From assembly GCA_024451685.1 (NCBI GenBank), contig JAMXCW010000008.1:1-64000 (forward strand): a stretch of 64,000 nt of DNA, given 5' to 3'. Under the pieces are notes generated by a model, which saw nothing but the letters and a program-made list of their open reading frames with translations, did no database searches and was not told where the DNA came from. Position numbers and translations under genes: made by a program. Numbering within the stretch: the first letter of the stretch is position 1; each line of letters opens with the position of its first letter. Below, piece after piece: positions 1 through 64,000 of the stretch. This stretch comes from Candidatus Bathyanammoxibius amoris. GTDB lineage: Bacteria > Planctomycetota > Brocadiia > Brocadiales > Bathyanammoxibiaceae.

Positions 1-2
1 CA

Positions 3-872
3 ATGTTAAGAAAAAATCCTTGCCTTACATATCGTGGTCAAAAGGTACCTGCCAAGGGTCACGATATTGATTGGAATGAAGTGGCATCTAAATACCATAG
101 CTACATCCTTGGGCCTTTTGCAAAAGAAATGGTTTGTAAAGATAAGAAGATAGGTAAGATTAGAAATGAACTATTGAATTATCTTAGTTCAATACCGGAT
201 GAGAAACTTAAGGGAATGGAGATTGCCGATTTCGGTTGCGGGCCTGGAAATATTATTGAACATTTAAAAGGCAGGGTTTCAAGGCTAACGGGAATAGACA
301 AAAGCGGGGCCGCGTTGAAAATAGCGTCAACCAGCGCTCGAAAGAACGGCATTGTATTTACTGCGTGCCGCAATGATCTCAAGAAAGTAAAATTGAATCG
401 GCAATTCGATCTAATAATTTCGGTTAATTCAATTTTGCCTAAAGAGCGAAAAGACGTTGTACCAATACTTGAAGGGATTAGAGAACACCTCAAATCTGAC
501 GGGGAACTCTTAGCTATACTCCCTTCTTACGACACAACAAAGTATCTCAGAAAGTTATTGAAAAAGTATTATGTCAGCTTTTATAAAGATAAAAGGCAGG
601 CAGAAGAAACCCTTCGCACTTTCGCTAAAATGAAGAAGGTAGATGATACTAAATGCGCGTATGCTGATGATGGTAAGATTCAACAATGCTACCACACTCC
701 AAAAACTATAAAGCACGAATTCAAGAAGGCGGGCCTTAAAATAATTGGAGAACCAAAAAAGGTTTACTATCCATGGGATTTGACTAGAAAATTCGATTAC
801 GGATATTTCCCGGAGGCTAAGGAAGAGATATGGGATTGGTTTGTTGTAGCAAAAAGAGCTGAGAAAAGTTAG
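3..872 (+). CDS. Class I SAM-dependent methyltransferase, possibly 5'-partial
   Basis: Predicted S-adenosylmethionine-dependent methyltransferase of about 289 residues; the substrate cannot be told from sequence. Motif I is clear around residue 75 (ADFGCGPGN), followed by an acidic strand end (LTGIDKSG) and motif IV-like LIISVNSILP. The C-terminal half is basic and lysine-rich. The frame is open at the left edge and only two bases precede the first ATG, so the true start may lie outside the window. The gene is richer in A and T than most downstream genes, which may mean it was acquired. About 160 bases separate its stop from the IS element at 1035, and no further gene is visible in that gap. 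Confidence 0.75.
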   Translation: MLRKNPCLTYRGQKVPAKGHDIDWNEVASKYHSYILGPFAKEMVCKDKKIGKIRNELLNYLSSIPDEKLKGMEIADFGCGPGNIIEHLKGRVSRLTGIDKSGAALKIASTSARKNGIVFTACRNDLKKVKLNRQFDLIISVNSILPKERKDVVPILEGIREHLKSDGELLAILPSYDTTKYLRKLLKKYYVSFYKDKRQAEETLRTFAKMKKVDDTKCAYADDGKIQQCYHTPKTIKHEFKKAGLKIIGEPKKVYYPWDLTRKFDYGYFPEAKEEIWDWFVVAKRAEKS

Positions 873-1026
873 CAGCTATTACTTTTTTAAGCCCACCTGA
901 TTCCCCACAGCCTTAGAAGGAAACCTACCTGAGATTACCTGAATCTATTCATACAAAATTTCTATAAACAAGTAGCCTGTCTCTGGAATTTCATTGCATA
1001 TACGGGGATGTATGTCTAGAATGATG

Positions 1027-1034
1027 CCATGTTG
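1027..1034. repeat. Target-site duplication, left copy (CCATGTTG)
   Basis: The 8-base word CCATGTTG directly abuts the left inverted repeat of the IS element and recurs directly after the right inverted repeat at 3955-3962. Eight or nine bases is the usual duplication length of IS1-family elements. It shows that 1035-3954 moved as one unit. Confidence 0.85.
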
Positions 1035-1053
1035 GGTAGTGTCCTAATTTGAA
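1035..1053 (+). repeat. IS terminal inverted repeat, left
   Basis: GGTAGTGTCCTAATTTGAA reads inward here and is matched without mismatch by the reverse complement of 3936-3954. The 210 bases between this end and the stop of the DUF3800 gene at 1264 hold no convincing gene; a 67-codon minus-strand frame there lacks any recognisable feature. Confidence 0.9.
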
Positions 1054-1263
1054 GCCCTCATACATTTTGTATTGAAATTATCTCAAGACCCTCTATGTTG
1101 TAAGTCGTGTGATTGTTATAAGACATGCACTTATCTGTTGAATTTTCTCTTGACAAGTCATAAGGGTGTGGTATATTACTATTGGGCCTGGGAAGGATAA
1201 CAAAGCCATCGTCTTGGGCCTGTTCGGCGGGCTCTGTCGCCTGTGGGTGACACCTCGCCATTT

Positions 1264-1992
1264 TTATTTTAACCCACCTATTAAATATTCCTTAACAGAG
1301 AGGTGGTTTGGGTTATGCACCTCTATATAATCTTCACAACCTTCCTTCGGCACAAATGTTTTTAGGTTAACCTTCTCTTTTATAAATACTAAAAGGTCTA
1401 ATTTGTTTTCATCTCGAGCTTCTCCCCTTCCCCGTTCTTTTCGAAAATCATAGCATATTGCACCTGTAAGAACGTCCACCATTTGGAGAAACACGGACTT
1501 CTGAGATTTGAGCATTTCGGCTTTTATGACTGTATGCACATTACCCATCTGCTCCTCATAAGATGTATCCCCTTCTGGTTTCGTGTCTGCATCTGCAATT
1601 ATATATATCCGTTCACTTTTACTAACATGCTTTTTTATTAACCTCCTAGAATGTTCAAAATAAGTATGATAAGCTCCCCAGCTCTTGTGTAAATCTTTGC
1701 CGTGTTTATCGTATATCAAGGCATGAAAACTGTTGTTGTAGATAACAAACTTCTCAATAAATTCTTTGTAATAATCTATATTGCTTAACCCGACCTTATA
1801 CCACTTAAATTCAAAATTCTTCCTTGTTTGACCAAGTTTATTTCTTGCCCTCTCTCTGATTTTTTCTAATTCTTCCCGTAAGAGATGATAATCGACAACA
1901 GACGTTAATTTCAAGAAACCATGACCAAAAACAGTCTGTGTGTCATGTGTTATATTGCCACTGCCGTCAATAAATCCTAAGCACTTTCTCAT
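1264..1992 (-). CDS. DUF3800 domain protein, IS passenger
   Basis: Protein of about 242 residues resembling the DUF3800 family, an RNase H-like fold found in mobile elements and accessory islands whose biochemical role is not settled. Visible family signatures are the N-terminal FIDGSGN (usual form yiDeSG), the central IIADADTK, and LQMVDVLTGAICY near residue 190 (usual form lq.aDllaga). These carry the expected acidic residues. The start is placed at the ATG at 1992, directly before MRKCLGFIDGSG; a longer frame to 2052 would run into the transposase gene. No Shine-Dalgarno sequence is visible, and the start lies 20 bases after the transposase stop, so translational coupling is plausible. An IS-end-like sequence occupies the gap between the two genes. 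Confidence 0.72.
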   Translation of the reverse strand: MRKCLGFIDGSGNITHDTQTVFGHGFLKLTSVVDYHLLREELEKIRERARNKLGQTRKNFEFKWYKVGLSNIDYYKEFIEKFVIYNNSFHALIYDKHGKDLHKSWGAYHTYFEHSRRLIKKHVSKSERIYIIADADTKPEGDTSYEEQMGNVHTVIKAEMLKSQKSVFLQMVDVLTGAICYDFRKERGRGEARDENKLDLLVFIKEKVNLKTFVPKEGCEDYIEVHNPNHLSVKEYLIGGLK

Positions 1993-2003
1993 AGTCAAAA
2001 TTG

Positions 2004-2020
2004 GGTAGTACTTTAATTGG
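2004..2020 (+). repeat. Internal IS-end-like sequence between transposase and passenger
   Basis: GGTAGTACTTTAATTGG has the same orientation as the left terminal repeat and matches its first 17 bases at 12 positions, including the diagnostic GGTAGT and TAATT. It overlaps the end of the transposase gene and precedes the DUF3800 start. It looks like the degenerate left end of a shorter ancestral element, with the DUF3800 gene lying outside that boundary. Confidence 0.5.
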
Positions 2021-2849
2021 CCCCAAAAGATAAAAGCTCCTCCCACGTCCACACGTGGTTACTTATACCTGCTTTCATTGCGGGAGTCATGCCCAAAGTT
2101 CTATGAACCCTCATAAAATTGTAATAAGCGAAGTGTAGAGATAGGGCAGCCTTAAGGTTCTCTAGCTTCTTTGAAAAGGCGTTTGTCAACCGTGTGAACC
2201 TACGCATCTGCATACGCATGGTAAGATTTTGCCGTTCAATATAGCTTGTAGAGACAAATCTGGCATCAGGATTCCCATTGATTATCGTGGATAACACCCC
2301 CCATACTTTTGGTGGGGAATACCTCCCATAGCCAGGAGTTGTAGGCCCAAAAATCTTAGATAACTGCGCATAGTCAACATCATGTCCAAATGCTTCTCTC
2401 ACTGCCCAACGATACGAGCGGAAAGCATCTGTGGTTATTTGGATTCTCCCATTGCCAGCGAGCCGGTATTTTAACTCTCTCATAAACTTGATTGCTGTCT
2501 GCCCGTTTCGTTTACCGATAGTAAATGCAGGAACTAGCTTTGTTTCAGCATCCAGGCCCACAAATACGAATTGGTCTCCAAGTTCAAGATTCGTTTGTTC
2601 TTCGGGGGTCAACCGTCTTTCCTTCTTACGAACAAACGTCCAGATTTCGTCAACCTGGATAAGTTTACTATGAAAGCCATGCACGTATTTGTCTAATACC
2701 TTTCTCTGGCAATCGTCTCCTGTTTTAACTAACAGCCGCATTACCGTATCCCTATGAGTGCCGGTCATACGCTCAATAGAACGTATAGAATTGCCCTCAA
2801 CCAAAGCCTTCAAAACTTGTATCTTTCGCTCCATAGGTAAGGTGTTCAT
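2013..2849 (-). CDS. IS1-family transposase
   Basis: DDE transposase of 278 residues. The N-terminus carries a helix-turn-helix (residues 5-35, GNSIRSIERMTGTHRDTVMRLL). The catalytic core shows the acidic residues in IQVDEIW, in VGLDAETK and in the later YIERQNL segment, as in the IS1-type transposases of single long frame. IS1 of E. coli instead needs a frameshift. The zinc-finger N-terminus of some relatives is absent. The start ATG at 2847-2849 is preceded by an AAGGAG ribosome-binding site that is buried in a 7-base-pair hairpin, suggesting low translation. It lies between the HTH gene upstream and the DUF3800 gene downstream. Confidence 0.88.
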   Translation of the reverse strand: MNTLPMERKIQVLKALVEGNSIRSIERMTGTHRDTVMRLLVKTGDDCQRKVLDKYVHGFHSKLIQVDEIWTFVRKKERRLTPEEQTNLELGDQFVFVGLDAETKLVPAFTIGKRNGQTAIKFMRELKYRLAGNGRIQITTDAFRSYRWAVREAFGHDVDYAQLSKIFGPTTPGYGRYSPPKVWGVLSTIINGNPDARFVSTSYIERQNLTMRMQMRRFTRLTNAFSKKLENLKAALSLHFAYYNFMRVHRTLGMTPAMKAGISNHVWTWEELLSFGAN

Positions 2850-2852
2850 TTC

Positions 2853-2871
2853 GGTCTCCTTGACGGAGACC
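2853..2871 (-). promoter_or_regulatory. Hairpin sequestering the transposase ribosome-binding site
   Basis: On the minus strand GGTCTCC - GTCAA - GGAGACC forms a perfect 7-base-pair stem with a 5-base loop and ends three bases before the transposase ATG. The only good Shine-Dalgarno sequence, AAGGAG, lies in the loop and 3' arm. Known IS elements use similar structures to block translation from read-through transcripts; here that role is inferred. Confidence 0.65.
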
Positions 2872-3108
2872 CTGAAAGGAGTATAATTGAGTTGGGCCTA
2901 ACGGCCTCGACCTGGTGACTCTTTCAGGGCTTCCAGGTTGGGCCTAGCTGGTGTTAGCGCACCAGCTGGGCCATTAAATTAAGAAGGAAAAACATCGTTG
3001 CAGTTTAAACTTGATTTTTGGTGGGCCTCTAGCTACTATACGTAAGAAGCCCCAAGCCGTGAAAACGGTAAACATCTGAGCCTCCAAGTTTGGGTGTTTG
3101 GCTTCATA
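2871..3108 (-). other. Structured untranslated leader between HTH gene and transposase
   Basis: No gene is visible in this stretch. On the minus strand it contains a perfect 9-base inverted repeat (CCCTGAAAG at 2871-2879 with CTTTCAGGG at 2921-2929) and an 8-base-pair stem AGCTGGTG/CACCAGCT with a 6-base loop (2946-2967), flanked by GGCC on both sides. GTTGGGCCTA occurs twice (2891 and 2937). With the hairpin next to the start codon this makes a leader of nearly 290 bases with several helices. Confidence 0.5.
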
Positions 3109-3142
3109 CGGCATGCTGAGTTGCAGCTCAGCATGCCGTTTT
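3109..3142 (+). terminator. Perfect 12-bp hairpin with T-run
   Basis: CGGCATGCTGAG (3109-3120), a 6-base loop TTGCAG and CTCAGCATGCCG (3127-3138) form a perfect 12-base-pair stem, followed on the plus strand by TTTTAATTT. It has the form of an intrinsic terminator for plus-strand transcription and would shield the element from outside transcription. On the minus strand it follows the HTH gene stop immediately but lacks a T-run there, so only partial termination of the element's operon is expected. Confidence 0.6.
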
Positions 3143-3644
3143 AATTTGATTCCGCTCTCTTTTCCCCTTTTGTCCTTTTCATTTGAGGTTCCACCTCAGG
3201 CTGTGCTTTTTCTTTTACCTTCTTTTTCGACTCAGCCGGATACCATTTTCTCAAACCCCACAAGGTTTCATTCTTACTCTTCTTCACAACGAGTTTGAGT
3301 GCTGGGCTTGTGGCGAGACTCGTATACAAATCCTTCTTGGGCGTATAACCGCTCTGTTGCATCAGGTCTGAGATTTCCTCGGTTGTTAAGGGCTTTCTAT
3401 CTGTTCTTCCTAAAAGGATTGCTGCAACTTGGGCACCCCGCTTCCTCCCAATAAATTCTCCAGGTGTAACGCCCGGTAAAGTAACCCTTCTACTTGCTGT
3501 TGATTCTAAAGGTGCAACATTTTCACCGTTATCATCTACCGGCAACTCCAACTCCTTCATAATGCCAGCTATAATAACGTCTATCTCTGCCCTTTTCCTT
3601 CTAAACACTTCTAGCGCCGCCTCCAAGGCCTCTTTGTCAGCCAT
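3141..3644 (-). CDS. HARE-HTH-like winged-helix protein, first gene of the IS element
   Basis: Protein of 167 residues. The N-terminal 40 residues look helical. Residues about 80-150 resemble a HARE-HTH type winged helix (RGAQVAAILLGRTDRKPLTTEEISDLM, then a basic segment ending in TLWGLRKWYP), and the tail is rich in lysine and glutamate. HARE-HTH domains are predicted DNA-binding modules. The start has a perfect GGAGGT ribosome-binding site eight bases upstream and a TTGACA-type promoter at 3692-3720. As the first gene of the element's operon it may be a regulator or a DNA-binding accessory of transposition; this is inferred from position only. Confidence 0.6.
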   Translation of the reverse strand: MADKEALEAALEVFRRKRAEIDVIIAGIMKELELPVDDNGENVAPLESTASRRVTLPGVTPGEFIGRKRGAQVAAILLGRTDRKPLTTEEISDLMQQSGYTPKKDLYTSLATSPALKLVVKKSKNETLWGLRKWYPAESKKKVKEKAQPEVEPQMKRTKGEKRAESN

Positions 3645-3691
3645 ATTGATTTACCTCCGATTGTGTATAAAACAGCAACTTAACTTCACAG

Positions 3692-3720
3692 AGTGTATCA
3701 ACTAGCCTGCCACTTGTCAA
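3692..3720 (-). promoter_or_regulatory. Sigma-70-type promoter of the IS operon
   Basis: On the minus strand TTGACA (3715-3720), a 17-base spacer and TACACT (3692-3697) stand about 50 bases upstream of the HTH gene. Confidence 0.55.
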
Positions 3721-3935
3721 GTATTATTTTGGATAGTTATCTTAAAACAAGTAAGAAACATCCTAAGTGATGGTGAAACCGTATGTTAGGGTGGCACAAA
3801 AACACTTCACTGTGGCTTGCATAGAATGACAGTTAATTGACAGCAACAATTAACAGTGGGTATCAAGGTAAATTTGCGGTGGGTATTTTCTTAGATTCAA
3901 GAGTGCTCGTTCTGGGTAGGTCGAGAAGGCTAGAG
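3721..3935. other. Non-coding right arm of the IS element
   Basis: No gene is seen between the IS promoter and the right inverted repeat. A perfect 8-base inverted repeat GTTAATTG/CAATTAAC (3832-3839 and 3847-3854) lies about 80 bases inside the right end and could be a protein-binding site. Confidence 0.4.
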
Positions 3936-3954
3936 TTCAAATTAGGACACTACC
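3936..3954 (-). repeat. IS terminal inverted repeat, right
   Basis: Reverse complement of the left end, 19 of 19 bases. It is followed directly by the second copy of the target duplication. Confidence 0.9.
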
Positions 3955-3962
3955 CCATGTTG
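3955..3962. repeat. Target-site duplication, right copy (CCATGTTG)
   Basis: Identical to 1027-1034 and directly adjacent to the right inverted repeat. Removing the IS and one copy restores a continuous intergenic region upstream of the gene at 4028. Confidence 0.85.
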
Positions 3963-4027
3963 CTATATATATGTTGTCACAGTGTGTCATTATGTGGTAA
4001 TTGGGGCAACTGTGCTGTGGTGCGGTG

Positions 4028-5956
4028 ATGACCGAAGTCCACCGAGTCGAATCCAGCCGTTTTCACCTCGCAGCCTGCCTTATAATCATCATTGCCGGGC
4101 TCATCGTCTACTCGAACACCATCCACTCCAGCTTCCAGTTTGACGACTATGAATATATCGTCGACAATCCGTTAATAAGGGATCTTCACAACGTACCAGA
4201 ATTCTTTCAGAAAAACGGTATTTCATTCGCATCGCGCGGTGTGGTTACGACGAGTTTTGCCATCAATCATTATTTCTCAGGACTGTCTGTCGAAAGCTAC
4301 CACTGGGTAAATATCTCCATCCACCTGGTGAACGGTATGCTGGTTTACTTCCTCGCGATAATCATCCTGAAACAGTTCTTCCCTTGTGGGAGCGGGGCCG
4401 GGAACGGCGGTGGTGGCAGCAGTGTACGTATCCTTGCCCTGTTTGTGGCCCTGTTTTTTGTTACCAGTCCTATCCAGACCCATCAGGTTACTTATATTTT
4501 TCAAAGGAACGGCTTGACGGCATCGTTCTTTTATCTCTCGTCGCTTCTGCTGTTTATTAAGGCCGTCAACAGGCCGGGCATAAGGGTCTACCTATATGGA
4601 ATGAGCGTGGTGAGCTTTCTTTTTGGCATATGGTCCAAGGAGATGGCCTGCACGGCGCCGGTTATTATGTTTTTGTACTATCAATGCTTCATCACCAGAG
4701 ATTGGCGGTCACCCCGCAGGGGAATTAAGCTGATATTGCCATATATTATGGTATGGGCGGTCTCATTTTATTTTGGCGTGGTGAGGAACGTCACCCTGGA
4801 GCAAATCTCCGACTGGACCTTTTGGGAATATCTAGTTACTCAATCCAATGTCCTCATTGCATACATTAAACTACTCCTGTTGCCCCTTCCAGGCAGGTTT
4901 AACGTGGACGTCGACTTCCCGCTGGCAGGCACATTATGGGAGTTCCCTACACTGCTCTCAGCGGTGTCTATTGTTGCGATACTCATCACGGCCGTTCTGT
5001 ATCTAGAGAGGGCGAGGCCGATGGCCTTCTGTATCCTGTGGTTTTTTGTGATATTGGCTCCTACAAGCGGTCTCGTTCCCGTTATGGACATTATGGTCTC
5101 GTATCGCCTGTATCTCCCTGGGCTGGGCTTTTACCTGCTCATGGTCGTGGGTATCCATAAGGCACTCTGTTACGCAGGCGAAAAGAACGGATTAGAACCG
5201 AAGCTTATTCGTCTTGTGGAGCTGGCAGTATTTATAACCATAGTCCTGTTTTATGGCGTGAGCGCGCACGAGCGGAACAAGGTATGGCAGACGGAGATCA
5301 CACTATGGACGGACGCAGTGCAGAAATCTCCCGATAAGATAAGACCCCACTTCAACCTTGGCCGCTGCTACCAGAAGGAAGGGCAGACCATGAAGGCGTG
5401 GAAACAGTACTTTATATGTAAGACAATCCACGCGAAGATGCCTGAAATAAGGAACGGTAACGAGCTGCGTTGCGCCAGCGCGGCGTGCAACAACCTGGCG
5501 ATGATTTACTTTGATGCGGGACTGCATGACACGGCCGTAACGATATTAAAAGAAGCCATAAGGATTTATCCGAAAAGTACAAAGGCCCATCGAAATCTGG
5601 GTGACGCCTACGTCTATACCGGCAGGTTGGACGAGGCGGAGGCCGAGTATAAGCTGGACATACGCCTGGACCCGCGACACTCGCGTTCGTACTCCGGACT
5701 TGGCGTGGTGTATGAGAACAAGGGTATGCTGAACGAGGCGGTAGATGCCTATACAAAGGCCCTCAAGACCGAATCCGATAATACGGAGGTGCGCATCAGG
5801 CTGGGTGAACTGTGGCTGAACCACAAAAGGAATCCCGGCAAGGCCATGCGGCATCTGCAGGAGGCGCTGACGCAGAGTACTAACACAGAAGAAAGAAAAG
5901 AGATTCTGGGCATGATTGTGTCTATCCGGGATACCAGATCCAACACCCCACCCTAG
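4028..5956 (+). CDS. TMTC-like membrane protein with C-terminal TPR repeats (copy 1)
   Basis: Polytopic inner-membrane protein with about 10 hydrophobic segments in the first 400 residues and TPR repeats in the last 200. The first loop carries FQFDDYEYIVDNP, the acidic motif typical of GT-C glycosyltransferases of the PMT/TMTC type, so a lipid-linked sugar transferase acting on the periplasmic side is plausible but unproven. The ATG at 4028 is chosen over an upstream in-frame ATG at 4001 because it precedes the usual N-terminal helix closely; the ribosome-binding site is weak either way. The IS element ends only 66 bases upstream. The copy at 6025 has the same architecture, and a fragment near-identical to this gene's 3' end lies at 8038. 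Confidence 0.75.
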   Translation: MTEVHRVESSRFHLAACLIIIIAGLIVYSNTIHSSFQFDDYEYIVDNPLIRDLHNVPEFFQKNGISFASRGVVTTSFAINHYFSGLSVESYHWVNISIHLVNGMLVYFLAIIILKQFFPCGSGAGNGGGGSSVRILALFVALFFVTSPIQTHQVTYIFQRNGLTASFFYLSSLLLFIKAVNRPGIRVYLYGMSVVSFLFGIWSKEMACTAPVIMFLYYQCFITRDWRSPRRGIKLILPYIMVWAVSFYFGVVRNVTLEQISDWTFWEYLVTQSNVLIAYIKLLLLPLPGRFNVDVDFPLAGTLWEFPTLLSAVSIVAILITAVLYLERARPMAFCILWFFVILAPTSGLVPVMDIMVSYRLYLPGLGFYLLMVVGIHKALCYAGEKNGLEPKLIRLVELAVFITIVLFYGVSAHERNKVWQTEITLWTDAVQKSPDKIRPHFNLGRCYQKEGQTMKAWKQYFICKTIHAKMPEIRNGNELRCASAACNNLAMIYFDAGLHDTAVTILKEAIRIYPKSTKAHRNLGDAYVYTGRLDEAEAEYKLDIRLDPRHSRSYSGLGVVYENKGMLNEAVDAYTKALKTESDNTEVRIRLGELWLNHKRNPGKAMRHLQEALTQSTNTEERKEILGMIVSIRDTRSNTPP

Positions 5957-6024
5957 GGGGTTGATAGTTCCCTCCGGACAAGGTAGATTGGGCATATATG
6001 ATGACGAGGTGGGGGGAGCTATCT

Positions 6025-7992
6025 ATGGGTTTGAGTGTATCGGACAGAGGGGAGAGACGCTTCCATGGCCTGGCATGCCTTGCCATAGTCCTTACCGGGC
6101 TTGTCGTCTACTCGAACACCATCCATTCCAGCTTCCACTTTGACGACTATCATAGTATTGTAGATAATGCCGCAATAAAGGACGTTCGCAACATACCACA
6201 GTTTTTGTTTACGCAGCGCGGGGTGGTTCAAGCCAGTTTTGCGCTCAATTATTATTTATCGGGATTGTCTGTAGAGGGCTACCACTGGACAAACATCTGC
6301 ATCCACCTGCTGAATGGTGTGTTGGTGTACTTCCTTGCGATAATTATCCTCAATCAATACATATCGGAAACTCGCATCAGAGGCACTTCTCGAGTGCCTG
6401 TCCTTGCTCTGTTTGTTGCCCTTTTGTTTATTACATCCCCTGTACAGACGCACACAGTTAATTATGTAGTGGAGAGAAATGGTGAGCTGGCCTCAACTTT
6501 TTATCTCTTATCCTTTGTATTCTTTGCAAGAGCTGTTTCTATAAGCAGTGTCAGCATACCATTCTACGTGTTGAGCATTGTTTTCTTCCTTATCAGTACC
6601 TACTGCAAGGAGTTTGCATATACGAGCTTTATAATGATGTTTTTGTTTTACCTATGCTTTGTGTCGAGGGACTGGCATGGTTGGCCACGTAGTCTTAAAT
6701 TGGTGCTTCCATATATTGCCTGGGCTTATATGCGCACAAACGGGATGGAGACAATTCCACCGCCGCTTGGTCTAAAAGCAGCTAAAGTAGCTGACGTAGA
6801 TACGACAACTGCTGCTATAGGGCAACCCTGGGAGTACCTGTTAACTCAGACAGTTGTTATTATGGAATATATTAAACTACTTGCGTGGCCACTGCCTAGC
6901 AAGCTGAACATAGATTACGACGTTACGCTGGTAACCACCATCTGGGAGCCCTCCACGGCAATCTCCGCAGTGGTCACTATCGGCCTATTATGTTTTGCGT
7001 TTATATTTCTCAATAGAGCAAGGCTTCTGGCATTCTCTATACTCTGGTTTTTAGTGGTATTATTACCCAACAGCGGCTTCTTCCCACAGGGCGTGCGGGA
7101 GCTTATGGTCTGTTACAGGCTGTATCTTCCGAGCCTTGCATTTTATCTACTTCTTGTTGTGGGTGTTCATAAGGTATTTCGTTACGTGGGTGAATGGAAG
7201 GGAGTAGAACCAAGACGGCTTTATCTGGCAGAACTGGCAACACTTATCGCCATAGTCTTTTTCTACGGCATCTGCACATACGGACATAATAAAGTGTGGA
7301 AGACAGAGGTTTCACTGTGGGAGGATACGGTAAGAAAATCTCCCAATAAGATAAGGCCTCGCTATAATCTCGGCAAGGCCTACGAGTTGGATGAACTGCT
7401 GGATAAGGCCGAGGTAGAGTACATGAGATGTATAGAGATGTTTAAAGCGACTCCACGTTCTAGGCGACATTTAGGCATGGGGTCTTATTACCATGCCAGC
7501 CTTGCCCTGGCGGGTATTTATTCGCAGGGAGGCAAACATACCGAGGCCATAGACCTGTACAGGGAGTGCCTAAAAACTGTTTATTGGAAAGCCGACGGGC
7601 ATAATAACCTGGGTCTCACCTACTACCGGGCGGGACTTTTAGAGGAAGCAGAAAGGGAATTCAGACTTGCTATAGAGCTTGACCCAGGGCTTAGTATTGC
7701 ATACGAAAATCTAGGTGCGTTGTGCGAGGTAAAAGGGGAGATGAATGCGGCCCTGGCGGCCTTTACGGAGGCTGTAATGGCCGGCCCCAAAAATGCAAAG
7801 GCGCACATAAGATTAGGGCAGCTATGGTGGAATTACAAAAAGAGGCCCGACATGGCACTCATGCACCTGAACGCCGCCCTAAAGTCGGACTTAGACAAAG
7901 AGACCTTGAAAAGGGTCTTGCTAGCGATAGATATTATAAAGAAACAAGCATCACAACTACTTAGACCTCACACAGAAAAGGACCCTTGGTAG
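6025..7992 (+). CDS. TMTC-like membrane protein with C-terminal TPR repeats (copy 2)
   Basis: Paralogue of the preceding gene with the same order: N-terminal helix, FHFDDYHSIVDN acidic motif, many membrane segments and then about four TPR units. The N-terminal segment (VYSNTIHSSFHFDDY) matches copy 1 almost exactly, whereas the middle has diverged strongly and the DNA there is richer in A and T, suggesting a conserved active-site region or gene conversion. The ATG at 6025 is preferred over in-frame ATGs at 5998 and 6001 because a GGGGGGAG ribosome-binding site lies about 7 bases before it. It follows copy 1 by 68 bases and is probably cotranscribed. Confidence 0.75.
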   Translation: MGLSVSDRGERRFHGLACLAIVLTGLVVYSNTIHSSFHFDDYHSIVDNAAIKDVRNIPQFLFTQRGVVQASFALNYYLSGLSVEGYHWTNICIHLLNGVLVYFLAIIILNQYISETRIRGTSRVPVLALFVALLFITSPVQTHTVNYVVERNGELASTFYLLSFVFFARAVSISSVSIPFYVLSIVFFLISTYCKEFAYTSFIMMFLFYLCFVSRDWHGWPRSLKLVLPYIAWAYMRTNGMETIPPPLGLKAAKVADVDTTTAAIGQPWEYLLTQTVVIMEYIKLLAWPLPSKLNIDYDVTLVTTIWEPSTAISAVVTIGLLCFAFIFLNRARLLAFSILWFLVVLLPNSGFFPQGVRELMVCYRLYLPSLAFYLLLVVGVHKVFRYVGEWKGVEPRRLYLAELATLIAIVFFYGICTYGHNKVWKTEVSLWEDTVRKSPNKIRPRYNLGKAYELDELLDKAEVEYMRCIEMFKATPRSRRHLGMGSYYHASLALAGIYSQGGKHTEAIDLYRECLKTVYWKADGHNNLGLTYYRAGLLEEAEREFRLAIELDPGLSIAYENLGALCEVKGEMNAALAAFTEAVMAGPKNAKAHIRLGQLWWNYKKRPDMALMHLNAALKSDLDKETLKRVLLAIDIIKKQASQLLRPHTEKDPW

Positions 7993-8037
7993 AAGGTCGT
8001 TCGTCTTTGCGAGTTAATATGCTTCCATGACTGGATG

Positions 8038-8321
8038 CCGGACCCGGCGTGGTGTATGAGAACAAGGGTATGCTGAGCGAGGCGGTAGATGCCTATACAA
8101 AGGCCCTCAAGACTGAACCCGATAATACGGAGGTGCGCATCAGGCTGGGCGAACTGTGGCTGAACCACAAAAGGAATCCCGGCAAGGCCATGCACTACCT
8201 CCGGGAGGCCCTGAAGGTCAGCGGCGACCGGGAGACCACTGAAAGGATTAAAGAGACCATACGGACTGTAGAGAAACATGGGTTGCCACGCCGTCCCGGT
8301 GATATGGTAAAAAACCATTGA
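8038..8321 (+). pseudogene. 3' remnant of a third TMTC/TPR gene copy
   Basis: Bases 8038 to about 8186 are nearly identical (roughly 95 percent by eye) to 5694-5842 inside copy 1. The frame encodes the last TPR unit (VYENKGMLSEAVDAYTKALK), then diverges and ends after about 90 residues. No start, membrane part or earlier repeats remain, so this is the tail of a further copy lost by deletion or recombination. Residues conserved with copy 1 but not with copy 2 show that it derives from copy 1 or a close relative. Confidence 0.75.
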
Positions 8322-8397
8322 CATGGCTGCAAGGGTTCTACGGCTGTCTCGCCTCTAATCAAATGTTTATGCCTGTCCCGTCCCGTCAACTTTAGAC

Positions 8398-8425
8398 TTT
8401 ACATTCTCGATTAATTATTTATTCT
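8398..8425 (+). promoter_or_regulatory. Possible promoter of the secreted TPR gene
   Basis: TTTACA, a 16-base spacer and TATTCT in a locally AT-rich stretch. The following leader (8430-8520) contains the hairpin CAGC-GGTA-GCTG inside a GCCGG/CCGGC stem. No known riboswitch could be assigned. Confidence 0.35.
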
Positions 8426-8520
8426 AGTTGAGATTGAAAGGAGGCTTTTAGGCCGCCGGTAAGAGGGTGCAATCAGCGGTAGCTGCCGGCTCTGTCCCTT
8501 TACATTAAGGAAATAGAAAG

Positions 8521-9315
8521 ATGTCAACTACCAGGACTGTTTTGATGGCACTGGCCGTCATTGCCTGCACCGTATATCCCTATGTTCCCGTTTACGCGGA
8601 CTGGCAGAGTACCGTAAAGCAGGGAGATGAGCTATACGCAAAGAGGTCTGACAAGGACGGAAGGAAGGAACTCGAAGCGGCAATAAAGCAATATGAAGCG
8701 GCCGTAAAGGAAATTCCGGAGAAAGACGAGAAGGCGCGCGCCGGGGTGTACGTTAAGCTTTCCCGCGCCTATTACAAGATTGCGCAGTATTTTTCACAGA
8801 GTGATGACGACCGCTCGAACATGTCCGACAAGGGACAGAAGTGGGCCGAAAAAGCGATAGACATAGAGCCGAAAAACGCGGAGGCGCATTATTACATGGG
8901 TACGAACCTGGGCTTGTGGAGGAGCATACACAAGGCATCCTTCAGGGGCGGGCTGACGGGTGGCGGCATAAAGAAGGAGTTCCAGAAGGCGGCGGACCTC
9001 GACCCGAAGGGCCTCTACGGACAGCCCGACATGCGCACTGCCGAGTATCTGCTGGCCCGGGGTGATTCACAGAAGGCACTGGGTTATGCCAAGAAGGCCG
9101 TTGAGATACAGCCAAAACTGCTGATGAACAAGCTTATACTGGCGCAGGCCATGTGGGTGACCAACGACCAGATGGGCTCAAGGAAGGTTCTCGCGGAAAT
9201 AGCCGCTCAGAGCGATGATATCATACCGTCGGAAATCCTGGAAAACAGAGATACCATTAAAGAGGCAAAACAGATCCAGGGGAATATAGCGAATAACAAC
9301 GAACCGGACTGGTAG
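8521..9315 (+). CDS. Secreted TPR protein, TatT/RMD-like
   Basis: Exported protein of 264 residues with a clear signal peptide (hydrophobic residues 8-20, likely cleavage after VYA near residue 26). The mature part consists of TPR-like helices. The segment NAEAHYYMGTNLGLW followed by a glycine-rich turn and the A.DLDP motif resembles TatT-type TRAP-transporter components and the RMD family of helical repeat proteins. No transporter genes are adjacent, so a role in transport is not supported by context; a periplasmic scaffold is the safest call. AAGGAAA 7 bases before the ATG can serve as ribosome-binding site. Confidence 0.6.
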   Translation: MSTTRTVLMALAVIACTVYPYVPVYADWQSTVKQGDELYAKRSDKDGRKELEAAIKQYEAAVKEIPEKDEKARAGVYVKLSRAYYKIAQYFSQSDDDRSNMSDKGQKWAEKAIDIEPKNAEAHYYMGTNLGLWRSIHKASFRGGLTGGGIKKEFQKAADLDPKGLYGQPDMRTAEYLLARGDSQKALGYAKKAVEIQPKLLMNKLILAQAMWVTNDQMGSRKVLAEIAAQSDDIIPSEILENRDTIKEAKQIQGNIANNNEPDW

Positions 9316-9446
9316 ACCGTCCGTACACCGGATTGCTGTAGGCATACAAACGGGGCCTGAAAGCGGTATACCGCCATCTATTATCTTCTAGACAAAGGGG
9401 GTTCATAACGATATCATCACGCAATTAAACAGAGAATCTTTTTGAG

Positions 9447-10247
9447 ATGGCAATTACGATACTGCGGAAGAAGAAGAGACGTAGGCCCACGGGAACGAAG
9501 TATCCCATTGTGCTGGCTCCGGGTCTCTTTGGTTTTGACAGCAAGGTCATTTCTTACTTCCTGGGCATATCCAAGTATATAACATCGCTCGGCTGCAAGG
9601 TTACAACCACTACATCAGAAACCGCCCGAATTGACAAGAGGGCCGCCCTGCTCAAGGCCCAGATTCGCGATTTCATCCAGAAGACCGGGGAAGATAAGGT
9701 AAACATCGTTGCCCACAGCATGGGGGGGCTCGACTCCCGGTACGCCATATCCAGCCTGGGCATGCACGACACGGTAGCTTCACTTACCACAATAGCTACA
9801 CCGCACCACGGAACACCGGCAGCCGACTGGTGCGCAAAGAGGCTGTCAGGGCTGGCCGTCCTGGTGGAAAAATATGTAGGGACGGACGCCAGTAGCTTCC
9901 ATGACCTCACTACGGATAGTTGCAAGAGGTTCAATGAGGAGGTTAAGAACGTTGAGGGTATAAAGTATTTTACCTACAGCGGGTCTAAGGAAAAGACAAA
10001 GGTCTCGCCCCTCCTGTGGCCGCTCTTTGACGTGATAATGAAAAAGGAGGGAGAAAACGACGGCCTGGTATCCGTGCGCTCCGCCAGATGGCAGGACGGC
10101 AGCAACGGCGTCAAATACATGGGTAACTCTAATGCCGATCATCTAAACTTCATCGGCTGGAGGTTTGACCTCGAATTCATCGCTAATTTCGACAAGAGAC
10201 GGTTCTACCGCAGTATCGTAGAAAACCTGAAGAGGAACGAACTGTAA
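9447..10247 (+). CDS. Alpha/beta-hydrolase, triacylglycerol lipase family
   Basis: Lipase-like hydrolase of 266 residues. It has the oxyanion-loop motif PIVLAPGLFGF (residues 23-33), the nucleophile elbow AHSMGGLDSRY (Ser near residue 92), an acidic ENDGLVSV segment for the catalytic aspartate and ADHLNFIGW for the histidine. These are the marks of bacterial family I lipases, although the first elbow residue is Ala rather than Gly. The N-terminus is basic (KKKRRR) and has no signal peptide, so the protein is either cytoplasmic or exported by another route. No strong ribosome-binding site precedes the ATG. It converges with the MurC-like gene. Confidence 0.75.
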   Translation: MAITILRKKKRRRPTGTKYPIVLAPGLFGFDSKVISYFLGISKYITSLGCKVTTTTSETARIDKRAALLKAQIRDFIQKTGEDKVNIVAHSMGGLDSRYAISSLGMHDTVASLTTIATPHHGTPAADWCAKRLSGLAVLVEKYVGTDASSFHDLTTDSCKRFNEEVKNVEGIKYFTYSGSKEKTKVSPLLWPLFDVIMKKEGENDGLVSVRSARWQDGSNGVKYMGNSNADHLNFIGWRFDLEFIANFDKRRFYRSIVENLKRNEL

Positions 10248-10334
10248 CGCCGACGTTTTAGCTCCGTGGAGTTGTTCCAACCGGAAACTGCCTCTGTCGC
10301 CGGCACACCTTGCATCTCAGTCCCCGGCGGCCCT

Positions 10335-11750
10335 TCATCGGCTCACGACCCCTGTGCGGGTGTTTTCTTCCTTAAGTGAATTCAGGATATCCAGACAAAA
10401 ATCCGTGAGTGTGTCATCGCGCGCGCCCATAACCAGTACGACGTCCCCCGGTACCGCCTCCGAAAGTATGTGCCCTGCGATTTCCCATCGTGCCGGGACG
10501 AAGTGCGCTCTGATCCCGTTGGCCGATATGGAGTCAATTATTTCTTTGGATGATATGTCCTTTTTGGCGGTGCCACCGGCATAGAATATCTCCGGCATGT
10601 ACAGTGCGTCGTCCGCGCACAGCGACTCCGAGAATGTCTGTACAAGCTCCTCCCTGAGAAAGCGTGTGGGACGGTAGCCATGGGGCTGGTATATCGCCAG
10701 TATCCTGCGGGAAATGGGCCGCACGGATTCGATAGACGTCCTTATCTTCACCGGGTTGTGGGCAAAGTCGTCTATGACCTTAATGCCGCGTGTTTCCCCT
10801 ATTACGTCGAGCCTGCGTTTTATACCCCGAAAATCCCTCAACGCCTCCGCCGAGACCTCCAGCGGTATGTCCAGAAGGTGGGCGGTAGATATCGCCGCCA
10901 GGGCGTTCATGACGTTGTGCCTGCCGGGGAGGTTCAGCTCAAAGGGTACGCCGCTAACCTTGAATGAAGAGCACAATTCCCTGCTGTCCGTGTCTATGCC
11001 GGTGGCAGTGATAAGCGCGCCCCTGTTAAAACCGAAAGTAACGGTCTCAACCGGCAGCGGTTTAATTCTGCCCACCAGGGGGCAGTCGGAGTTGACGGCT
11101 AATTTCGAACAACTCGCGACATAGGTGGAAAATAGCTTAAGTAGCTCATCTATGGGCTTATGGTCCTTGGTGATATTCGTGATGACTCCAACCTTTGGCC
11201 GGTAGTATATAAGACTGCCGTCGCTTTCATCCGCCTCTATAACGCAGACGTCGGAATGGCCCAGGCGGACGTTGCCCAGCCCGGGGGCCTCAACATAATT
11301 TTTCATTATGCCGCCTGCCGTCACGGTGGGGTCGATACCGGTAGTGTCCAGTATCCATCCGACCATGCCGGTTACCGTAGTCTTGCCGTTTGTTCCGGCG
11401 ACGGCGACACCCCGGAGGTCGTTAAAAAGAACGGCAAGCAGGGCCGCGCGGTTAACTATGGGGATGCCCCTCTCACGCGCCGTCTTGATGTCGGGGTTGG
11501 ATTCTTCTATCGCTGAGGATACGACGGCTATGTCAACGCCGTTTTCGAGGCCTGAACCGTTCTGAGGATGGCAGCTAATGCCAAGTTGGGAGAGCTTCTG
11601 GAAGGTGGCGGCGTTCAACCCTTTATCCAGGCTCCTGTCGGAGCCGCTTACTCTGTGGCCCCTCGCCCGCAGTACCTGGGCAAGGGCACTCATGCCGCTA
11701 CCGCCGAGCCCTACGAAGTGATAGCTCAAGGAGCCGTTTGTCGTCTTCAT
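10335..11750 (-). CDS. Mur ligase family protein, divergent MurC-like
   Basis: Cytoplasmic ATP-dependent ligase of about 471 residues most like UDP-N-acetylmuramate--L-alanine ligase. The N-terminal Rossmann motif HFVGLGGSGMSALA, the central VIEADESDGS and the C-terminal Mur domain are all present. Two positions differ from typical MurC: the P-loop reads GTNGKTT instead of GTHGKTT, and the C-terminal motif reads DDFAHNP instead of DD[YF]AHHP. It also stands alone, away from other cell-division or peptidoglycan genes, so it may act on another substrate, as Mpl-type ligases do. The ATG at 11750 is chosen because a longer frame to 11816 would begin inside the promoter's -10 box. Confidence 0.7.
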   Translation of the reverse strand: MKTTNGSLSYHFVGLGGSGMSALAQVLRARGHRVSGSDRSLDKGLNAATFQKLSQLGISCHPQNGSGLENGVDIAVVSSAIEESNPDIKTARERGIPIVNRAALLAVLFNDLRGVAVAGTNGKTTVTGMVGWILDTTGIDPTVTAGGIMKNYVEAPGLGNVRLGHSDVCVIEADESDGSLIYYRPKVGVITNITKDHKPIDELLKLFSTYVASCSKLAVNSDCPLVGRIKPLPVETVTFGFNRGALITATGIDTDSRELCSSFKVSGVPFELNLPGRHNVMNALAAISTAHLLDIPLEVSAEALRDFRGIKRRLDVIGETRGIKVIDDFAHNPVKIRTSIESVRPISRRILAIYQPHGYRPTRFLREELVQTFSESLCADDALYMPEIFYAGGTAKKDISSKEIIDSISANGIRAHFVPARWEIAGHILSEAVPGDVVLVMGARDDTLTDFCLDILNSLKEENTRTGVVSR

Positions 11751-11804
11751 TCCCTGGGTTGTATATATCCATGTGCCCCCCTCGCTGAGCGAGTTAATGG
11801 CAAA

Positions 11805-11833
11805 GGTATAACGCAAGTTTAACCCGTTGTCAA
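11805..11833 (-). promoter_or_regulatory. Sigma-70 promoter of the MurC-like gene
   Basis: Minus strand: TTGACA (11828-11833), a 17-base spacer and TATACC (11805-11810). The palindrome CTCGCTGAGCGAG at 11781-11793 lies just downstream in the untranslated leader and could be an operator or a small hairpin. Confidence 0.65.
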
Positions 11834-11897
11834 GGATTAAGCTTGCTGTGATTCAGACTGCCTTGTGAGATGTTTCTCGGGACGCACCACGCGGGCT

Positions 11898-12167
11898 CTA
11901 GCCATCCAGCTTCTCAACCTCAAACACAAGCAGCGTCTTCGGGTCGGGACAGGCGAATGCGGCCTTGTGGGGGTCATCCGACCAGGGGAAAGAACCGCCG
12001 TATCTAAATATATCTATGGCGGGAAACAGGACGTGCATCATCATAGGACAGATCTTACCGCGCTCCGTGTCAAAGTCGAACGTCTCGCCCACCTTGTGCC
12101 CCCTGTGACAGGGCGCGGGCCGCACCTGCTCCGTTATGGTAATCTTTATCTTTGGTCTTCTTGCCAT
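11898..12167 (-). CDS. TIGR04076 family protein
   Basis: Small protein of 89 residues of the TIGR04076 family, whose function is unknown. Family features visible are the N-terminal IKITITEQ strand, CHRGHKVGETF, GKICPMMMHVLFP, a glycine/tryptophan segment (YGGSFPWSD), and ACPDPK near the C-terminus. The conserved cysteines (about residues 20, 40 and 73) hint at metal or cofactor binding. The -10 element ends only about a dozen bases before the ATG and no Shine-Dalgarno sequence fits between, so the mRNA may be leaderless. The gene stands 147 bases upstream of the MurC-like gene, which has its own promoter. Confidence 0.7.
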   Translation of the reverse strand: MARRPKIKITITEQVRPAPCHRGHKVGETFDFDTERGKICPMMMHVLFPAIDIFRYGGSFPWSDDPHKAAFACPDPKTLLVFEVEKLDG

Positions 12168-12178
12168 ATTATTTGAGA

Positions 12179-12205
12179 ATTATATCACATAAATTTAAGG
12201 TTCAA
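12179..12205 (-). promoter_or_regulatory. Promoter of the TIGR04076 gene
   Basis: Minus strand: TTGAAC (12200-12205), a 15-base spacer and consensus TATAAT (12179-12184). Transcription would start within about 5 bases of the ATG at 12167. Confidence 0.5.
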
Positions 12206-12287
12206 GCCGTGAATCTCTCAGCTGCAGGACGCCGCCACAGCCCGTCCATGATATCAAACCTGACCTCGTACATGTTGACTCTTGGGC

Positions 12288-12316
12288 TTGCTTTCCACCG
12301 TGGCGAGGTATATAAT
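12288..12316 (+). promoter_or_regulatory. Promoter of the glycan cluster
   Basis: TTGCTT (12288-12293), a 17-base spacer and consensus TATAAT (12311-12316), facing the glycosyltransferase gene at 12523. Confidence 0.5.
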
Positions 12317-12522
12317 TAGTGTTTTATTATATTGTGGAACGTACTTAAGCCGTGATTACTCCCAAAGTTAGGGGCCTTACTTACACAGAAGAGGTATATC
12401 CGGTCAATTCTTCTGGCACCTTCGTTCATCCGCAAGCCGGGGAGCGGGACGATGCCGTTAGTGAGCGCAGGGCCCGGTGTGTGAGGGGGCCGGCTTAGAT
12501 TCATCGGGGGATTTCCGGGAAA
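12317..12522 (+). other. Long untranslated leader of the glycan cluster
   Basis: About 200 bases without a gene between promoter and first glycosyltransferase. A 7-base inverted repeat AAGCCGG/CCGGCTT (12434-12440 and 12490-12496) could close a large hairpin near the start codon. No known riboswitch was recognised. Confidence 0.35.
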
Positions 12523-13314
12523 ATGTCTAGACCTGCCATATCGGTCTGTATAATAACACATAATGAGGAGTCCAAGATTCGCCCTTGTCTGGAGAGTGTA
12601 AAATGGGCCGAGGAGATAGTGGTGGTAGATTCCGGCAGTACCGATAACACGGTGGAGATATGCAGGGAGTACACGGACAAGGTTTTTCATAAGCCATTTC
12701 CCGGCCATATAGAGCAGAAGAACAATGCCCTGGACCTTGCCAGTCATGATTGGGTCCTGTGTGTCGACGCCGACGAGCGTGTCTCGCCCGAACTCGCAAC
12801 GGAGATCCAGGAAGAGCTTTCTAAGGATAAGAGTGTCTACGACGGCTACCTGTTGCCCAGACACACGTACTTTATGGGCAGGTGGATAAACCATACCGGC
12901 TGGTATCCTGATTACAAGCTGCGGCTTTTTAGAAGAAACCTGGGCAGATGGGGCGGGGTCAACCCGCACGACAGGGTCACACTTGAAAGGGGGCTTATAA
13001 AGAACCTGACCGGAGACCTGCAGCACTTTAGCTATGACAATATTTCCGGACAGCTGGCCACCGTAGACAAGTTTACCACCATCTTTGCCGAAGAGATGCA
13101 AAAGCAGGGGGTCAGGTTCGGCCTCTTTCACGTGATATTCAGGCCCGTTGGCCGTTTTTTTTCCATGTATTTCTTAAAGCTGGGGTTTCTGGACGGCGTG
13201 GCGGGTCTGGTCATATCCGTCATGGGCTCAATGTACTCGTTTCTTAAGTATGCAAAGTGCTGGGAGATGCAAAACACTAAGGACAAAGGCGATGGGCAGG
13301 GCGGCGACCATTAG
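12523..13314 (+). CDS. Family 2 glycosyltransferase, WaaE/LgtF-like
   Basis: Glycosyltransferase of 263 residues with a GT-A fold. It has the N-terminal ISVCIITHNEESKI, the nucleotide-binding VVVDSGSTDNT, and the metal-binding DADERVS (the DXD-type motif, about residue 85). The combination with KNNALDLASHDWVL is typical of LPS-core beta-1,4-glucosyltransferases of the WaaE/KdtX group; the actual sugar donor cannot be told. The C-terminal part is hydrophobic (about residues 205-240) and probably membrane-associated. It is the first gene of the envelope-glycan cluster and is followed 62 bases later by the double-kinase gene. Confidence 0.85.
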   Translation: MSRPAISVCIITHNEESKIRPCLESVKWAEEIVVVDSGSTDNTVEICREYTDKVFHKPFPGHIEQKNNALDLASHDWVLCVDADERVSPELATEIQEELSKDKSVYDGYLLPRHTYFMGRWINHTGWYPDYKLRLFRRNLGRWGGVNPHDRVTLERGLIKNLTGDLQHFSYDNISGQLATVDKFTTIFAEEMQKQGVRFGLFHVIFRPVGRFFSMYFLKLGFLDGVAGLVISVMGSMYSFLKYAKCWEMQNTKDKGDGQGGDH

Positions 13315-13376
13315 AGATTCTTTTTGTGGGAGTGATTGCCCGTTATAACGGCGATTAGTTTTGCGGGGTGGTGGAC

Positions 13377-14996
13377 ATGGAACCGGAATTCTACACGTTT
13401 GAGCACAATGACATCAAGTGGACGGCGGCGAGCAAGTACAGCCGCATCATGGAGAGCCGCGTACTGAGGCGGATAGAACAGCTTCCTTCTCTTGAGAAGT
13501 GCAGGCTTGTGAAGCGGAATATGTATCGCACGACTTACATGTACAAGCCGGTCCATCCGGCCGCGGCCGGGGTATATATAAAGAGATATCAGATTAGAAA
13601 CTGGCGGGAAAGATTCCTGACAAAGCTTCGCCAATCGCAGGCCTACAGGGAATGGAAGATGATGATTGTGATGAGGCAGAAGGGTTTTCCTGTGCCGGCG
13701 CCCGTCGCACTGGGGGAGAGATGGAACAAAAAAACCATTGAAAACTATCTGGTAAGCCTTGAAATCCTCGGTGCCGTGCCTTTTAGAGAGGCTGGCGGCG
13801 TAGATGCAGAGAAGGAGAAGCTCCTGGCCGCTCTCGCTTCGCTGGCCAACGGCTTCCGCAAGGAAAACATCTTCTACAAAGACTTTCAACTCGGCAATAT
13901 GCTCCTTAAAAAAAGGGGTATTAATTCAGAGCTTTTCGTGGTAGACCTCCACTCTGCAAGATTGCTTACGTCCCTGAGTAAGGGCCAGATTTCATACATG
14001 CTGGCGAAACTGATAGATTCCTTCGCACCCACCTTTGATTCACGTGACCAGGACACGTTTCTGAAATTTTATGCCGAAGGGGACCCGCGCTTTACGACGA
14101 ACCTTAAACAGAAGCTGAAGGCCGTCAAATCCGTGGCAACACGAATAAGACAGACGCATTTAAAGAGCAGGACAAAGAGATGCCTGGTCAAGAGTACGGG
14201 CTTTTCTGTGGGAAACTGTGAAGGTCTAAGGCTTTTCCATAGGAAGGAAGTTGACAGACGGGCGATACTGAACGCCTTCAGGGCCTATAAGGAAGCTGCT
14301 GAAAAGGGCGGGAAACCCGTGAAGAGTACGAAAAAGACAGACCTCTCCATCGTAGAGACACCTGAGGGGAAGGTTTGCGTCAAACACTACAGGAACGTAA
14401 ACATGCTCGACCGCATAAAGGGCGGCCTGGGCAAGTCCAGGGCCAGGAGGGCATGGGTCATAGGTAATGGTCTTGTTGTGCGCAACATACCAACGTCAAA
14501 ACCCCTGGCGCTTTTGGAAGGGGCGGATGAGGCGTTTCTCTTGAGTACGGCCCTGGTGGACATGCCGCGCATAGACTACTATATACTTGAACATTTCAAG
14601 GAGCCTGTGGAAGGCCCCAAACTGAAGAGGAAGGACGATTTTATAAGAAGCTTTGCCGGGGCGATAAGGTCCCTGCACGACAAAAATACATACCATGGCG
14701 ACCTGAAGGCATGTAACATACTCGTAGAGGAACTCCCGGACGGTGGATGGGAGTTCTATTTTATAGATTACGACAAAGTAGTCTTTGACCAGAAGGTTTC
14801 CCTCAGACGGAGGATAAAGAACCTTGCGCAGCTACATACGTCAATCCCGTGGTGCATAACGTGGGCGGACAGGATGCGCTTTTTCAAGGCGTACGCGGGC
14901 GACGAGACCTATGCCCGTTCCAAGGCCGCGTTCCTGCGCGAGGTGATGAGGGAGAGTAACAAGAGAATACCGGTGGCCATGCACCCGTTGGAATAA
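13377..14996 (+). CDS. Tandem double-kinase protein, WaaP/RIO-like
   Basis: Protein of about 540 residues built from two protein-kinase-like halves. The first half has a candidate ATP-binding lysine in GVYIKRY (about residue 70), a catalytic loop YKDFQLGNMLL (about 168-178) and a metal-binding VVDLHS (about 190). The second has VCVKHY (about 335), HGDLKACNILV (about 441-451) and FIDYDK (about 463). Both halves therefore keep the loop Asp, the Asn and the DFG-equivalent Asp; the first replaces His of the loop by Tyr-Lys. WaaP/Kdo-kinase-like proteins phosphorylate LPS-core sugars, and the neighbouring glycosyltransferases support that role. The ATG at 13377 is preferred over GTGs at 13368 and 13371. 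Confidence 0.72.
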   Translation: MEPEFYTFEHNDIKWTAASKYSRIMESRVLRRIEQLPSLEKCRLVKRNMYRTTYMYKPVHPAAAGVYIKRYQIRNWRERFLTKLRQSQAYREWKMMIVMRQKGFPVPAPVALGERWNKKTIENYLVSLEILGAVPFREAGGVDAEKEKLLAALASLANGFRKENIFYKDFQLGNMLLKKRGINSELFVVDLHSARLLTSLSKGQISYMLAKLIDSFAPTFDSRDQDTFLKFYAEGDPRFTTNLKQKLKAVKSVATRIRQTHLKSRTKRCLVKSTGFSVGNCEGLRLFHRKEVDRRAILNAFRAYKEAAEKGGKPVKSTKKTDLSIVETPEGKVCVKHYRNVNMLDRIKGGLGKSRARRAWVIGNGLVVRNIPTSKPLALLEGADEAFLLSTALVDMPRIDYYILEHFKEPVEGPKLKRKDDFIRSFAGAIRSLHDKNTYHGDLKACNILVEELPDGGWEFYFIDYDKVVFDQKVSLRRRIKNLAQLHTSIPWCITWADRMRFFKAYAGDETYARSKAAFLREVMRESNKRIPVAMHPLE

Positions 14997-15003
14997 GATA
15001 CCC

Positions 15004-16134
15004 ATGTTCATACTACATCTGTTTAGTAACTGGAAATGGACAGGGCCTGCCGAACATGCGTTGAATCTCTGTCGTATGCTCAAGCTGCGGGGACATAGAG
15101 TAGTCTTTGCCTGCGGCATACCGCCTGAGGGAGGTCGCGACAGCGTCAGGAAGAGGGCCGCGGGGTCTGGCGTGGAGACGCTGGATCTGCGTCTCAGAAA
15201 GCATCTGAACCTTATTGACAATCTGAGGGATGTCCGTGCTATCTCGAGGTACATACGGGCAGAGGGGCCGGATATCATCCACACCCACATGACCAACGAC
15301 AACCTGCTTGCCGGGGTTTCGGCCGGTATTGCGAGGTCCTCCGTGCCCGTCGTGCGAACCAGCTACGAGGGAAAAGGCCTGGAAAAGACCTGGCGCAACC
15401 GCTTGTTGATGTCATACATGACGTCGACACTGCTGGTGGTGTCGGAGAGTGCGGTTCAAGCGGACGTGGACAATTTCCACCTCTCCAGAGACAACGTGCG
15501 GAAGATAGACATAGGGGTGGACACGGACCGTTTCAGCCCCGCTGCAAAAGGCCTGGATGTCAGAAAAACACTGGGCATCGGACCGGAAGACGTGGTGGTC
15601 GGCGTGGTCGCCAGGATCCAGTGGCACAGACGGTTTGACGTGTTTTTGGAGGCGCTACGTCTGGCATGCGGCAAGATACCGAATCTTAAGGCGGTGATAG
15701 TCGGAAGGGGGACGAACATGGTCCCCGTGGCGGTGGAGCCTGCCCGGAAGATGGGACTGAACGGCAAGGTTGTCTTTACAGGATACAAAGAGAGCGACGA
15801 GTACGTGGATACGCTGTCTTCCGTGGACATAAAGGTATTTCTTGTCCCGGGCACGGACGGTTCGTGCAGGGCCGTGAGGGAGGCGATGGCCGTGGGCCTT
15901 CCCGTTATAGCGGCCGACCGGGGGATGCTTCCTGAGATAGTGGAGCACGGGAGAAACGGATTTGTGATTGACGATACCCCTGAAAATCTCGCGGGCGCTA
16001 TCCTGAAGCTGGCGTCTGACAGCACCCTGAGAAGGCGTATGGGAGAGGCCTCACGGCAGATAGCCCTGGAGAGGTTTTCTCTCGATAAAGAGGCGCGAGA
16101 GGTAGAGGAAGTATATAAGACATTATTGGGTTAG
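15004..16134 (+). CDS. Family 4 glycosyltransferase
   Basis: GT-B glycosyltransferase of 376 residues. The N-terminal domain starts HLFSNWKWTGPAEHALNLCRML, typical of group 1 enzymes, and includes the HTHMTNDN segment. The C-terminal domain has VVARIQWHRRFD, VIVGRG and the nucleotide-sugar binding SCRAVREAMAVGLPVIAADRGMLPEIVEHG with the expected Glu (about residue 293). The likely donor is a UDP-, GDP- or ADP-activated sugar. It begins 7 bases after the kinase stop and is followed 12 bases later by another glycosyltransferase, so all are probably one operon. Confidence 0.85.
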   Translation: MFILHLFSNWKWTGPAEHALNLCRMLKLRGHRVVFACGIPPEGGRDSVRKRAAGSGVETLDLRLRKHLNLIDNLRDVRAISRYIRAEGPDIIHTHMTNDNLLAGVSAGIARSSVPVVRTSYEGKGLEKTWRNRLLMSYMTSTLLVVSESAVQADVDNFHLSRDNVRKIDIGVDTDRFSPAAKGLDVRKTLGIGPEDVVVGVVARIQWHRRFDVFLEALRLACGKIPNLKAVIVGRGTNMVPVAVEPARKMGLNGKVVFTGYKESDEYVDTLSSVDIKVFLVPGTDGSCRAVREAMAVGLPVIAADRGMLPEIVEHGRNGFVIDDTPENLAGAILKLASDSTLRRRMGEASRQIALERFSLDKEAREVEEVYKTLLG

Positions 16135-16146
16135 ATAATCGACTGT

Positions 16147-17109
16147 ATGAGACCAGAACTTTCTGTCGTCATCGTTAACTGGAACACAAAGGACCTGCTG
16201 AGGGAGTGCCTGCGGTCCCTGTACCGGACGGTTAAGGACCTGTCCTTTGACGTGTATGTGGTCGATAACGGCTCAAGTGACGGCAGTGTGGAGATGGTAG
16301 AGAAGGAGTTCCCCGGGGCGACACTTATAAGAAACAGGGAAAACCGGGGTTTTGCCCCCGCAAACAATCAGGCCCTGAGGGAGATACACACGGCGTATGT
16401 ATTCCTTCTCAATACGGATACCGTGCTTCTGAGCGGTACGGTGGGCGGAATGGTCTCTTTTCTTAAGAAGCATCCTGACGTGGCTATAGTTGCGCCGCAA
16501 TTCCTCAATAGAGACGGCTCGAAGCAGAATACCTTTGACAACTTCCCCTCGCTGACGACAGAGCTTATGAATAAAAGCATGTTGAGGTTTTTATTTCCCG
16601 GCAGCTACCCCAGCAAGCATGTTGACTACAAGGAGCCCCTGGAAGTGGAGTCGGTACTGTGTGCCGGAGTCGTATTGAGACAGGACGTATTCAGGCAGGT
16701 AGGTTTCTTCGATGAAGACTACTTTGTGTATTTGGACGATAGCGACATTTGTTTCCGTCTGAAAAGGGCCGGATACAGGTGCTTTTATCTTCCGCAACTC
16801 GAGATGTACCATTTCGGCGGTGGCGGGACAAAGGCCAAAGGCAGGGCAAACGCCGTTATTGAATACTACAGGTCGATGTATAAATTTTTCAAGAAGAACA
16901 GGAGTGCCCCGGAGTATCTTATTCTCAAGGTCTTAAAACCCTTGAGGCTGGTGCTGAGCCTGTTTTTGTCATTGTTGGGCCTTGCCCTTACACTCTTTCT
17001 TCACAAGGGGTTACGGTCAAGGGTATATGCCTACCTGAAAGTGCTTGAGTGGCACGCCAGGGGCTGTCCGTCCTGCATGGGAATAGGGGGCAGGCGGGCG
17101 GTTGAATAA
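16147..17109 (+). CDS. Family 2 glycosyltransferase, rhamnosyltransferase-like
   Basis: Glycosyltransferase of 320 residues with N-terminal SVVIVNWNTKDLLRECL, VVDNGSSDGS, NRGFAPANNQAL and the NTDTVL motif, as in the WbbL/RfbN rhamnosyltransferase group. The C-terminal 60 residues hold a hydrophobic segment (LRLVLSLFLSLLGLALTLFL) that should anchor the protein to the inner membrane. Genes downstream encode rhamnose-type sugar enzymes (RmlC-like, RmlD), which supports a 6-deoxyhexose donor. Confidence 0.82.
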   Translation: MRPELSVVIVNWNTKDLLRECLRSLYRTVKDLSFDVYVVDNGSSDGSVEMVEKEFPGATLIRNRENRGFAPANNQALREIHTAYVFLLNTDTVLLSGTVGGMVSFLKKHPDVAIVAPQFLNRDGSKQNTFDNFPSLTTELMNKSMLRFLFPGSYPSKHVDYKEPLEVESVLCAGVVLRQDVFRQVGFFDEDYFVYLDDSDICFRLKRAGYRCFYLPQLEMYHFGGGGTKAKGRANAVIEYYRSMYKFFKKNRSAPEYLILKVLKPLRLVLSLFLSLLGLALTLFLHKGLRSRVYAYLKVLEWHARGCPSCMGIGGRRAVE

Positions 17110-17159
17110 GACCCTTGAAGGTGGCGTATTTGTAAAGGGCATGGAGGAGGACGCGCGGC

Positions 17160-17615
17160 ATGATTGAAGGCGTGGTTACTAAAAAGCTGAAGGTCGTCCC
17201 TGATGAAAGGGGCTTCTTGATGGAGATGATGCGCTCGGACGACCCGCATTTCGAGAAGTTCGGCCAGGCGTATCTCAGCGTCGGATATCCGGGCGTAATT
17301 AAGGGATGGCACTACCATAAGAAGCAAAAGGACAATTTTTTCATAGTCAGGGGCACGGCCAAGGTGGTGCTTTATGACATGCGGGAAAAGTCCGGGACCA
17401 GGGGCGAGATTAACGAGTTCTTTATAGGTGAACGGAACCCTCTTATGGTACATATACCGGCTAACGTGGCGCACGGCTTTAAGGCCGTGGGGGACGAAAC
17501 GGCGTATCTTATAAACATCCCCACTGAGCTGTATAATTACGAGCAGCCTGATGAACATCGCATAGACCCGCACGGCGGCGAGATACCCTACGACTGGGCG
17601 TGCAAGGACAGCTGA
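17160..17615 (+). CDS. dTDP-4-dehydrorhamnose 3,5-epimerase-like cupin (copy 1)
   Basis: RmlC-like cupin of 151 residues, shorter than classical RmlC (about 180). The segment GVIKGWHYHKKQKDNFFIVRGTAKVVLYDMR matches the RmlC core, with the HxH pair and the following lysine present. IPANVAHGFKAVGDE is the second conserved block. It probably epimerises, or otherwise acts on, a dTDP-4-keto-6-deoxyhexose. A strong GGAGGAGG ribosome-binding site precedes the ATG. A second, diverged member follows at 17777. Confidence 0.75.
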   Translation: MIEGVVTKKLKVVPDERGFLMEMMRSDDPHFEKFGQAYLSVGYPGVIKGWHYHKKQKDNFFIVRGTAKVVLYDMREKSGTRGEINEFFIGERNPLMVHIPANVAHGFKAVGDETAYLINIPTELYNYEQPDEHRIDPHGGEIPYDWACKDS

Positions 17616-17776
17616 GGTTGCTTGTGTAAAAAATATCGGTGATTAAGCGAATTGTTTCCTTGACCTGGGGGTGAGGATGGTATTAAGATTTGAGTTTATC
17701 TGTCTTGCCGGAGGGCTTACCTTTCCGCTCTGCGTTGCAAATTTGCACTCAATTACAATATGAAGGGCCGTAGCAT

Positions 17777-18226
17777 ATGATAAAAGACGTTAAGCTGGTA
17801 AAGCTTGAGACCCATGTGGACGACAGGGGCTACCTGATAGAGATTTTACGCGCCAGTGACGAGCATTTCACGAAATACGGTCAGGTATACATTGTAGGCG
17901 ATCCCGTGCGGGGTGTGATACGGGCATGGCACAAGCACGAGGCGCTCTGGGACTGGTTCTTTATTAGCCACGGCTCGGCGAAGTTTGCCCTCAGGGACGA
18001 CAGGCCCGACAGCCCGACATACGAAGAAATGAACACCTTTATTCTGGGCGAAAGGAACCCCGCTCTCCTTGTGGTGCCTCCCGGTGTCTTCCACGGATGG
18101 ATGTCACTCGAGGACGATACGCAGCTCATAAGCACGGCCAGCGAGGTCTATAACCGCGAAAATCCGGATGAGGTAAGAATTCCTCCGGATTCCTTCGGTT
18201 ACGAGTGGGAGGTAAAGGGTAGATGA
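17777..18226 (+). CDS. RmlC-like cupin (copy 2), lacking the core lysine
   Basis: Cupin of 149 residues and a clear paralogue of the previous gene (GVIRAWHKHEALWDWFF against GVIKGWHYHKKQKDNFF). The histidine pair is kept, but the lysine of the epimerase core is replaced by Leu-Trp, so classical RmlC catalysis is doubtful. It may be an isomerase, a single-carbon epimerase, or a non-catalytic partner of copy 1. It overlaps the next gene by 4 bases (ATGA), indicating tight coupling. The 160-base gap before it holds a weak TTGACC (17660) but no convincing promoter. Confidence 0.72.
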   Translation: MIKDVKLVKLETHVDDRGYLIEILRASDEHFTKYGQVYIVGDPVRGVIRAWHKHEALWDWFFISHGSAKFALRDDRPDSPTYEEMNTFILGERNPALLVVPPGVFHGWMSLEDDTQLISTASEVYNRENPDEVRIPPDSFGYEWEVKGR

Positions 18227-19245
18227 TACTGGTAACGGGTGGTGCCGGCTACATTGGGAGTATCCTGACGGATGACCTGCTTAGAAAGGGAGAGGCCGTG
18301 AGGGTGCTGGACAGGCTGTACTTCGGCGAGGAGGGCCTGGCACACAACAGAAAGAATATAGACCTGGTGCAGGGCGATATACGGAATTTTGACCCGTCCG
18401 TGCTTGATGGTGTAGACTCGGTCATCCATCTTGGCGGATTGTCCAATGACCCGACGGCGGAATACAACCCGAAGGCCAATATGGACATAAATTACGGGGG
18501 CACGAAGAAGCTGGCCGAGGCATGCAGGGAAAAGGGTGTAAGGCGGTTTGTCTTCGCCTCCAGTTGCTCCCTGTACGACAAAGGCCTGTTCGCAAACGAC
18601 GTGCTTCAGGACGAGACATCGGAGGTCAACCCAAGGGCCACCTACGCCGTCGCAAAGCATAAGGCCGAGAACCTGCTCCTGGAGATGGCCGGAGACGATT
18701 TCTGCCCCGTAATACTGCGGCAGGGAACGGTATACGGGTTCAGCCCGAGGATGAGGTACGACCTGGTGGTCAATACCTTTCTGAAAGATGCCGTAGTGAA
18801 CAAGAAGCTGAAGGTCTTTTGCGGGGGCGAGATGTGGAGACCGCTTGTGGACGTTACTGACGCGTCAAAGGCATTCATATGCCTGGTAGAAGCCGGCGAA
18901 GAAAAGGTGAACGGGCAGATATTTAACCTCTGCCACAAGAACTACCGCATTCTGGAACTGGCCCACGGGGTAAAAGGCGCGCTTGAAGACAGATACCAGC
19001 TGGAGATAGAGGTGGACCACAGCGACGTCAAGACAAGAAGCTACCGGGTCAGCTCAAAGAAGATGGAGCAGGTCCTCAATTTCACGCCCCAGGTCTCTGT
19101 AAAGGATTCCGTAGAACACATGCTGGTAAAGATAGAAGAAAACGGCTACACTGACTTCCTGAACCCTCACTACTACAACATAAAGTGGATGACGCTGCTG
19201 GACGAGATGGAGAAAACAGTCAGGAAGATAGGGCCGGTATTCTAG
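18223..19245 (+). CDS. NAD-dependent epimerase/dehydratase of nucleotide sugars
   Basis: Extended short-chain dehydrogenase of 340 residues. The N-terminal nucleotide-binding motif is TGGAGYIGSIL, the aspartate VLDRLYFGEE ends the second strand, and the catalytic region contains SSCSLY and YAVAK (Tyr and Lys around residues 143-147). It acts on a nucleotide-linked sugar as epimerase, reductase or dehydratase; the exact reaction is open. Its start overlaps the RmlC-like stop and its stop touches the RmlD start, so the three are translationally coupled. Confidence 0.8.
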   Translation: MILVTGGAGYIGSILTDDLLRKGEAVRVLDRLYFGEEGLAHNRKNIDLVQGDIRNFDPSVLDGVDSVIHLGGLSNDPTAEYNPKANMDINYGGTKKLAEACREKGVRRFVFASSCSLYDKGLFANDVLQDETSEVNPRATYAVAKHKAENLLLEMAGDDFCPVILRQGTVYGFSPRMRYDLVVNTFLKDAVVNKKLKVFCGGEMWRPLVDVTDASKAFICLVEAGEEKVNGQIFNLCHKNYRILELAHGVKGALEDRYQLEIEVDHSDVKTRSYRVSSKKMEQVLNFTPQVSVKDSVEHMLVKIEENGYTDFLNPHYYNIKWMTLLDEMEKTVRKIGPVF

Positions 19246-20112
19246 ATGAAAGTCGCACTGATAGGCTCAAACGGCCAGCTGGGCAACGACCTGCTGAAGG
19301 TTTTTGGCAAGAAAAATACCGTCCCGCTCACACACGACAAGATAGAGATTACCGACCATGAACAGACCGACGCGGTGCTCAACTCCATAAAACCCGACGT
19401 AGTTATAAACACCGCCGCCTTCCACCGGGTGGAGGACTGCGAGACGGAGTACGCAAAGGCCTTCCGGGTAAACGCCATCGGCGCGGCAAACGTCGCGCGA
19501 ACTTCAGAGAAACTCAATGCGATACTGGTGCACATCAGCACGGATTACGTCTTCGACGGTGAAAAGCGCGAACCCTATACAGAAGACGACCTTCCTAACC
19601 CACTTAGCACGTACGGCGTGACAAAGCTCGCGGGTGAATATTACGTGAGGAACCTGTGCTCAAGGCACTATATAATCAGGACGTCCGGCCTCTACGGGCT
19701 GGCTTGGTGCAGGGCGAAGGGCGGCAATTTCATAGACACTATGCTGCGCCTTGCGAAAGAACAGCCCGAACTCAAGGTGATTGACGACCAGTTCCTTGTA
19801 CCGACCTTCACCTGGGACATCGCGGAGAAGATAAAGGAGCTCGTCGCCACGGACCATGAGGACCATTACGGGATATACCACATATCAAATTCCGGCCAGT
19901 GCACCTGGTACGAATTTGCCGCGAAAATATTCGAACTCGAAGGACTTCGCAGCGTAAACCTCAGAAAGACCACCCATGAGGAGTTCAGGAGCAAGGTAAT
20001 GCGCCCCGACTATTCCGTCCTCGGTTCCGACAGGCTCAAGTCCATCGGTCTCGACCCCCTGCGACCCTGGCAGGACGCCCTCCGGGACTACATGTCCCAA
20101 CGTAAGCGGTAG
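19246..20112 (+). CDS. rmlD: dTDP-4-dehydrorhamnose reductase-like protein
   Basis: Reductase of 288 residues of the RmlD family: N-terminal IGSNGQLGNDL, then VINTAAFHRVEDCE, HISTDYVFDGEK, NPLSTYGVTKLAGE (catalytic Tyr/Lys) and TWDIAEKI. RmlD reduces dTDP-4-keto-L-rhamnose to dTDP-L-rhamnose. RmlA and RmlB are not in the window, so they must be elsewhere or a different deoxysugar is made. It starts immediately after the preceding stop codon and ends the operon. The 244 bases that follow hold no gene. Confidence 0.8.
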   Translation: MKVALIGSNGQLGNDLLKVFGKKNTVPLTHDKIEITDHEQTDAVLNSIKPDVVINTAAFHRVEDCETEYAKAFRVNAIGAANVARTSEKLNAILVHISTDYVFDGEKREPYTEDDLPNPLSTYGVTKLAGEYYVRNLCSRHYIIRTSGLYGLAWCRAKGGNFIDTMLRLAKEQPELKVIDDQFLVPTFTWDIAEKIKELVATDHEDHYGIYHISNSGQCTWYEFAAKIFELEGLRSVNLRKTTHEEFRSKVMRPDYSVLGSDRLKSIGLDPLRPWQDALRDYMSQRKR

Positions 20113-20294
20113 CTCCGTCCTCATCTTAAATAATCGTGTATCAGGGATTGCGGTGTGTGTTAGTCAGGCATCATGAATTAACCCCACCATTGCAGCATGT
20201 GCTCTCCACACCTTTTGCTGATATGGATGTTATGTGAGCATATGCGGCGTGGCCCATTATTGGTGCGCGCAGGTAATTATAGCTCCTTAAGGGG

Positions 20295-20322
20295 TTGCCT
20301 ATTAGGGGGATTTCAGTATACT
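20295..20322 (+). promoter_or_regulatory. Promoter of the homoserine dehydrogenase gene
   Basis: TTGCCT (20295-20300), a 16-base spacer and TATACT (20317-20322), 34 bases before the ATG. Confidence 0.5.
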
Positions 20323-20356
20323 ATAAATCCTTACATATCAAGAGGTAGGTATAGTT

Positions 20357-21739
20357 ATGGCGGAAAAGGTGATAAAAATAGGGCTTCTGGGGTCGGGCAC
20401 CGTCGGTGAAGGCGTCCAGGACATAATTTTTGACGACGACGGCGCAAAAAACCTGGAAAAAAAGCTGGGGTTCAGGCTTGAGATTGAGAAGGTCTATACC
20501 CGCTCACCGAAAAAGAAGCGCTGGTATAAAAAATTTCCAGAGAAATTCACCAACCGGCCCGAGGAGGTCATAAACCACCCGGAAATCTCAATTATAACAG
20601 AGGCGCTGGGGCTTGATAAGGCGGACGATGTTAAAAAGGTTTCGTCTTATATTGTAAAGGCCCTGGAGGGCGGCAAGTCGGTAGTAACCGCGAACAAGGC
20701 GGTACTCGCCGGTTATGGACGGGAAATATATTCCGCCGCCAGCAAGGGCGCTGACACCCAGCTGCGCTACGAGGCAGCCGTAGCCGGCGGTATACCCATC
20801 ATCCGCTCCCTCGGTGAGGGACTTGCATGTGATGACGTCACCGGGGTTTACGGCATCCTTAACGGCACCTGCAACTATATTCTCTCCGGCATACGCAATG
20901 AGGGCATGACCTTCAAAGAGGCGCTCCGTCAGGCCCAGAAACTGGGCTACGCCGAGACAAACCCGGAGGCCGACATAAATGGCGACGATACCAGGGACAA
21001 AGTAATCGTCCTCTTGCAGCTCCTCTACGGCATCTTCGTCAAGAAGGAGGACGTGAGCACTGAGGGCATAGAACACCTCGAAAAGATTGACTTCGATTAC
21101 GCGGCCCAAAAACTCTCTAAGAACATAAAACTCCTGGGCTCTATTACAAAGACGGGAGGTGAAGTAACCGCGGCGGTGTCGCCCATCATGATAAACGATG
21201 ACCACGTGCTCTCCAGGGTGAACGGCGCCCTGAACGCCGTCCTTGTAGAGAGCAGGAACTGCGATAGCATGTGCCTTGTGGGTAAAGGTGCCGGTGCGGG
21301 GCCGACCGCCAACTCGGTTGTGTCAGACATAATCTCCATCGCGAGCGGTGCCCGTCTTCATCCTGTGCCGGCCACCCGGAGCTATAACAAACACCTGGGC
21401 GAAGACCAGCCGGGCAGATACTACCTGCGGTTTTTGGTACGGGACGGGGCCGGCATCGTGAGCGACATCCTGAGCCATCTGAAGGAGAACCGGGTAAACG
21501 TTGATGAAGTCCTTCAGCTCAGGCACTCGATCGAGGAAAGAAGCTATTTCAGGGAAAAGCTGGGACTCAAGTACAAGCCGGATGAAATACTCCCCTTTAT
21601 CATCACCCTTGAACCCTGTAAGGAAGCGGCTGTCAGAGAGGCGATACAAGGGGTAAAGGGACACGATTTTATCCTGCTTGACCCCGTGGTAATAAAGATA
21701 TTGCCGGACCTGCCCGACGTGGTAGGGACCAGTACTTAA
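20357..21739 (+). CDS. hom: Homoserine dehydrogenase
   Basis: Homoserine dehydrogenase of 460 residues, converting aspartate semialdehyde to homoserine for threonine and methionine synthesis. It has the N-terminal Rossmann motif IGLLGSGTVGEGV, SVVTANKAVLA, YEAAVAGGIPIIRSL and GILNGTCNYIL, and the catalytic-domain segment AQKLGYAETNPEADINGDDTRDK. A C-terminal ACT regulatory domain starts near residue 350 (RYYLRFLVRDGAGIVSDIL), so feedback control by an amino acid is likely. AGAGGTAGG before the ATG is a good ribosome-binding site. The aldehyde dehydrogenase gene follows 15 bases later. Confidence 0.92.
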   Translation: MAEKVIKIGLLGSGTVGEGVQDIIFDDDGAKNLEKKLGFRLEIEKVYTRSPKKKRWYKKFPEKFTNRPEEVINHPEISIITEALGLDKADDVKKVSSYIVKALEGGKSVVTANKAVLAGYGREIYSAASKGADTQLRYEAAVAGGIPIIRSLGEGLACDDVTGVYGILNGTCNYILSGIRNEGMTFKEALRQAQKLGYAETNPEADINGDDTRDKVIVLLQLLYGIFVKKEDVSTEGIEHLEKIDFDYAAQKLSKNIKLLGSITKTGGEVTAAVSPIMINDDHVLSRVNGALNAVLVESRNCDSMCLVGKGAGAGPTANSVVSDIISIASGARLHPVPATRSYNKHLGEDQPGRYYLRFLVRDGAGIVSDILSHLKENRVNVDEVLQLRHSIEERSYFREKLGLKYKPDEILPFIITLEPCKEAAVREAIQGVKGHDFILLDPVVIKILPDLPDVVGTST

Positions 21740-21754
21740 TAAAGGAGCGTCAAG

Positions 21755-23257
21755 ATGGTTATAAAATTATACCCAGCGTCAAAGAAAAAGTCAGAATCAG
21801 GAGCAAAGTCTTCGGCAAAGATAAAACCCGGAAAGATGCTCATCGACGGAAAATGGGTAAACTCCCGCTCCGGCAAGACTCTTAAAACGATAAACCCCGC
21901 CACCGGTAAGGTAATTACGAGCATTGCCTGTGGCGACAGGAGGGACGTGAACCTTGCGGTAAAGGCTGCCCGGAGGGCGTTTGAGTCGGGTCCGTGGCCT
22001 GCGATGGACGCGCGTGACCGCGGGCGAATACTGGCCAACGTCGCAAAATTGGTGGAAGACAACCATGAGGAACTGGCAAGGCTGGAGACCCTCGATAACG
22101 GTAAACCCATTAAAGAGTCCCGCGCCGTAGACGTACCTTACACCGCCGACACATTCTTTTACTATGCGGGCTGGGCCGATAAGATCCACGGCGAGACCAT
22201 CCCCGTCAGGGGCGACATGCTCAACTACACGCTCAGGGAGCCCGTGGGCGTAATAGGGCAGATTATACCCTGGAACTTCCCTCTGCTGATGGCCGCCTGG
22301 AAACTTGGGCCCGCCCTTGCCTGCGGTAACACGGTCGTACTAAAACCGGCCGAAGATACGTCACTCTCCGCCCTCAGGCTTGGCGAACTGTTCATGGAGG
22401 CGGGGCTTCCTGCCGGGGTGCTCAACATAGTTACAGGACTCGGTGAAACCGCCGGCGCGGCACTGGCAAGGCACGTCGACGTAGACAAGGTAGCCTTTAC
22501 CGGTTCGACGACTGTCGGAAAGGACATAGTGCGGGCCTCTGCCGACACTCTGAAGAAGGTCTCGCTGGAGCTTGGGGGCAAGTCACCCAATATAATCTTT
22601 GCCGACGCGGACATAGAGGCTGCGGTACAAGGCGCCTTGATGGGCATATTCTTCAACCAGGGGGAGGTCTGCTGCGCCGGGTCCAGGCTCTACGTTGAGA
22701 AAAAGATTCACGACAAGTTCATGGACAGAATGGTCTCCTTTGCCTCGAAGATGCGCGTTGGAGACCCTTTTAACCCACGCACGGATATGGGCGCCCTTGT
22801 GTCCCAGGTACAGTTCGACAAGGTGATGGGCTACATAGAGGCCGGCAAGGAAGAGGGCGCAGAACTATGCTGCGGCGGCGAAGCCCTTAAAAGTAACGGC
22901 TACTTTATCAAGCCCACTATATTTGATAACGTCAAAGGCACGATGAAGATTGCCAGGGAAGAAATCTTCGGGCCCGTGGTATCCACCCTTACATTCAGAA
23001 ATATCGACGAGGTGGTCAGGGCGGGAAACCAGTCCCGTTACGGCCTCGCGGCCGCCGTATGGACCCGGGACATACAAAAGGCCCACGCGGTCGCCAGGAG
23101 GCTCCGCGCCGGCACTGTATGGATAAACACCTACAACGCGTTTGACTGCGGCAGCCCCTTCGGGGGGTACAAGGAGTCCGGCTACGGCCGCGAACTGGGT
23201 GAACACTCTCTGGAACTGTACACCCAGGTAAAGAGCGTGTGGGTGAATCTGAGCTGA
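21755..23257 (+). CDS. NAD(P)-dependent aldehyde dehydrogenase
   Basis: Aldehyde dehydrogenase of 500 residues. The conserved blocks are GQIIPWNFPLLM, GNTVVLKPAEDTSLSAL, the coenzyme loop FTGSTTVGK, the general-base Glu in LELGGKSP and the nucleophile Cys in NQGEVCCAGSR, then EEIFGPV and PFGGYKESGYGRE. The first 25 residues (lysine- and serine-rich) extend beyond the usual N-terminus. Overall it resembles the betaine/retinal/phenylacetaldehyde dehydrogenase group; the physiological aldehyde is unknown. Close linkage to homoserine dehydrogenase may be mere operon sharing. Confidence 0.9.
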   Translation: MVIKLYPASKKKSESGAKSSAKIKPGKMLIDGKWVNSRSGKTLKTINPATGKVITSIACGDRRDVNLAVKAARRAFESGPWPAMDARDRGRILANVAKLVEDNHEELARLETLDNGKPIKESRAVDVPYTADTFFYYAGWADKIHGETIPVRGDMLNYTLREPVGVIGQIIPWNFPLLMAAWKLGPALACGNTVVLKPAEDTSLSALRLGELFMEAGLPAGVLNIVTGLGETAGAALARHVDVDKVAFTGSTTVGKDIVRASADTLKKVSLELGGKSPNIIFADADIEAAVQGALMGIFFNQGEVCCAGSRLYVEKKIHDKFMDRMVSFASKMRVGDPFNPRTDMGALVSQVQFDKVMGYIEAGKEEGAELCCGGEALKSNGYFIKPTIFDNVKGTMKIAREEIFGPVVSTLTFRNIDEVVRAGNQSRYGLAAAVWTRDIQKAHAVARRLRAGTVWINTYNAFDCGSPFGGYKESGYGRELGEHSLELYTQVKSVWVNLS

Positions 23258-23288
23258 TGGTAATATTACTTGAACACAATGCAACAAA

Positions 23289-23909
23289 ATGAGCGATATA
23301 GAAAAAGAGCAAAAAGAGGCTGAAGAGAAGCAGAGAATAAGGGAGCAGGTTGTGCTCCTCAGACCCAGGGCACAACTTGGGTCTAAGCTGGTCTTCGAGA
23401 TTGCAGAGCGTGGGGCGGATGAACTCTTGAGTAACAAGAGAACTGCGGCCAAGGTAAATAATGACACTGCGTTAATAGTATGGCTCGAACTCGTCGCGTT
23501 TGCCCTCTACCTCTTCGACAGGGTGGCCGCGACCAGGCTTAACGACTCCCACCCGATCTACATGAAACTGCTTACGGATTTTGTAATTTCCGGGTTTCCC
23601 TCTGAGGTGGCAAAGTTTGGAAAACAGAACCTGAGGTCGGAAGAGGGTTGGGCCGACGATATCAATAGTTCTATCAGCACCCGGTCCATGCAATACTTCA
23701 GCCTTGAGCAGGAGATTACCGGCGCCAAAGGCTCTTTGGGACGTGCTCTGCCAAGGGCGCTCTTCTCGGAATTTGCGGACATACTGGCGCAGGAGATAGG
23801 ATTGCCCGGTGATAAGAACGTCAAAGAACTCCTCGGCCTGCGCACCCGCACGGCAATGGCCGATATCCTCAAAGAATTCAGCCCTGCCGCCGAAGAGCCC
23901 ACAATGTAG
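23289..23909 (+). CDS. Unrecognised protein, 206 residues
   Basis: No family is recognised. The first 20 residues are highly charged and helical (EKEQKEAEEKQRIREQ), followed by a soluble alpha-helical stretch and one moderately hydrophobic segment (ALIVWLELVAFALYLF, about residues 62-77). No signal peptide or cysteine motif is seen. It follows the aldehyde dehydrogenase by 31 bases and its codon use matches neighbouring genes, so it is probably a real gene and the last of the operon. It converges with the formate dehydrogenase gene. Confidence 0.6.
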   Translation: MSDIEKEQKEAEEKQRIREQVVLLRPRAQLGSKLVFEIAERGADELLSNKRTAAKVNNDTALIVWLELVAFALYLFDRVAATRLNDSHPIYMKLLTDFVISGFPSEVAKFGKQNLRSEEGWADDINSSISTRSMQYFSLEQEITGAKGSLGRALPRALFSEFADILAQEIGLPGDKNVKELLGLRTRTAMADILKEFSPAAEEPTM

Positions 23910-24057
23910 CTACATACGCTGAAGAGGCGGGATTGGCGCTAGAGATTATTAAGGGCAGGCCCGCCCGGTAATGGGTTGACTTTACTAAGCCGGGTAGGTC
24001 ATGGTCACACCACGACCTGACAAGAATTCATTTGTGTCTTATATTATCAGTTTCGTA

Positions 24058-26841
24058 TCAGGCAACGCCGGTGGCGGCGGGGGCCTGTTTACGCTTCTTC
24101 TTCGTTTCTTCTTTGCCAAGTTTCTCTACCCTGACGGCGCAGACCTTATACTCGGCGGTCATGGTGACGTTGTCGTAGGCGGTAATGGTAAGCTTATTGG
24201 CGGCGGCTTCGGCAAAGTGCATGGGCATCCAGATGACGCCCTCCTTGATGTCTGTAATCTTCGTCCTGGTCTTCAGCTTCCCGCGCCGGGTGATTACCCT
24301 GATCATCTCACCGTCCTCCATGCCGTGCATGTCCGCATCGAAGCGGCTTATCTCCACAAAACACTCCGGCTGTAACTGCACGCTGCCCTTCGAGCGGCGT
24401 GTCATCGTACCACCGCCGTAGTGCTGGAGTGTCCGCCCGGTCGAAAGGATGAGAGGATAGTCCTTGTCCGGCTCCTCGGCCGGCCTGCGGCAGGCGGGTG
24501 CGAAGAATTCACCCTTGCCACGGGTGAAGTTGCCGTCCTTATGCAGGTACTTGGTCCCGGGGTGGTCCTTGTCCGGACACGGCCACTGGAGCCCGACGTC
24601 ATCAATTCTTTTATAGTTTATGCCGCCGAAGAATTTGGGAGCCAGCGCCGCGAGTTCATCCCAGATTTCACCGGGGTGTTTATACTCCATCGGGTAGCCC
24701 ATGAGCGTGGAGAGTTCACAGATAATCTGCCAGTCCGGCTTAGAGTTACCTACCGGCTGTACGGCCGTCCGTACCCTCTGCACCCTGCGCTCAGAGTTTG
24801 TGAAGGTGCCGTCCTTCTCGGCGCACGATGAGGCTGGCAGGACGACGTCGGCGTATTTCGCCGTCTCAGACATGAAGATGTCCTGTGCCACCACGAAGTC
24901 GCATCTTTCGAGGGCGCTTATCACATGGGCCTGGTCGGGTTCACTCATCACGTTGTCTTCACCCACAAGGTACAGGGCCTTTATGCTGCCGTCGTTTGCG
25001 CCCGTGAAACACTCCGGCATCTTAAGTCCGGGTTTTGGGTTCAGCTTTACGCCCCATGCCTTTTCAAATTTTTCGCGCGCTTCAGGGTCTGATACGTACT
25101 GATAGCCGTGGAAGCGGTCAGGGTCTGTTCCCATGTCGCACGCGCCCTGTACGTTATTCTGTCCCCGGAGCGGGTTTACCCCGGTACTGGGACGGCCTAT
25201 CTGCCCGCATAGCATACTAAGATTTGCGATGGTGCGGACGTTTTCCGTACCGCAGACGTGTTCCGTTATGCCCAGGGTGTAGTATATCCCGGCCTTCCCG
25301 GCCGTTGCGAACAGCCTCGCCGCCCCTTTTATCTTGTCTGCCGGCACGCCGGTTATCTTCTCCACCCTCTCGGGGGTGACGTCTTTACAGTATTCCTTTA
25401 AGGACTCGAAGTTCTCGGTGTATTTCTCTACGAAGTCCTTGTTCTCCAGACCCTCCGATATGATGACGTTCATCATCGCGTTGAGCAACATACAGTCCGA
25501 GCCGGGTCTGAGCTGCAGGAAGTAATCCGCGTGTCCGGCGAACCATATCTTGCGGGGGTCGGCCACGATGAATTTTGCGCCCTTCCGGAGCGCCGCCCTC
25601 ATATGGAGTCCGATAATCGGGTGTGCCTCCGTAGGGTTCGCGCCTATGACGAACAAGACGTCGGCGTCAGGGATTTCGGCGATGGAGTTGGTCATCGCGC
25701 CGCTGCCGAAGCTCATGGCCAGACCGGCCACGGTGGGGGCGTGTCAGGTACGGGCGCACTGGTCAAGGTTGTTTGTGCCGATGACCGCCCGGGCGAACTT
25801 CATCAGGACGTAGTTCTCTTCGTTGGTGCATCTGGAAGAGCCGAGAATGGCAATGGACTCAGCGCCGTGTTTGTCCTTAGTCTCGGCGAATCTGGTCGCC
25901 ACGAGCTTGAGGGCCTCGTCCCAGGAGGCCTTTTCGAAGCTTCCGTTTCTCTTGATAAGCGGGTCGGTGAGGCGTTCCTCGTGATGCACGAAGTCGTATC
26001 CGAAGCGCCCCTTTATGCACAGGTTGCCGTCATTCGGTACCGTGCCGGGTTTGGAGGTGACCTTTACGAGTTTGCCGGTGTCCTTGTGGACGTTGAGAAA
26101 GAGGGTGCAGCCCACTCCGCAGTAGCCGCACACGGTCTTTATCTTGTCTAGCTGCCAGTCACGGCCTTTGCCCTCGGCCTGTTTTTCCCTCAAAGCGCCG
26201 ACCGGGCACGTTGACACGCACTGTCCGCAGAACTCGCAGCTCGTCCCCAGCAGTGTATGGCCGTAGGCGGGTCCGACGACAGTCTCGAAACCGCGGTTTA
26301 TAAAGTCGATGGCATGCGCCTGCTCAACTTCATCGCATATCCTGACGCAGCGTCCGCACAGGATACACTTGGAGTCGTCTCGCAGTATCATGGTGTTCGG
26401 GTCAGGGGATACACCGCGCTGAGGTTCTTTAAAGAAGCGGCTGCTTTTGATGTCATATTCGTAGGCAAGGTCCTGCAGCGTGCAGCTACCGCACTTGTCG
26501 CAGGTCATGCAGTCCAGGGGATGGTCTGACAGGATAAGTTCCAGCACGAACCGCCTTGTCTCATAGACCCGCTCGGTGTCGGTCTTCACCACCATGCCGT
26601 CAGCTACCATCGCCGAACAGGCGGTGACCAGGGGTTTTCTGGCGTTTTCAACCTCTACCATGCAGACCCGGCACGCGCTGAACGGCTCGAGACGCGGGTC
26701 GTGGCAGAGTGTGGGTATTTTTATGCCCAGCTTTGCCGCTGCCTGGAGGATGGTCTGGCCGGAGCCGGCCTCGACCTCTCTGCCATCTATAGTAAGCTTC
26801 AGCTTTTCAGCCGGGGATTTTTCTGTCGAGTTTGTCATCAT
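24058..26841 (-). CDS. fdhA: Formate dehydrogenase alpha subunit, selenocysteine-containing
   Basis: Molybdopterin oxidoreductase of about 927 residues read through an in-frame TGA at 25744-25746, residue 366. The sequence around it, DQCART-U-HAPTVAGL, aligns with the Sec active site of formate dehydrogenases, and a SECIS-type hairpin follows. Domains in order: [2Fe-2S] ferredoxin (CHDPRLEPFSACRVC), NuoG-like His/Cys cluster (HPLDCMTCDKCGSC), two [4Fe-4S] motifs (CILCGRCVRIC and CEFCGQCVSTC), the [4Fe-4S] of the Moco domain (CGYCGVGC), catalytic domain, and C-terminal molybdopterin-dinucleotide domain. It interconverts formate and CO2. No signal peptide, so cytoplasmic. No beta or diaphorase subunit gene is adjacent; the MEMO gene lies 67 bases upstream. 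The true stop is also a TGA. Confidence 0.92.
25715..25746 (-). promoter_or_regulatory. Selenocysteine codon and bacterial SECIS hairpin
   Basis: On the minus strand the TGA (25744-25746) is followed 18 bases later by a GGTCT apical loop (25721-25725) enclosed by the 6-pair stem GTGGCC/GGCCAT (one G-U pair). E. coli fdhF has a GGTCT loop at the same distance from its UGA. This supports Sec insertion rather than a broken gene. Confidence 0.85.
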
Positions 26842-26908
26842 CAGTTGTCTGCTGTATCATAAGATAAGAATCTCAGAAAATACCATTTTTTTGTGGGGCA
26901 GTCAAGCC

Positions 26909-27784
26909 TTAGAACACTATCCCGGCGTAGCCTACGAAGTCTGAAGGCTCCTCATCTTCGGGCAGTACGTCGTAGCTGGTGGTGTAGTGCAACAACTCCC
27001 CTTCCTTTACCCCCAGTGCCCTGGCGTATGCGACGGTCGCGGCCATGGCCCCGCCCCCGCAGGCGTTCAGGTTCTTCGTGGCCTCCGGCACTATTTCCTC
27101 GGCGGCCATCTTGAGACAGAGGTCTATAATCCTCTTGTCGTTCTCGTTTTTGACCCACTCAAGGGCCTTTCTCCCGGTTCCATGGTTCTTGAAGGCGTAC
27201 CGCTGGCCGTAATGGGTGAGGTCGCTGGTACCGACGGTCATTATACTGCCGTCCCGGTCCTTCACGAGCGCCGCCACCCTCTCTCCCAGGACGTGGGCCT
27301 GAGCGGTGGGCGGGACCATGACAGGCACTATCCGGGCCTCAGGGTAAAGATACTGTATAAACGGGAGCTGTACCTCCAGTGAATGCTCCATTAGATGGCC
27401 TTGCGCGTTTTCCTCCACGATATCACCCGCAGATTTCAGTATCTCGCCCGCCAGGTCGCCGTCTATCTCTATCTCGCCAAGGGGTGTCTTCCATGACCCC
27501 TCTCTCATTATGGCTGGTCTGCCTACACCCATCACGTGCACGGAGCCAAAGAGGACAAAGACATCCGGCACGGATGATAACCTGTTTATGGTGCGGAAAA
27601 CGGCCGCCGCGGTATCGCCTGAGTACGTCCAGCCCGCATGAGGCACAATACCTGCTACAACGCTGGTTTTCCTGGTGCCGGGATGAATGCTGGAACAATT
27701 GTCAAGGTGCCGCTGGACGGCCACCTTGCACACACCGCCTGTCTCCGGATAAAAGCCTTGGGCTATAGGACTTCTGATAAACAT
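26909..27784 (-). CDS. amrB: MEMO1-family protein (AmmeMemoRadiSam system protein B)
   Basis: Protein of 291 residues of the MEMO family, structurally related to class III extradiol dioxygenases. Conserved blocks: AGFYP-like QGFYPETG at the N-terminus, VPHAGWTYSGDTAA (metal-site His), GSVHVMGVGRPAIM, HLMEHSLEVQLPFIQYLYP, TSDLTHYG and the C-terminal ACGGGAMAATVAYARALG. In many genomes it occurs with an AMMECR1 and a radical SAM protein; neither is seen here. It stands 67 bases upstream of fdhA on the same strand and has its own TTGACA promoter, so the two may be cotranscribed. Confidence 0.88.
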   Translation of the reverse strand: MFIRSPIAQGFYPETGGVCKVAVQRHLDNCSSIHPGTRKTSVVAGIVPHAGWTYSGDTAAAVFRTINRLSSVPDVFVLFGSVHVMGVGRPAIMREGSWKTPLGEIEIDGDLAGEILKSAGDIVEENAQGHLMEHSLEVQLPFIQYLYPEARIVPVMVPPTAQAHVLGERVAALVKDRDGSIMTVGTSDLTHYGQRYAFKNHGTGRKALEWVKNENDKRIIDLCLKMAAEEIVPEATKNLNACGGGAMAATVAYARALGVKEGELLHYTTSYDVLPEDEEPSDFVGYAGIVF

Positions 27785-27849
27785 CTTAGCGCCAGCCTGA
27801 CGTAAAAGTTTCCACCGGGATTGTTGGAGAATTTATGGGATAAAAATCA

Positions 27850-27878
27850 AGTCTATCAGCGGCTGTAATTGTTGTCAA
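27850..27878 (-). promoter_or_regulatory. Promoter of the MEMO-fdhA unit
   Basis: Minus strand: TTGACA (27873-27878), a 17-base spacer and TAGACT (27850-27855), about 65 bases before the MEMO start. Confidence 0.5.
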
Positions 27879-27894
27879 AGAATCTTTTTCTACT

Positions 27895-27921
27895 TTGATT
27901 CCTGCGTGATTTTGCTATCAT
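27895..27921 (+). promoter_or_regulatory. Divergent promoter of the hydrolase gene
   Basis: TTGATT (27895-27900), a 15-base spacer and TATCAT (27916-27921). It overlaps no other feature and faces the gene at 27989. Confidence 0.4.
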
Positions 27922-27988
27922 TACAAATCAGGGTAACTAAGTAAGTAAATAAGAAAACAAGAATGAAAGACAGGAAGGACGAAGGCCG

Positions 27989-28618
27989 GTGCTGGAGCTA
28001 AACGGTATAACAATAACGTGGCTTGGCCATGATTCTATCAAGATAGAGGGCGATAACAAGGTCATATACATTGACCCCTGGAAATTAACGGACGCAGGAC
28101 CTGCCGACGCCGATATAGTACTTGTGACACACGAACACTATGACCACTGTTCCCCGCCGGACGTGGCGAAGGTCTCGAAGAAAGGCACCAGGATAATGAC
28201 CACGGCCGACACCGCCAGGAAACTGAAGGGAGACGTCATGGTGGTTAAATCGGGAGATACGGTAGAGATAGACGGGGTCACGGTGGAGGCTGTACCGGCG
28301 TATAATACAAATAAGAGTTTCCACCCGAAGAACTCTAACTGGATAGGCTTTATCGTTACCGTGGGGGGTAATAAACGGATATACCACGCGGGCGACACCG
28401 ACCGCATACCGGAGATGGACGACTTTAAGGTGGACGTGGCGCTCGTACCCGTAAGCGGCACATACGTTATGACCGCGGAGGAGGCGGCTGACGCGGTAAA
28501 CCGCATGAAGCCTAAGATTGCCGTCCCCATGCACTATGGCGCCATAGTCGGCACTGAGGCGGACGCCGAGAGGTTTAAGACGCTTGTTTCGGATGATATA
28601 GAGGTAAGGATTTTATGA
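27989..28618 (+). CDS. Metallo-beta-lactamase-fold hydrolase, UPF0173/UlaG-like
   Basis: Metal-dependent hydrolase of 209 residues. The zinc motif VTHEHYDHCSP (HxHxDH, about residues 49-54), HAGDTD (about 132) and a final VPMHYG give the full ligand set. Such small proteins are annotated as UPF0173 or L-ascorbate-6-phosphate lactonase-like; the substrate is unknown. Translation starts at GTG 27989 after an AGGAAGGACGAAGG purine tract. The stop overlaps the next start by 4 bases (ATGA), so it is coupled to the PP-loop protein. Confidence 0.82.
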   Translation: MLELNGITITWLGHDSIKIEGDNKVIYIDPWKLTDAGPADADIVLVTHEHYDHCSPPDVAKVSKKGTRIMTTADTARKLKGDVMVVKSGDTVEIDGVTVEAVPAYNTNKSFHPKNSNWIGFIVTVGGNKRIYHAGDTDRIPEMDDFKVDVALVPVSGTYVMTAEEAADAVNRMKPKIAVPMHYGAIVGTEADAERFKTLVSDDIEVRIL

Positions 28619-29724
28619 CAGATACATTAACTGACAGCGGCACGGCAGTAGACACGAGGCCGGCCGCCGCTCCCGGCGCGGCCGAGGCTGCTGAGACGGG
28701 CAGGGACAGTGACAAGAAGGTGAAGGCGGTGGCCCTGCTTTCCGGCGGCCTGGACAGCACGCTGGCCATAAACGTGATAAAGGCGCAGGGTATAGACGTG
28801 GTGGCCCTGAATTTCTCGACCGTCTTCTGTCTCTGCAACCGCACCGATAGCTGCAAGTCAGAGGCCCGGAAGGTCTCCGAGGCCATCGGCATACCGATAA
28901 AGGTACTCAACATAACGGACAGCTTCCTGGAGATTGTGAAAAAGCCAAGGCACGGCTACGGCAAGAACATGAACCCCTGCATCGACTGCCGTATAAACAT
29001 GTTCAGGATGGCGGGGGAGTATATGCGGGAGATTGGCGCGTCTTTTATTGTTACCGGTGAGGTACTTGGCCAGAGGCCCATGTCCCAGCGAAAGGTAGCC
29101 ATGAGGACCATTGAACGCGAGGCGGGGCTGGAGGGCCTTATAGTGAGACCCCTGTGTGCGAAGCATCTGGAACCGACCGTTCCGGAGAAAGAGGGCCTGG
29201 TGGACCGGCAAAAACTCCTGGCCATTAAGGGGCGTTCTCGGAAGGAGCAGATGCAGCTTGCAGACGTCTTTGAGATGAAGGACTACCCGTGCTCTGCCGG
29301 GGGATGCCTGCTTACCGACCCGGGATTCGCCGTGCGGATAAAGGAGTTGTTTGAGCACGATATAGACTGCGACCTGAGGGACGTAAAACTGCTAAAGCTG
29401 GGCAGGCACTACAGGCTTGACGCCGAGACCAAGGCCATAGTGGGCAGGAACGATGAGGAAAACCAGAGGCTTGAGACCCTTGTGCGGACTGAAGACGCCC
29501 GGCTTTACCTCGCTGATATCCCGGGACCGCTGTGTCTTGTGCGCGGCAACCTGACAGACGAGAATCTACGGGCGGCGGCCAGTCTTACGGCGCGCAGCAG
29601 CAAGGCCCAGGACATGCCACTTGTCCGGGTTGTCCTGCACCGGGGAGACGTGGAAGGCGTGCTGGAGGTTGCCCCCGCGGACGACGTCTGGGCCAAAGAG
29701 CGTATTATTGTCAGGAAAAAATAA
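28615..29724 (+). CDS. PP-loop ATPase, tRNA thiouridylase-like
   Basis: Protein of 369 residues with an N-terminal low-complexity extension (about 35 residues rich in Ala and Thr) and an ATP-pyrophosphatase domain starting ALLSGGLDSTLA. Cysteine motifs CLCNRTDSC, NPCIDCR and YPCSAGGCLLT follow. This combination is typical of MnmA/TrmU- or ThiI-related proteins that transfer sulfur to tRNA or another acceptor. The C-terminal part (LGRHYRLDAETKAIVGRN and PGPLCLVRG) differs from MnmA and recalls the NFACT-R/DUF814 RNA-binding type; this resemblance is only moderate. It is translationally coupled to the upstream metallo-hydrolase. Confidence 0.7.
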   Translation: MTDTLTDSGTAVDTRPAAAPGAAEAAETGRDSDKKVKAVALLSGGLDSTLAINVIKAQGIDVVALNFSTVFCLCNRTDSCKSEARKVSEAIGIPIKVLNITDSFLEIVKKPRHGYGKNMNPCIDCRINMFRMAGEYMREIGASFIVTGEVLGQRPMSQRKVAMRTIEREAGLEGLIVRPLCAKHLEPTVPEKEGLVDRQKLLAIKGRSRKEQMQLADVFEMKDYPCSAGGCLLTDPGFAVRIKELFEHDIDCDLRDVKLLKLGRHYRLDAETKAIVGRNDEENQRLETLVRTEDARLYLADIPGPLCLVRGNLTDENLRAAASLTARSSKAQDMPLVRVVLHRGDVEGVLEVAPADDVWAKERIIVRKK

Positions 29725-29747
29725 GCAAAGGGCGTGATTAGTATAAG

Positions 29748-30239
29748 ATGGGTGAGTCAGCACCTTCCCTACCGGCCAAAACTTTCCCCTTTAATCGCGG
29801 TATATATCTGCTGGCCGCAGAGCTCCGGCGGGATTACCGGCTAAGGATTGGCAGACTTGGCAAACACCTCTTCCCTCAAGGTTGTTATCTTTATGTCGGC
29901 AGCGCGCAAAGAAACCTGCGACAGCGGCTGACGCGGCATCTCACAAGAAAATCTCCCGGCAAAAAACCCCACTGGCATGTTGACTACCTGCTTGCCCACG
30001 CGCGAGTTAAGCATATCTGGGGGTTTGACGCCCCGAAGGAATGGGAATGCAGGCTGGGACGGCGTCTGGCGGGCGTTAGCGGCCTGGAGACGCCGCTCAA
30101 GAGATTTGGCTCCTCAGATTGTCACTGCAATACGCACCTGTACTACATGCCGGGAGACGAATCTCCCGCAGTATCTATTACTACCTTAGGGGCGCTTGGT
30201 CCCGACGGGTATCCATCCTTTTATTATGGAAATGCTTGA
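29748..30239 (+). CDS. DUF123 / GIY-YIG nuclease-like protein
   Basis: Protein of 163 residues of the DUF123 family, which has a GIY-YIG-type core. The conserved order is GIYLLAAEL, LRIGRLGKHLFPQGCYLYVGSA, LRQRLTRHL, KKPHWHVDYLL, ECRLGRRL and FGSSDCHCNTHLYY. Family members are sometimes fused to endonuclease III, suggesting a role in DNA processing, but the activity is not shown. It stands 12 bases before mutS and may share its transcript, which fits a DNA-repair setting. Confidence 0.82.
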   Translation: MGESAPSLPAKTFPFNRGIYLLAAELRRDYRLRIGRLGKHLFPQGCYLYVGSAQRNLRQRLTRHLTRKSPGKKPHWHVDYLLAHARVKHIWGFDAPKEWECRLGRRLAGVSGLETPLKRFGSSDCHCNTHLYYMPGDESPAVSITTLGALGPDGYPSFYYGNA

Positions 30240-30251
30240 AGTAGATAAGAC

Positions 30252-32876
30252 ATGAAGGCCCCGGCGGACATGACACCCATGATGAGGCAGTATCACTCCT
30301 TCAAGGAGAGATGCAAGGACGCCGTACTATTCTTCCGGATGGGTGACTTTTATGAGATGTTTTACGAAGATGCCCGGATTGCGTCCCGGGTGCTGGGTAT
30401 AGCGCTTACGTCGCGCGCCAAGGGTGAGAAGGCCGTGCCCATGGCTGGCGTGCCGCATCACGCGGCGGGCCCCTATATACAGCGCCTCATAAAGGCCGGG
30501 CATAAAGTGGCCGTGTGTGAGCAGGTGCAGGACCCGCGTGAGGCCAAGGGGGTGGTGGACAGGGATATTACCCGGATAATCACGCCGGGCACCCTTACCG
30601 ACGAGAACCTCCTTGAGGACAAGCGGAACAACTATCTTGTTGGCATACTCCCAGGCAGTGACACGGCGGGTATCTCGTGGGTGGATCTCTCTACGGGGAG
30701 ATTTGAGCTTACTGACGTACCGCGTGGACGACTGATGGATGAACTGTACCGGCTCAGGCCGTCCGAGTGCATAATACCGGAGTACGCACACGATGACGAA
30801 CTGATGAGTGGACTGGGCGTCGGTCTGGGGATTACGGTAACCCGGAGGCCGGGCTGGGAGTTTTCACAAGACTCTGCCTACAAGACACTGCTTGAGCACT
30901 TCGGGACCACCAGCCTGGAGGGCTTCGGTTGTGAGGGGTTGGGACCGGCCATACGTGCCGGCGGGGCGGTAGTGCAATATCTCAAAGAGACGCAGAATAA
31001 TTCCCTGGGGCATATCGTCAACCTGAGACGCTTCAACAGCGGAGACACCCTGCTGATAGACGCTGCTACGCAGATGGGGCTTGAACTCGTTGAGACGGTC
31101 AGGACGAGGCAGGTCGAGGGGTCGCTGTTGTGGGTACTTGATAAGACCCGAACGGCGATGGGCGCGAGGCTCCTCAAGGAATGGATACTCTTCCCGCTGG
31201 TCTCCTCCGAAAAGATACGCTTTCGCCAGGAGGGCGTGAGCGAACTGCACGGTAATCACACGCAGAGAGAGTCCCTCCGCACGCTTCTAAAGGAGGTGTC
31301 CGACTTAGAACGTATATCTACGCGGATTAGCACGGGGCGTACGAACGCCAGGGACCTGGTCTCACTGAAGAATTCGCTGGAGGTGCTGCCCGGACTGAAG
31401 GAGGGACTTTCCGGCGCCGGGTCGGGTATTCTGGAGTCTGTCCGCGACGGACTTGATGATGTTAAGGAGGTAAGGGTGCTGACAGCGACTGCGTTCGTTG
31501 ACAGCCCGCCTCAGACCGTGCGAGACGGCGGAATGATAAGAGAAGGTTACAGCCCTGAACTGGACGAATTGAGAAATATCCGAAGAAACGGACGGGAATG
31601 GATAAAAAACTTCCAGGCCGTGGAGATGCGCCGGACGGGCATACCGTCCCTTAAGGTACACTACAACAAGGTCTTCGGGTACTATATAGAGGTTACAAAT
31701 ACCCACAAGGACCGTATACCGGGGGACTATATCCGTAAACAGACGCTTAAGAATGCGGAACGCTATATTACCCCCGAGCTAAAGGATTATGAGTCACGGG
31801 TGCTGACGGCGGAGGAGAGGTCTAAGGAGCTGGAATATCAGCTCTTTGAGAAGGTTAGGTCCGAGGTTGCCGGCTATACGCCCGTGATTCAAAGGGTGGC
31901 AGGCAAAGTAGCGCAACTTGACGTGTTGCTCAGTTTTGCAACTGCCGCCGCCGAGAACGATTACACCTGTCCTGAAATAACCGAAGGAGATGAACTGCGG
32001 ATATCCGACGGCAGGCATCCCGTGCTCGAAAAGACTCTGGGCAGGGGAAGATTTGTACCCAACAGTATAGACATGGACGACAGGTCAACCCGTGTCATGG
32101 TCATTACCGGGCCCAACATGGCAGGTAAAAGCACCTACATTCGCCAGGTGGCCCTAATCACGCTTATGGCCCAGATGGGGAGTTTCATCCCTGCGAAAGA
32201 GGCAAAGATTAGCGTGGTTGACAGGATATTTACGCGCATCGGGGCATCGGATGAACTACACCGCGGACAGAGTACCTTTATGGTGGAGATGCACGAGGCG
32301 GCAAATATACTCAATAATGCCACCGACCGAAGCCTTATAATACTCGATGAGATAGGCAGGGGTACCAGTACATTTGACGGCCTCAGTATAGCCTGGGCCA
32401 TGACCGAGTATATATTCAGGAACGTCAGGGCAAGGACGCTGTTCGCCACCCACTACCATGAACTTACAGGGCTCGCAGCCCTCTTCCCGGGGATAAAGAA
32501 CTACAATGTTGCGGTGAGGGAGTGGGGGAACAAGGTGATATTTCTCAGAAAAATTGTTGAGGGTGGTTCAGATAAAAGCTATGGTATACATGTGGCGCGG
32601 ATGGCCGGGGTACCGGGAGAAGTGATTAAAAGGGCCGGGCACATCCTGGAACAGCTTGAGACCAACTCCCTGGACGTTTATCAGAGACCCAGGCTGGGCC
32701 AGCCGGCGACAAAAGGAGGAAAAGACGTTCAGCTGTCCCTCTTTGTGCCAAAAGAACAGGCCGTACTGGAGGAGCTACAATCATTGGATATTACGGGACT
32801 CACACCTCTAGAGGCACTGAATAAACTGGAAGAGCTAAGGCGCGGGCTCACGGAAACTGAAGGTGAACAGGCATAA
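30252..32876 (+). CDS. mutS: DNA mismatch repair protein MutS
   Basis: MutS of 874 residues, the normal length. The N-terminal mismatch-binding domain has FFRMGDFYEMFYEDA with the Phe-x-Glu contact pair. The ATPase domain shows the Walker A GPNMAGKSTYIRQ, Walker B LIILDEIGRGTSTFDG and the ATHYHEL signature, then DKSYGIHVARMAG. It recognises base mismatches and short loops and starts strand repair. MutL is not in the window. No strong ribosome-binding site is seen, so coupling with the upstream gene is possible. The next gene has its own consensus promoter. Confidence 0.97.
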   Translation: MKAPADMTPMMRQYHSFKERCKDAVLFFRMGDFYEMFYEDARIASRVLGIALTSRAKGEKAVPMAGVPHHAAGPYIQRLIKAGHKVAVCEQVQDPREAKGVVDRDITRIITPGTLTDENLLEDKRNNYLVGILPGSDTAGISWVDLSTGRFELTDVPRGRLMDELYRLRPSECIIPEYAHDDELMSGLGVGLGITVTRRPGWEFSQDSAYKTLLEHFGTTSLEGFGCEGLGPAIRAGGAVVQYLKETQNNSLGHIVNLRRFNSGDTLLIDAATQMGLELVETVRTRQVEGSLLWVLDKTRTAMGARLLKEWILFPLVSSEKIRFRQEGVSELHGNHTQRESLRTLLKEVSDLERISTRISTGRTNARDLVSLKNSLEVLPGLKEGLSGAGSGILESVRDGLDDVKEVRVLTATAFVDSPPQTVRDGGMIREGYSPELDELRNIRRNGREWIKNFQAVEMRRTGIPSLKVHYNKVFGYYIEVTNTHKDRIPGDYIRKQTLKNAERYITPELKDYESRVLTAEERSKELEYQLFEKVRSEVAGYTPVIQRVAGKVAQLDVLLSFATAAAENDYTCPEITEGDELRISDGRHPVLEKTLGRGRFVPNSIDMDDRSTRVMVITGPNMAGKSTYIRQVALITLMAQMGSFIPAKEAKISVVDRIFTRIGASDELHRGQSTFMVEMHEAANILNNATDRSLIILDEIGRGTSTFDGLSIAWAMTEYIFRNVRARTLFATHYHELTGLAALFPGIKNYNVAVREWGNKVIFLRKIVEGGSDKSYGIHVARMAGVPGEVIKRAGHILEQLETNSLDVYQRPRLGQPATKGGKDVQLSLFVPKEQAVLEELQSLDITGLTPLEALNKLEELRRGLTETEGEQA

Positions 32877-32928
32877 GGGTGGATTGCAAAGAGAGTTAAA
32901 AATTTCGGTCTGAACGCCGGATTCTTGG

Positions 32929-32956
32929 TTGACATTCTGGCTATTGCTTATATAAT
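32929..32956 (+). promoter_or_regulatory. Full-consensus sigma-70 promoter of the SPFH pair
   Basis: TTGACA (32929-32934), a 16-base spacer and TATAAT (32951-32956): both hexamers match consensus at every position. It lies about 50 bases upstream of the first SPFH gene, suggesting high expression. Confidence 0.75.
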
Positions 32957-33003
32957 AAGGAGTTAGGAAAATACATTGATGTCTTTAAGCCCGGGAAAGA
33001 ACG

Positions 33004-34152
33004 ATGCAAAAGGACTTTGAAGGAAGACGCCGATTTAAGAGGCGTATATCCGTAAAGTGGATAATACTAATCTCGTTTATAGTAGTATCGCTGGGGATAG
33101 GGTCTTTCTTTGTCGTCAGGAATCTTGGTTACTATAATGTGCAGCCTTCCGAGGTTGGAATTGTAGTAAACAACCTGACGGGAAACGTAAAGGCGATCGA
33201 CCGTGCGGGCGTAATTATCTACATACCAATCCTCCAGGATATATATATCCTCGACAAGGAGGAGCAGGTCCTGTATTTGTCCTTCGACAACATCACTCCT
33301 GACTACCCGAAGGGCAACCCCTTATGGGTCAAGTCAATAGATGGTGGTGACGTTTCCCTCGACCTGCTTATACGTTACGTAATGATTCCAGAGAAGGCGG
33401 CCTTCGTTATCCTGGATTCAGGTCCGGGTGCCGCCTACAAGAAGAAATGGACCTTCGATTACATCAGGGCGGTAATGCGATATAACATGGGCGAACTTTT
33501 GATAGAAGACTTCCCGAACTCGGCCAAGCGCGACAGGAAGGCGCAACAGGCGATCGATGAAATAAACGAGGTTATAGAACCGCGCGGGATCAAGATAACT
33601 GCCATAAACGTCCTGGACTATCGATACTATCAGGAATACTGGGAGAAGATCCTGGCAAGGAGGCTTGCGGATAAAGAGGTGGAAGTGCAGATAGACAGGG
33701 CGGAGGCTGCCAGGGAGAACCGAAGGCGTGTAAAGGTTGAAGAGGGCAGGAGGATGGACACGGAGGTATCCAGATACAGGGGCGACCTCAACAAGAGAGA
33801 GCTGGGGGCCGACGCCAAGGCCGAACAGACGCGGCGCGACGCAGATGCGTATTACAAAAAGGTAACTATTGAGGGTGATGCGGAATTCGAGAGACTGAGA
33901 CAGAAGTCAATTGGCGTCCTGGCGGAGAAGCAGTCTGAGGCAGGAGGTATCATGGCCCTTCGCCGCGCACTCGAACGTCCGGGAGGCCGGCAGTTGGTGA
34001 AGCTGGAGTACGCAAAGAGGCTCAAGGAAGCAACTGTACAGGGAACCCCCGTCTTAAAGGCCAATCGGGAGATTCCGCAGCTCCTGAGGGAAAGTGAGAG
34101 AATCGAGAGGATCGAGCCAAGACCGGCTGTGGCTGCCGGCGAGGAAAGATGA
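33004..34152 (+). CDS. SPFH/Band-7 (prohibitin-like) membrane protein 1
   Basis: Protein of 382 residues with a basic N-terminus, one membrane helix (about residues 18-38) and an SPFH domain (VQPSEVGIVVNNLTG onward). A long alpha-helical, Ala/Glu/Arg-rich part (about residues 220-330) should form a coiled coil. Such proteins oligomerise into ring- or cage-like membrane scaffolds and often control proteases; HflK/HflC are the best-known pair. No FtsH or NfeD gene is adjacent. The second SPFH gene follows after 18 bases, so a hetero-oligomer is likely. Confidence 0.82.
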   Translation: MQKDFEGRRRFKRRISVKWIILISFIVVSLGIGSFFVVRNLGYYNVQPSEVGIVVNNLTGNVKAIDRAGVIIYIPILQDIYILDKEEQVLYLSFDNITPDYPKGNPLWVKSIDGGDVSLDLLIRYVMIPEKAAFVILDSGPGAAYKKKWTFDYIRAVMRYNMGELLIEDFPNSAKRDRKAQQAIDEINEVIEPRGIKITAINVLDYRYYQEYWEKILARRLADKEVEVQIDRAEAARENRRRVKVEEGRRMDTEVSRYRGDLNKRELGADAKAEQTRRDADAYYKKVTIEGDAEFERLRQKSIGVLAEKQSEAGGIMALRRALERPGGRQLVKLEYAKRLKEATVQGTPVLKANREIPQLLRESERIERIEPRPAVAAGEER

Positions 34153-34170
34153 TTATAGAGGATCAAATCT

Positions 34171-35289
34171 GTGGGATCTAAGAGAAGCATATACGCCTAC
34201 GGCGGGATAATTGGTTTTTTTGTCGTATTTTTTGGTATAGCGGTTCCATTTTGTATTTTCAAGGTACAGGTGAACCAGATAGGAGTATGGACGAAGGTAT
34301 GGCCTGTAGGCGTCACGGATTTCACAAGGGGAGTAGTGGAGGAGGACTATTTTGTAGGCTGGCACAGGGGCATTCCGATTGTGGACTATTGGGACGTGTA
34401 TGACGCCACGGTCCAGACGTTGAACAGGACGTCGGACAAGGTAGGCGGCAGGCGCATGGAGCCTATCCAGGTGAGGACGGTTGACGATTATGACGTGAGT
34501 GTGGAGTTGATTTTGAAGTACAAGATACGGAGGGGTTCGGCGTGGCGTTTGAGGAAGTTGCTTGGGCCCGGCAAGGCTGGCAGTCCGAAGGGCAAGGTCA
34601 GGTACCAGGTTATTTTAGAGAACGAGATGGTGGACGTGGCACGAAGTGTATTTGGTAAGATGACGGAGAAGCATCTTTACGACCCGTATGAGAAGCGCAA
34701 GCGTGCGAAGCAGGCGTTGGTGGAGCTTCAGAAGAGGATGGACGACAGGTTTTTGGACATGATAGACGTGTTGTTATTGGATTTGAAGTTTGACCCGAAG
34801 CTTGACAGGAAGATTAAGAACGTGAAGCTTGCGGAGTTGGACATTTTGCTGAACATATCTCAGGCGAAGGCTGCGGACTACAGGGGCATAACGAACATAA
34901 TAGACGCAGACACGGAGGCCTGGGTGGAGCGTATAGAGGGTGACCGCAAGGCGAAGTTTACCATTCTGGAGGCCCTTTTGAACCAGCGGATAGCGGAGAT
35001 AATGGCGGCTGCGGGTAAATACATGGTGGAGAAGAAGGCCAACGCGGACCGTTACAAGGCCGACGAAACGGCGGCCGGGAGGCTTCTGGTGAGGAAGGCG
35101 CTTGCCGAGGGGCAGAACCTGAAACGTGCAGCTATGATAGGCGTTGGAGGCGATCTCATTGTTGCCCTGGAGGCCGCGAAGAACATCAACCTCGGCTATC
35201 TGGAATTCACCACACAGCGGGTTGACCTGCTCGAGATAGAACAGATGGTGCAGAAGTTCGGCGTGGCACCACTGAAGGCGACAGAGTAG
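34171..35289 (+). CDS. SPFH/Band-7 (prohibitin-like) membrane protein 2
   Basis: Protein of 372 residues with an N-terminal membrane helix (GGIIGFFVVFFGIAVPFCIF), an SPFH domain (VQVNQIGVWTKVWPVG, then VRTVDDYDVSVELILKYKI) and a helical C-terminal half. It starts with GTG at 34171 after GAGGATC. The part from about 34450 to 34870 uses TTG and GTG codons and AAG lysine unusually often compared with the flanking sequence, hinting at a mosaic or strongly biased segment. It is the partner of the preceding gene and the last of the operon. Confidence 0.8.
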   Translation: MGSKRSIYAYGGIIGFFVVFFGIAVPFCIFKVQVNQIGVWTKVWPVGVTDFTRGVVEEDYFVGWHRGIPIVDYWDVYDATVQTLNRTSDKVGGRRMEPIQVRTVDDYDVSVELILKYKIRRGSAWRLRKLLGPGKAGSPKGKVRYQVILENEMVDVARSVFGKMTEKHLYDPYEKRKRAKQALVELQKRMDDRFLDMIDVLLLDLKFDPKLDRKIKNVKLAELDILLNISQAKAADYRGITNIIDADTEAWVERIEGDRKAKFTILEALLNQRIAEIMAAAGKYMVEKKANADRYKADETAAGRLLVRKALAEGQNLKRAAMIGVGGDLIVALEAAKNINLGYLEFTTQRVDLLEIEQMVQKFGVAPLKATE

Positions 35290-35354
35290 CCCCTGCGTTT
35301 AAAACCGTTGGGTGTTAAACCCCTGAAAGAACACCTTCCCTGTATAACACTCCT

Positions 35355-36410
35355 TTAAGATTGTGACACCCTTTTGAGTCTTATTACGTACTTACTAATG
35401 TCTTCCGGGTTGGTTCCTGTCAGGGTCTCATTGAAGTTCTTAACCATGCCTATTTTAATGCCCTTGATTATAAAATCACGGTCTGTGACCAGGATGTTGT
35501 CAAGGTTGTAGACCATTATGTTGAAGACGACAAGCCGGTAATCCCTCTCGGAGAGATTTTTTATCTCTCCCGTAACCTTCGCAGAAGAACCAAAGCGCTT
35601 AAAGCTCACGTCTCTGACATAAAAACCTTCACCAACACCCTCATAGCCCTCTTCCTCCGGGGTCTTTGGTCTGGCCTCTTCCTCTGTGGCCACCTGCTTG
35701 GCTTCCGCAGTCTCCTTCTCGGTAAAGAGTTCTTCCGGAGGGGCCACACCCGTATTAGTTTCAATATTTTTTACCCTGCCCAGCAGGACGGCGAGGGTCC
35801 TTGACTGCTTTTCCGAGGCGGCCAGGAAATCTTCCAGGATGGTGAGCCGGTCTACCAATAATGATTCCAGAGCGCCCAGCTTTTCCTTTTGCCCGGAGGA
35901 CTCCTTCAGCAGGGTATCGATGTCTTCCCTCTGCTTGGCCAATGTCTTCTTTATCGGGTCCAGCGGCCTCATGAAGTCTGCGTATCTGTTTGCGAGCACG
36001 GCAGTAATGGCTGCTTGTTCTTTTATTTCTTTCGATAACCCGGCGGTGCTCTTTTTAAGTATATTTAACGTGCGCCCGAACTTCACCATCGGGTTGTCCT
36101 CGGTAGCCCCGCCGAGGGCCGTCTCCACCTTGGTCATACGTGCATTTATTGAGGATAAGCTGCCGCGCAGCGCGCCGACGCTGTCTGCGATTTCCTGAAG
36201 GCTCTTTTTCAGTTCCGGATTTACGCCTGTAGTTTGATTTACCTTTTTCTCAAGTTCATCCAGCTTATTAGACATTGCCGCGGTAGAGCGCATCCACTCC
36301 ATAAGTGAGCGCTGGAACGCGTTGAAGTCCTCCGCGACGTCGTCCCGCGATGCGCCGGTAAATAACGCAAGGGAAAGAAACGCCACACACAAGCTTTGTG
36401 TCAATTTCAT
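35355..36410 (-). CDS. Exported coiled-coil protein of unknown function
   Basis: Protein of about 351 residues with a signal peptide (KLTQSLCVAFLSLALFTGAS). Long coiled-coil segments cover roughly residues 25-230 (for example SNKLDELEKKVNQ and SLQEIADSVGALRGSL). The C-terminal 100 residues form a beta-rich domain (FYVRDVSFKRFGSSAKVTGEIKNLSERDYR) that resembles FxLYD-like or other periplasmic beta-sandwich repeats. The ATG at 36410 is chosen because it gives the signal peptide and has AAAGGAT about 8 bases upstream. It has a strong promoter of its own and converges with the SPFH genes. No function can be assigned. Confidence 0.65.
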   Translation of the reverse strand: MKLTQSLCVAFLSLALFTGASRDDVAEDFNAFQRSLMEWMRSTAAMSNKLDELEKKVNQTTGVNPELKKSLQEIADSVGALRGSLSSINARMTKVETALGGATEDNPMVKFGRTLNILKKSTAGLSKEIKEQAAITAVLANRYADFMRPLDPIKKTLAKQREDIDTLLKESSGQKEKLGALESLLVDRLTILEDFLAASEKQSRTLAVLLGRVKNIETNTGVAPPEELFTEKETAEAKQVATEEEARPKTPEEEGYEGVGEGFYVRDVSFKRFGSSAKVTGEIKNLSERDYRLVVFNIMVYNLDNILVTDRDFIIKGIKIGMVKNFNETLTGTNPEDISKYVIRLKRVSQS

Positions 36411-36480
36411 ACCGCAGTATCCTTTCAAGTAACACCTGCCGCCTGGCACGTGCGGTAAAACATTTATGTTTACATATAGC

Positions 36481-36508
36481 AGTATACAACTTTGACCCGG
36501 TTTGTCAA
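36481..36508 (-). promoter_or_regulatory. Sigma-70 promoter of the coiled-coil protein gene
   Basis: Minus strand: TTGACA (36503-36508), a 16-base spacer and TATACT (36481-36486). The -35 region is part of the inverted repeat TTGAC-N7-GTCAA (36492-36508), a possible operator. Confidence 0.65.
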
Positions 36509-36526
36509 CTTTGTGGCTTCGAGTAA

Positions 36527-38698
36527 CTATTCAGGTTTGCCGGCATTACCGGTGAGCCTGACGAGGTGGGCATATTCCTGGAGAAGTGTTTTTCTGCCCG
36601 TTGGGAAATCTACCACAACCATTAGAGATTTCCCGTAGCCTCGTGTCTCTACCACACGGCCTACGCCGAACGTTGAATGTCTGACCAGCTCACCGGCGGC
36701 GGGCCGGTCGGCCTCGGCCACGTAATCAGCCCCGGCCTCTTTAATAAATTGAGTCGTCGAAATAGTCTTATCTTCCTTCGCGATAACGTCCGCAGGAAGT
36801 TCGTCAAGGAAGCGTGAGGGTATAGACGGTACTATTGAGCCGTATCTTAAGCGTCTGCCGGCATGGCTCAGTCGAAGCTCCTCCATGGCGCGGGTGATAC
36901 CGACGTAAAAGAGCCTGCGCTCCTCCTCAAGTTCTTCCGTCGTATCCATGGACTGGGCATGAGGCAGCAAACCCTCCTCCAGTCCGGCGATGAAGACGAC
37001 GGGGAATTCAAGACCTTTTGCCGAGTGCAGTGTCATAAGAGCCACGGCCTCCGTACTACCGTCCCACGCGTCTATGTCCTGCACCAGGGCAACCGTCTCA
37101 AGATAATCATTAAGCGAGCCTTCCGGGTGGTCCCTGTCGTACTCCTCTGCGGCATTTACCAGTTCCTCTACGTTAGCCACACGCTCCAGCCCGCGCTCCC
37201 CGGATGATTGCTCCAGGTAGGTTATGTATTTTGTCTGGGCCAGCATCTCTGTCACCAGTGGCGCAACGGGATAGCCGGGCATCTTCCTCAACTTCGAGAA
37301 GAGTCCCGCAAATGACCGAATACCGCTGGCCGCCTTGCCCCTTATGCCGGGGACATCAGATTCAGCGGCCTCAAGCATCTTTTTCCCGTTAGCGGCAGCC
37401 CATGCCTTTAGCCTGGAAAGAGAGGTCCGCCCTATGCCCCGGGGGGGGGTATTGACTACCCGTTCAAATGCGACCTGGTCATCGGGGTTTACCAGCAGCT
37501 TCAGGTAGGCCAGGACGTCTCTTATCTCCGCTCGCTTATAGAATTCCACAGCCCCTATAATCACGTACGGTATCCCGGCCTTCATCAAGGCGGCCTCCAG
37601 GACTCGTGACTGGGCGTTTGTACGGTAAAATACCGCGATCTCCGAACACTTGCGCCCTGAGTTCATGAGGTCCTGGATATGAGAGGTTATTTGCTCGGCC
37701 TCGTAGCGTTCATCGTGGGTGTAAACCAGTGATATGTTTTCGCCCGCGGGGTTTTCGGTCCACAGGCCCTTCGTCTTTCTTAACTTGTTGTGTTCAATCA
37801 GTTCAGAGGCGGCCCGGAGTATGTGTTTTGTGGAGCGGTAGTTTTGTTCCAGCAGTACCACCTTTGTGTCCGGGTAATCGTTCTCAAAGTCAAGGATATT
37901 GCCGAGGTTCGCGCCTCTCCAGCCGTAGATAGACTGGTCGGGGTCCCCGGTGACACAGATGTTTCTGTATTTACCTGCCAGGAGTTTTTGCAATACATAC
38001 TGCGCGAAGTTGGTGTCCTGGTACTCGTCTATCAGTATGAACAGAAATGTATTCTGGTACCGTTCCAGGACGTCCGGGTATTCGTTGAAGAGTTTTATGA
38101 GCTTTACCAGCAGGTCGTCAAAGTCAAGGGCGTTGTTAGCCTGAAGGATGGCCTGGTATCTTGTGTACACCTTGGCCGCGGTCTGGTGATAGTAGTCCGA
38201 CCTTTCCTTAAGGAGGCCGTCCGGTCCCAGGAGTTTATTCTTGGCCACGCTTATTGTGGCGGCCAGGGAGGCCGGTTTCCAGTGGGTCGAGTCAAGTTCC
38301 AGTTCGTTCAGGGCGGTCTTGACAACGCCCAGTGTGTCGGCGGTGTCGTAGATACTGAAGTACCGGGTAAAGCCTAACCTTTCCACGTTGCCGTCCATCC
38401 GCAGTATGCGGGTACACATGGAGTGGAACGTTGATATCCACATGCCGGGATGCGAGTAGTGCTGTGCCACCCGGTCCTTCATCTCCTTAGCGGCCTTGTT
38501 GGTGAACGTAAGGGCGAGGATGCTGTAGGGGTCGATTCCTTCCTCTATCATGTAGCAGACCCTTCTGGTAATGACCCTTGTCTTGCCGCTGCCTGCCCCT
38601 GCCAGTACCAGCAGGGGGCCTTCGACCTGAGTAATGGCCGCGCGCTGCGGCTCGGTAACGTCATCCAGGAGATTGCTTGGGGATTTTTTTGGCGTCAT
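36527..38698 (-). CDS. pcrA: ATP-dependent DNA helicase UvrD/PcrA
   Basis: Superfamily 1A 3'-5' DNA helicase of 723 residues. Motifs in order: Q-motif LDDVTEPQRAAI, Walker A LAGAGSGKTRVITRR, Ia LTFTNKAAKEM, II DEYQDTN, III GDPDQSIYGWRGA, IV EQNYRST, V LMTLHSAKGLEFPVVFIAGLEEGLLPH and VI RLFYVGITRAMEEL. The C-terminal region (STFGVGRVVETRGYG) is the Tudor-like domain typical of PcrA/UvrD. It acts in nucleotide excision and mismatch repair and in clearing proteins from DNA. The methyltransferase gene ends six bases upstream of its start on the same strand, so it may be the distal gene of the moxR operon. Confidence 0.95.
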   Translation of the reverse strand: MTPKKSPSNLLDDVTEPQRAAITQVEGPLLVLAGAGSGKTRVITRRVCYMIEEGIDPYSILALTFTNKAAKEMKDRVAQHYSHPGMWISTFHSMCTRILRMDGNVERLGFTRYFSIYDTADTLGVVKTALNELELDSTHWKPASLAATISVAKNKLLGPDGLLKERSDYYHQTAAKVYTRYQAILQANNALDFDDLLVKLIKLFNEYPDVLERYQNTFLFILIDEYQDTNFAQYVLQKLLAGKYRNICVTGDPDQSIYGWRGANLGNILDFENDYPDTKVVLLEQNYRSTKHILRAASELIEHNKLRKTKGLWTENPAGENISLVYTHDERYEAEQITSHIQDLMNSGRKCSEIAVFYRTNAQSRVLEAALMKAGIPYVIIGAVEFYKRAEIRDVLAYLKLLVNPDDQVAFERVVNTPPRGIGRTSLSRLKAWAAANGKKMLEAAESDVPGIRGKAASGIRSFAGLFSKLRKMPGYPVAPLVTEMLAQTKYITYLEQSSGERGLERVANVEELVNAAEEYDRDHPEGSLNDYLETVALVQDIDAWDGSTEAVALMTLHSAKGLEFPVVFIAGLEEGLLPHAQSMDTTEELEEERRLFYVGITRAMEELRLSHAGRRLRYGSIVPSIPSRFLDELPADVIAKEDKTISTTQFIKEAGADYVAEADRPAAGELVRHSTFGVGRVVETRGYGKSLMVVVDFPTGRKTLLQEYAHLVRLTGNAGKPE

Positions 38699-38704
38699 AG
38701 TATG

Positions 38705-39388
38705 TTATTTTACTTTCTGAGCGATTATGCTGGCAATGGCCTTTTCACCGTCTATTACCGTCTCGCGGTAGAAGATTATCTTCATGCCCAGGTCCAAAAA
38801 CAGGTGTAACAGTTCGTTTTCCTCAAGTAAGTACTCCCTGTTCTTCGGCCCGTGCAGACCTATGTTCAGGTTTTCGACGGTATAAGTCTCCATTATGACC
38901 ATTCCGCCGGGTCTGAGCGCGGCCTTCATCTGCGCTATAAGGTCCCGCTGCAGATAATAGAAGCAGGCAATAAGGTCGTACCCTTCCTGCTCCAGCGTAT
39001 AATCTTCCAGGTCGGCCTCAAAGGCATTTATCCGGACGCCTCTCTCAGCGGCCAGGCGCCTTGCCTTCTTTACCGCTACCGGTGAGATGTCGCAGCCGTC
39101 AACATCATAGCCCTGTTCTGCCAGAAAGACTGCATTGCGTCCCTCTCCCATGGCCAGTACCAGCGCCCTGCCCCCGGGCAGCAGGCTGACATTGCCGCTG
39201 AGGAACTTAAGAGGGTCCCTGCCGTAAACGTATTCTCCGCCGGCATAGCGCTCGTCCCAGCGCTCGCGGTCATCTGCCCCGCCATAGCCCTCGTCAATAC
39301 CGAGGGCGACCCCGAAAAAGAACGCAGCCAGTACGCCTACACAGATAAGGCCTGCCGGTCCGCCCATGTTACCTATAACTGCCGCCAT
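38705..39388 (-). CDS. Membrane-anchored class I methyltransferase, TehB-like
   Basis: Protein of about 227 residues with an N-terminal hydrophobic segment (AGLICVGVLAAFFFGVALG) followed by a soluble SAM-binding domain. WDERYAGGEYVYGRDPLKFL, RALVLAMGEGRNAVFLAEQGYDVDGCDISPVAV and LRPGGMVIMETYT are typical of TehB-like and related small methyltransferases. A membrane anchor in this family is unusual. The start at 39388 overlaps the end of the VWA gene by 16 bases, so it belongs to the moxR operon. Substrate unknown. Confidence 0.72.
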   Translation of the reverse strand: MAAVIGNMGGPAGLICVGVLAAFFFGVALGIDEGYGGADDRERWDERYAGGEYVYGRDPLKFLSGNVSLLPGGRALVLAMGEGRNAVFLAEQGYDVDGCDISPVAVKKARRLAAERGVRINAFEADLEDYTLEQEGYDLIACFYYLQRDLIAQMKAALRPGGMVIMETYTVENLNIGLHGPKNREYLLEENELLHLFLDLGMKIIFYRETVIDGEKAIASIIAQKVK

Positions 39389-41466
39389 GAGACAAACGCC
39401 TCCAGGGACATGAAACACAGCGCCGCAAAGAGTAGTGTCGGCCAGAGTCTTTTGCCTTCTACCGCGCCTTCCGCACCCTTCATCGGGGTGGATATGCTGA
39501 AGCTTACATTTTCACGCCCCAACGCCCCTTCCAGTTGACTCCTGTCAATCTTGGTCAGGTCGCCTTCGCCGGGGTCCACGTTGACGGTGAAGGAGACCCT
39601 GGCACCCGCTCCACGGACGGTGTAAACCCCGGGGAAATGGGTTTCCGAGAATACAAGCGGCGCATGCGGCACAGAGTCGTCGATAATCGGCGCGCTCAGA
39701 TTTCCCTTCGGGTCCAGCACTTCTACATTCCCCGCCTTATCACGTTCATAAACGGGCAGCTCGCAGTCCTCACCCACCAGCACGTCTTCACTCATCGATT
39801 CTATCAGATTGTCCGTCATGTAGCGGCATATCTGCTGCACGAGCGGCAGAAAGAGCGGTTTTACCGGCAGGTCCGTCCAGTCCCTGTTGATGGTAGAGGT
39901 AATGGTAAGAGCGCGTCCTTTGCCGTACGGGAGTTCAATGAGGGCCGGTGCGCCGTTGGAATAGCTGATTATACTGGTAGCGCTGCCGTCCATCTCGGGC
40001 TCTACCAGGAAGACCTTATGGAAGTGAGGTGAGCTGAGGACGTCCTTCCTCTCCCCGGCGAAAACCCTTAGCAGGCTGTGGGTGGTATCGAGAGGGGCGA
40101 ATTCAAGGGGCTTTCCATCAGGACTGTCTACCGCCATACGCAGCCTGGGAACGAGCCCCGCAAAGGTAGAATTGTAGTACTCCGGAGTGACCCTGTCGCC
40201 CAGGCAGAAGAAGATATTGCCACCCTCTGCGGCATAGGTCTTCAATTCGGATATTTTTGTGCCGTCAAGCTTTTCAACGTTGGCGAGTACGACCATGTCA
40301 TAGTCCCTAAACCTCGCCGCCCGAACCTCATTTGTGTTCATCAGCGTGGGATGTATGTGCGACGTGTGGAGCCGGGCCGGGTTCAGGGCCTTTTCCAGGT
40401 AGAACGTTGCGCCCTGGTAAATGTTTATACTTGGCGCGCCGTCTATCAGAAGCACCTTTATGTCCCTGACGTCGGGTAGTGAGAAAAACCTTTTGTTGTC
40501 GGCAGGCAAGGGGTCTTCCGGTATTTCCACGCTCACCTGCGTGCCGCCCTGCCCCGACACGTCCAGCAGGAATTCCTTTGTAGACGACTCCCAGGGTTCA
40601 AGCTGGAGAAAACCCTGTGCCACGTCCTTTCCATCTATCCAGGCCCTTACCAGGAGGTCTTTGAGCGGGGTGTCGGAGAAATTCGCGACTGTTGTGCTGA
40701 GCAGGACCTGTTCGTCCTTCCTTGTCCAGTCGTATTCGTATCGAAGACCGGTGACGGCGGTGTTGGGCAGTGGTTTTCCCTCTGAGACGTCGACTATATG
40801 CAGTCTTACCTGGTCCTTTTCAATCATATTTTTTTGCACCTCTTGCATCCCGTCACGTTCCCAGCCGTGTTTTGTAAGGTCCGTGAAGAGAAAAACCCTT
40901 TTACTCTGTTTACTGGATGAACCGAGTGCGCGAAGCGCGTCGTCCAGGCATGACGATACATCTGTAGAATAGTACGATGGTTCGATGCGGTCAATGGCGT
41001 CCAGGGCCTCGCTTTTATCGGTATTTGGCCTGGGCGGCGCCTCCGGGACTGGGAACACGGTTATAACGCAGCTCTCGTCCGAGGGCGAAAGTGAGCCCAC
41101 AAACTGCCGCGCCCAGTCTTTGGCCCTTTCGAGAAGGGTTTCCCCTGCGACGGTATACCCCATACTGTATGAGTTGTCTATTATGAGCACGTTGCACGAG
41201 GGTGCGTCAGGGGCGAGTGCGGGTCCGGCATTGAGCAGGGGCTTTGCCAGAGCCATTGCGACGAACGCTATTATCGCCGCCCTCAGTAAGAGCAGAAGCA
41301 ACTGCTCGAGCTTGAGCCGCGCAGCCACCTTTTTTTGAGAGCGGAGGATAAACTCCATTGCTGAGAATCGATAGGACGGGGCACGCCTTCTTCCCATCAT
41401 GTGTATAATTATGGGAAGGCTTACGGCCAACAAACCCAGAAGGAAGATAGGACTGATGAAATTCAT
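39373..41466 (-). CDS. BatA-type membrane protein with VWA domain
   Basis: Protein of about 697 residues with an N-terminal BatA motif and two membrane helices (FLLGLLAVSLPIIIHMMGRRR and LLLLLLRAAIIAFVAMAL). A von Willebrand A domain follows with a MIDAS motif (IIDNSYSMG), then a beta-sandwich region, a glutaminase/ThuA-like segment around 'LLIDGAPSI', and a C-terminal helix. In the MoxR-DUF58-BatA systems such proteins serve in envelope maturation or stress tolerance. The ATG at 41466 is preferred because it gives the standard N-terminus MNFISPIFLLG and lies two bases after the DUF58 stop. Confidence 0.8.
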   Translation of the reverse strand: MNFISPIFLLGLLAVSLPIIIHMMGRRRAPSYRFSAMEFILRSQKKVAARLKLEQLLLLLLRAAIIAFVAMALAKPLLNAGPALAPDAPSCNVLIIDNSYSMGYTVAGETLLERAKDWARQFVGSLSPSDESCVITVFPVPEAPPRPNTDKSEALDAIDRIEPSYYSTDVSSCLDDALRALGSSSKQSKRVFLFTDLTKHGWERDGMQEVQKNMIEKDQVRLHIVDVSEGKPLPNTAVTGLRYEYDWTRKDEQVLLSTTVANFSDTPLKDLLVRAWIDGKDVAQGFLQLEPWESSTKEFLLDVSGQGGTQVSVEIPEDPLPADNKRFFSLPDVRDIKVLLIDGAPSINIYQGATFYLEKALNPARLHTSHIHPTLMNTNEVRAARFRDYDMVVLANVEKLDGTKISELKTYAAEGGNIFFCLGDRVTPEYYNSTFAGLVPRLRMAVDSPDGKPLEFAPLDTTHSLLRVFAGERKDVLSSPHFHKVFLVEPEMDGSATSIISYSNGAPALIELPYGKGRALTITSTINRDWTDLPVKPLFLPLVQQICRYMTDNLIESMSEDVLVGEDCELPVYERDKAGNVEVLDPKGNLSAPIIDDSVPHAPLVFSETHFPGVYTVRGAGARVSFTVNVDPGEGDLTKIDRSQLEGALGRENVSFSISTPMKGAEGAVEGKRLWPTLLFAALCFMSLEAFVSWRQL

Positions 41467-41468
41467 TA

Positions 41469-42392
41469 TTACAACCTGGCGGTGATTCTCGAACGGGCAA
41501 GCTTTTCTCTGCTGCTCAGACACTCAAGGAGCGCGCGGTCTAACGGCGTAGAGGTGTTAATAAGCCAGTAGTCTATCTGGTTTTCAAGGCAGCCCTGGCG
41601 AAGAGTCTCTGTAAAGCCGGCAAACTCTGAGAGGTAACTGTCCCGCATGGCTCTGGGCTCCGCCAGCACGGTGCTGTGGTCTTCCATAGATTCAAAAAGT
41701 GTGAGTTCGTTGAAGGGAAACTTCAGTTCGTCGCTGTCCAGCACCTGGAGCATTATTACGTCATTTCTGCGCTTCCTCAGTTGCCGTAGTTTTTTTACGA
41801 TCTCGTTCGGGTTGTCAAACAGGTCCGAGATGATTATCACCAGAGAGCGCCTTGATGTCTTTTCCGCCAGTTTTTCCAGGACACCGGGTATGTCCGCCTT
41901 TCCCCGCGCCTCAAGACCCTCCAGGGCCTGCAGCAAGGCCTGAAGGTGTGAGGATTTGGTGCGTGGCGGGACGTAATTCAAGATGTCTTCACAAAATACC
42001 GCCAGACCGGTAGCGTCTGACTGCATAAGCAACAGGTATGACAGGCAGGCGGCCAGCGTTGCCGAGTACTCCAGCTTTGTCATGGCGCCGGAGCCGTAGC
42101 CCATTGAACCGCTCGTGTCCAAGGCGATATAGGCCTTGAGGTTTGTCTCGTCTTCAAACTGTTTAAGGTGGTACTTGTCCGACCTGCCAAAGACTTTCCA
42201 GTCTATGTGTTTTATCTCGTCGCCGGGGGTGTATAGCTTATGTTCGAGAAACTCTATGCTTGAGCCCTTGTGAGGCCTCTTATGAATGCCGGAAAACGTT
42301 CCTTCCACTACGGTCCTGGCCCTGAGTGTCATATTGGAAATCCTGCTCAGTGTCGCGGGGTCGTATCTGCTGGTTGTATCAGGTTCTTTCAC
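41469..42392 (-). CDS. DUF58 domain protein
   Basis: Protein of 307 residues of the DUF58 family with a VWA-like fold. The family signature GDEIKHIDWKVFGRSDKYHLKQFEDE is near residue 75, followed by the MIDAS-like ALDTSGSMGYG and later VIIISDLFDNP. DUF58 proteins are encoded with MoxR AAA+ ATPases and BatA-like proteins, as here, and are thought to act as adaptors in chaperone-like assembly. It follows moxR by two bases. Confidence 0.9.
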   Translation of the reverse strand: MKEPDTTSRYDPATLSRISNMTLRARTVVEGTFSGIHKRPHKGSSIEFLEHKLYTPGDEIKHIDWKVFGRSDKYHLKQFEDETNLKAYIALDTSGSMGYGSGAMTKLEYSATLAACLSYLLLMQSDATGLAVFCEDILNYVPPRTKSSHLQALLQALEGLEARGKADIPGVLEKLAEKTSRRSLVIIISDLFDNPNEIVKKLRQLRKRRNDVIMLQVLDSDELKFPFNELTLFESMEDHSTVLAEPRAMRDSYLSEFAGFTETLRQGCLENQIDYWLINTSTPLDRALLECLSSREKLARSRITARL

Positions 42393-42394
42393 GA

Positions 42395-43414
42395 CTAACC
42401 GCCCTCTTTTCTTGCTTCTTCAAGCAGCCTGTCTACTATCTCTCTGGACGTTACGCCTTCGGCCTCTGCGTGGAAGTTGGTTATGATACGGTGCTGGAGT
42501 ATGGGGTGGCACAATGAATGAATATCGTCGGTGGTAACGGCGTATCGGCCCTGCAGTATAGCCCTGGCCTTTCCACCCAGTATCATGCTTTGCGAGGCCC
42601 GTGGCCCGGCGCCCCAGCTCACCCACTTCTTCACGAAGTCAGGGGCGTTTGGGTCTGTGGGGCGCGAGTTTCTTACTATCCTTACGGCGTAAGACAGCAC
42701 ATGGTCCGCCACCGGCACCCTGAGTACCAGGTCCTGCATCGCACAGATATCTTTCGCGCTGAATGCCTTTTCCAGCTCGGGTGTGTAGGAGGAGGTTGTG
42801 TTTCTGACTATGTCCATCTCCTCATGCTCTTTCGGATAGTCTATGTTTATCTGGAACATAAAGCGGTCCAGCTGTGCCTCCGGCAGGGGATAAGTGCCTT
42901 CCTGCTCTATAGGGTTCTGTGTGGCAAACACGAGAAACGGCAGGTCGAGAGGGTAGGTATGCCCGCTCGCGGTAATCTTGTATTCCTGCATGGACTGTAG
43001 CAGTGCGGCCTGTGTCTTGGGCGGTGTGCGGTTTATCTCGTCGGCCAGGAGGATATTGGCAAATAAAGGCCCTTTGATAAAGCGGAAGAAGCGCCGGCCC
43101 GTGTGAGTGTCCTGTTCGAGCACGTCTGTGCCCGTTATGTCGGCGGGCATTAGATCGGGAGTAAACTGTATCCGGCTGAATTTCAGGTTCAGCACGTCGG
43201 CCAGTGTGCTGACGAGCATGGTCTTTGCAAGCCCGGGCACGCCCACGAACAGACAGTGTCCTCTACAGAAGAGGGCAATCAACATGTGGTCAATTACCTC
43301 AACTTGCCCCACAATGACCTTTGAAATCTCTCGCCGTATCTTTTCCCTGCCTTCGGCTATCCTTTCCACCGCCTGCAGGTCAGTTTTTTCCGTCTCCTGG
43401 GCTGTGCCGCTCAT
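42395..43414 (-). CDS. moxR: MoxR-family AAA+ ATPase
   Basis: ATPase of 339 residues with Walker A GVPGLAKTMLVST, Walker B LLADEINRTPPKTQAAL, sensor 1 VFATQNPIEQEGTYPLPEAQLDRF and the C-terminal helical domain. It is thought to work with the VWA proteins encoded downstream in maturing membrane or periplasmic complexes. GAGGAG five bases before the ATG is a strong ribosome-binding site. A nested inverted repeat lies just upstream. It heads the operon moxR - DUF58 - batA - methyltransferase, perhaps also pcrA. Confidence 0.93.
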   Translation of the reverse strand: MSGTAQETEKTDLQAVERIAEGREKIRREISKVIVGQVEVIDHMLIALFCRGHCLFVGVPGLAKTMLVSTLADVLNLKFSRIQFTPDLMPADITGTDVLEQDTHTGRRFFRFIKGPLFANILLADEINRTPPKTQAALLQSMQEYKITASGHTYPLDLPFLVFATQNPIEQEGTYPLPEAQLDRFMFQINIDYPKEHEEMDIVRNTTSSYTPELEKAFSAKDICAMQDLVLRVPVADHVLSYAVRIVRNSRPTDPNAPDFVKKWVSWGAGPRASQSMILGGKARAILQGRYAVTTDDIHSLCHPILQHRIITNFHAEAEGVTSREIVDRLLEEARKEGG

Positions 43415-43435
43415 GGCTTCTCCTCACAACATTAA

Positions 43436-43493
43436 GGGGACACGAAGGTTGAAATAAAGTGTAAGGTCTTGTTACTTACAGGCTTATGTCCCC
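43436..43493. repeat. Nested inverted repeat upstream of moxR
   Basis: An outer perfect 7-base repeat GGGGACA/TGTCCCC (43436-43442 and 43487-43493) encloses an inner perfect repeat TGTAAG/CTTACA (43460-43465 and 43475-43480). It could be a leader hairpin of moxR or a REP-like palindrome of the kind ending in GGGGACA. Confidence 0.45.
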
Positions 43494-43547
43494 ATGTAAT
43501 AACCTATCAAATGACGTGCTTTATTGCAAGGTAAACTTGTGGCGGTG

Positions 43548-44657
43548 TTAGCCGGTGCGGTTTGTCGAGGACGAGTTTGAAATCTGGGCGCAGCGGATAC
43601 CGTCCGGGGAAAAACACTGGTTGCAGGAGATACACGCGGCTGCGGTGGAAATCCCCTTCCTCAGCTTTTTTACAAGATCAGGTTCTCTTATAAATGGGCG
43701 GCTCATGGAGATAAGGTCTGCCTTCTTGTCTTCTACAATGGATTCCATCACCCCGATTGACCTGATGCCGCCCACTACAATAATCGGCACGGAGACCGCC
43801 CTCTTTACCCTCTCTGCGTTAGAGACAAAAAAACCTTCCTTTTCAGGGGAGTCTATATCCGTCTGGCAGGCGCTTGGAAAACTCTCTGTGATGCCGCCGC
43901 TTGTCTCGATGGCGTCTATCCCCGTCTCGGCAAGCATTGTCGCCACCTCGACCGCGTCGTCCACACTCAGGCCGCCTTCCACAAAGTCATAGGTCTGGAG
44001 CTTTACAAATATGGGATAATCTTCCGCGGTCTGGCGTCTGCATGCCTTTAGGACCTCAAGCAGCATCCTTGCCCTGTTCTCAATGCATCCGCCCCATTCG
44101 TCATTGCGCCTGTTTGTATAGGGTGACAAAAACTCACTCAGCAGGTAGCCGTGAGCGGCGTGGATCTGTACGCCGTCGAACCCCGCCTCTCTGGCTCTTC
44201 CCGCGGCCTGGCCGAAATCGTTGATGATATCCAGTATGTCATCATGTATAAGCTCTCTTGGTGTCACGCCAGTGCTCTTATCCGTTACGGCCGAAGGGGC
44301 GACGGGCGTAGAGCCGCATATCTCAGGCTTAGTCTGCCGGCCTCCGTGGTTTATCTGGAGCATCATCTTTGTGTCGTATGGCCTGAGCCGCTCAAGAAGC
44401 CGCCGGTAGGCCGGTATAAACCTGTCGTCGTATATTGCCGCCTGTTTTTTGCTGGCCTTGCCGTTTTCTTTGACGTAGGAGTGGCCTGTTATTATGAGTC
44501 CGACCTCTCCGCGGGCGAGCTGTTCATAAAGCTCAGCCTGTCTATCGGTAACGAAATCGTTCTCATCCGTCATGTACTCGTTCGTAGCGGAACGCACAAA
44601 ACGATTTGGCAGCGTTAGCGTGTTTATGTTTACAGGAGTGAACAGTGGTTTAGTCAT
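43548..44657 (-). CDS. Old-yellow-enzyme type NADH:flavin oxidoreductase
   Basis: FMN-dependent TIM-barrel oxidoreductase of 369 residues. Typical segments: PLFTPVNINTLTLPNRFVRSAT, MMLQINHGGRQ, GFDGVQIHAAHGYLLSEFLSPYTNRRNDEWGG and IIVVGGIRS. The C-terminus carries CISCNQCF and a further Cys, like the iron-sulfur motif of 2,4-dienoyl-CoA reductases, but the C-terminal FAD/NAD domain of those enzymes is missing. So it is a single-domain member, possibly with an incomplete cluster. Physiological substrate unknown. It lies downstream of the cupin gene and its terminator. Confidence 0.85.
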   Translation of the reverse strand: MTKPLFTPVNINTLTLPNRFVRSATNEYMTDENDFVTDRQAELYEQLARGEVGLIITGHSYVKENGKASKKQAAIYDDRFIPAYRRLLERLRPYDTKMMLQINHGGRQTKPEICGSTPVAPSAVTDKSTGVTPRELIHDDILDIINDFGQAAGRAREAGFDGVQIHAAHGYLLSEFLSPYTNRRNDEWGGCIENRARMLLEVLKACRRQTAEDYPIFVKLQTYDFVEGGLSVDDAVEVATMLAETGIDAIETSGGITESFPSACQTDIDSPEKEGFFVSNAERVKRAVSVPIIVVGGIRSIGVMESIVEDKKADLISMSRPFIREPDLVKKLRKGISTAAACISCNQCFSPDGIRCAQISNSSSTNRTG

Positions 44658-44716
44658 GAACGCGGTCTTTGAAGAGAAGTTTTATAGAGAATGGTGACGG
44701 GAAGTTTTTTTGGCAG

Positions 44717-44749
44717 AAAAAGCGGGGGTGACCCGCCAGGGCCACCCCC
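44717..44749 (-). terminator. Rho-independent terminator after the cupin gene
   Basis: Minus strand: GGGGGTG (44743-44749) pairs with CACCCCC (44724-44730) around a 12-base loop, followed by GC and TTTTT (44717-44721). It ends transcription coming from the Opp-DprA-cupin side. Confidence 0.8.
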
Positions 44750-44809
44750 ATTGTATACGATATGTTTACAATTCCGGCCATCAGTACATCCGGCCCTGAC
44801 AATTCCTGA

Positions 44810-45157
44810 TTAATGGCACCTCTTCTTACTGGGTATCATACAGAGCAGCGTAAAAGCGCTTTTACCGGCATTTTTAAATTGGTGTCGCTCGCCTTTGGGG
44901 ATAAACACCACATCTCCCTCCTTAAGTGCCTTTTCGCCCTCACCGTTGACAACGGCACCCTCGCCGCTAAGGACGAATATCTCGTGCTCCCAGGCATGGG
45001 TGTGCATCGGAGTGTGGCCGTTTGGGTCAATTTCAAAGTGTCTCATCACAAAGTTATCCGCGCCTTTATCCTCATTTATCATCCAGCGAATCTTTACCTC
45101 TCTTGCGCCTTCGATAACAGGTTCAGCGGAAAAATCTCTCAAATTAGATATGAACAT
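44810..45157 (-). CDS. Small cupin domain protein
   Basis: Single-domain cupin of 115 residues. The first motif HTPMHTHAWEHEIFVLSG has the metal-binding His and Glu residues; the second is GDVVFIPKGERHQFKN. Such proteins bind a metal and a small ligand; the specific role is unknown. It follows dprA on the same strand by 26 bases and is ended by the terminator at 44717-44749. Confidence 0.8.
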   Translation of the reverse strand: MFISNLRDFSAEPVIEGAREVKIRWMINEDKGADNFVMRHFEIDPNGHTPMHTHAWEHEIFVLSGEGAVVNGEGEKALKEGDVVFIPKGERHQFKNAGKSAFTLLCMIPSKKRCH

Positions 45158-45183
45158 TAGCCGCCTCCTATATAAAAAACATG

Positions 45184-46086
45184 CTAAAGGTAAGCTGCAA
45201 TCTTATCCAAATCCTTGTAACTTGAGATAGGGGTTGCGCCCTGACTGAGTAAGGTTTCATTGCCCATGGCGCTTCCGGGTGGATTGGTATACTTGAGGGC
45301 AAAAGTCTTTCTGCCAAGGGCCCTGGCATGAGAGAATGTATGGGCTGCACCCCCACCGACTTCAGTCTCTACAACAAGCACCGCGTCACTCAGACCTGCA
45401 ATCAGCCTGTTCCTGGACAGAGCGGTACCCACAGACCATTGTTGATTGGGAAAACTTTCGGAGATAATCGTATAGCCCCCGCTATTACCGGCATGCGGTC
45501 TGAGTGTCTTGTTCCACACAAAATGGTCGAAGCCTGTCGGTATTGCCATTATAGTGTGGCCAGCTCCGCTGGCCGCAAAGGTCTCCATCGCCCCCAGGTG
45601 TGCCGCAGTGTCGATGCCGCGCGCATATCCACTAATTATCGCGACGCCCCTTTGTGCCAGTATCCTGGCGGCATCTGCGGCGATCCGGTAGCCTTTCTCG
45701 GAAGGCCTGGAGGAACCAACGATTGCTACTGCCCTCTCATTCGTTTTCAAACAATTTCCTCTAGAATATAATACCACAGATGCATTTTTTATCATCCTAA
45801 TTTTTGAGGGATACGCCTTATCAGCAAGCGTCAGCACACGCACATTTTTGGAAGTCAGTTGATTTACAGTGCTTACGAAATACCGCAACATTTTCTTTGC
45901 TTTAAAAATACCTTTTATCAGGTCCTGTTTCAGCCATTTTATCGAATTGAGGTCACGCCTTGAGGCCTCAAGCAGTACGGTCTGCGGATTGCCGAATTTT
46001 TCCAGCAGTCTCCGGTAGGTTACCGGGCCAAGACCGGGCACACTGTGCAGGGCCACCCAGTACACGGCGGGTTCAACATCCCGCAT
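45184..46086 (-). CDS. dprA: DprA-family DNA processing protein
   Basis: DprA/Smf-like protein of 300 residues. The N-terminal helix-hairpin-helix (YWVALHSVPGLGPVTYRRLLEKFG) and the Rossmann-type core (VAIVGSSRPSEKGYRIA, ISGYARGIDTAAHLGAM, SRNRLIAGLSDAVLVVE) are present. DprA loads RecA on incoming single-stranded DNA during natural transformation. The C-terminal winged helix of many DprA proteins is absent. The usual SGGARGID reads SGYARGID here. The start at 46086 avoids overlap with the permease gene and matches the family's N-terminus; a start at 46116 is possible. Confidence 0.82.
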   Translation of the reverse strand: MRDVEPAVYWVALHSVPGLGPVTYRRLLEKFGNPQTVLLEASRRDLNSIKWLKQDLIKGIFKAKKMLRYFVSTVNQLTSKNVRVLTLADKAYPSKIRMIKNASVVLYSRGNCLKTNERAVAIVGSSRPSEKGYRIAADAARILAQRGVAIISGYARGIDTAAHLGAMETFAASGAGHTIMAIPTGFDHFVWNKTLRPHAGNSGGYTIISESFPNQQWSVGTALSRNRLIAGLSDAVLVVETEVGGGAAHTFSHARALGRKTFALKYTNPPGSAMGNETLLSQGATPISSYKDLDKIAAYL

Positions 46087-46096
46087 GGCATTCTGT

Positions 46097-46942
46097 CTAT
46101 GCCTCAAGGGCATCACGCAACCCGTCCCCGAGAAAATTGAGGGCGAACAATGTGGAGGCCAGTGCCGCTCCCGGAAACACTACCAGCCACCAAACCGTCT
46201 TTACAGGAGTGATATGTATCATACCATCGGCGGCCAGGTTGCCCCAGCTGGATGCTGGGGGCTGCACGCCCAGCCCCAGAAAACTTAGAAATGCCTCCTC
46301 CAGCATCACCGCCGGCACGGTCAGGGTGGCGTAGACGATTATCGGCCCCATGAGATTCGGCAGGAGGTGGAAGATTATTATGCGGGCGTTACTGGCGCCA
46401 AGCGCCCTCGCGGCCTCCACAAACTCCCTTTCCTTCAGCATCAGCATTTGCCCCCTGACGATCCTGGCCATGGTGAGCCATTGTACCGCCCCCAGTGCGA
46501 TAAACAGCACTAAAACGCTCCTGCCAACGATAGTCATGATTAGTATCACGAAGAACAAGAACGGCAGGCCGTAAAAGATGTCCACAATGCGCATCATTAT
46601 GTTGTCTGTCCTTCCACCCGCAAAGCCTGCCACACAGCCGTAGGTCACGCCGATTATGAGGCTCACCGCGGCACCGGCCAGCCCCACCGCCATTGATATC
46701 CTGCCCCCGTACAACACCCTTGTCATCAGGTCGCGCCCTTTACTGTCCGTGCCCATCCAGTGGCTGAAGCTGGGGCTTTGATACTGCTCCTCAAGGTTCT
46801 GTTCTTCGTAGGAGTAAGGCATTATTACGGGTGTCAGGAGGATTATTATTCCGAAGACGATTAGAAATGCGGCCCCTGCGAGCGCGGGCCTGCTCTTCAT
46901 GAAGCGTTTTAAGAACGTTCGCCTGTATCTTTGCTCGCTCAT
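46097..46942 (-). CDS. oppC: Peptide/oligopeptide ABC transporter permease, OppC type
   Basis: Inner-membrane permease of 281 residues with six predicted helices. The N-terminal helix ALAGAAFLIVFGIIILLTPV, the HWMGTDSKGRDLMTRVLYGGRIS segment and the inner loop EFVEAARALGASNARIIIFHLLPN (the ATPase-contacting EAA motif) identify the OppC/DppC family. It pairs with the OppB-type gene six bases upstream. The ATPase genes are not in the window. Confidence 0.88.
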   Translation of the reverse strand: MSEQRYRRTFLKRFMKSRPALAGAAFLIVFGIIILLTPVIMPYSYEEQNLEEQYQSPSFSHWMGTDSKGRDLMTRVLYGGRISMAVGLAGAAVSLIIGVTYGCVAGFAGGRTDNIMMRIVDIFYGLPFLFFVILIMTIVGRSVLVLFIALGAVQWLTMARIVRGQMLMLKEREFVEAARALGASNARIIIFHLLPNLMGPIIVYATLTVPAVMLEEAFLSFLGLGVQPPASSWGNLAADGMIHITPVKTVWWLVVFPGAALASTLFALNFLGDGLRDALEA

Positions 46943-46948
46943 ATGTCC

Positions 46949-47881
46949 CTAAATTCTTACCCTCGGGTCCAGGAATGAATAAATGATGTCCACCGCAAGG
47001 TTGAAGATTACAAGGAGAAGACTGTACAGCAGCACGGTGCCCATGACCAATGTGTAATCCCTGTTGAGTGCGGCATTCACAAAGTGTGTGCCGAGACCGG
47101 GTATCGCAAAGGTCTTCTCAATTACTACCGAGCCCGTGAGTATCGCGGCGGCGGCAGGGCCCATAAACGATACCACCGGAGTGATGGCGTTCTTCATGGC
47201 ATGGCGTAAGACCACCTGAAATTCTGAAAGGCCCTTCGCCCTGGCCGTTTGTATATAGGGCTGAGAGAGTACGTCAAGCATACCGGCCCTCATCAGCCGG
47301 GCGATATACGCGGTGAACGGGGCTGCCAGGGACAGAACCGGCAATACCATCTGTCCCGGACTCCCCCACCCGGCCGCCGGAAAAAGCGGGAGTTTAAAAC
47401 AGAATATTAATAACAGGATTAAGCCGATAAAGAAACTGGGCAGAGATATTCCCAGCATGGCCACAAACATGGTGGTAAAATCGAGGGCGGAGTGTTTCTT
47501 AACGGCGGCAAACGTTCCGGCACTCACGCCCACGATGAATGCCAGAGAGAGGGCGTAGATCCCCAGCGTAAGTGATATGGGGAAGGACTGGGCGATGATG
47601 TCGTTAACAGTCCGGTTTCTGTACTTGAAGGAAGGCCCCAGGTCGCCCTTGACAAGCCCCCCCATGTAGATGAGGTACTGGACGCCGAGCGACCGGTCGA
47701 GATGGTACTTGGCATTCAGGTTTTTCTCGATGGCCTGGGGCAGACTCCGCTCCTTATCGAACGGCCCCCCCGGGGCAAACCTCATCAGGAAGAAGCTGGC
47801 TGTCGCTATTATAAACAGGACGATAATCAGCCATGCGCATCTACGGAGTATATAGGAGGTTAATGATTGTCCCATTCCCAA
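46949..47881 (-). CDS. oppB: Peptide/oligopeptide ABC transporter permease, OppB type
   Basis: Inner-membrane permease of 310 residues: N-terminal helix RCAWLIIVLFIIATASFFLMRFAPGGPFD, the conserved LGPSFKYRNRTV and the EAA-like loop YIQTARAKGLSEFQVVLRHAMKN are typical of OppB/DppB. It starts directly after the binding-protein stop; an alternative ATG lies two codons inside. It forms the heterodimeric channel with OppC. Confidence 0.88.
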   Translation of the reverse strand: MGMGQSLTSYILRRCAWLIIVLFIIATASFFLMRFAPGGPFDKERSLPQAIEKNLNAKYHLDRSLGVQYLIYMGGLVKGDLGPSFKYRNRTVNDIIAQSFPISLTLGIYALSLAFIVGVSAGTFAAVKKHSALDFTTMFVAMLGISLPSFFIGLILLLIFCFKLPLFPAAGWGSPGQMVLPVLSLAAPFTAYIARLMRAGMLDVLSQPYIQTARAKGLSEFQVVLRHAMKNAITPVVSFMGPAAAAILTGSVVIEKTFAIPGLGTHFVNAALNRDYTLVMGTVLLYSLLLVIFNLAVDIIYSFLDPRVRI

Positions 47882-49480
47882 CTAGCCGGACCCCCCCGCG
47901 TTATCTACCCGGATATATTTCCAGGGGTGAATGTTAAGGAGATTGGGGAATATACCCATTATGTCGGACCTGTACATGTTCAGGCTTGAGTAGTAATAAA
48001 CGGGCAGGATCGGCAGCTCGTCGACTACAAGGATCTTTTCCGCCTCACGGAAGAGTTCCATGCGTCTCTTACTGTCGGGCTCTCCTGCCGCGGCCTTAAT
48101 TAGCTCATCGTAACGCCGGTTGCCCCAGCCCGTGCGGTTATTACCGCCGTCGGTGACAAACATGTCCAGAAAGGTGTTGGGGTCTATATAATCTCCTATC
48201 CAGTTGCCCCTGCAGATCTGGTAATCCAGGTTTTTCATGGTGGAGAGGAAGACCTTCCATTCCTGGTTCACCAGCGTGATGTGTACCCCGAGGTTTGTTT
48301 TCCACATCTGTTGAATTACTTCGGCTATGTCTTTGTTGGCCTCACTCGTGTTGAACAGGTACTCGGCATACGGAAACCCGCGCCCCCCCGGATACCCCGC
48401 ATCCGCCAGCAGTCTCCGGGCCTCCTCAGGATTAAACGGCAGCCCCGTTGGCGGCTGATAGCCGGGCATCCCCGGAGGAACCAGCGTGGTAGCCGGCACC
48501 TCTCCCCCCTTTGTGACGTATCTGACAATCCTCTCCTTGTCAATGGCCATGTCAAAGGCCTTTCTGACGCGGACGTCGTCAAAGGGCGGAACGGTCACGT
48601 TAAAGCGGATAAAAGAGGTGGCGAGAAAGACGTATGTATGGAAGTCATCGCGGCCCCTGAGTACGTCTATAAGTGACAGGGGCAGGCCGTAGAGCATGTC
48701 CGCGTCCCCGGTTTCGTATACGTTAAAGCCGGTGTTTATACTCTCTATACTCAGTGCGTCTACAGACTTGAGCTTGACACGCTGCGCGTCCCAGTACAGG
48801 GGGTTCTTCTCCATATAAATTTTGTTATTTATCTTCCACTCAACCAGATGAAACGGGCCGTTACAGACCATGTTCTCAGGGCGGGTCCAATACTCCCCGT
48901 ATGTCTCCAGGCACTTCCTGTTGACGGGCATCAGTGTCGGGAAGCTGGTAAGGTCCAGGAAAAAGGCCGTCGGGGTTTCAAGGCGTACCTGGAGGGTATA
49001 ATCATCCAGCGCGCGAACCCCCACCTCTGAGAATTCAGTAAGTATGCCCTCGTTGAACGGACGCGCATTTTTGAGGTAATAAAGCTGGTATGCGTAATCC
49101 GCGGCGGTCATCGGGTGGAGCGCCCGCTTCCATGAGTATACAAAGTCGTGGGCGGTGAGCCGTTCGCCGTTACTCCACCGTGACTCCCTCAGGTAAAATG
49201 TGTACGTCAGCAGATCCTCGGAGACGGACCATGACTTGGCAACGCCGGGTGTGGGCGACAGGTCTTTGGGCTGGTACTGGGTAAGCCCCTCAAAGAGCGC
49301 GGCCACAATCCTTCCCTCAACAAAACCGGTCAGGAGCGCCGGGTCAAGGGTCTCCGGTTCCGGGCCGTTTACGTAGGTAAACTCGGCCCGCTCGTACCTG
49401 TGAGTGGCAAAGGTGATTACGGTACACAGGATGATGGGTACTAAGACTATGGGGAGAAGTATCTTAAGCATACACGGCAA
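47882..49480 (-). CDS. oppA: Peptide ABC transporter substrate-binding protein, OppA type
   Basis: Solute-binding protein of 532 residues of family 5. The N-terminus (LKILLPIVLVPIILCTVITFA) is a signal sequence or membrane anchor; it does not have a standard lipobox. The mature part has GPEPETLDPALLTG, LFEGLTQYQ, GVAKSWSVSEDLLTYTFYLRE.WSNGERLTAHDFVYSWKRAL and YPGGRGFP, all typical of OppA. It delivers oligopeptides, possibly cell-wall peptides, to OppBC. It is the first gene of this minus-strand operon. Confidence 0.88.
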   Translation of the reverse strand: MPCMLKILLPIVLVPIILCTVITFATHRYERAEFTYVNGPEPETLDPALLTGFVEGRIVAALFEGLTQYQPKDLSPTPGVAKSWSVSEDLLTYTFYLRESRWSNGERLTAHDFVYSWKRALHPMTAADYAYQLYYLKNARPFNEGILTEFSEVGVRALDDYTLQVRLETPTAFFLDLTSFPTLMPVNRKCLETYGEYWTRPENMVCNGPFHLVEWKINNKIYMEKNPLYWDAQRVKLKSVDALSIESINTGFNVYETGDADMLYGLPLSLIDVLRGRDDFHTYVFLATSFIRFNVTVPPFDDVRVRKAFDMAIDKERIVRYVTKGGEVPATTLVPPGMPGYQPPTGLPFNPEEARRLLADAGYPGGRGFPYAEYLFNTSEANKDIAEVIQQMWKTNLGVHITLVNQEWKVFLSTMKNLDYQICRGNWIGDYIDPNTFLDMFVTDGGNNRTGWGNRRYDELIKAAAGEPDSKRRMELFREAEKILVVDELPILPVYYYSSLNMYRSDIMGIFPNLLNIHPWKYIRVDNAGGSG

Positions 49481-49502
49481 CCTCTGTCACGCCCGCAAGG
49501 AC

Positions 49503-49588
49503 TGTCATTCTGAGGGAATGAAATGACCGAAGAATCTAGACTCTTCGCTGCCCCTTCGCTACGCTCAGGGCTTTGGCTCAGAGTGACA
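49503..49588. repeat. Imperfect palindromic repeat (MITE/REP-like)
   Basis: The ends TGTCATTCTGAG (49503-49514) and CTCAGAGTGACA (49577-49588) are inverted repeats with 11 of 12 pairs. The interior includes GAAGAATCTAGA and CTTCGCTACGCTCAGG. Elements of this TGTCATTCTGAG type are dispersed in many bacterial genomes. Only one copy is seen here. Confidence 0.6.
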
Positions 49589-49826
49589 CATAGCGTTTGA
49601 GGACTTTTGCAGAGCCCTCACCTGGTAAAGAACGGCCTTTACGGTAGTAAGATGAGTTGATATTATATCTCCGCGGCTATTTTATCAGTTTCTTTGCCAT
49701 TTTCTAATAGAGAATCCACATTATTTTATTGCAAAGGATGCAGGTAGCAAAGGCCCTGGAACTGTCCCTGAGAATAACTCATCCGTCATTACCGGTAAAG
49801 TGGGGCACTGAATATTGGAGACGATT
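49589..49826. other. Intergenic region before thymidylate kinase
   Basis: Together with the palindromic repeat this gap between the divergent oppA and tmk genes spans about 345 bases. It is AT-rich around 49660-49730 but no promoter stands out and no gene was seen. Confidence 0.4.
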
Positions 49827-50507
49827 GTGCGCGGGAAGCTTATTGCGATAGAGGGTATAGACGGGAGCGGCAAGACGGTGCAGGCCCACCTGCTCATGGA
49901 GGAGCTTAAGAAGGCGGGCCGTCCGGCGGTAGACGTGCGGTTTCCGCATCGCCGGCAGGGGTTCTTCGGGAAGATGATTCACAGGTATCTTAACGGGGAG
50001 TTTGGCAGCTCCAGTGAGGTAAACCCGTACCTTGCGGCCACACTCTACGCGGGGGAGCGTTTTGAGGCAAAGAATATGCTGGAGGACTGGCTGGCGGAAG
50101 GAAAGATTGTGATAGCAAGACGCTACGTCCCCTCAAACCAGGCGCACCAGGGAGGTAAACTGGCCGAGCCGCACCAGAAACGGAAATTCTTCGAGTGGGT
50201 GGAGGAACTGGAGTATGAGGTTTACGGCAACCCCAGACCCGACGTTATTATCTACCTGGAACTTTCCACAGAGACCGCAATGGAACTAATCAGAAAGAGA
50301 TACAGGGAGAAGACCAGGCAGGAGGTGGCAAGGGACATACACGAGGAAGACCCGTCACACCTGAAGGCGGCTGAGGATTCTTACAGGGAGCTGGCCTCAG
50401 GAGGCGCCCCGTGGGAGACCATACCCTGCACCGGCAACGGCACACTGCTGCATGAGGGAGAGATAGCCGAAAAGGTATGGGCCGCGGTCAGCAGGGCCAT
50501 CATCTGA
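49827..50507 (+). CDS. tmk: Thymidylate kinase
   Basis: dTMP kinase of about 226 residues, converting dTMP to dTDP for DNA synthesis. The P-loop IAIEGIDGSGKTVQAHLL and the VDVRFPHRRQGFFGKMI segment are present; the DR[YF] region reads ARRYVPSNQAHQGGK, and EEDPSHLKAAEDSYREL is the C-terminal signature. The GTG at 49827 is preferred over TTG at 49815 because a GGAGA ribosome-binding site lies 6 bases before it. The protein resembles the longer archaeal/Thermotoga-like tmk variants. The glycine cleavage operon follows after 93 bases. Confidence 0.85.
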   Translation: MRGKLIAIEGIDGSGKTVQAHLLMEELKKAGRPAVDVRFPHRRQGFFGKMIHRYLNGEFGSSSEVNPYLAATLYAGERFEAKNMLEDWLAEGKIVIARRYVPSNQAHQGGKLAEPHQKRKFFEWVEELEYEVYGNPRPDVIIYLELSTETAMELIRKRYREKTRQEVARDIHEEDPSHLKAAEDSYRELASGGAPWETIPCTGNGTLLHEGEIAEKVWAAVSRAII

Positions 50508-50600
50508 CCCGGCCTCTACCCGCTGCCGCCTGTCCTCCGTCTTCTGTTAAAGAACGGGAAGGTGCCGTAACAGTCAACCCCGGACGTCTTAGGGAATTTT

Positions 50601-51716
50601 ATGCCGAAACAAACGCCCCTTTATTCCGTGCACAAGGCACTTGGAGCCAGCCTGACGGAGTTCCACGGCTTCCTGCTCCCCCTTGAATATACTACCATTA
50701 CGGAAGAGCATATGGCCGTCAGGAACCGCGCGGGCATCTTTGACCTCTCACACATGGGGGAGATTGAGATATCCGGCGGCGCGGCGCTTGAATTTATTCA
50801 AGGGATTATTGCCAACGATGCGGAAGGACTGTCGGACGGGAAGGCCCTGTATACGCCCATCTGTAACGAACGCGGCGGCATAGTTGACGACGTAATGCTG
50901 TACCGCTTCAGCGCCGAAAGGTTTGTGCTTGTAGTAAACGCCGGTAATATACAGAAGATGTTCGACTGGCTGGTGGGCAATCAAACGAAGAACGTCACGA
51001 TAAATGACCTGAGTGACGGTCTCGGGATGATTGCGGTGCAGGGTCCCGCATCCGCCTCTATTATAGAAGAAGCGCTGGGCAGGGATGAGGCGAATATCAG
51101 ACGCTTCCACTTTCTTGTAAACGAACAGGCGGCGGCAGACCCTGTAACAGTCTCCCGGACCGGATACACGGGGGAGGATGGTTTTGAGATGTACGTGCCC
51201 GTCGCACAGTGTGAGACTATATGGAATAGGATTATGGGCGCGGGCACGAAGAAAGGACTCCAGCCCGCGGGGCTTGGAGCCAGAGACACACTCAGAGTTG
51301 AGGCCGGTCTGCTGCTCTACGGGAATGACATAGACGACCATACCACACCCCTGGAGGCCGGTATAGACTGGACGGTAAAATTCGATAAGGGAGATTTTAT
51401 CGGCAGGGCGGCCCTGCTGGACCAGAAGGCATCGGGCATCCGGATGAGGCTTGTCGGTCTTGAACTTGTGGAAAGGGGAATCCCCAGGGCGGGATGCCGG
51501 ATATTCGCAGGCTCTAATATCGTGGGCAAGGTTACAAGCGGTACCCACAGCCCTTTTTTTAAGAAGGGTATCGCCATGGGATACGTATACGCAGAGGAGA
51601 GGTGTTCCAACGTGGGCAGCCTGGTCCACGTGGACGTCAGGGGCACGAGACTGGCTGCCCGGATTATCAAGCTGCCGTTTTATCGTGTCAAGTATCACGG
51701 AAAACACTTTAATTAG
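50601..51716 (+). CDS. gcvT: Glycine cleavage system T protein (aminomethyltransferase)
   Basis: Aminomethyltransferase of 371 residues that transfers the aminomethyl group from lipoyl-H protein to tetrahydrofolate, giving methylene-THF and ammonia. It has the family N-terminus TPLYSVHKALGASLTEFHGFLLPLEY, DLSHMGEIEISG, SRTGYTGEDGFEMYV, LGARDTLRVEAGLLLYG and the folate-binding region near the C-terminus. It begins the gcvT-H-PA-PB operon. Confidence 0.94.
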   Translation: MPKQTPLYSVHKALGASLTEFHGFLLPLEYTTITEEHMAVRNRAGIFDLSHMGEIEISGGAALEFIQGIIANDAEGLSDGKALYTPICNERGGIVDDVMLYRFSAERFVLVVNAGNIQKMFDWLVGNQTKNVTINDLSDGLGMIAVQGPASASIIEEALGRDEANIRRFHFLVNEQAAADPVTVSRTGYTGEDGFEMYVPVAQCETIWNRIMGAGTKKGLQPAGLGARDTLRVEAGLLLYGNDIDDHTTPLEAGIDWTVKFDKGDFIGRAALLDQKASGIRMRLVGLELVERGIPRAGCRIFAGSNIVGKVTSGTHSPFFKKGIAMGYVYAEERCSNVGSLVHVDVRGTRLAARIIKLPFYRVKYHGKHFN

Positions 51717-51724
51717 GAGGCCAG

Positions 51725-52120
51725 ATGGATTTCCCGGCGGATGTATCATACACAGACAGCCATGAATGGGTAAGGCCGGATAAAAATTCGGCGCAGGTAG
51801 TGGTGGGGCTTACGGCCTATGCCCAGGAGCAGCTAAGGGACGTTGTGTTTATAGAGCTGCCTAAAGTCGGTAAGACGTTTGCCGTGAAAGACCCGTGCGC
51901 CGTGGTTGAGTCCGTGAAGGCCGCCTTTGACATCTACGCCCCGGTGTCGGGAACAATTTCGGGCGTTAATGCTGAGCTGGAAGACGCGCCGGAACTTGTT
52001 AATAAGGACCCGTACGGGAAGGGCTGGCTCTTTACCATAAAGATGAGCAACCCGGATGAACTAAAGGGCCTGATGACCACCGAGGAATACAGGACGTTGT
52101 GTGAAAAAGAGGGGCGTTAG
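51725..52120 (+). CDS. gcvH: Glycine cleavage system H protein
   Basis: Lipoyl carrier of 131 residues, the normal length. The modified lysine is in VVESVKAAFDIYAPVSG (about residue 65), and SYTDSHEWV at the N-terminus is typical. It shuttles the aminomethyl group between the P and T proteins. AGGAGG before the ATG is the ribosome-binding site. The lipoate ligase at 55245 is a candidate for its modification. Confidence 0.95.
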   Translation: MDFPADVSYTDSHEWVRPDKNSAQVVVGLTAYAQEQLRDVVFIELPKVGKTFAVKDPCAVVESVKAAFDIYAPVSGTISGVNAELEDAPELVNKDPYGKGWLFTIKMSNPDELKGLMTTEEYRTLCEKEGR

Positions 52121-52121
52121 T

Positions 52122-53477
52122 ATGGACTACGTGCCGCACACGGATACGGACAAGAAAGAGATGCTCAGGGAAATCGGCGTGGGTTCGACCGACGACCTGT
52201 TTAAAATAGTGCCGGAGGAATTTAAAAACGTCTCGCTCGACCTGCCCGGGCCAATATCCGAGCAGGAGCTTGTTGCCCGGCTCAAGACGCTTGGCAAAAA
52301 GAACTGCAACCTTGACGAGTATATCTCCTTTCTGGGTGCGGGCACGTATGAACACTTCTGCCCGAGCTTAATAGACTATCTCTCATCCAGGGGCGAGTTT
52401 CTTACCTGCTACACGCCCTATCAGGCGGAGGCAAGTCAGGGCACGCTTCAGGTGATATACGAGTTCCAGACACTGATGGCCGAGCTTACCGGTATGGACG
52501 TGGCCAACGCATCGCTATACGACGGCGCCACCGCCCTGGCTGAGGCCGCGCTCCTTGCCCTGCGATATACAGAGCGTAAGAAGGTAGTTGTGTCAAAGGC
52601 CATTCACCCTGAGTACAGGGAGGTTCTGTGTACATATTTGCGTCCACTGAGGATGAACGTGGCCGAGGTAGATGTGCCGCATGGCGTTACGGAGGCCGGG
52701 GCCGTGGGGGCCGTAGTGGACTCAGAGACGGCGGCAGTGCTGGTTCAGAATCCGAATTTTTTCGGATGCCTTGAAAATGTGGACGAACTCTCCGCGCTGG
52801 CGCATGATAAGGGCGCGCTGCTGATTAGCTGTGTAAACCCCATAAGCCTCGGCATCATAAAACCTCCGGGCGAATACGGGGCGGACATAGCGGTCGGAGA
52901 CGCACAGCCGCTGGGTAACTATCCGAATTTCGGTGGTTCTCACATTGGCTTCTTTGCGGTGAAGAAGGAATTCATGAGGAAGATACCCGGCAGGCTCGCC
53001 GGGCTTACCAATGATTCGAAGGGGCGAAGGGGTTTTGTGCTGACGCTCCAGGCCCGCGAACAGCACATAAGACGTGAACGGGCCACATCCAATATATGCA
53101 CCAACCAGAACCTCCTCGCCCTGCGCGCGTGCATATACCTGTCGGCCCTGGGGAAGGAGGGATTGAGAGAGCTGGCGGAACTAAATATACAGAAGAGCCA
53201 CTACGCCTTTGAGCAGGTCTGCGCCCTCGAAGGATTTAGACCGCTCTTTAACACCACCGGCCACTTCTTTAACGAATTTGCCATAAAACTCCCAAAAGGG
53301 CTGGAATCCCGCGTAAACAGCCTGCTCTTCAGTAACGGTATCATCGGCGGCCTGCCGCTTGGAAGGTTTTACCGGGAATTTAATGGAGCCATGCTATTTT
53401 GCGTGACTGAAATGAGGACAAAGGCCGATATAGACAAACTGGTACAATCCCTTAGCGGTGTATCGGGAGATTCGTAG
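52122..53477 (+). CDS. gcvPA: Glycine dehydrogenase (decarboxylating) subunit 1
   Basis: Subunit 1 of the split P protein, about 451 residues. It has YVPHTDTDKKEML, YISFLGAGTYEHFCPSLIDYLSSRGEFLTCYTPYQAEASQGTLQ and NLLALRACIYLSALG, typical of GcvPA. With subunit 2 it decarboxylates glycine and loads the H protein. The ATG at 52122 follows GAGGGG and the gcvH stop by one base; a longer in-frame start at 52101 would overlap gcvH. Confidence 0.93.
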   Translation: MDYVPHTDTDKKEMLREIGVGSTDDLFKIVPEEFKNVSLDLPGPISEQELVARLKTLGKKNCNLDEYISFLGAGTYEHFCPSLIDYLSSRGEFLTCYTPYQAEASQGTLQVIYEFQTLMAELTGMDVANASLYDGATALAEAALLALRYTERKKVVVSKAIHPEYREVLCTYLRPLRMNVAEVDVPHGVTEAGAVGAVVDSETAAVLVQNPNFFGCLENVDELSALAHDKGALLISCVNPISLGIIKPPGEYGADIAVGDAQPLGNYPNFGGSHIGFFAVKKEFMRKIPGRLAGLTNDSKGRRGFVLTLQAREQHIRRERATSNICTNQNLLALRACIYLSALGKEGLRELAELNIQKSHYAFEQVCALEGFRPLFNTTGHFFNEFAIKLPKGLESRVNSLLFSNGIIGGLPLGRFYREFNGAMLFCVTEMRTKADIDKLVQSLSGVSGDS

Positions 53478-53522
53478 GGGCACGCTACACGTCGCGTGCA
53501 AGCTGGCGCATAGGAGCGGACT

Positions 53523-54971
53523 GTGACCGAGAAACTTATATTTGAGATATCATCGCCGGGCCGCAGATGTGTGCGTATGCCCGATGCGGACGTGCCCGTA
53601 AAACCCCTTGCTGACATGCTCCCGACTGTACTTCAGAGGGCAACCCCGCCTAAACTGCCTGAGGTCTCTGAGCTGGACGTGGTCAGGCACTATACGAGGC
53701 TTTCACAGCTCAACTACTCTGTTGACGGTAATTTCTGTCCCCTGGGTTCCTGCACCATGAAGTATAATCCCAGGGTACACGAGGCCATTGTGTCTCAAGA
53801 CGGCTTCAGAAAACTCCACCCCTATCAGCCTCATGGGCAGACCCAGGGCACGTTGCAGTTATTGTATGAATTTATTGAGACCTTAAAACATGTCTGCGGC
53901 ATGGCGGATTTCACGCTGCAACCCGCGGCGGGAGCCCACGCGGAGATGCTGGGGATGATGATTGTAAGGGCATATTATGAGAAGAAGGGGGAAGCGAGAA
54001 AGAAGATATTAATCCCGGACACCGCGCATGGCACCAATCCGGCATCCGCGGCGCTATGCGGATTTGACGTGGTCGAGGTGGAGTCAAACCGGCAGGGCAT
54101 GATGGATACCGGCGCTCTCAGGAAGGCCGTGTCGTCCGACGTGGCCGCCCTGATGCTTACAAACCCGAACACACTGGGGATTTTCGAGAAGGACGTTGCG
54201 GAGAGCTGCCACATCCTCCATGAGGCGGGAGGGCTTGTGTACTGCGACGGCGCCAACATGAACGCCATGCTGGGCAGGATGAGGCCCGGCGATATGGGGA
54301 TAGATTTGCTGCACCTTAATCTGCACAAGACGTTCACGGGACCTCACGGCGGCGGCGGGCCGGGCTCGGGACCCCTTGGTGTTACGGCGGCCCTGCGGCC
54401 GTTCCTACCCGTCCCCAGAATTGAGCAAAAGCACGGTACGTACATGTTCAATTACAATTTCCCCAATTCTATCGGCCGGGTCAAACCCTACTACGGTAAC
54501 ATAGGGGTGATAATAAAGGCCTACTCCTACATCCTTGCCATAGGGAAGGAGGGGCTTTCAAGGGTGAGTGAGGCGGCCGTGATAAACGCGAATTATCTGA
54601 AGAAAAAGCTTTCAGGACACTACGACATCCCTTACCCGGAGGGCTGCATGCACGAGTTTGTGGTCTCCGGCAGGAGGCAAAAAAAACTCGGCGTTACGAC
54701 GCTTGATATTGCGAAGAGGCTGCTCGATTACGGGTTCTATGCCCCGACCACTTATTTCCCCCTTACCGTAGAAGAGGCCATGATGATAGAACCTACCGAG
54801 ACGGAGAGCAGGGAGACCCTCGATGCCTTTGCCGAAGCCTTGATAAAGATAGCCGAGGAGACGGAAAAAACTCCGGAGCTGGTAAAAGGCGCGCCGCATA
54901 ATACGCCCGTTGGAAGGCTAGACGAGGTGAAGGCCGCCAGAAAACCTGACCTGAGATGGGATTTCAGTTAG
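53523..54971 (+). CDS. gcvPB: Glycine dehydrogenase (decarboxylating) subunit 2
   Basis: Subunit 2 of the split P protein, 482 residues. The pyridoxal-phosphate lysine is in HLNLHKTFTGPHGGGGPGSG; other marks are NFCPLGSCTMKYNPR, LLYEFIETLKHVCGMADFTLQPAAGAHAE and GTNPASAALCGF. It starts with GTG at 53523 after a GGAG sequence. The split form is found in many anaerobes and deep-branching bacteria, whereas most Proteobacteria have a fused P protein. Confidence 0.94.
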   Translation: MTEKLIFEISSPGRRCVRMPDADVPVKPLADMLPTVLQRATPPKLPEVSELDVVRHYTRLSQLNYSVDGNFCPLGSCTMKYNPRVHEAIVSQDGFRKLHPYQPHGQTQGTLQLLYEFIETLKHVCGMADFTLQPAAGAHAEMLGMMIVRAYYEKKGEARKKILIPDTAHGTNPASAALCGFDVVEVESNRQGMMDTGALRKAVSSDVAALMLTNPNTLGIFEKDVAESCHILHEAGGLVYCDGANMNAMLGRMRPGDMGIDLLHLNLHKTFTGPHGGGGPGSGPLGVTAALRPFLPVPRIEQKHGTYMFNYNFPNSIGRVKPYYGNIGVIIKAYSYILAIGKEGLSRVSEAAVINANYLKKKLSGHYDIPYPEGCMHEFVVSGRRQKKLGVTTLDIAKRLLDYGFYAPTTYFPLTVEEAMMIEPTETESRETLDAFAEALIKIAEETEKTPELVKGAPHNTPVGRLDEVKAARKPDLRWDFS

Positions 54972-55019
54972 CATTATGGCGTGGGCCTGAATGTTACAGA
55001 ACGTAATGTGGAAACATAT

Positions 55020-55229
55020 ATGAAGGTTATTTTTTTATTAATTATTTTTCTAGTTCTTACGGGGTGTTCCTCCGGGCCAGACCCGGAACACCCTGAAGCG
55101 GCTGACACGTTAAGCTCCGAGAGGAATGAGAGTGTGGGCGAATCGCTCGGCTCTACAGAGGATGGCGAGACGTCGGGGGTGGAGGGCGAATTATTTCCGC
55201 AGGAACCCAGGCCGTTGTTCTCAAACTAA
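55020..55229 (+). CDS. Small lipoprotein
   Basis: Predicted lipoprotein of 69 residues. The ATG at 55020 gives the signal KVIFLLIIFLVLTGC with a lipobox LTGC, so Cys-15 would be lipidated. The mature part is acidic and rich in Ser, Glu and Gly (for example ADTLSSERNESVGES) and probably unstructured. A longer in-frame start at 54981 would spoil the signal. It sits between gcvPB and the lipoate ligase gene; no function can be assigned. Confidence 0.6.
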   Translation: MKVIFLLIIFLVLTGCSSGPDPEHPEAADTLSSERNESVGESLGSTEDGETSGVEGELFPQEPRPLFSN

Positions 55230-55244
55230 CAGAACAGACTGATT

Positions 55245-55976
55245 ATGAATTACGAAAAGACCTGGCGGCTGATACACGATCCGCCGCAAGAGGCGTATAC
55301 TAATATGGCTGTAGACGAGGCCCTCGCCAGGACGATTGCGAGCCCTGCCAATGGTGATGTGCCAACGCTGCGTATATATTCCTGGGAACCCGGTTCCGTA
55401 TCTATCGGTTATTTTCAGCAAAGTTCTCGTGTGATGGATTCTCTGGGGCTGGATGCCGGCAAAAGGGATTTTGCGCTCGTGCGGAGGCCCACGGGTGGCT
55501 CGGCCGTGCTTCATAACGGCGGCCCAAGTTTTTCGCTGACCGTGAAGAACGGCCTGCATAATTCTCCTCGTGCAAGGATCAGGGTCACAGAGCTGTACGG
55601 TTTGCTGGGCCGGTGTGTTGTAGAAACGTCCCGGCGGCTGGGCATACCGGCAGGCCTTTGTGACGGAGCAGGGAAACCCAACGATAATCCGAACCTGTGC
55701 GTCTCTACCCTCTGCACATATGATGTAGTGTCCGATGGGAGGAAGGTGGCAGGTTACGCGGCCAGGCGTCTTCGGGATGTCACGCTCCTGCAGGGGTATA
55801 TCACCCTTCCGGACGGTTTGAGCGCGCGGGAATTGTACCATGCCATAACAGGGGCGGTAGCGGACGTAGCGGGCGTAAGCCTTATAGAAGGGACTCTAAC
55901 ACGGGAAGAAAGCGCTGTAGCGGCCAAACTAGAGGTGGAAAAGTATACGCGCAGGGAGTGGAATTATAAGAGGTAG
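55245..55976 (+). CDS. lplA: Lipoate-protein ligase A family protein
   Basis: Biotin/lipoate A/B ligase family protein of 243 residues. It has NMAVDEALAR, SWEPGSVSIGYFQ, VRRPTGGSAVLHNGGPSFSLTV and RKVAGYAARRLRDVTLLQGYI, the ligand-binding blocks of LplA/LipM-type transferases. Position after the glycine cleavage operon suggests it lipoylates GcvH, by ATP-dependent ligation or octanoyl transfer; which one cannot be told. The usual KisGsaqrr motif reads KVAGYAARR. Confidence 0.85.
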   Translation: MNYEKTWRLIHDPPQEAYTNMAVDEALARTIASPANGDVPTLRIYSWEPGSVSIGYFQQSSRVMDSLGLDAGKRDFALVRRPTGGSAVLHNGGPSFSLTVKNGLHNSPRARIRVTELYGLLGRCVVETSRRLGIPAGLCDGAGKPNDNPNLCVSTLCTYDVVSDGRKVAGYAARRLRDVTLLQGYITLPDGLSARELYHAITGAVADVAGVSLIEGTLTREESAVAAKLEVEKYTRREWNYKR

Positions 55977-56046
55977 GCTGGTTGTTGGAGCGGATAGACC
56001 ATTACACACGGCCAGCATGTTTTCCTGCACGGCCTTTTATCAGGGT

Positions 56047-57090
56047 TTATTTAACCACCGATTCTATCACCTCAAGGGCATAGTCTATATCCTGGTCGCT
56101 GACGTCGTGATGAGTCACCATCCTGCCGCGGCTGCCATACAGGTGTATGGCGAGGACGCCCCTTTCAGACATTTTCTCCAGTATGGTCTTACAGTCCGTG
56201 TCTTGTGCTTCGATATCAAAGCAGACGATATTTGTTTGTACCGTATCGAGGTTGACAGAATTGGCACCCATTATCCCCCTAAAACCCTCGGCCAGCCGGC
56301 GGGCCTTTTTGTGGTCCTCTGACAATCTTGTTATCATCCCGTGATTTTCGTCGAGGGCAACGATGGCGCAAGCGGCTATGACGCCGGCTTGCCGCATGGT
56401 GCCGCCCAGCATCTTCCGCATCCTTCGGGCCTCCTTTATAAAATCCACTGGCCCGACGAGCACCGAACCTACGGGGCAGCACAGGCCCTTGGAGAGACAG
56501 AACATGGCCGTGTCGCAGTCGTTTGTAAGTTCTTTCACGTCCACACCCTGCGCCCGTGCGGAATTAAATATCCTCGCGCCGTCAAGGTATACAGGTAAGC
56601 CGTGTTTTCTGGAGACACGGGCAATCTCCCCGGTCTCCCGGGGGGTAAGTACTGTTCCCCCCGCCAGATTATTGGTATTCTCGATTACCACCAGGTTGGA
56701 GCGCGGAAAGTGCGGGCCCATGTTTATTGTGGATTCTACCTGGGCGGGACTGAAGCGGCCCAGGGCGTCAGTGCGCTGCGGCAGTATTGTTACGCCGGCG
56801 AAGGTAGAGGTGCCGCCCAGTGTGAGCTTGTACAGGTGGGCGTTCTCGTCGCATATAACGGCGTCTCCGGGGCGCGTGTGAACGAGTACGGCAACAAGGT
56901 TGGCCATAGTGCCACTCGGCAGGAAGAGTCCGGCCTCTTTACCCAACATCGCCGCGGAGAGTTCCTCAAGTTGCTTGACCGTCGGGTCGTCGCCAAACCC
57001 GTCATCGCCCACGGCCGCCTTCTGCATGGCCTCCATCATCGCCGGGGTGGGTTTTGTGACGGTGTCACTCCGCAGGTCGACTACCCTCAT
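56047..57090 (-). CDS. ltaE: Low-specificity L-threonine aldolase
   Basis: PLP-dependent aldolase of 347 residues cleaving threonine or allo-threonine to glycine and acetaldehyde. It has [47 protein letters not shown], the cofactor lysine in [15 protein letters not shown], and [19 protein letters not shown]. Its start overlaps the parA stop by 4 bases. Glycine produced could be consumed by the glycine cleavage system encoded nearby. Confidence 0.92.
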
Positions 57091-57872
57091 GTGTCCGCAG
57101 GGCCTTCAGCAGTCTTCTCGGAAGCGATTACCTCGTCTGCCAGGCTTTCATAGTCCTTTGCCCCGGCGCATCCCGGCGCATAGAGGTGTATGGGGAGTTC
57201 CGAGATGGGGCACTCTGCCAGCCGGATATTTTCTCGTATCACGGTTTTAAATACCTTGTTGCCGAAATGTGCCCTGAGTTTTTCAACCACCTCACGGCTA
57301 AGGTTTGTCCTTCCGTCGTACATGCAGGCTACAATACCGGTCACTTCCAGGGACGGGTTTACCTTGTCCTTTATCAGCTGGATGGTGTGTGTCAGCGTCA
57401 CAAGGCCGTTGAGGGCCAGGATCTTCGTCTCCACGGGAATGAAGACCTCTTTAGCGGCAGCGAGGGCGTTTATAGTGATGACACCAAGTGAGGGGGGGCA
57501 GTCGAATAACACGTAATCATAGTCCCCCGGCAACTCGGCAAGCTTTCTTTTCAATATGGTATCTCTACCCGTTTCATTGGACAGGAGCCTTTCCGCGCCT
57601 GCCAGTTCAACCACCGAGGGCGCGACACGAAGCCCGTTCATCCGGTAGTCCACTAAAACTTCATTCAGGCCCGTATCCCCTACAAAGACGTCGTATATAG
57701 ACCTTGCGTTCTCTTCCTTGCCAAGCCCCAGCCACGACGTCAGATTGGCCTGGGGGTCAAGGTCTATCAGCAGGACCCTCTTGCCCCGCTCTGCCAGGCA
57801 CGCACCAAGGTTTACGGCGGTCGTGGTTTTTGCAACACCACCTTTTTGATTGGTTATTGCAATACTGCGCAT
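57087..57872 (-). CDS. parA: ParA/Soj-type partition ATPase
   Basis: ATPase of 261 residues with the deviant Walker [29 protein letters not shown], and [18 protein letters not shown]; it is like chromosomal Soj/ParA. These proteins form ATP-dependent dimers on DNA and position ParB-bound DNA. No parB gene or parS-like sites were noticed nearby. It is flanked by trkA upstream (21 bases) and overlaps ltaE downstream, an unusual setting; if there is a ParB partner it must be elsewhere. Confidence 0.88.
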
Positions 57873-57893
57873 TTATACTCAGTCGCGATCGGA

Positions 57894-58586
57894 TTATTTA
57901 ACGTATTTTCCTACAAAGGCCTCAACGTGCTTTGTTTCACCGAGCACAAGCAGCGTATCACCCTCGCTGACCACGTAGTCAGGGTCGGGAAGTTCGCGTA
58001 TCTCTTCTTCCACGGTTTCTCCGGCCTTTTCATATATGACCTTCTTTTTTATTATGATTGGCCGTACTTTATACTTGGCAAAAAGCCCCAGGTCATTCAG
58101 GCTCTTGCCGGCAAGCGTGTTTGGCCTGACCTCAATCTCCGCGAGGCTCAGTTCCTCGCCCAGCTCGATAAGCTCTTCAAGTCCGGGGGAGGCCAGCCTT
58201 ATGGCCACCTTTTCGCCGATGTCCCTTTCAGGGAAGACTATCTCGGATGCACCGACCATCCTGAGTATGTCGGCGTGCAAATTAGTACTGGCACGCGCAA
58301 TCACCTTCTTGACACCTATCTTCTTCAGGATGGCAGTGGCCAGTATGCTCTCCTCGACGTCCAGCCCCATACAGACTATTGCGGCATCCACCTTCTCCAT
58401 GCCGCACTCCCGAAGGGACTCCTCATCCATTGTCTCTATCCGGATTGCCGAGGTGATGTCGTCCTTTATGTCTTCGACGCGTTTTTTGTTGCGGTCAACG
58501 CCGATGACCTCAGCACCCTTTTCTACCAAAACCGTGGCCACTGTCGAGCCGAAGCGCCCCAGACCGACCACTGCGAATTGCTTCAA
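57894..58586 (-). CDS. trkA: Potassium uptake regulatory subunit, TrkA/KtrA
   Basis: Cytoplasmic protein of 230 residues with one RCK_N domain (FAVVGLGRFGSTVATVLVEKGAEVIGVDRN) and one RCK_C domain. It has half the size of E. coli TrkA and thus resembles KtrA, which forms an octameric ring that gates the channel with ATP or NAD(H). It follows trkH by 11 bases. Confidence 0.92.
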   Translation of the reverse strand: MKQFAVVGLGRFGSTVATVLVEKGAEVIGVDRNKKRVEDIKDDITSAIRIETMDEESLRECGMEKVDAAIVCMGLDVEESILATAILKKIGVKKVIARASTNLHADILRMVGASEIVFPERDIGEKVAIRLASPGLEELIELGEELSLAEIEVRPNTLAGKSLNDLGLFAKYKVRPIIIKKKVIYEKAGETVEEEIRELPDPDYVVSEGDTLLVLGETKHVEAFVGKYVK

Positions 58587-58597
58587 TTTCCATCTCC

Positions 58598-59956
58598 TTA
58601 TCCGACTGCTATCTTTTCCTCGGGATAGCTGATTCTCGATGGCCTTGTCTTTATCAATATCAAGGCCAGCGTCAGAGGGCCTAACCGGCCGATGAACATG
58701 AGCACGATAATAACGATCTTTCCCGCAGGGCTCAAGTGGGGAGTTATACCGGTACTCAGCCCCACCGTTCCGAACGCGGAAAATACCTCAAAAAGGATCT
58801 GTTCAAAACCCGCGTCCTCTATGCTCATCAATATTATAGAAGATATCAATATTACCGCAAAAGCACAAGTAAGAATGGCAAACGCCCTCCTGATAATAAA
58901 TCTTGGTATGCTGCGGCCGAAGAAGGCGACCTGGTCTCTTCCTCTCATAAAGCTGTAAGTCCCCATCACCAGTATTACGAGGGCGGTGGTCTTTATTCCG
59001 CCGGCAGTGCCGCCGGGAGAGCCTCCAATAAACATAAGGAACATAAGCAGAAGCAAGGACGGCGAGGCAAGATCGGTAACGTCCACAGTACGAAATCCGC
59101 ATGTTCTGGCCATGACCGACTGGAAGTAAGACACTTGAAACTGGTCGAAAGGTTCCAGCGTGGCCAGTACGTGGTTCCTTTCAAACAGGTAGAAGCATAC
59201 GCCGCCCAGCACTATCAAAATAGCTGTGGTGATAAGTACCATCTGGGTATGGAGGTTTATACCCGTTTCGTACCTGGTGCGAAAAAGGGACAGGAAGGAG
59301 TAATACAGGTTGGCAAGCACGTATGAGCCCAGCCCGCCGAGGATTACCAGTGAGGTAATCGTGAAGTTTACCTGGGCGTTGTCACGATAGTCTACAAGAC
59401 TGTCGTTGAAGAGGTAAAACCCCGCGTTGCAGTAGGCTGAAATAGAGTGAAAGATGGAATAATAAACTGCCGTGCCCGGTTCGGCGATATTTTCCAGGAA
59501 GACTGGTAACAAAACACAGAACCCCACGGCCTCGAAAGAGAACGTTACAATGACAATAAAGAGCAACAGCCGTACGACCCCTTCTGCGGAGGTTACGTCC
59601 AGCGTTTCCTTTACCGCGGCATGCTGGGTTATGCTAAGCCTTCCGGCAACCACCGCCCCGAAAAAGGCCGCAAGCGTCATTATCCCCAGACCACCAATCT
59701 GGATAAGTAGAAGTATGATTGCCTGTCCAAAGGTAGAGAAATACTGCCCGGTCTCCCTCACGGCCAGGCCTGTGACGCAGGTGGCCGAGGTGGCGGTGAA
59801 TACGGCGTCCAGGAACGGTATAGTCTCCCCCGTGGCCGTGGCCTGAGGAAGGCTCAGTAATCCTGCGCCAACGAAGATAATTATAAGAAAGCTCCCGGTT
59901 ATTGATATTCCGGGTCTTTTGCCAAGTGTCCTAATAAACTCGCGTGGTACGCTCAA
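58598..59956 (-). CDS. trkH: Potassium uptake membrane subunit, TrkH/KtrB
   Basis: Polytopic potassium transporter of 452 residues with four repeated M1-P-M2 units. Pore-loop segments are visible as FTATSATCVTGLAV, FHSISAYCNAGFYLF, ARTCGFRTVD and FSAFGTVGLSTGI, each with the conserved filter glycine. It starts with TTG at 59956 after CAGGA. It heads the operon trkH - trkA - parA - ltaE. The 217-base gap to the divergent phosphoglycerate mutase gene holds a TATAAT at 60154 without a clear -35 and no gene. Confidence 0.92.
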   Translation of the reverse strand: MSVPREFIRTLGKRPGISITGSFLIIIFVGAGLLSLPQATATGETIPFLDAVFTATSATCVTGLAVRETGQYFSTFGQAIILLLIQIGGLGIMTLAAFFGAVVAGRLSITQHAAVKETLDVTSAEGVVRLLLFIVIVTFSFEAVGFCVLLPVFLENIAEPGTAVYYSIFHSISAYCNAGFYLFNDSLVDYRDNAQVNFTITSLVILGGLGSYVLANLYYSFLSLFRTRYETGINLHTQMVLITTAILIVLGGVCFYLFERNHVLATLEPFDQFQVSYFQSVMARTCGFRTVDVTDLASPSLLLLMFLMFIGGSPGGTAGGIKTTALVILVMGTYSFMRGRDQVAFFGRSIPRFIIRRAFAILTCAFAVILISSIILMSIEDAGFEQILFEVFSAFGTVGLSTGITPHLSPAGKIVIIVLMFIGRLGPLTLALILIKTRPSRISYPEEKIAVG

Positions 59957-60233
59957 TTGTGCGGGTCCTGGAAAATTGTTGAGGCATATTCTCTGGGGGG
60001 GAAGGGTATCGGTTGAACGGGCGTCGCAAGGTCCGCGTCCGCATCATAGAGCACATGCATTGTCGCAACACGGTCAACGCATATAAAATCTTGCACGATG
60101 CGCAAATACCCCCTCGTACTTCCCTTAGAATCGGGCTTCTAGCACAAGGTCTGTATAATGTCAAGGCTTTTTAGTGATTGACAATAATATACGCATGCTT
60201 GAAAATACGACGGGGCAAGAAAGGAGCAGAGGT

Positions 60234-61427
60234 TTGAAATATGCCATTGTTATAGCTGACGGTATGGCAGACATGCCACAGGACGAACTTGGAGGCAGGA
60301 CGCCGGTTGAGGAGGCCGTCCTGCCAAACGGCGACTATGTGGCCGGTTCCGGCCGCCTTGGCGTTGCCCGGACGATCCCTGCGGGTTTCAGCCCCGGCAG
60401 TGACGTGGCAATCCTCTGTCTCCTGGGTTATGACCCCGGGGAGTACTATACGGGCCGTGCGCCGCTGGAGGCCGCTAATATGGGGCTTGAGCTGGGCCCC
60501 GGCGATTGGGCCTTCCGCTGTAATCTCGTTACCGTCAGGGACGACACCCTCGAGGACTACAGCGCGGGTCACATCCCCGATGAAGAGGCCGCGGCGCTTA
60601 TAACCTCACTACAGGATAAAATCTCCAGCGATGGGGTCAGTTTTCATAGCGGCAGGAGCTACAGGCACATAATGCTCTATCGGGGACGGGAGGATATGAG
60701 CGCGCAGTGCGTCCCGCCCCACGACATTACTGGTATGTCCGTGAAGAAGAACCTCCCGAAGGGCAGCGGGAGTGGATTACTGGTGCAGGTGATGGAAGAC
60801 TCCCGGCCCATCCTCTCCAGACATGACGTAAACCTGCGCAGGGAGAGCCTTAAGAAGCCTCCGGCAAACGCTATCTGGTTATGGGGGCAGGGCAGGCCCC
60901 CGGCGATACCCAGGTTTCAAGAGAAATACGGCGTTCAGGCGGGCGCGGTAATCACGGCTGTGGACCTGATAAGAGGGCTATGCGGCGGCTACTTTGGATG
61001 GGATATTATTGACGTCCCCGGCGCTACCGGCTACCTGGATACGGATTACGCGGCAAAGGGACGCTACGCCGTAGAGGCGCTTAAAGACCATGACATAGTG
61101 CTGGTCCATGTAGAGGCCCCCGATGAGGCCGCCCACCAGGGCAACGTGCCGGAAAAAATCCGGGCAATAGAGAATATAGACAAACACGTCCTCGGCCCCG
61201 TACTGCAGGCGTTAAAGGGATACGGTGAGTACAGGGTACTGTACATGCCGGACCATTACACGGTCAGCCAGAAGAGGACCCATTCCGGTGAGCCCGTGCC
61301 GTTTGCGGTCTGTGGCACCGGAATAGGCCCGGCATCCGGTCTCAGCTTCAGTGAGTCTAATGCCGTTGGAACGGGTTTCCGCTTCGACAAGGGCCATGAG
61401 CTCATGGAATACCTGTTGACGGGCTGA
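60234..61427 (+). CDS. apgM: Cofactor-independent phosphoglycerate mutase, ApgM type
   Basis: Enzyme of about 397 residues interconverting 2- and 3-phosphoglycerate. It belongs to the archaeal-type iPGM branch of the alkaline phosphatase superfamily: KYAIVIADGMADMP (metal-binding Asp), FSPGSDVAILCLLGYDP with the catalytic Ser, VHVEAPDEAAHQGN and LYMPDHYTVSQKRTHSGEPVPF. The TTG at 60234 is chosen because AAGGAG lies 7 bases before it and it gives the family's usual N-terminus; an ATG at 60174 would add 20 atypical residues. Confidence 0.88.
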   Translation: MKYAIVIADGMADMPQDELGGRTPVEEAVLPNGDYVAGSGRLGVARTIPAGFSPGSDVAILCLLGYDPGEYYTGRAPLEAANMGLELGPGDWAFRCNLVTVRDDTLEDYSAGHIPDEEAAALITSLQDKISSDGVSFHSGRSYRHIMLYRGREDMSAQCVPPHDITGMSVKKNLPKGSGSGLLVQVMEDSRPILSRHDVNLRRESLKKPPANAIWLWGQGRPPAIPRFQEKYGVQAGAVITAVDLIRGLCGGYFGWDIIDVPGATGYLDTDYAAKGRYAVEALKDHDIVLVHVEAPDEAAHQGNVPEKIRAIENIDKHVLGPVLQALKGYGEYRVLYMPDHYTVSQKRTHSGEPVPFAVCGTGIGPASGLSFSESNAVGTGFRFDKGHELMEYLLTG

Positions 61428-61447
61428 GAGTTGGCGGCCCCGCGGCC

Positions 61448-61771
61448 TTAGTGTGTCCCTTTAACAATACTAAGGCCGACTACACCTAGTATAATCAGCC
61501 CGACAGAGGCGAGTTTTATCGCGCCCGCCGGTTCCTTAAACCACAATATGCCTATTACCACTATTAGTGCCGTTCCCACACCAGACCAGACGGCGTATGC
61601 GACACCTATGTCAATGCTCCTGAGCGCCAGCGTGAGCGCGCCGAAACTCAGGCCGTAGAAGACAAAAATCAGGATAGAGGGCAATAACTTTGTAAATCCC
61701 TCCGAGAATTTCATCGAGGTGGTGCCGAACACCTCAAGGGCGATGGCGACCGCAAGAAACAGCCAGTTCAT
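61448..61771 (-). CDS. Small multidrug resistance (SMR) efflux protein
   Basis: Four-helix inner-membrane transporter of 107 residues. The essential glutamate is in IALEVFGTTSMKFSEGFTKL, and AYAVWSGVGTALIVVIGI is the second signature. The sequence after the glutamate (GTT.MK.S.GFT) resembles the EmrE/QacE quaternary-ammonium branch more than the guanidinium (Gdx) branch. A GGAGG ribosome-binding site lies 9 bases upstream. It works as an antiparallel dimer or with a partner; only one gene is present. Confidence 0.9.
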   Translation of the reverse strand: MNWLFLAVAIALEVFGTTSMKFSEGFTKLLPSILIFVFYGLSFGALTLALRSIDIGVAYAVWSGVGTALIVVIGILWFKEPAGAIKLASVGLIILGVVGLSIVKGTH

Positions 61772-61955
61772 TGTAATACCTCCTTCCAGGTGCTTACCGG
61801 TTAAACGTTTATGTTACAGGCAACGCCCCAATGCGCGGGGCATATTTTCTCCCCCTCCGGTCAGGAGAGGGAGGAACAGAACGGGCAGGGCCCGCAGAAG
61901 GAAGAGAAAGTAGGTGTACCTATGTCTATGCAGTCCACAAATCCCCACAAGCAGT

Positions 61956-61984
61956 TTGCCAAATCCGGGAAAGTATGGTATACT
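61956..61984 (+). promoter_or_regulatory. Strong sigma-70 promoter of the small RNA
   Basis: TTGCCA (61956-61961), a 17-base spacer and TATACT (61979-61984). Transcription should start near 61991. Confidence 0.7.
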
Positions 61985-61990
61985 TGTTAT

Positions 61991-62182
61991 GGATTAAGGA
62001 AGTGGGAACCAAGGGTGTACAGAATTAATCCCGCAGCCGATAGCCCTTACAAGGGCAAGTGGGTGCAAATACCCACAAAAGTATTGAAGCTGTACTTCGG
62101 GCCATTGTATTGTAGCGGGCAATACAAAGTACACCTTTGGCTCCCTTGTTTTTTTGCCGCAAAGCGATTTGCGGCTTTTTTT
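61991..62182 (+). ncRNA. Free-standing structured small RNA, class unknown (6S-like considered)
   Basis: About 190 bases between a strong promoter and a strong intrinsic terminator with no open frame longer than a few codons from the predicted start. A 17-base-pair closing helix joins 62004-62020 with 62129-62145 (one A-C mismatch, one G-U pair). Inside it are hairpins GCCCT/AGGGC (62043-62056), GTGGGT/ACCCAC (62059-62076) and TTGTATTG/CAATACAA (62105-62127). The loop of the last one, TAGCGGG, can pair with CCCGC at 62030-62034 as a pseudoknot. Length and closing helix recall 6S RNA, and the segment AGCCGATA also occurs in E. coli 6S RNA, but the branched interior is not the usual 6S shape. 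No gene follows on this strand, so it is not a leader. Confidence 0.72.
62156..62182 (+). terminator. Rho-independent terminator of the small RNA
   Basis: GCCGCAAA - GCGA - TTTGCGGC forms a perfect 8-base-pair stem, followed by seven T residues (62176-62182). Confidence 0.9.
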
Positions 62183-62290
62183 ATCCGCAGACTCAACCCC
62201 GCTGGCTGTTAACAAGTGATTAGAAAACTTTTCCCTTCCTTAACATGTGCAGCCCCGGCCTCCAAAGACGCCGGGTTCCGTCCGCAGGGC

Positions 62291-64000
62291 CTATGAGGTC
62301 TTTTTCTTCCTCTTAGTCTTTTTCTTTCCCTTGGTTTTTCGCGGTGCCGGCTTCTGGGGTTCCAGCCTCATCTCCGCTATTTCGGGATGTATGCCGGTCA
62401 TATCGTTTATGACCTTTGAGGGCTCGCCTGGGGTTGAACGTATATTGATGTCTCTCTGCGGGAACGGTATCTCGATGTTGTGCTCGGCGAAGAGCTTTTC
62501 TATGGCAAAATTCATTTCACTCATGGAATGCCATCTCTCACCGCCATCGTTGGCCCAGTAAATCAACTCAAAGTCATAGTAGCTGTCTCCAAACGCATTG
62601 AAACGCACAAAAGGTTTCGGGTTCTTGCGTACTCTCGGATTTTCCGCGGCTATCTTAACCAGCAAGCTTTTTACAAGCGGCACATCGGCCCCATAGGCGA
62701 CTCCAATCTTTAGTTTTGCTCTTACCTTGGCGGTTGGTTGACTCTGGTTTTGTATGTTGCCGTCCATCAGCTTAGCATTAGGCACGACTATATACACAAG
62801 TTCCGGGGACAGTAGTGTCGTGCTCCTTGGGCCAATTCGTTTCACCGTGCCTCTGATGTCATTACTGATAAATACGAAATCTCCAATCTTGATGGGCCTT
62901 TCAAACATAAGGATAATACCGCTGAGGAAGTTGTTTACGATGTGCTGCATACCGAAGCCGATTCCGATACCAAGTGCCCCCGCGAAGAAGGCAAGACTTC
63001 TTAAAGGTATCCCCGCTATGCTCAAGGCAAAGAGAATCGAAAAGGCGATGATGGTATAAGAAACAACGGCGGAAATGGTAGCCCTCATGCCCTGGTCCAG
63101 GCTCAATTTAGCTAATAACCTGGAATCGATAAGCCTCTTTACCAACACCGCAGCAAAGAAGAAGATAACGACCAGTATTATGCTTACTATAATGTTGAGG
63201 GGCGTTGTAGATGCCTCTCCGCCCATGCGCAGCTCATATATCAAGATGAACCATATTGTCCCCAGGACGCGGTAGACTTCCGTGGCGAAAGACCTTAGTG
63301 GTACGGGAGCAGCCGGTGACGCCGAGACCTGCACAAACGTGGACGCCACCAGGCTTACGACTACCATAATTGTGACTATGATCGAGACATAATCGATAAT
63401 GCCCCTGCTGACCTTAAACTCCGCTTCCTGTCCTTCTGCCAGCCTTTTGCGGGCCAGTCTGTCAACCGCGAAGACAGTTACCAGCTTTCTTACCACTGCC
63501 ACGGCAACGACTGCCACCGTACAACCCACTATGGTATCGAGAAGGCGGGTGGTCATTGAGATGTAGCCAAGGGTGTCGACAAGTATAAGTGATACAAGAA
63601 ACGCTATAATCAGCGGGTGAGCTACGTGTATACAACCCCTCTGGAACTTCTTCAGTTTTGTCGGAGGCGGGGGCAATAAATCAAGGAATACCCGCTTTGG
63701 GGCGACAAACCATATAAACAGGCCAAAGACAACAATAAAATATACCCTCCACAGCATCTGGTGGGCGCTTGACCCAAAAGACTCGACGACTCCGGTTATC
63801 GTCAAATAGACCGCTGAAAACAGAAGGATTATGTGGAAGGTCTGGTAACTGTGCCGGGCGAGGGAGGGGGGTAAATTCAGGAGGGGCCTGCCAGTCTCGC
63901 GCTGTTTTACCGCCTCAACCATAAAGCCGTGCAGAAGCATATAAACGGAGAATACAACAAGTCCGCTCAGAATAGCCTCAATAAAGGGGCCTTTGAGCTC
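62291..64000 (-). CDS. MscS-family mechanosensitive channel, 5'-truncated by the window
   Basis: Membrane protein with at least 569 residues in the window; the frame continues without stop to the right edge, adding a hydrophobic segment (LSGLVVFSVYMLLHGF) before the first internal ATG at 63940. Several N-terminal helices precede the MscS core: LAFFAGALGIGIGFGMQHIVNNFLSGIILMFERPIKIGDFV is the pore helix and beta-domain start, and VPNAKLMDGNIQNQS follows. It is a larger MscS relative and should open under membrane tension to release solutes. The tail is very basic (KTKGKKKTKRKKK). Confidence 0.9.
   Translation of the reverse strand, partial: ELKGPFIEAILSGLVVFSVYMLLHGFMVEAVKQRETGRPLLNLPPSLARHSYQTFHIILLFSAVYLTITGVVESFGSSAHQMLWRVYFIVVFGLFIWFVAPKRVFLDLLPPPPTKLKKFQRGCIHVAHPLIIAFLVSLILVDTLGYISMTTRLLDTIVGCTVAVVAVAVVRKLVTVFAVDRLARKRLAEGQEAEFKVSRGIIDYVSIIVTIMVVVSLVASTFVQVSASPAAPVPLRSFATEVYRVLGTIWFILIYELRMGGEASTTPLNIIVSIILVVIFFFAAVLVKRLIDSRLLAKLSLDQGMRATISAVVSYTIIAFSILFALSIAGIPLRSLAFFAGALGIGIGFGMQHIVNNFLSGIILMFERPIKIGDFVFISNDIRGTVKRIGPRSTTLLSPELVYIVVPNAKLMDGNIQNQSQPTAKVRAKLKIGVAYGADVPLVKSLLVKIAAENPRVRKNPKPFVRFNAFGDSYYDFELIYWANDGGERWHSMSEMNFAIEKLFAEHNIEIPFPQRDINIRSTPGEPSKVINDMTGIHPEIAEMRLEPQKPAPRKTKGKKKTKRKKKTS

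Follow-up and report, generated by a model that had tools for sequence, protein, structure and literature searches.

The gap between an SMR and an mscS-type gene in the window, that is, the whole 64,000-nucleotide stretch of Candidatus Bathyanammoxibius amoris DNA analysed here, appears from sequence comparison to carry a member of a genuine, previously undescribed RNA family with a very narrow known distribution, whose ordinary kind would be that of a stand-alone structured small RNA. It has a promoter, a 3′ end, no conserved reading frame and a structure supported by homologues, its transcription being predicted. A preliminary description of the locus had proposed an orphan structured small RNA or an undescribed RNA class, and this proposal is borne out by homologues that keep both the promoter and the helices. 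As judged from four sequences from two genomes, the family comprises so far four dispersed copies, two per genus, in two genera of a single host family known only from metagenome-assembled genomes (MAGs), which probably belongs to the anammox-containing planctomycete order. To our knowledge, few small RNAs of their own have been described in Planctomycetes, particularly in the anammox order, and a literature search for Brocadiales and small RNA found no paper.

The Predicted Gene

The plus strand of the SMR/mscS gap holds a promoter-like site (61956-61984), a strong fold and an intrinsic terminator (62156-62182; Table 1). The near-consensus promoter reported earlier is indeed present: TTGCCA-17-TATACT agrees with the consensus at 10 of 12 positions, has TG ahead of the -10 and is the sole promoter-like site found on either strand of 61700-62400, where 0.4 would be expected. 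The predicted transcript (61991-62182, 192 nt) folds at -76.0 kcal/mol with a z-score of -5.52, a stability reached by 0 of 200 shuffles, and its core (62004-62146) has a z-score of -6.94. Both the long closing helix, of 4+12 pairs within this strong fold, and the terminator hairpin followed by seven T residues were found as described. The assertion that the transcript lacks a reading frame fails literally, as a 133-codon frame (61811-62212) crosses it. However, a Pfam search with this frame gave no match and stops break it in all three homologues, so that the frame is due to chance; no reading frame common to the four RNA copies was found.

Table 1. Features of the window RNA locus (window coordinates).
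Feature	Sequence	Coordinates	Strand	Remark
SMR (small multidrug resistance) transporter gene		61448-61771	-	left neighbour of the RNA locus
Promoter	-35-like TTGCCA (61956-61961), 17-nt spacer ending TATGG, -10 TATACT (61979-61984)	61955-61985	+	
Predicted 5′ leader	GGATTAAGGAAGT	61991-62003	+	+1 inferred from the -10; neither length nor sequence conserved
P1 closing helix, 5′ strand	GGGAACCAAGGGUGUAC	62004-62020	+	near-invariant
P2, 5′ strand	CCCGC	62030-62034	+	own-partner pairing best among copies
P3 hairpin	GCCCU-UACA-AGGGC	62043-62056	+	GCCC/GGGC hairpin in 4/4 copies
P4 hairpin	GUGGGUG-CAAA-UACCCAC	62059-62076	+	GUGGG/CCCAC in 4/4 copies
P5 hairpin, tentative	AAGUAU-UGAAGCU-GUACUU	62079-62097	+	appears with P2 imposed; similar in the source genome's second copy
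P2, 3′ strand	GCGGG	62115-62119	+	pairs with CCCGC, nested within P1
P1 closing helix, 3′ strand	GUACACCUUUGGCUCCC	62129-62145	+	U-rich run directly after
Intrinsic terminator	GCCGCAAA-GCGA-TTTGCGGC + TTTTTTT	62156-62182 (hairpin 62156-62175 + T7)	+	not kept as such in other copies
mscS-type channel gene		62291-	-	next gene 3′ of the RNA, convergent

Homologues and Their Promoters

A covariance model built from the window RNA sequence alone (R1) was searched against 98 genomes. Besides a second copy in the source genome (G000:C4:49667-49808; 56.7 bits, E 2.8e-11), it found a pair in G004, a MAG of another genus of the same family (Rifle-aquifer Planctomycetes), on G004:C113 at 36.8 bits and on G004:C70 at 28.5 bits. 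The closing-helix pattern matched once over genome contigs, at the G004:C113 copy of Planctomycetes bacterium RIFCSPLOWO2_12_FULL_50_35, and not at all over viral contigs, and BLAST with 61950-62190 against 39 relatives, phages and plasmids returned the self-match only. A promoter-including model of all four sequences (R2) revealed no further copy among the 39 relatives even at lax limits, the extra low-score matches being promoter-only or unrelated, and over 392 genomes of the phylum under a strict filter (E<=0.001) it found its own copies only. Two further congeneric genomes, 82-90% complete, yielded no copy, and this speaks against an essential role.

The promoter, TTTGC-N16/17-GGTATACTT, is kept in all four copies with 65-84% identity. 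Each of the two genomes, G000 and G004, contains the pattern TTTGCN(15-18)GGTATACTT at exactly two positions, both of them RNA copies; elsewhere among the relatives it precedes or falls within unrelated genes. Over viral contigs, the promoter combined with GGGAACCAA gave two matches, each within a phage coding gene.

Other promoter-led stretches were seen in relatives. Three genomes of genus g2 have ATGTGGTATAATTATT promoters at position 1501 of loci L064, L065 and L067, with mutually near-identical sequences downstream (GGAATAAAAGGGCG..). At locus L059 (G002:C43), in which a 5S rRNA at 92-202 is the only Rfam-recognised part, an apparently structured intergenic stretch with no Rfam match lies behind TTGTGGTATACTT at about 1440-1623 on the minus strand, and this is possibly a further undescribed RNA. 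In a genome of the same genus as the source, locus L075 (850-1200, minus strand; G001:C57:972-1094) has a consensus promoter (TTGACA..TGTGGTAGACTT) and a stretch of about 60 nt, with three possible hairpins, that is enclosed by a closing helix of 19-22 bp (GCGGAAGGCGAACAAGGGGTGT / ACACCTCTTTGCCTTCCGC). A T-run comes next, and nearby genes resemble subunits of a phage terminase. The architecture of this element is similar to that of the window RNA, a likeness scored at 15 bits that may or may not reflect homology.

Conserved Structure

The conserved block starts at the -35-like TTTGC and stops where the closing helix P1 ends. Identity between copies is 71-94% in the P1 strands, 42-51% in the interior, 24-43% in the 3′ flank and 17-39% in the leader; the upstream flanks share a single weak 30-nt match (E 0.03), between both G004 copies. 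P1 consists of 16 pairs (4+12), with an A opposite C or U following the fourth pair. Compensatory changes, which the preliminary description had proposed to look for in the closing helix, are present: two P1 pairs have changed on both sides, as has one P4 pair (U-A to C-G). They are few in P1 because P1 hardly varies, and for the same reason part of its conservation could serve DNA or duplex sequence. Over the four copies 96% of the paired cells can pair, as against at most 54% when the partners are slid by 1-3 columns, and the fold z-scores of the four cores range from -3.8 to -6.9.

The inner helix P2 differs in sequence in each copy: CCCGC/GCGGG in the window, UUUACCU/AGGUAGG, AAUCUUC/GAAGGUU and UUUUUGGC/GUCAGAAA in the others. 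In every copy the 5′ strand finds its best partner in the 3′ strand of that same copy, the true assignment being the best of 24 for the four copies; the single-copy shuffle p values of 0.03-0.14 combine by Fisher's method, by hand, to about 0.0075. P2 belongs to the minimum-energy fold in all three homologues, and in the window copy it lies 2.6 kcal/mol above the minimum. These comparisons suggest, with moderate confidence, that P2 is kept by pairing and not by sequence. The words CCCGC and GCGGG had been noticed as a possible loop pseudoknot; they are there and they pair, but in the conserved fold they probably form a nested helix, not a pseudoknot. The minimum-energy interior computed for the window copy, which competes with P2, may be an alternative fold.

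A competing fold between GGATTAA at the predicted 5′ end and TTAATCC had also been suggested. The two complementary words exist, but the homologues do not support such a fold (Fisher p 0.16), cross-pairings between copies outscoring own pairings. A switch between the leader and the P2 5′ strand common to the four copies, attractive by eye, was rejected on both the shuffles and the cross-pairing.

Genomic Sites and Dispersal

The four copies occupy four different sites, SMR/mscS, ispD/EamA, TPR/glycosyltransferase 9 (GT9) and TPR/PHP, and all stand alone, with a convergent next gene 3′ in each case. Could the element be a cis-regulatory leader or attenuator of a neighbouring gene? An intergenic location and a terminator would suit such a role, but the downstream gene lies on the opposite strand in all four copies and the neighbours differ, which makes it barely credible. 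In G000, where it contains the RNA, the EamA-ispD gap measures 430 bp, as against 46 bp in G004, where it does not; conversely, the PHP-TPR site contains the RNA in G004 and is a tight gap in G000, and the TPR-GT9 site, filled in G004, is empty in G002. This synteny of filled and empty sites indicates that the RNA gene has been gained or lost several times as a small cassette. The window copy and the TPR-GT9 copy of G004 share a wider gene neighbourhood, within which their positions differ. No RNA copy was found at the apgM- or ispD-adjacent places checked in relatives, nor adjoining the mscS orthologues that some of them possess. At locus L122 of the source genome, a long repeat-rich frame (YYENGQLK-type, MORN-like; 6833-8032, minus strand) lies between the TPR and GT9 genes, occupying the site where G004 carries its RNA copy.

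Such dispersal invites comparison with a small non-autonomous mobile element of the MITE type, in which P1 would be the terminal inverted repeats and the RNA would be incidental or serve transposition. This would account for copies at different sites with empty counterparts in other genomes, as well as for an 8-bp direct repeat, ATTTCCAC, that flanks one copy at the junction. However, the conserved unit reaches about 50 bp past P1 on one side only, taking in the promoter, so that the inverted repeats do not mark its ends; flanking repeats at the other three copies are no longer than 7 bp, and 8-mers turn up in about 10% of shuffles; and the copies, only two per genome, are old and internally diverged, yet their promoter and helices are kept. 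We therefore consider a MITE-like element unlikely.

Relation to 6S RNA

A divergent 6S RNA had been put forward for the locus. Like 6S RNA (RF00013), the window RNA would be a stand-alone RNA of about 180-190 nt with its ends paired in a long helix, and it contains the word AGCCGATA. The covariance evidence contradicts the proposal: the whole window gave no match in Rfam 15 at gathering thresholds (4227 families), the RNA locus, searched at E<=10, had no RF00013 match and merely hits to other families that are due to chance, and the three homologues were equally negative for RF00013 at E<=10. The source genome has its genuine 6S gene on another contig, at G000:C21:3428-3611, where the score of 47.7 bits exceeds the gathering score and no such promoter as is seen at the RNA copies lies upstream. 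Of 38 relatives, 33 likewise have a 6S gene matched by RF00013. Moreover, the four copies fold into a long helix, P1, leading through P2 to a junction with several hairpins, and not into a rod with a large central asymmetric bubble. That the window RNA is a second, divergent 6S RNA binding RNA polymerase is accordingly very improbable.

Possible Functions

We favour, at about an even chance, a new family of trans-acting structured small RNAs of ~155-190 nt, which probably serve as a protein-binding platform. The non-coding RNA would be made on its own from the dedicated promoter and act in trans; the double-stranded P1 and the adjacent hairpins would form the platform; and the RNA would work by sequestering or scaffolding, functionally much as 6S or CsrB do, and not through a base-pairing seed. 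A platform is preferred to a seed because the conserved positions are mostly in helices (P1 and P4) and the unpaired parts vary.

Alternatively, an unpaired or transiently open segment might pair with mRNAs, with P1 merely stabilising or terminating the RNA. Trans-acting small RNAs typically have such a size, a promoter of their own, a terminator and a stand-alone setting, and several paralogues per genome are common among them. A base-pairing regulator is nevertheless somewhat doubtful, as the best-conserved positions are in P1 and P4 and not in loops, and the leader and interior are just 17-51% identical between copies, so that no common seed is visible. A bolder version of the protein-binding RNA is also conceivable, if quite speculative: a lineage-specific class, possibly titrating a global regulator or RNA polymerase, which moves into new convergent intergenic sites as a cassette of promoter plus RNA. 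If this were true, RNA gene and mobility would be one unit.

Whichever function applies, the family is now defined by its promoter, boundaries, structure and four sequences, and is ready for probing in metatranscriptomes. Its dispersal to new sites together with its own promoter raises a further question: how do such RNA genes move?

Comparison with Other Known Systems

Besides 6S RNA, from which the family differs in covariance, in multi-hairpin junction and in promoter, three kinds of known elements bear comparison. Bacterial Y RNA (YrlA) likewise has its ends paired in a helix and internal hairpins, and the comparison was prompted by a T-arm-like hairpin of the window RNA, GTGGG-TGCAAAT-ACCCAC. 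A Y RNA acting with Ro protein was rejected: the TROVE/Ro protein (PF05731) is absent from all 19 genomes searched (the source and 18 relatives) and was found in one control genome, ARAGORN made no tRNA-like call on the window RNA, and the T-loop-like word is missing from the other copies. Candidate structured RNAs from comparative genomics, for example a set of 104 motifs (PMC2864571), and those in Rfam are similarly intergenic, structured and of unknown function, but the present family matches none of the 4227 Rfam families at gathering thresholds. With MITEs and dispersed palindromic repeats it shares dispersed sites and inverted end sequences; unlike MITEs, it carries a conserved promoter outside the inverted sequences and has an inner helix that is probably kept by pairing, and a flanking repeat longer than 7 bp, as a target duplication might leave, is seen at one copy of the four.
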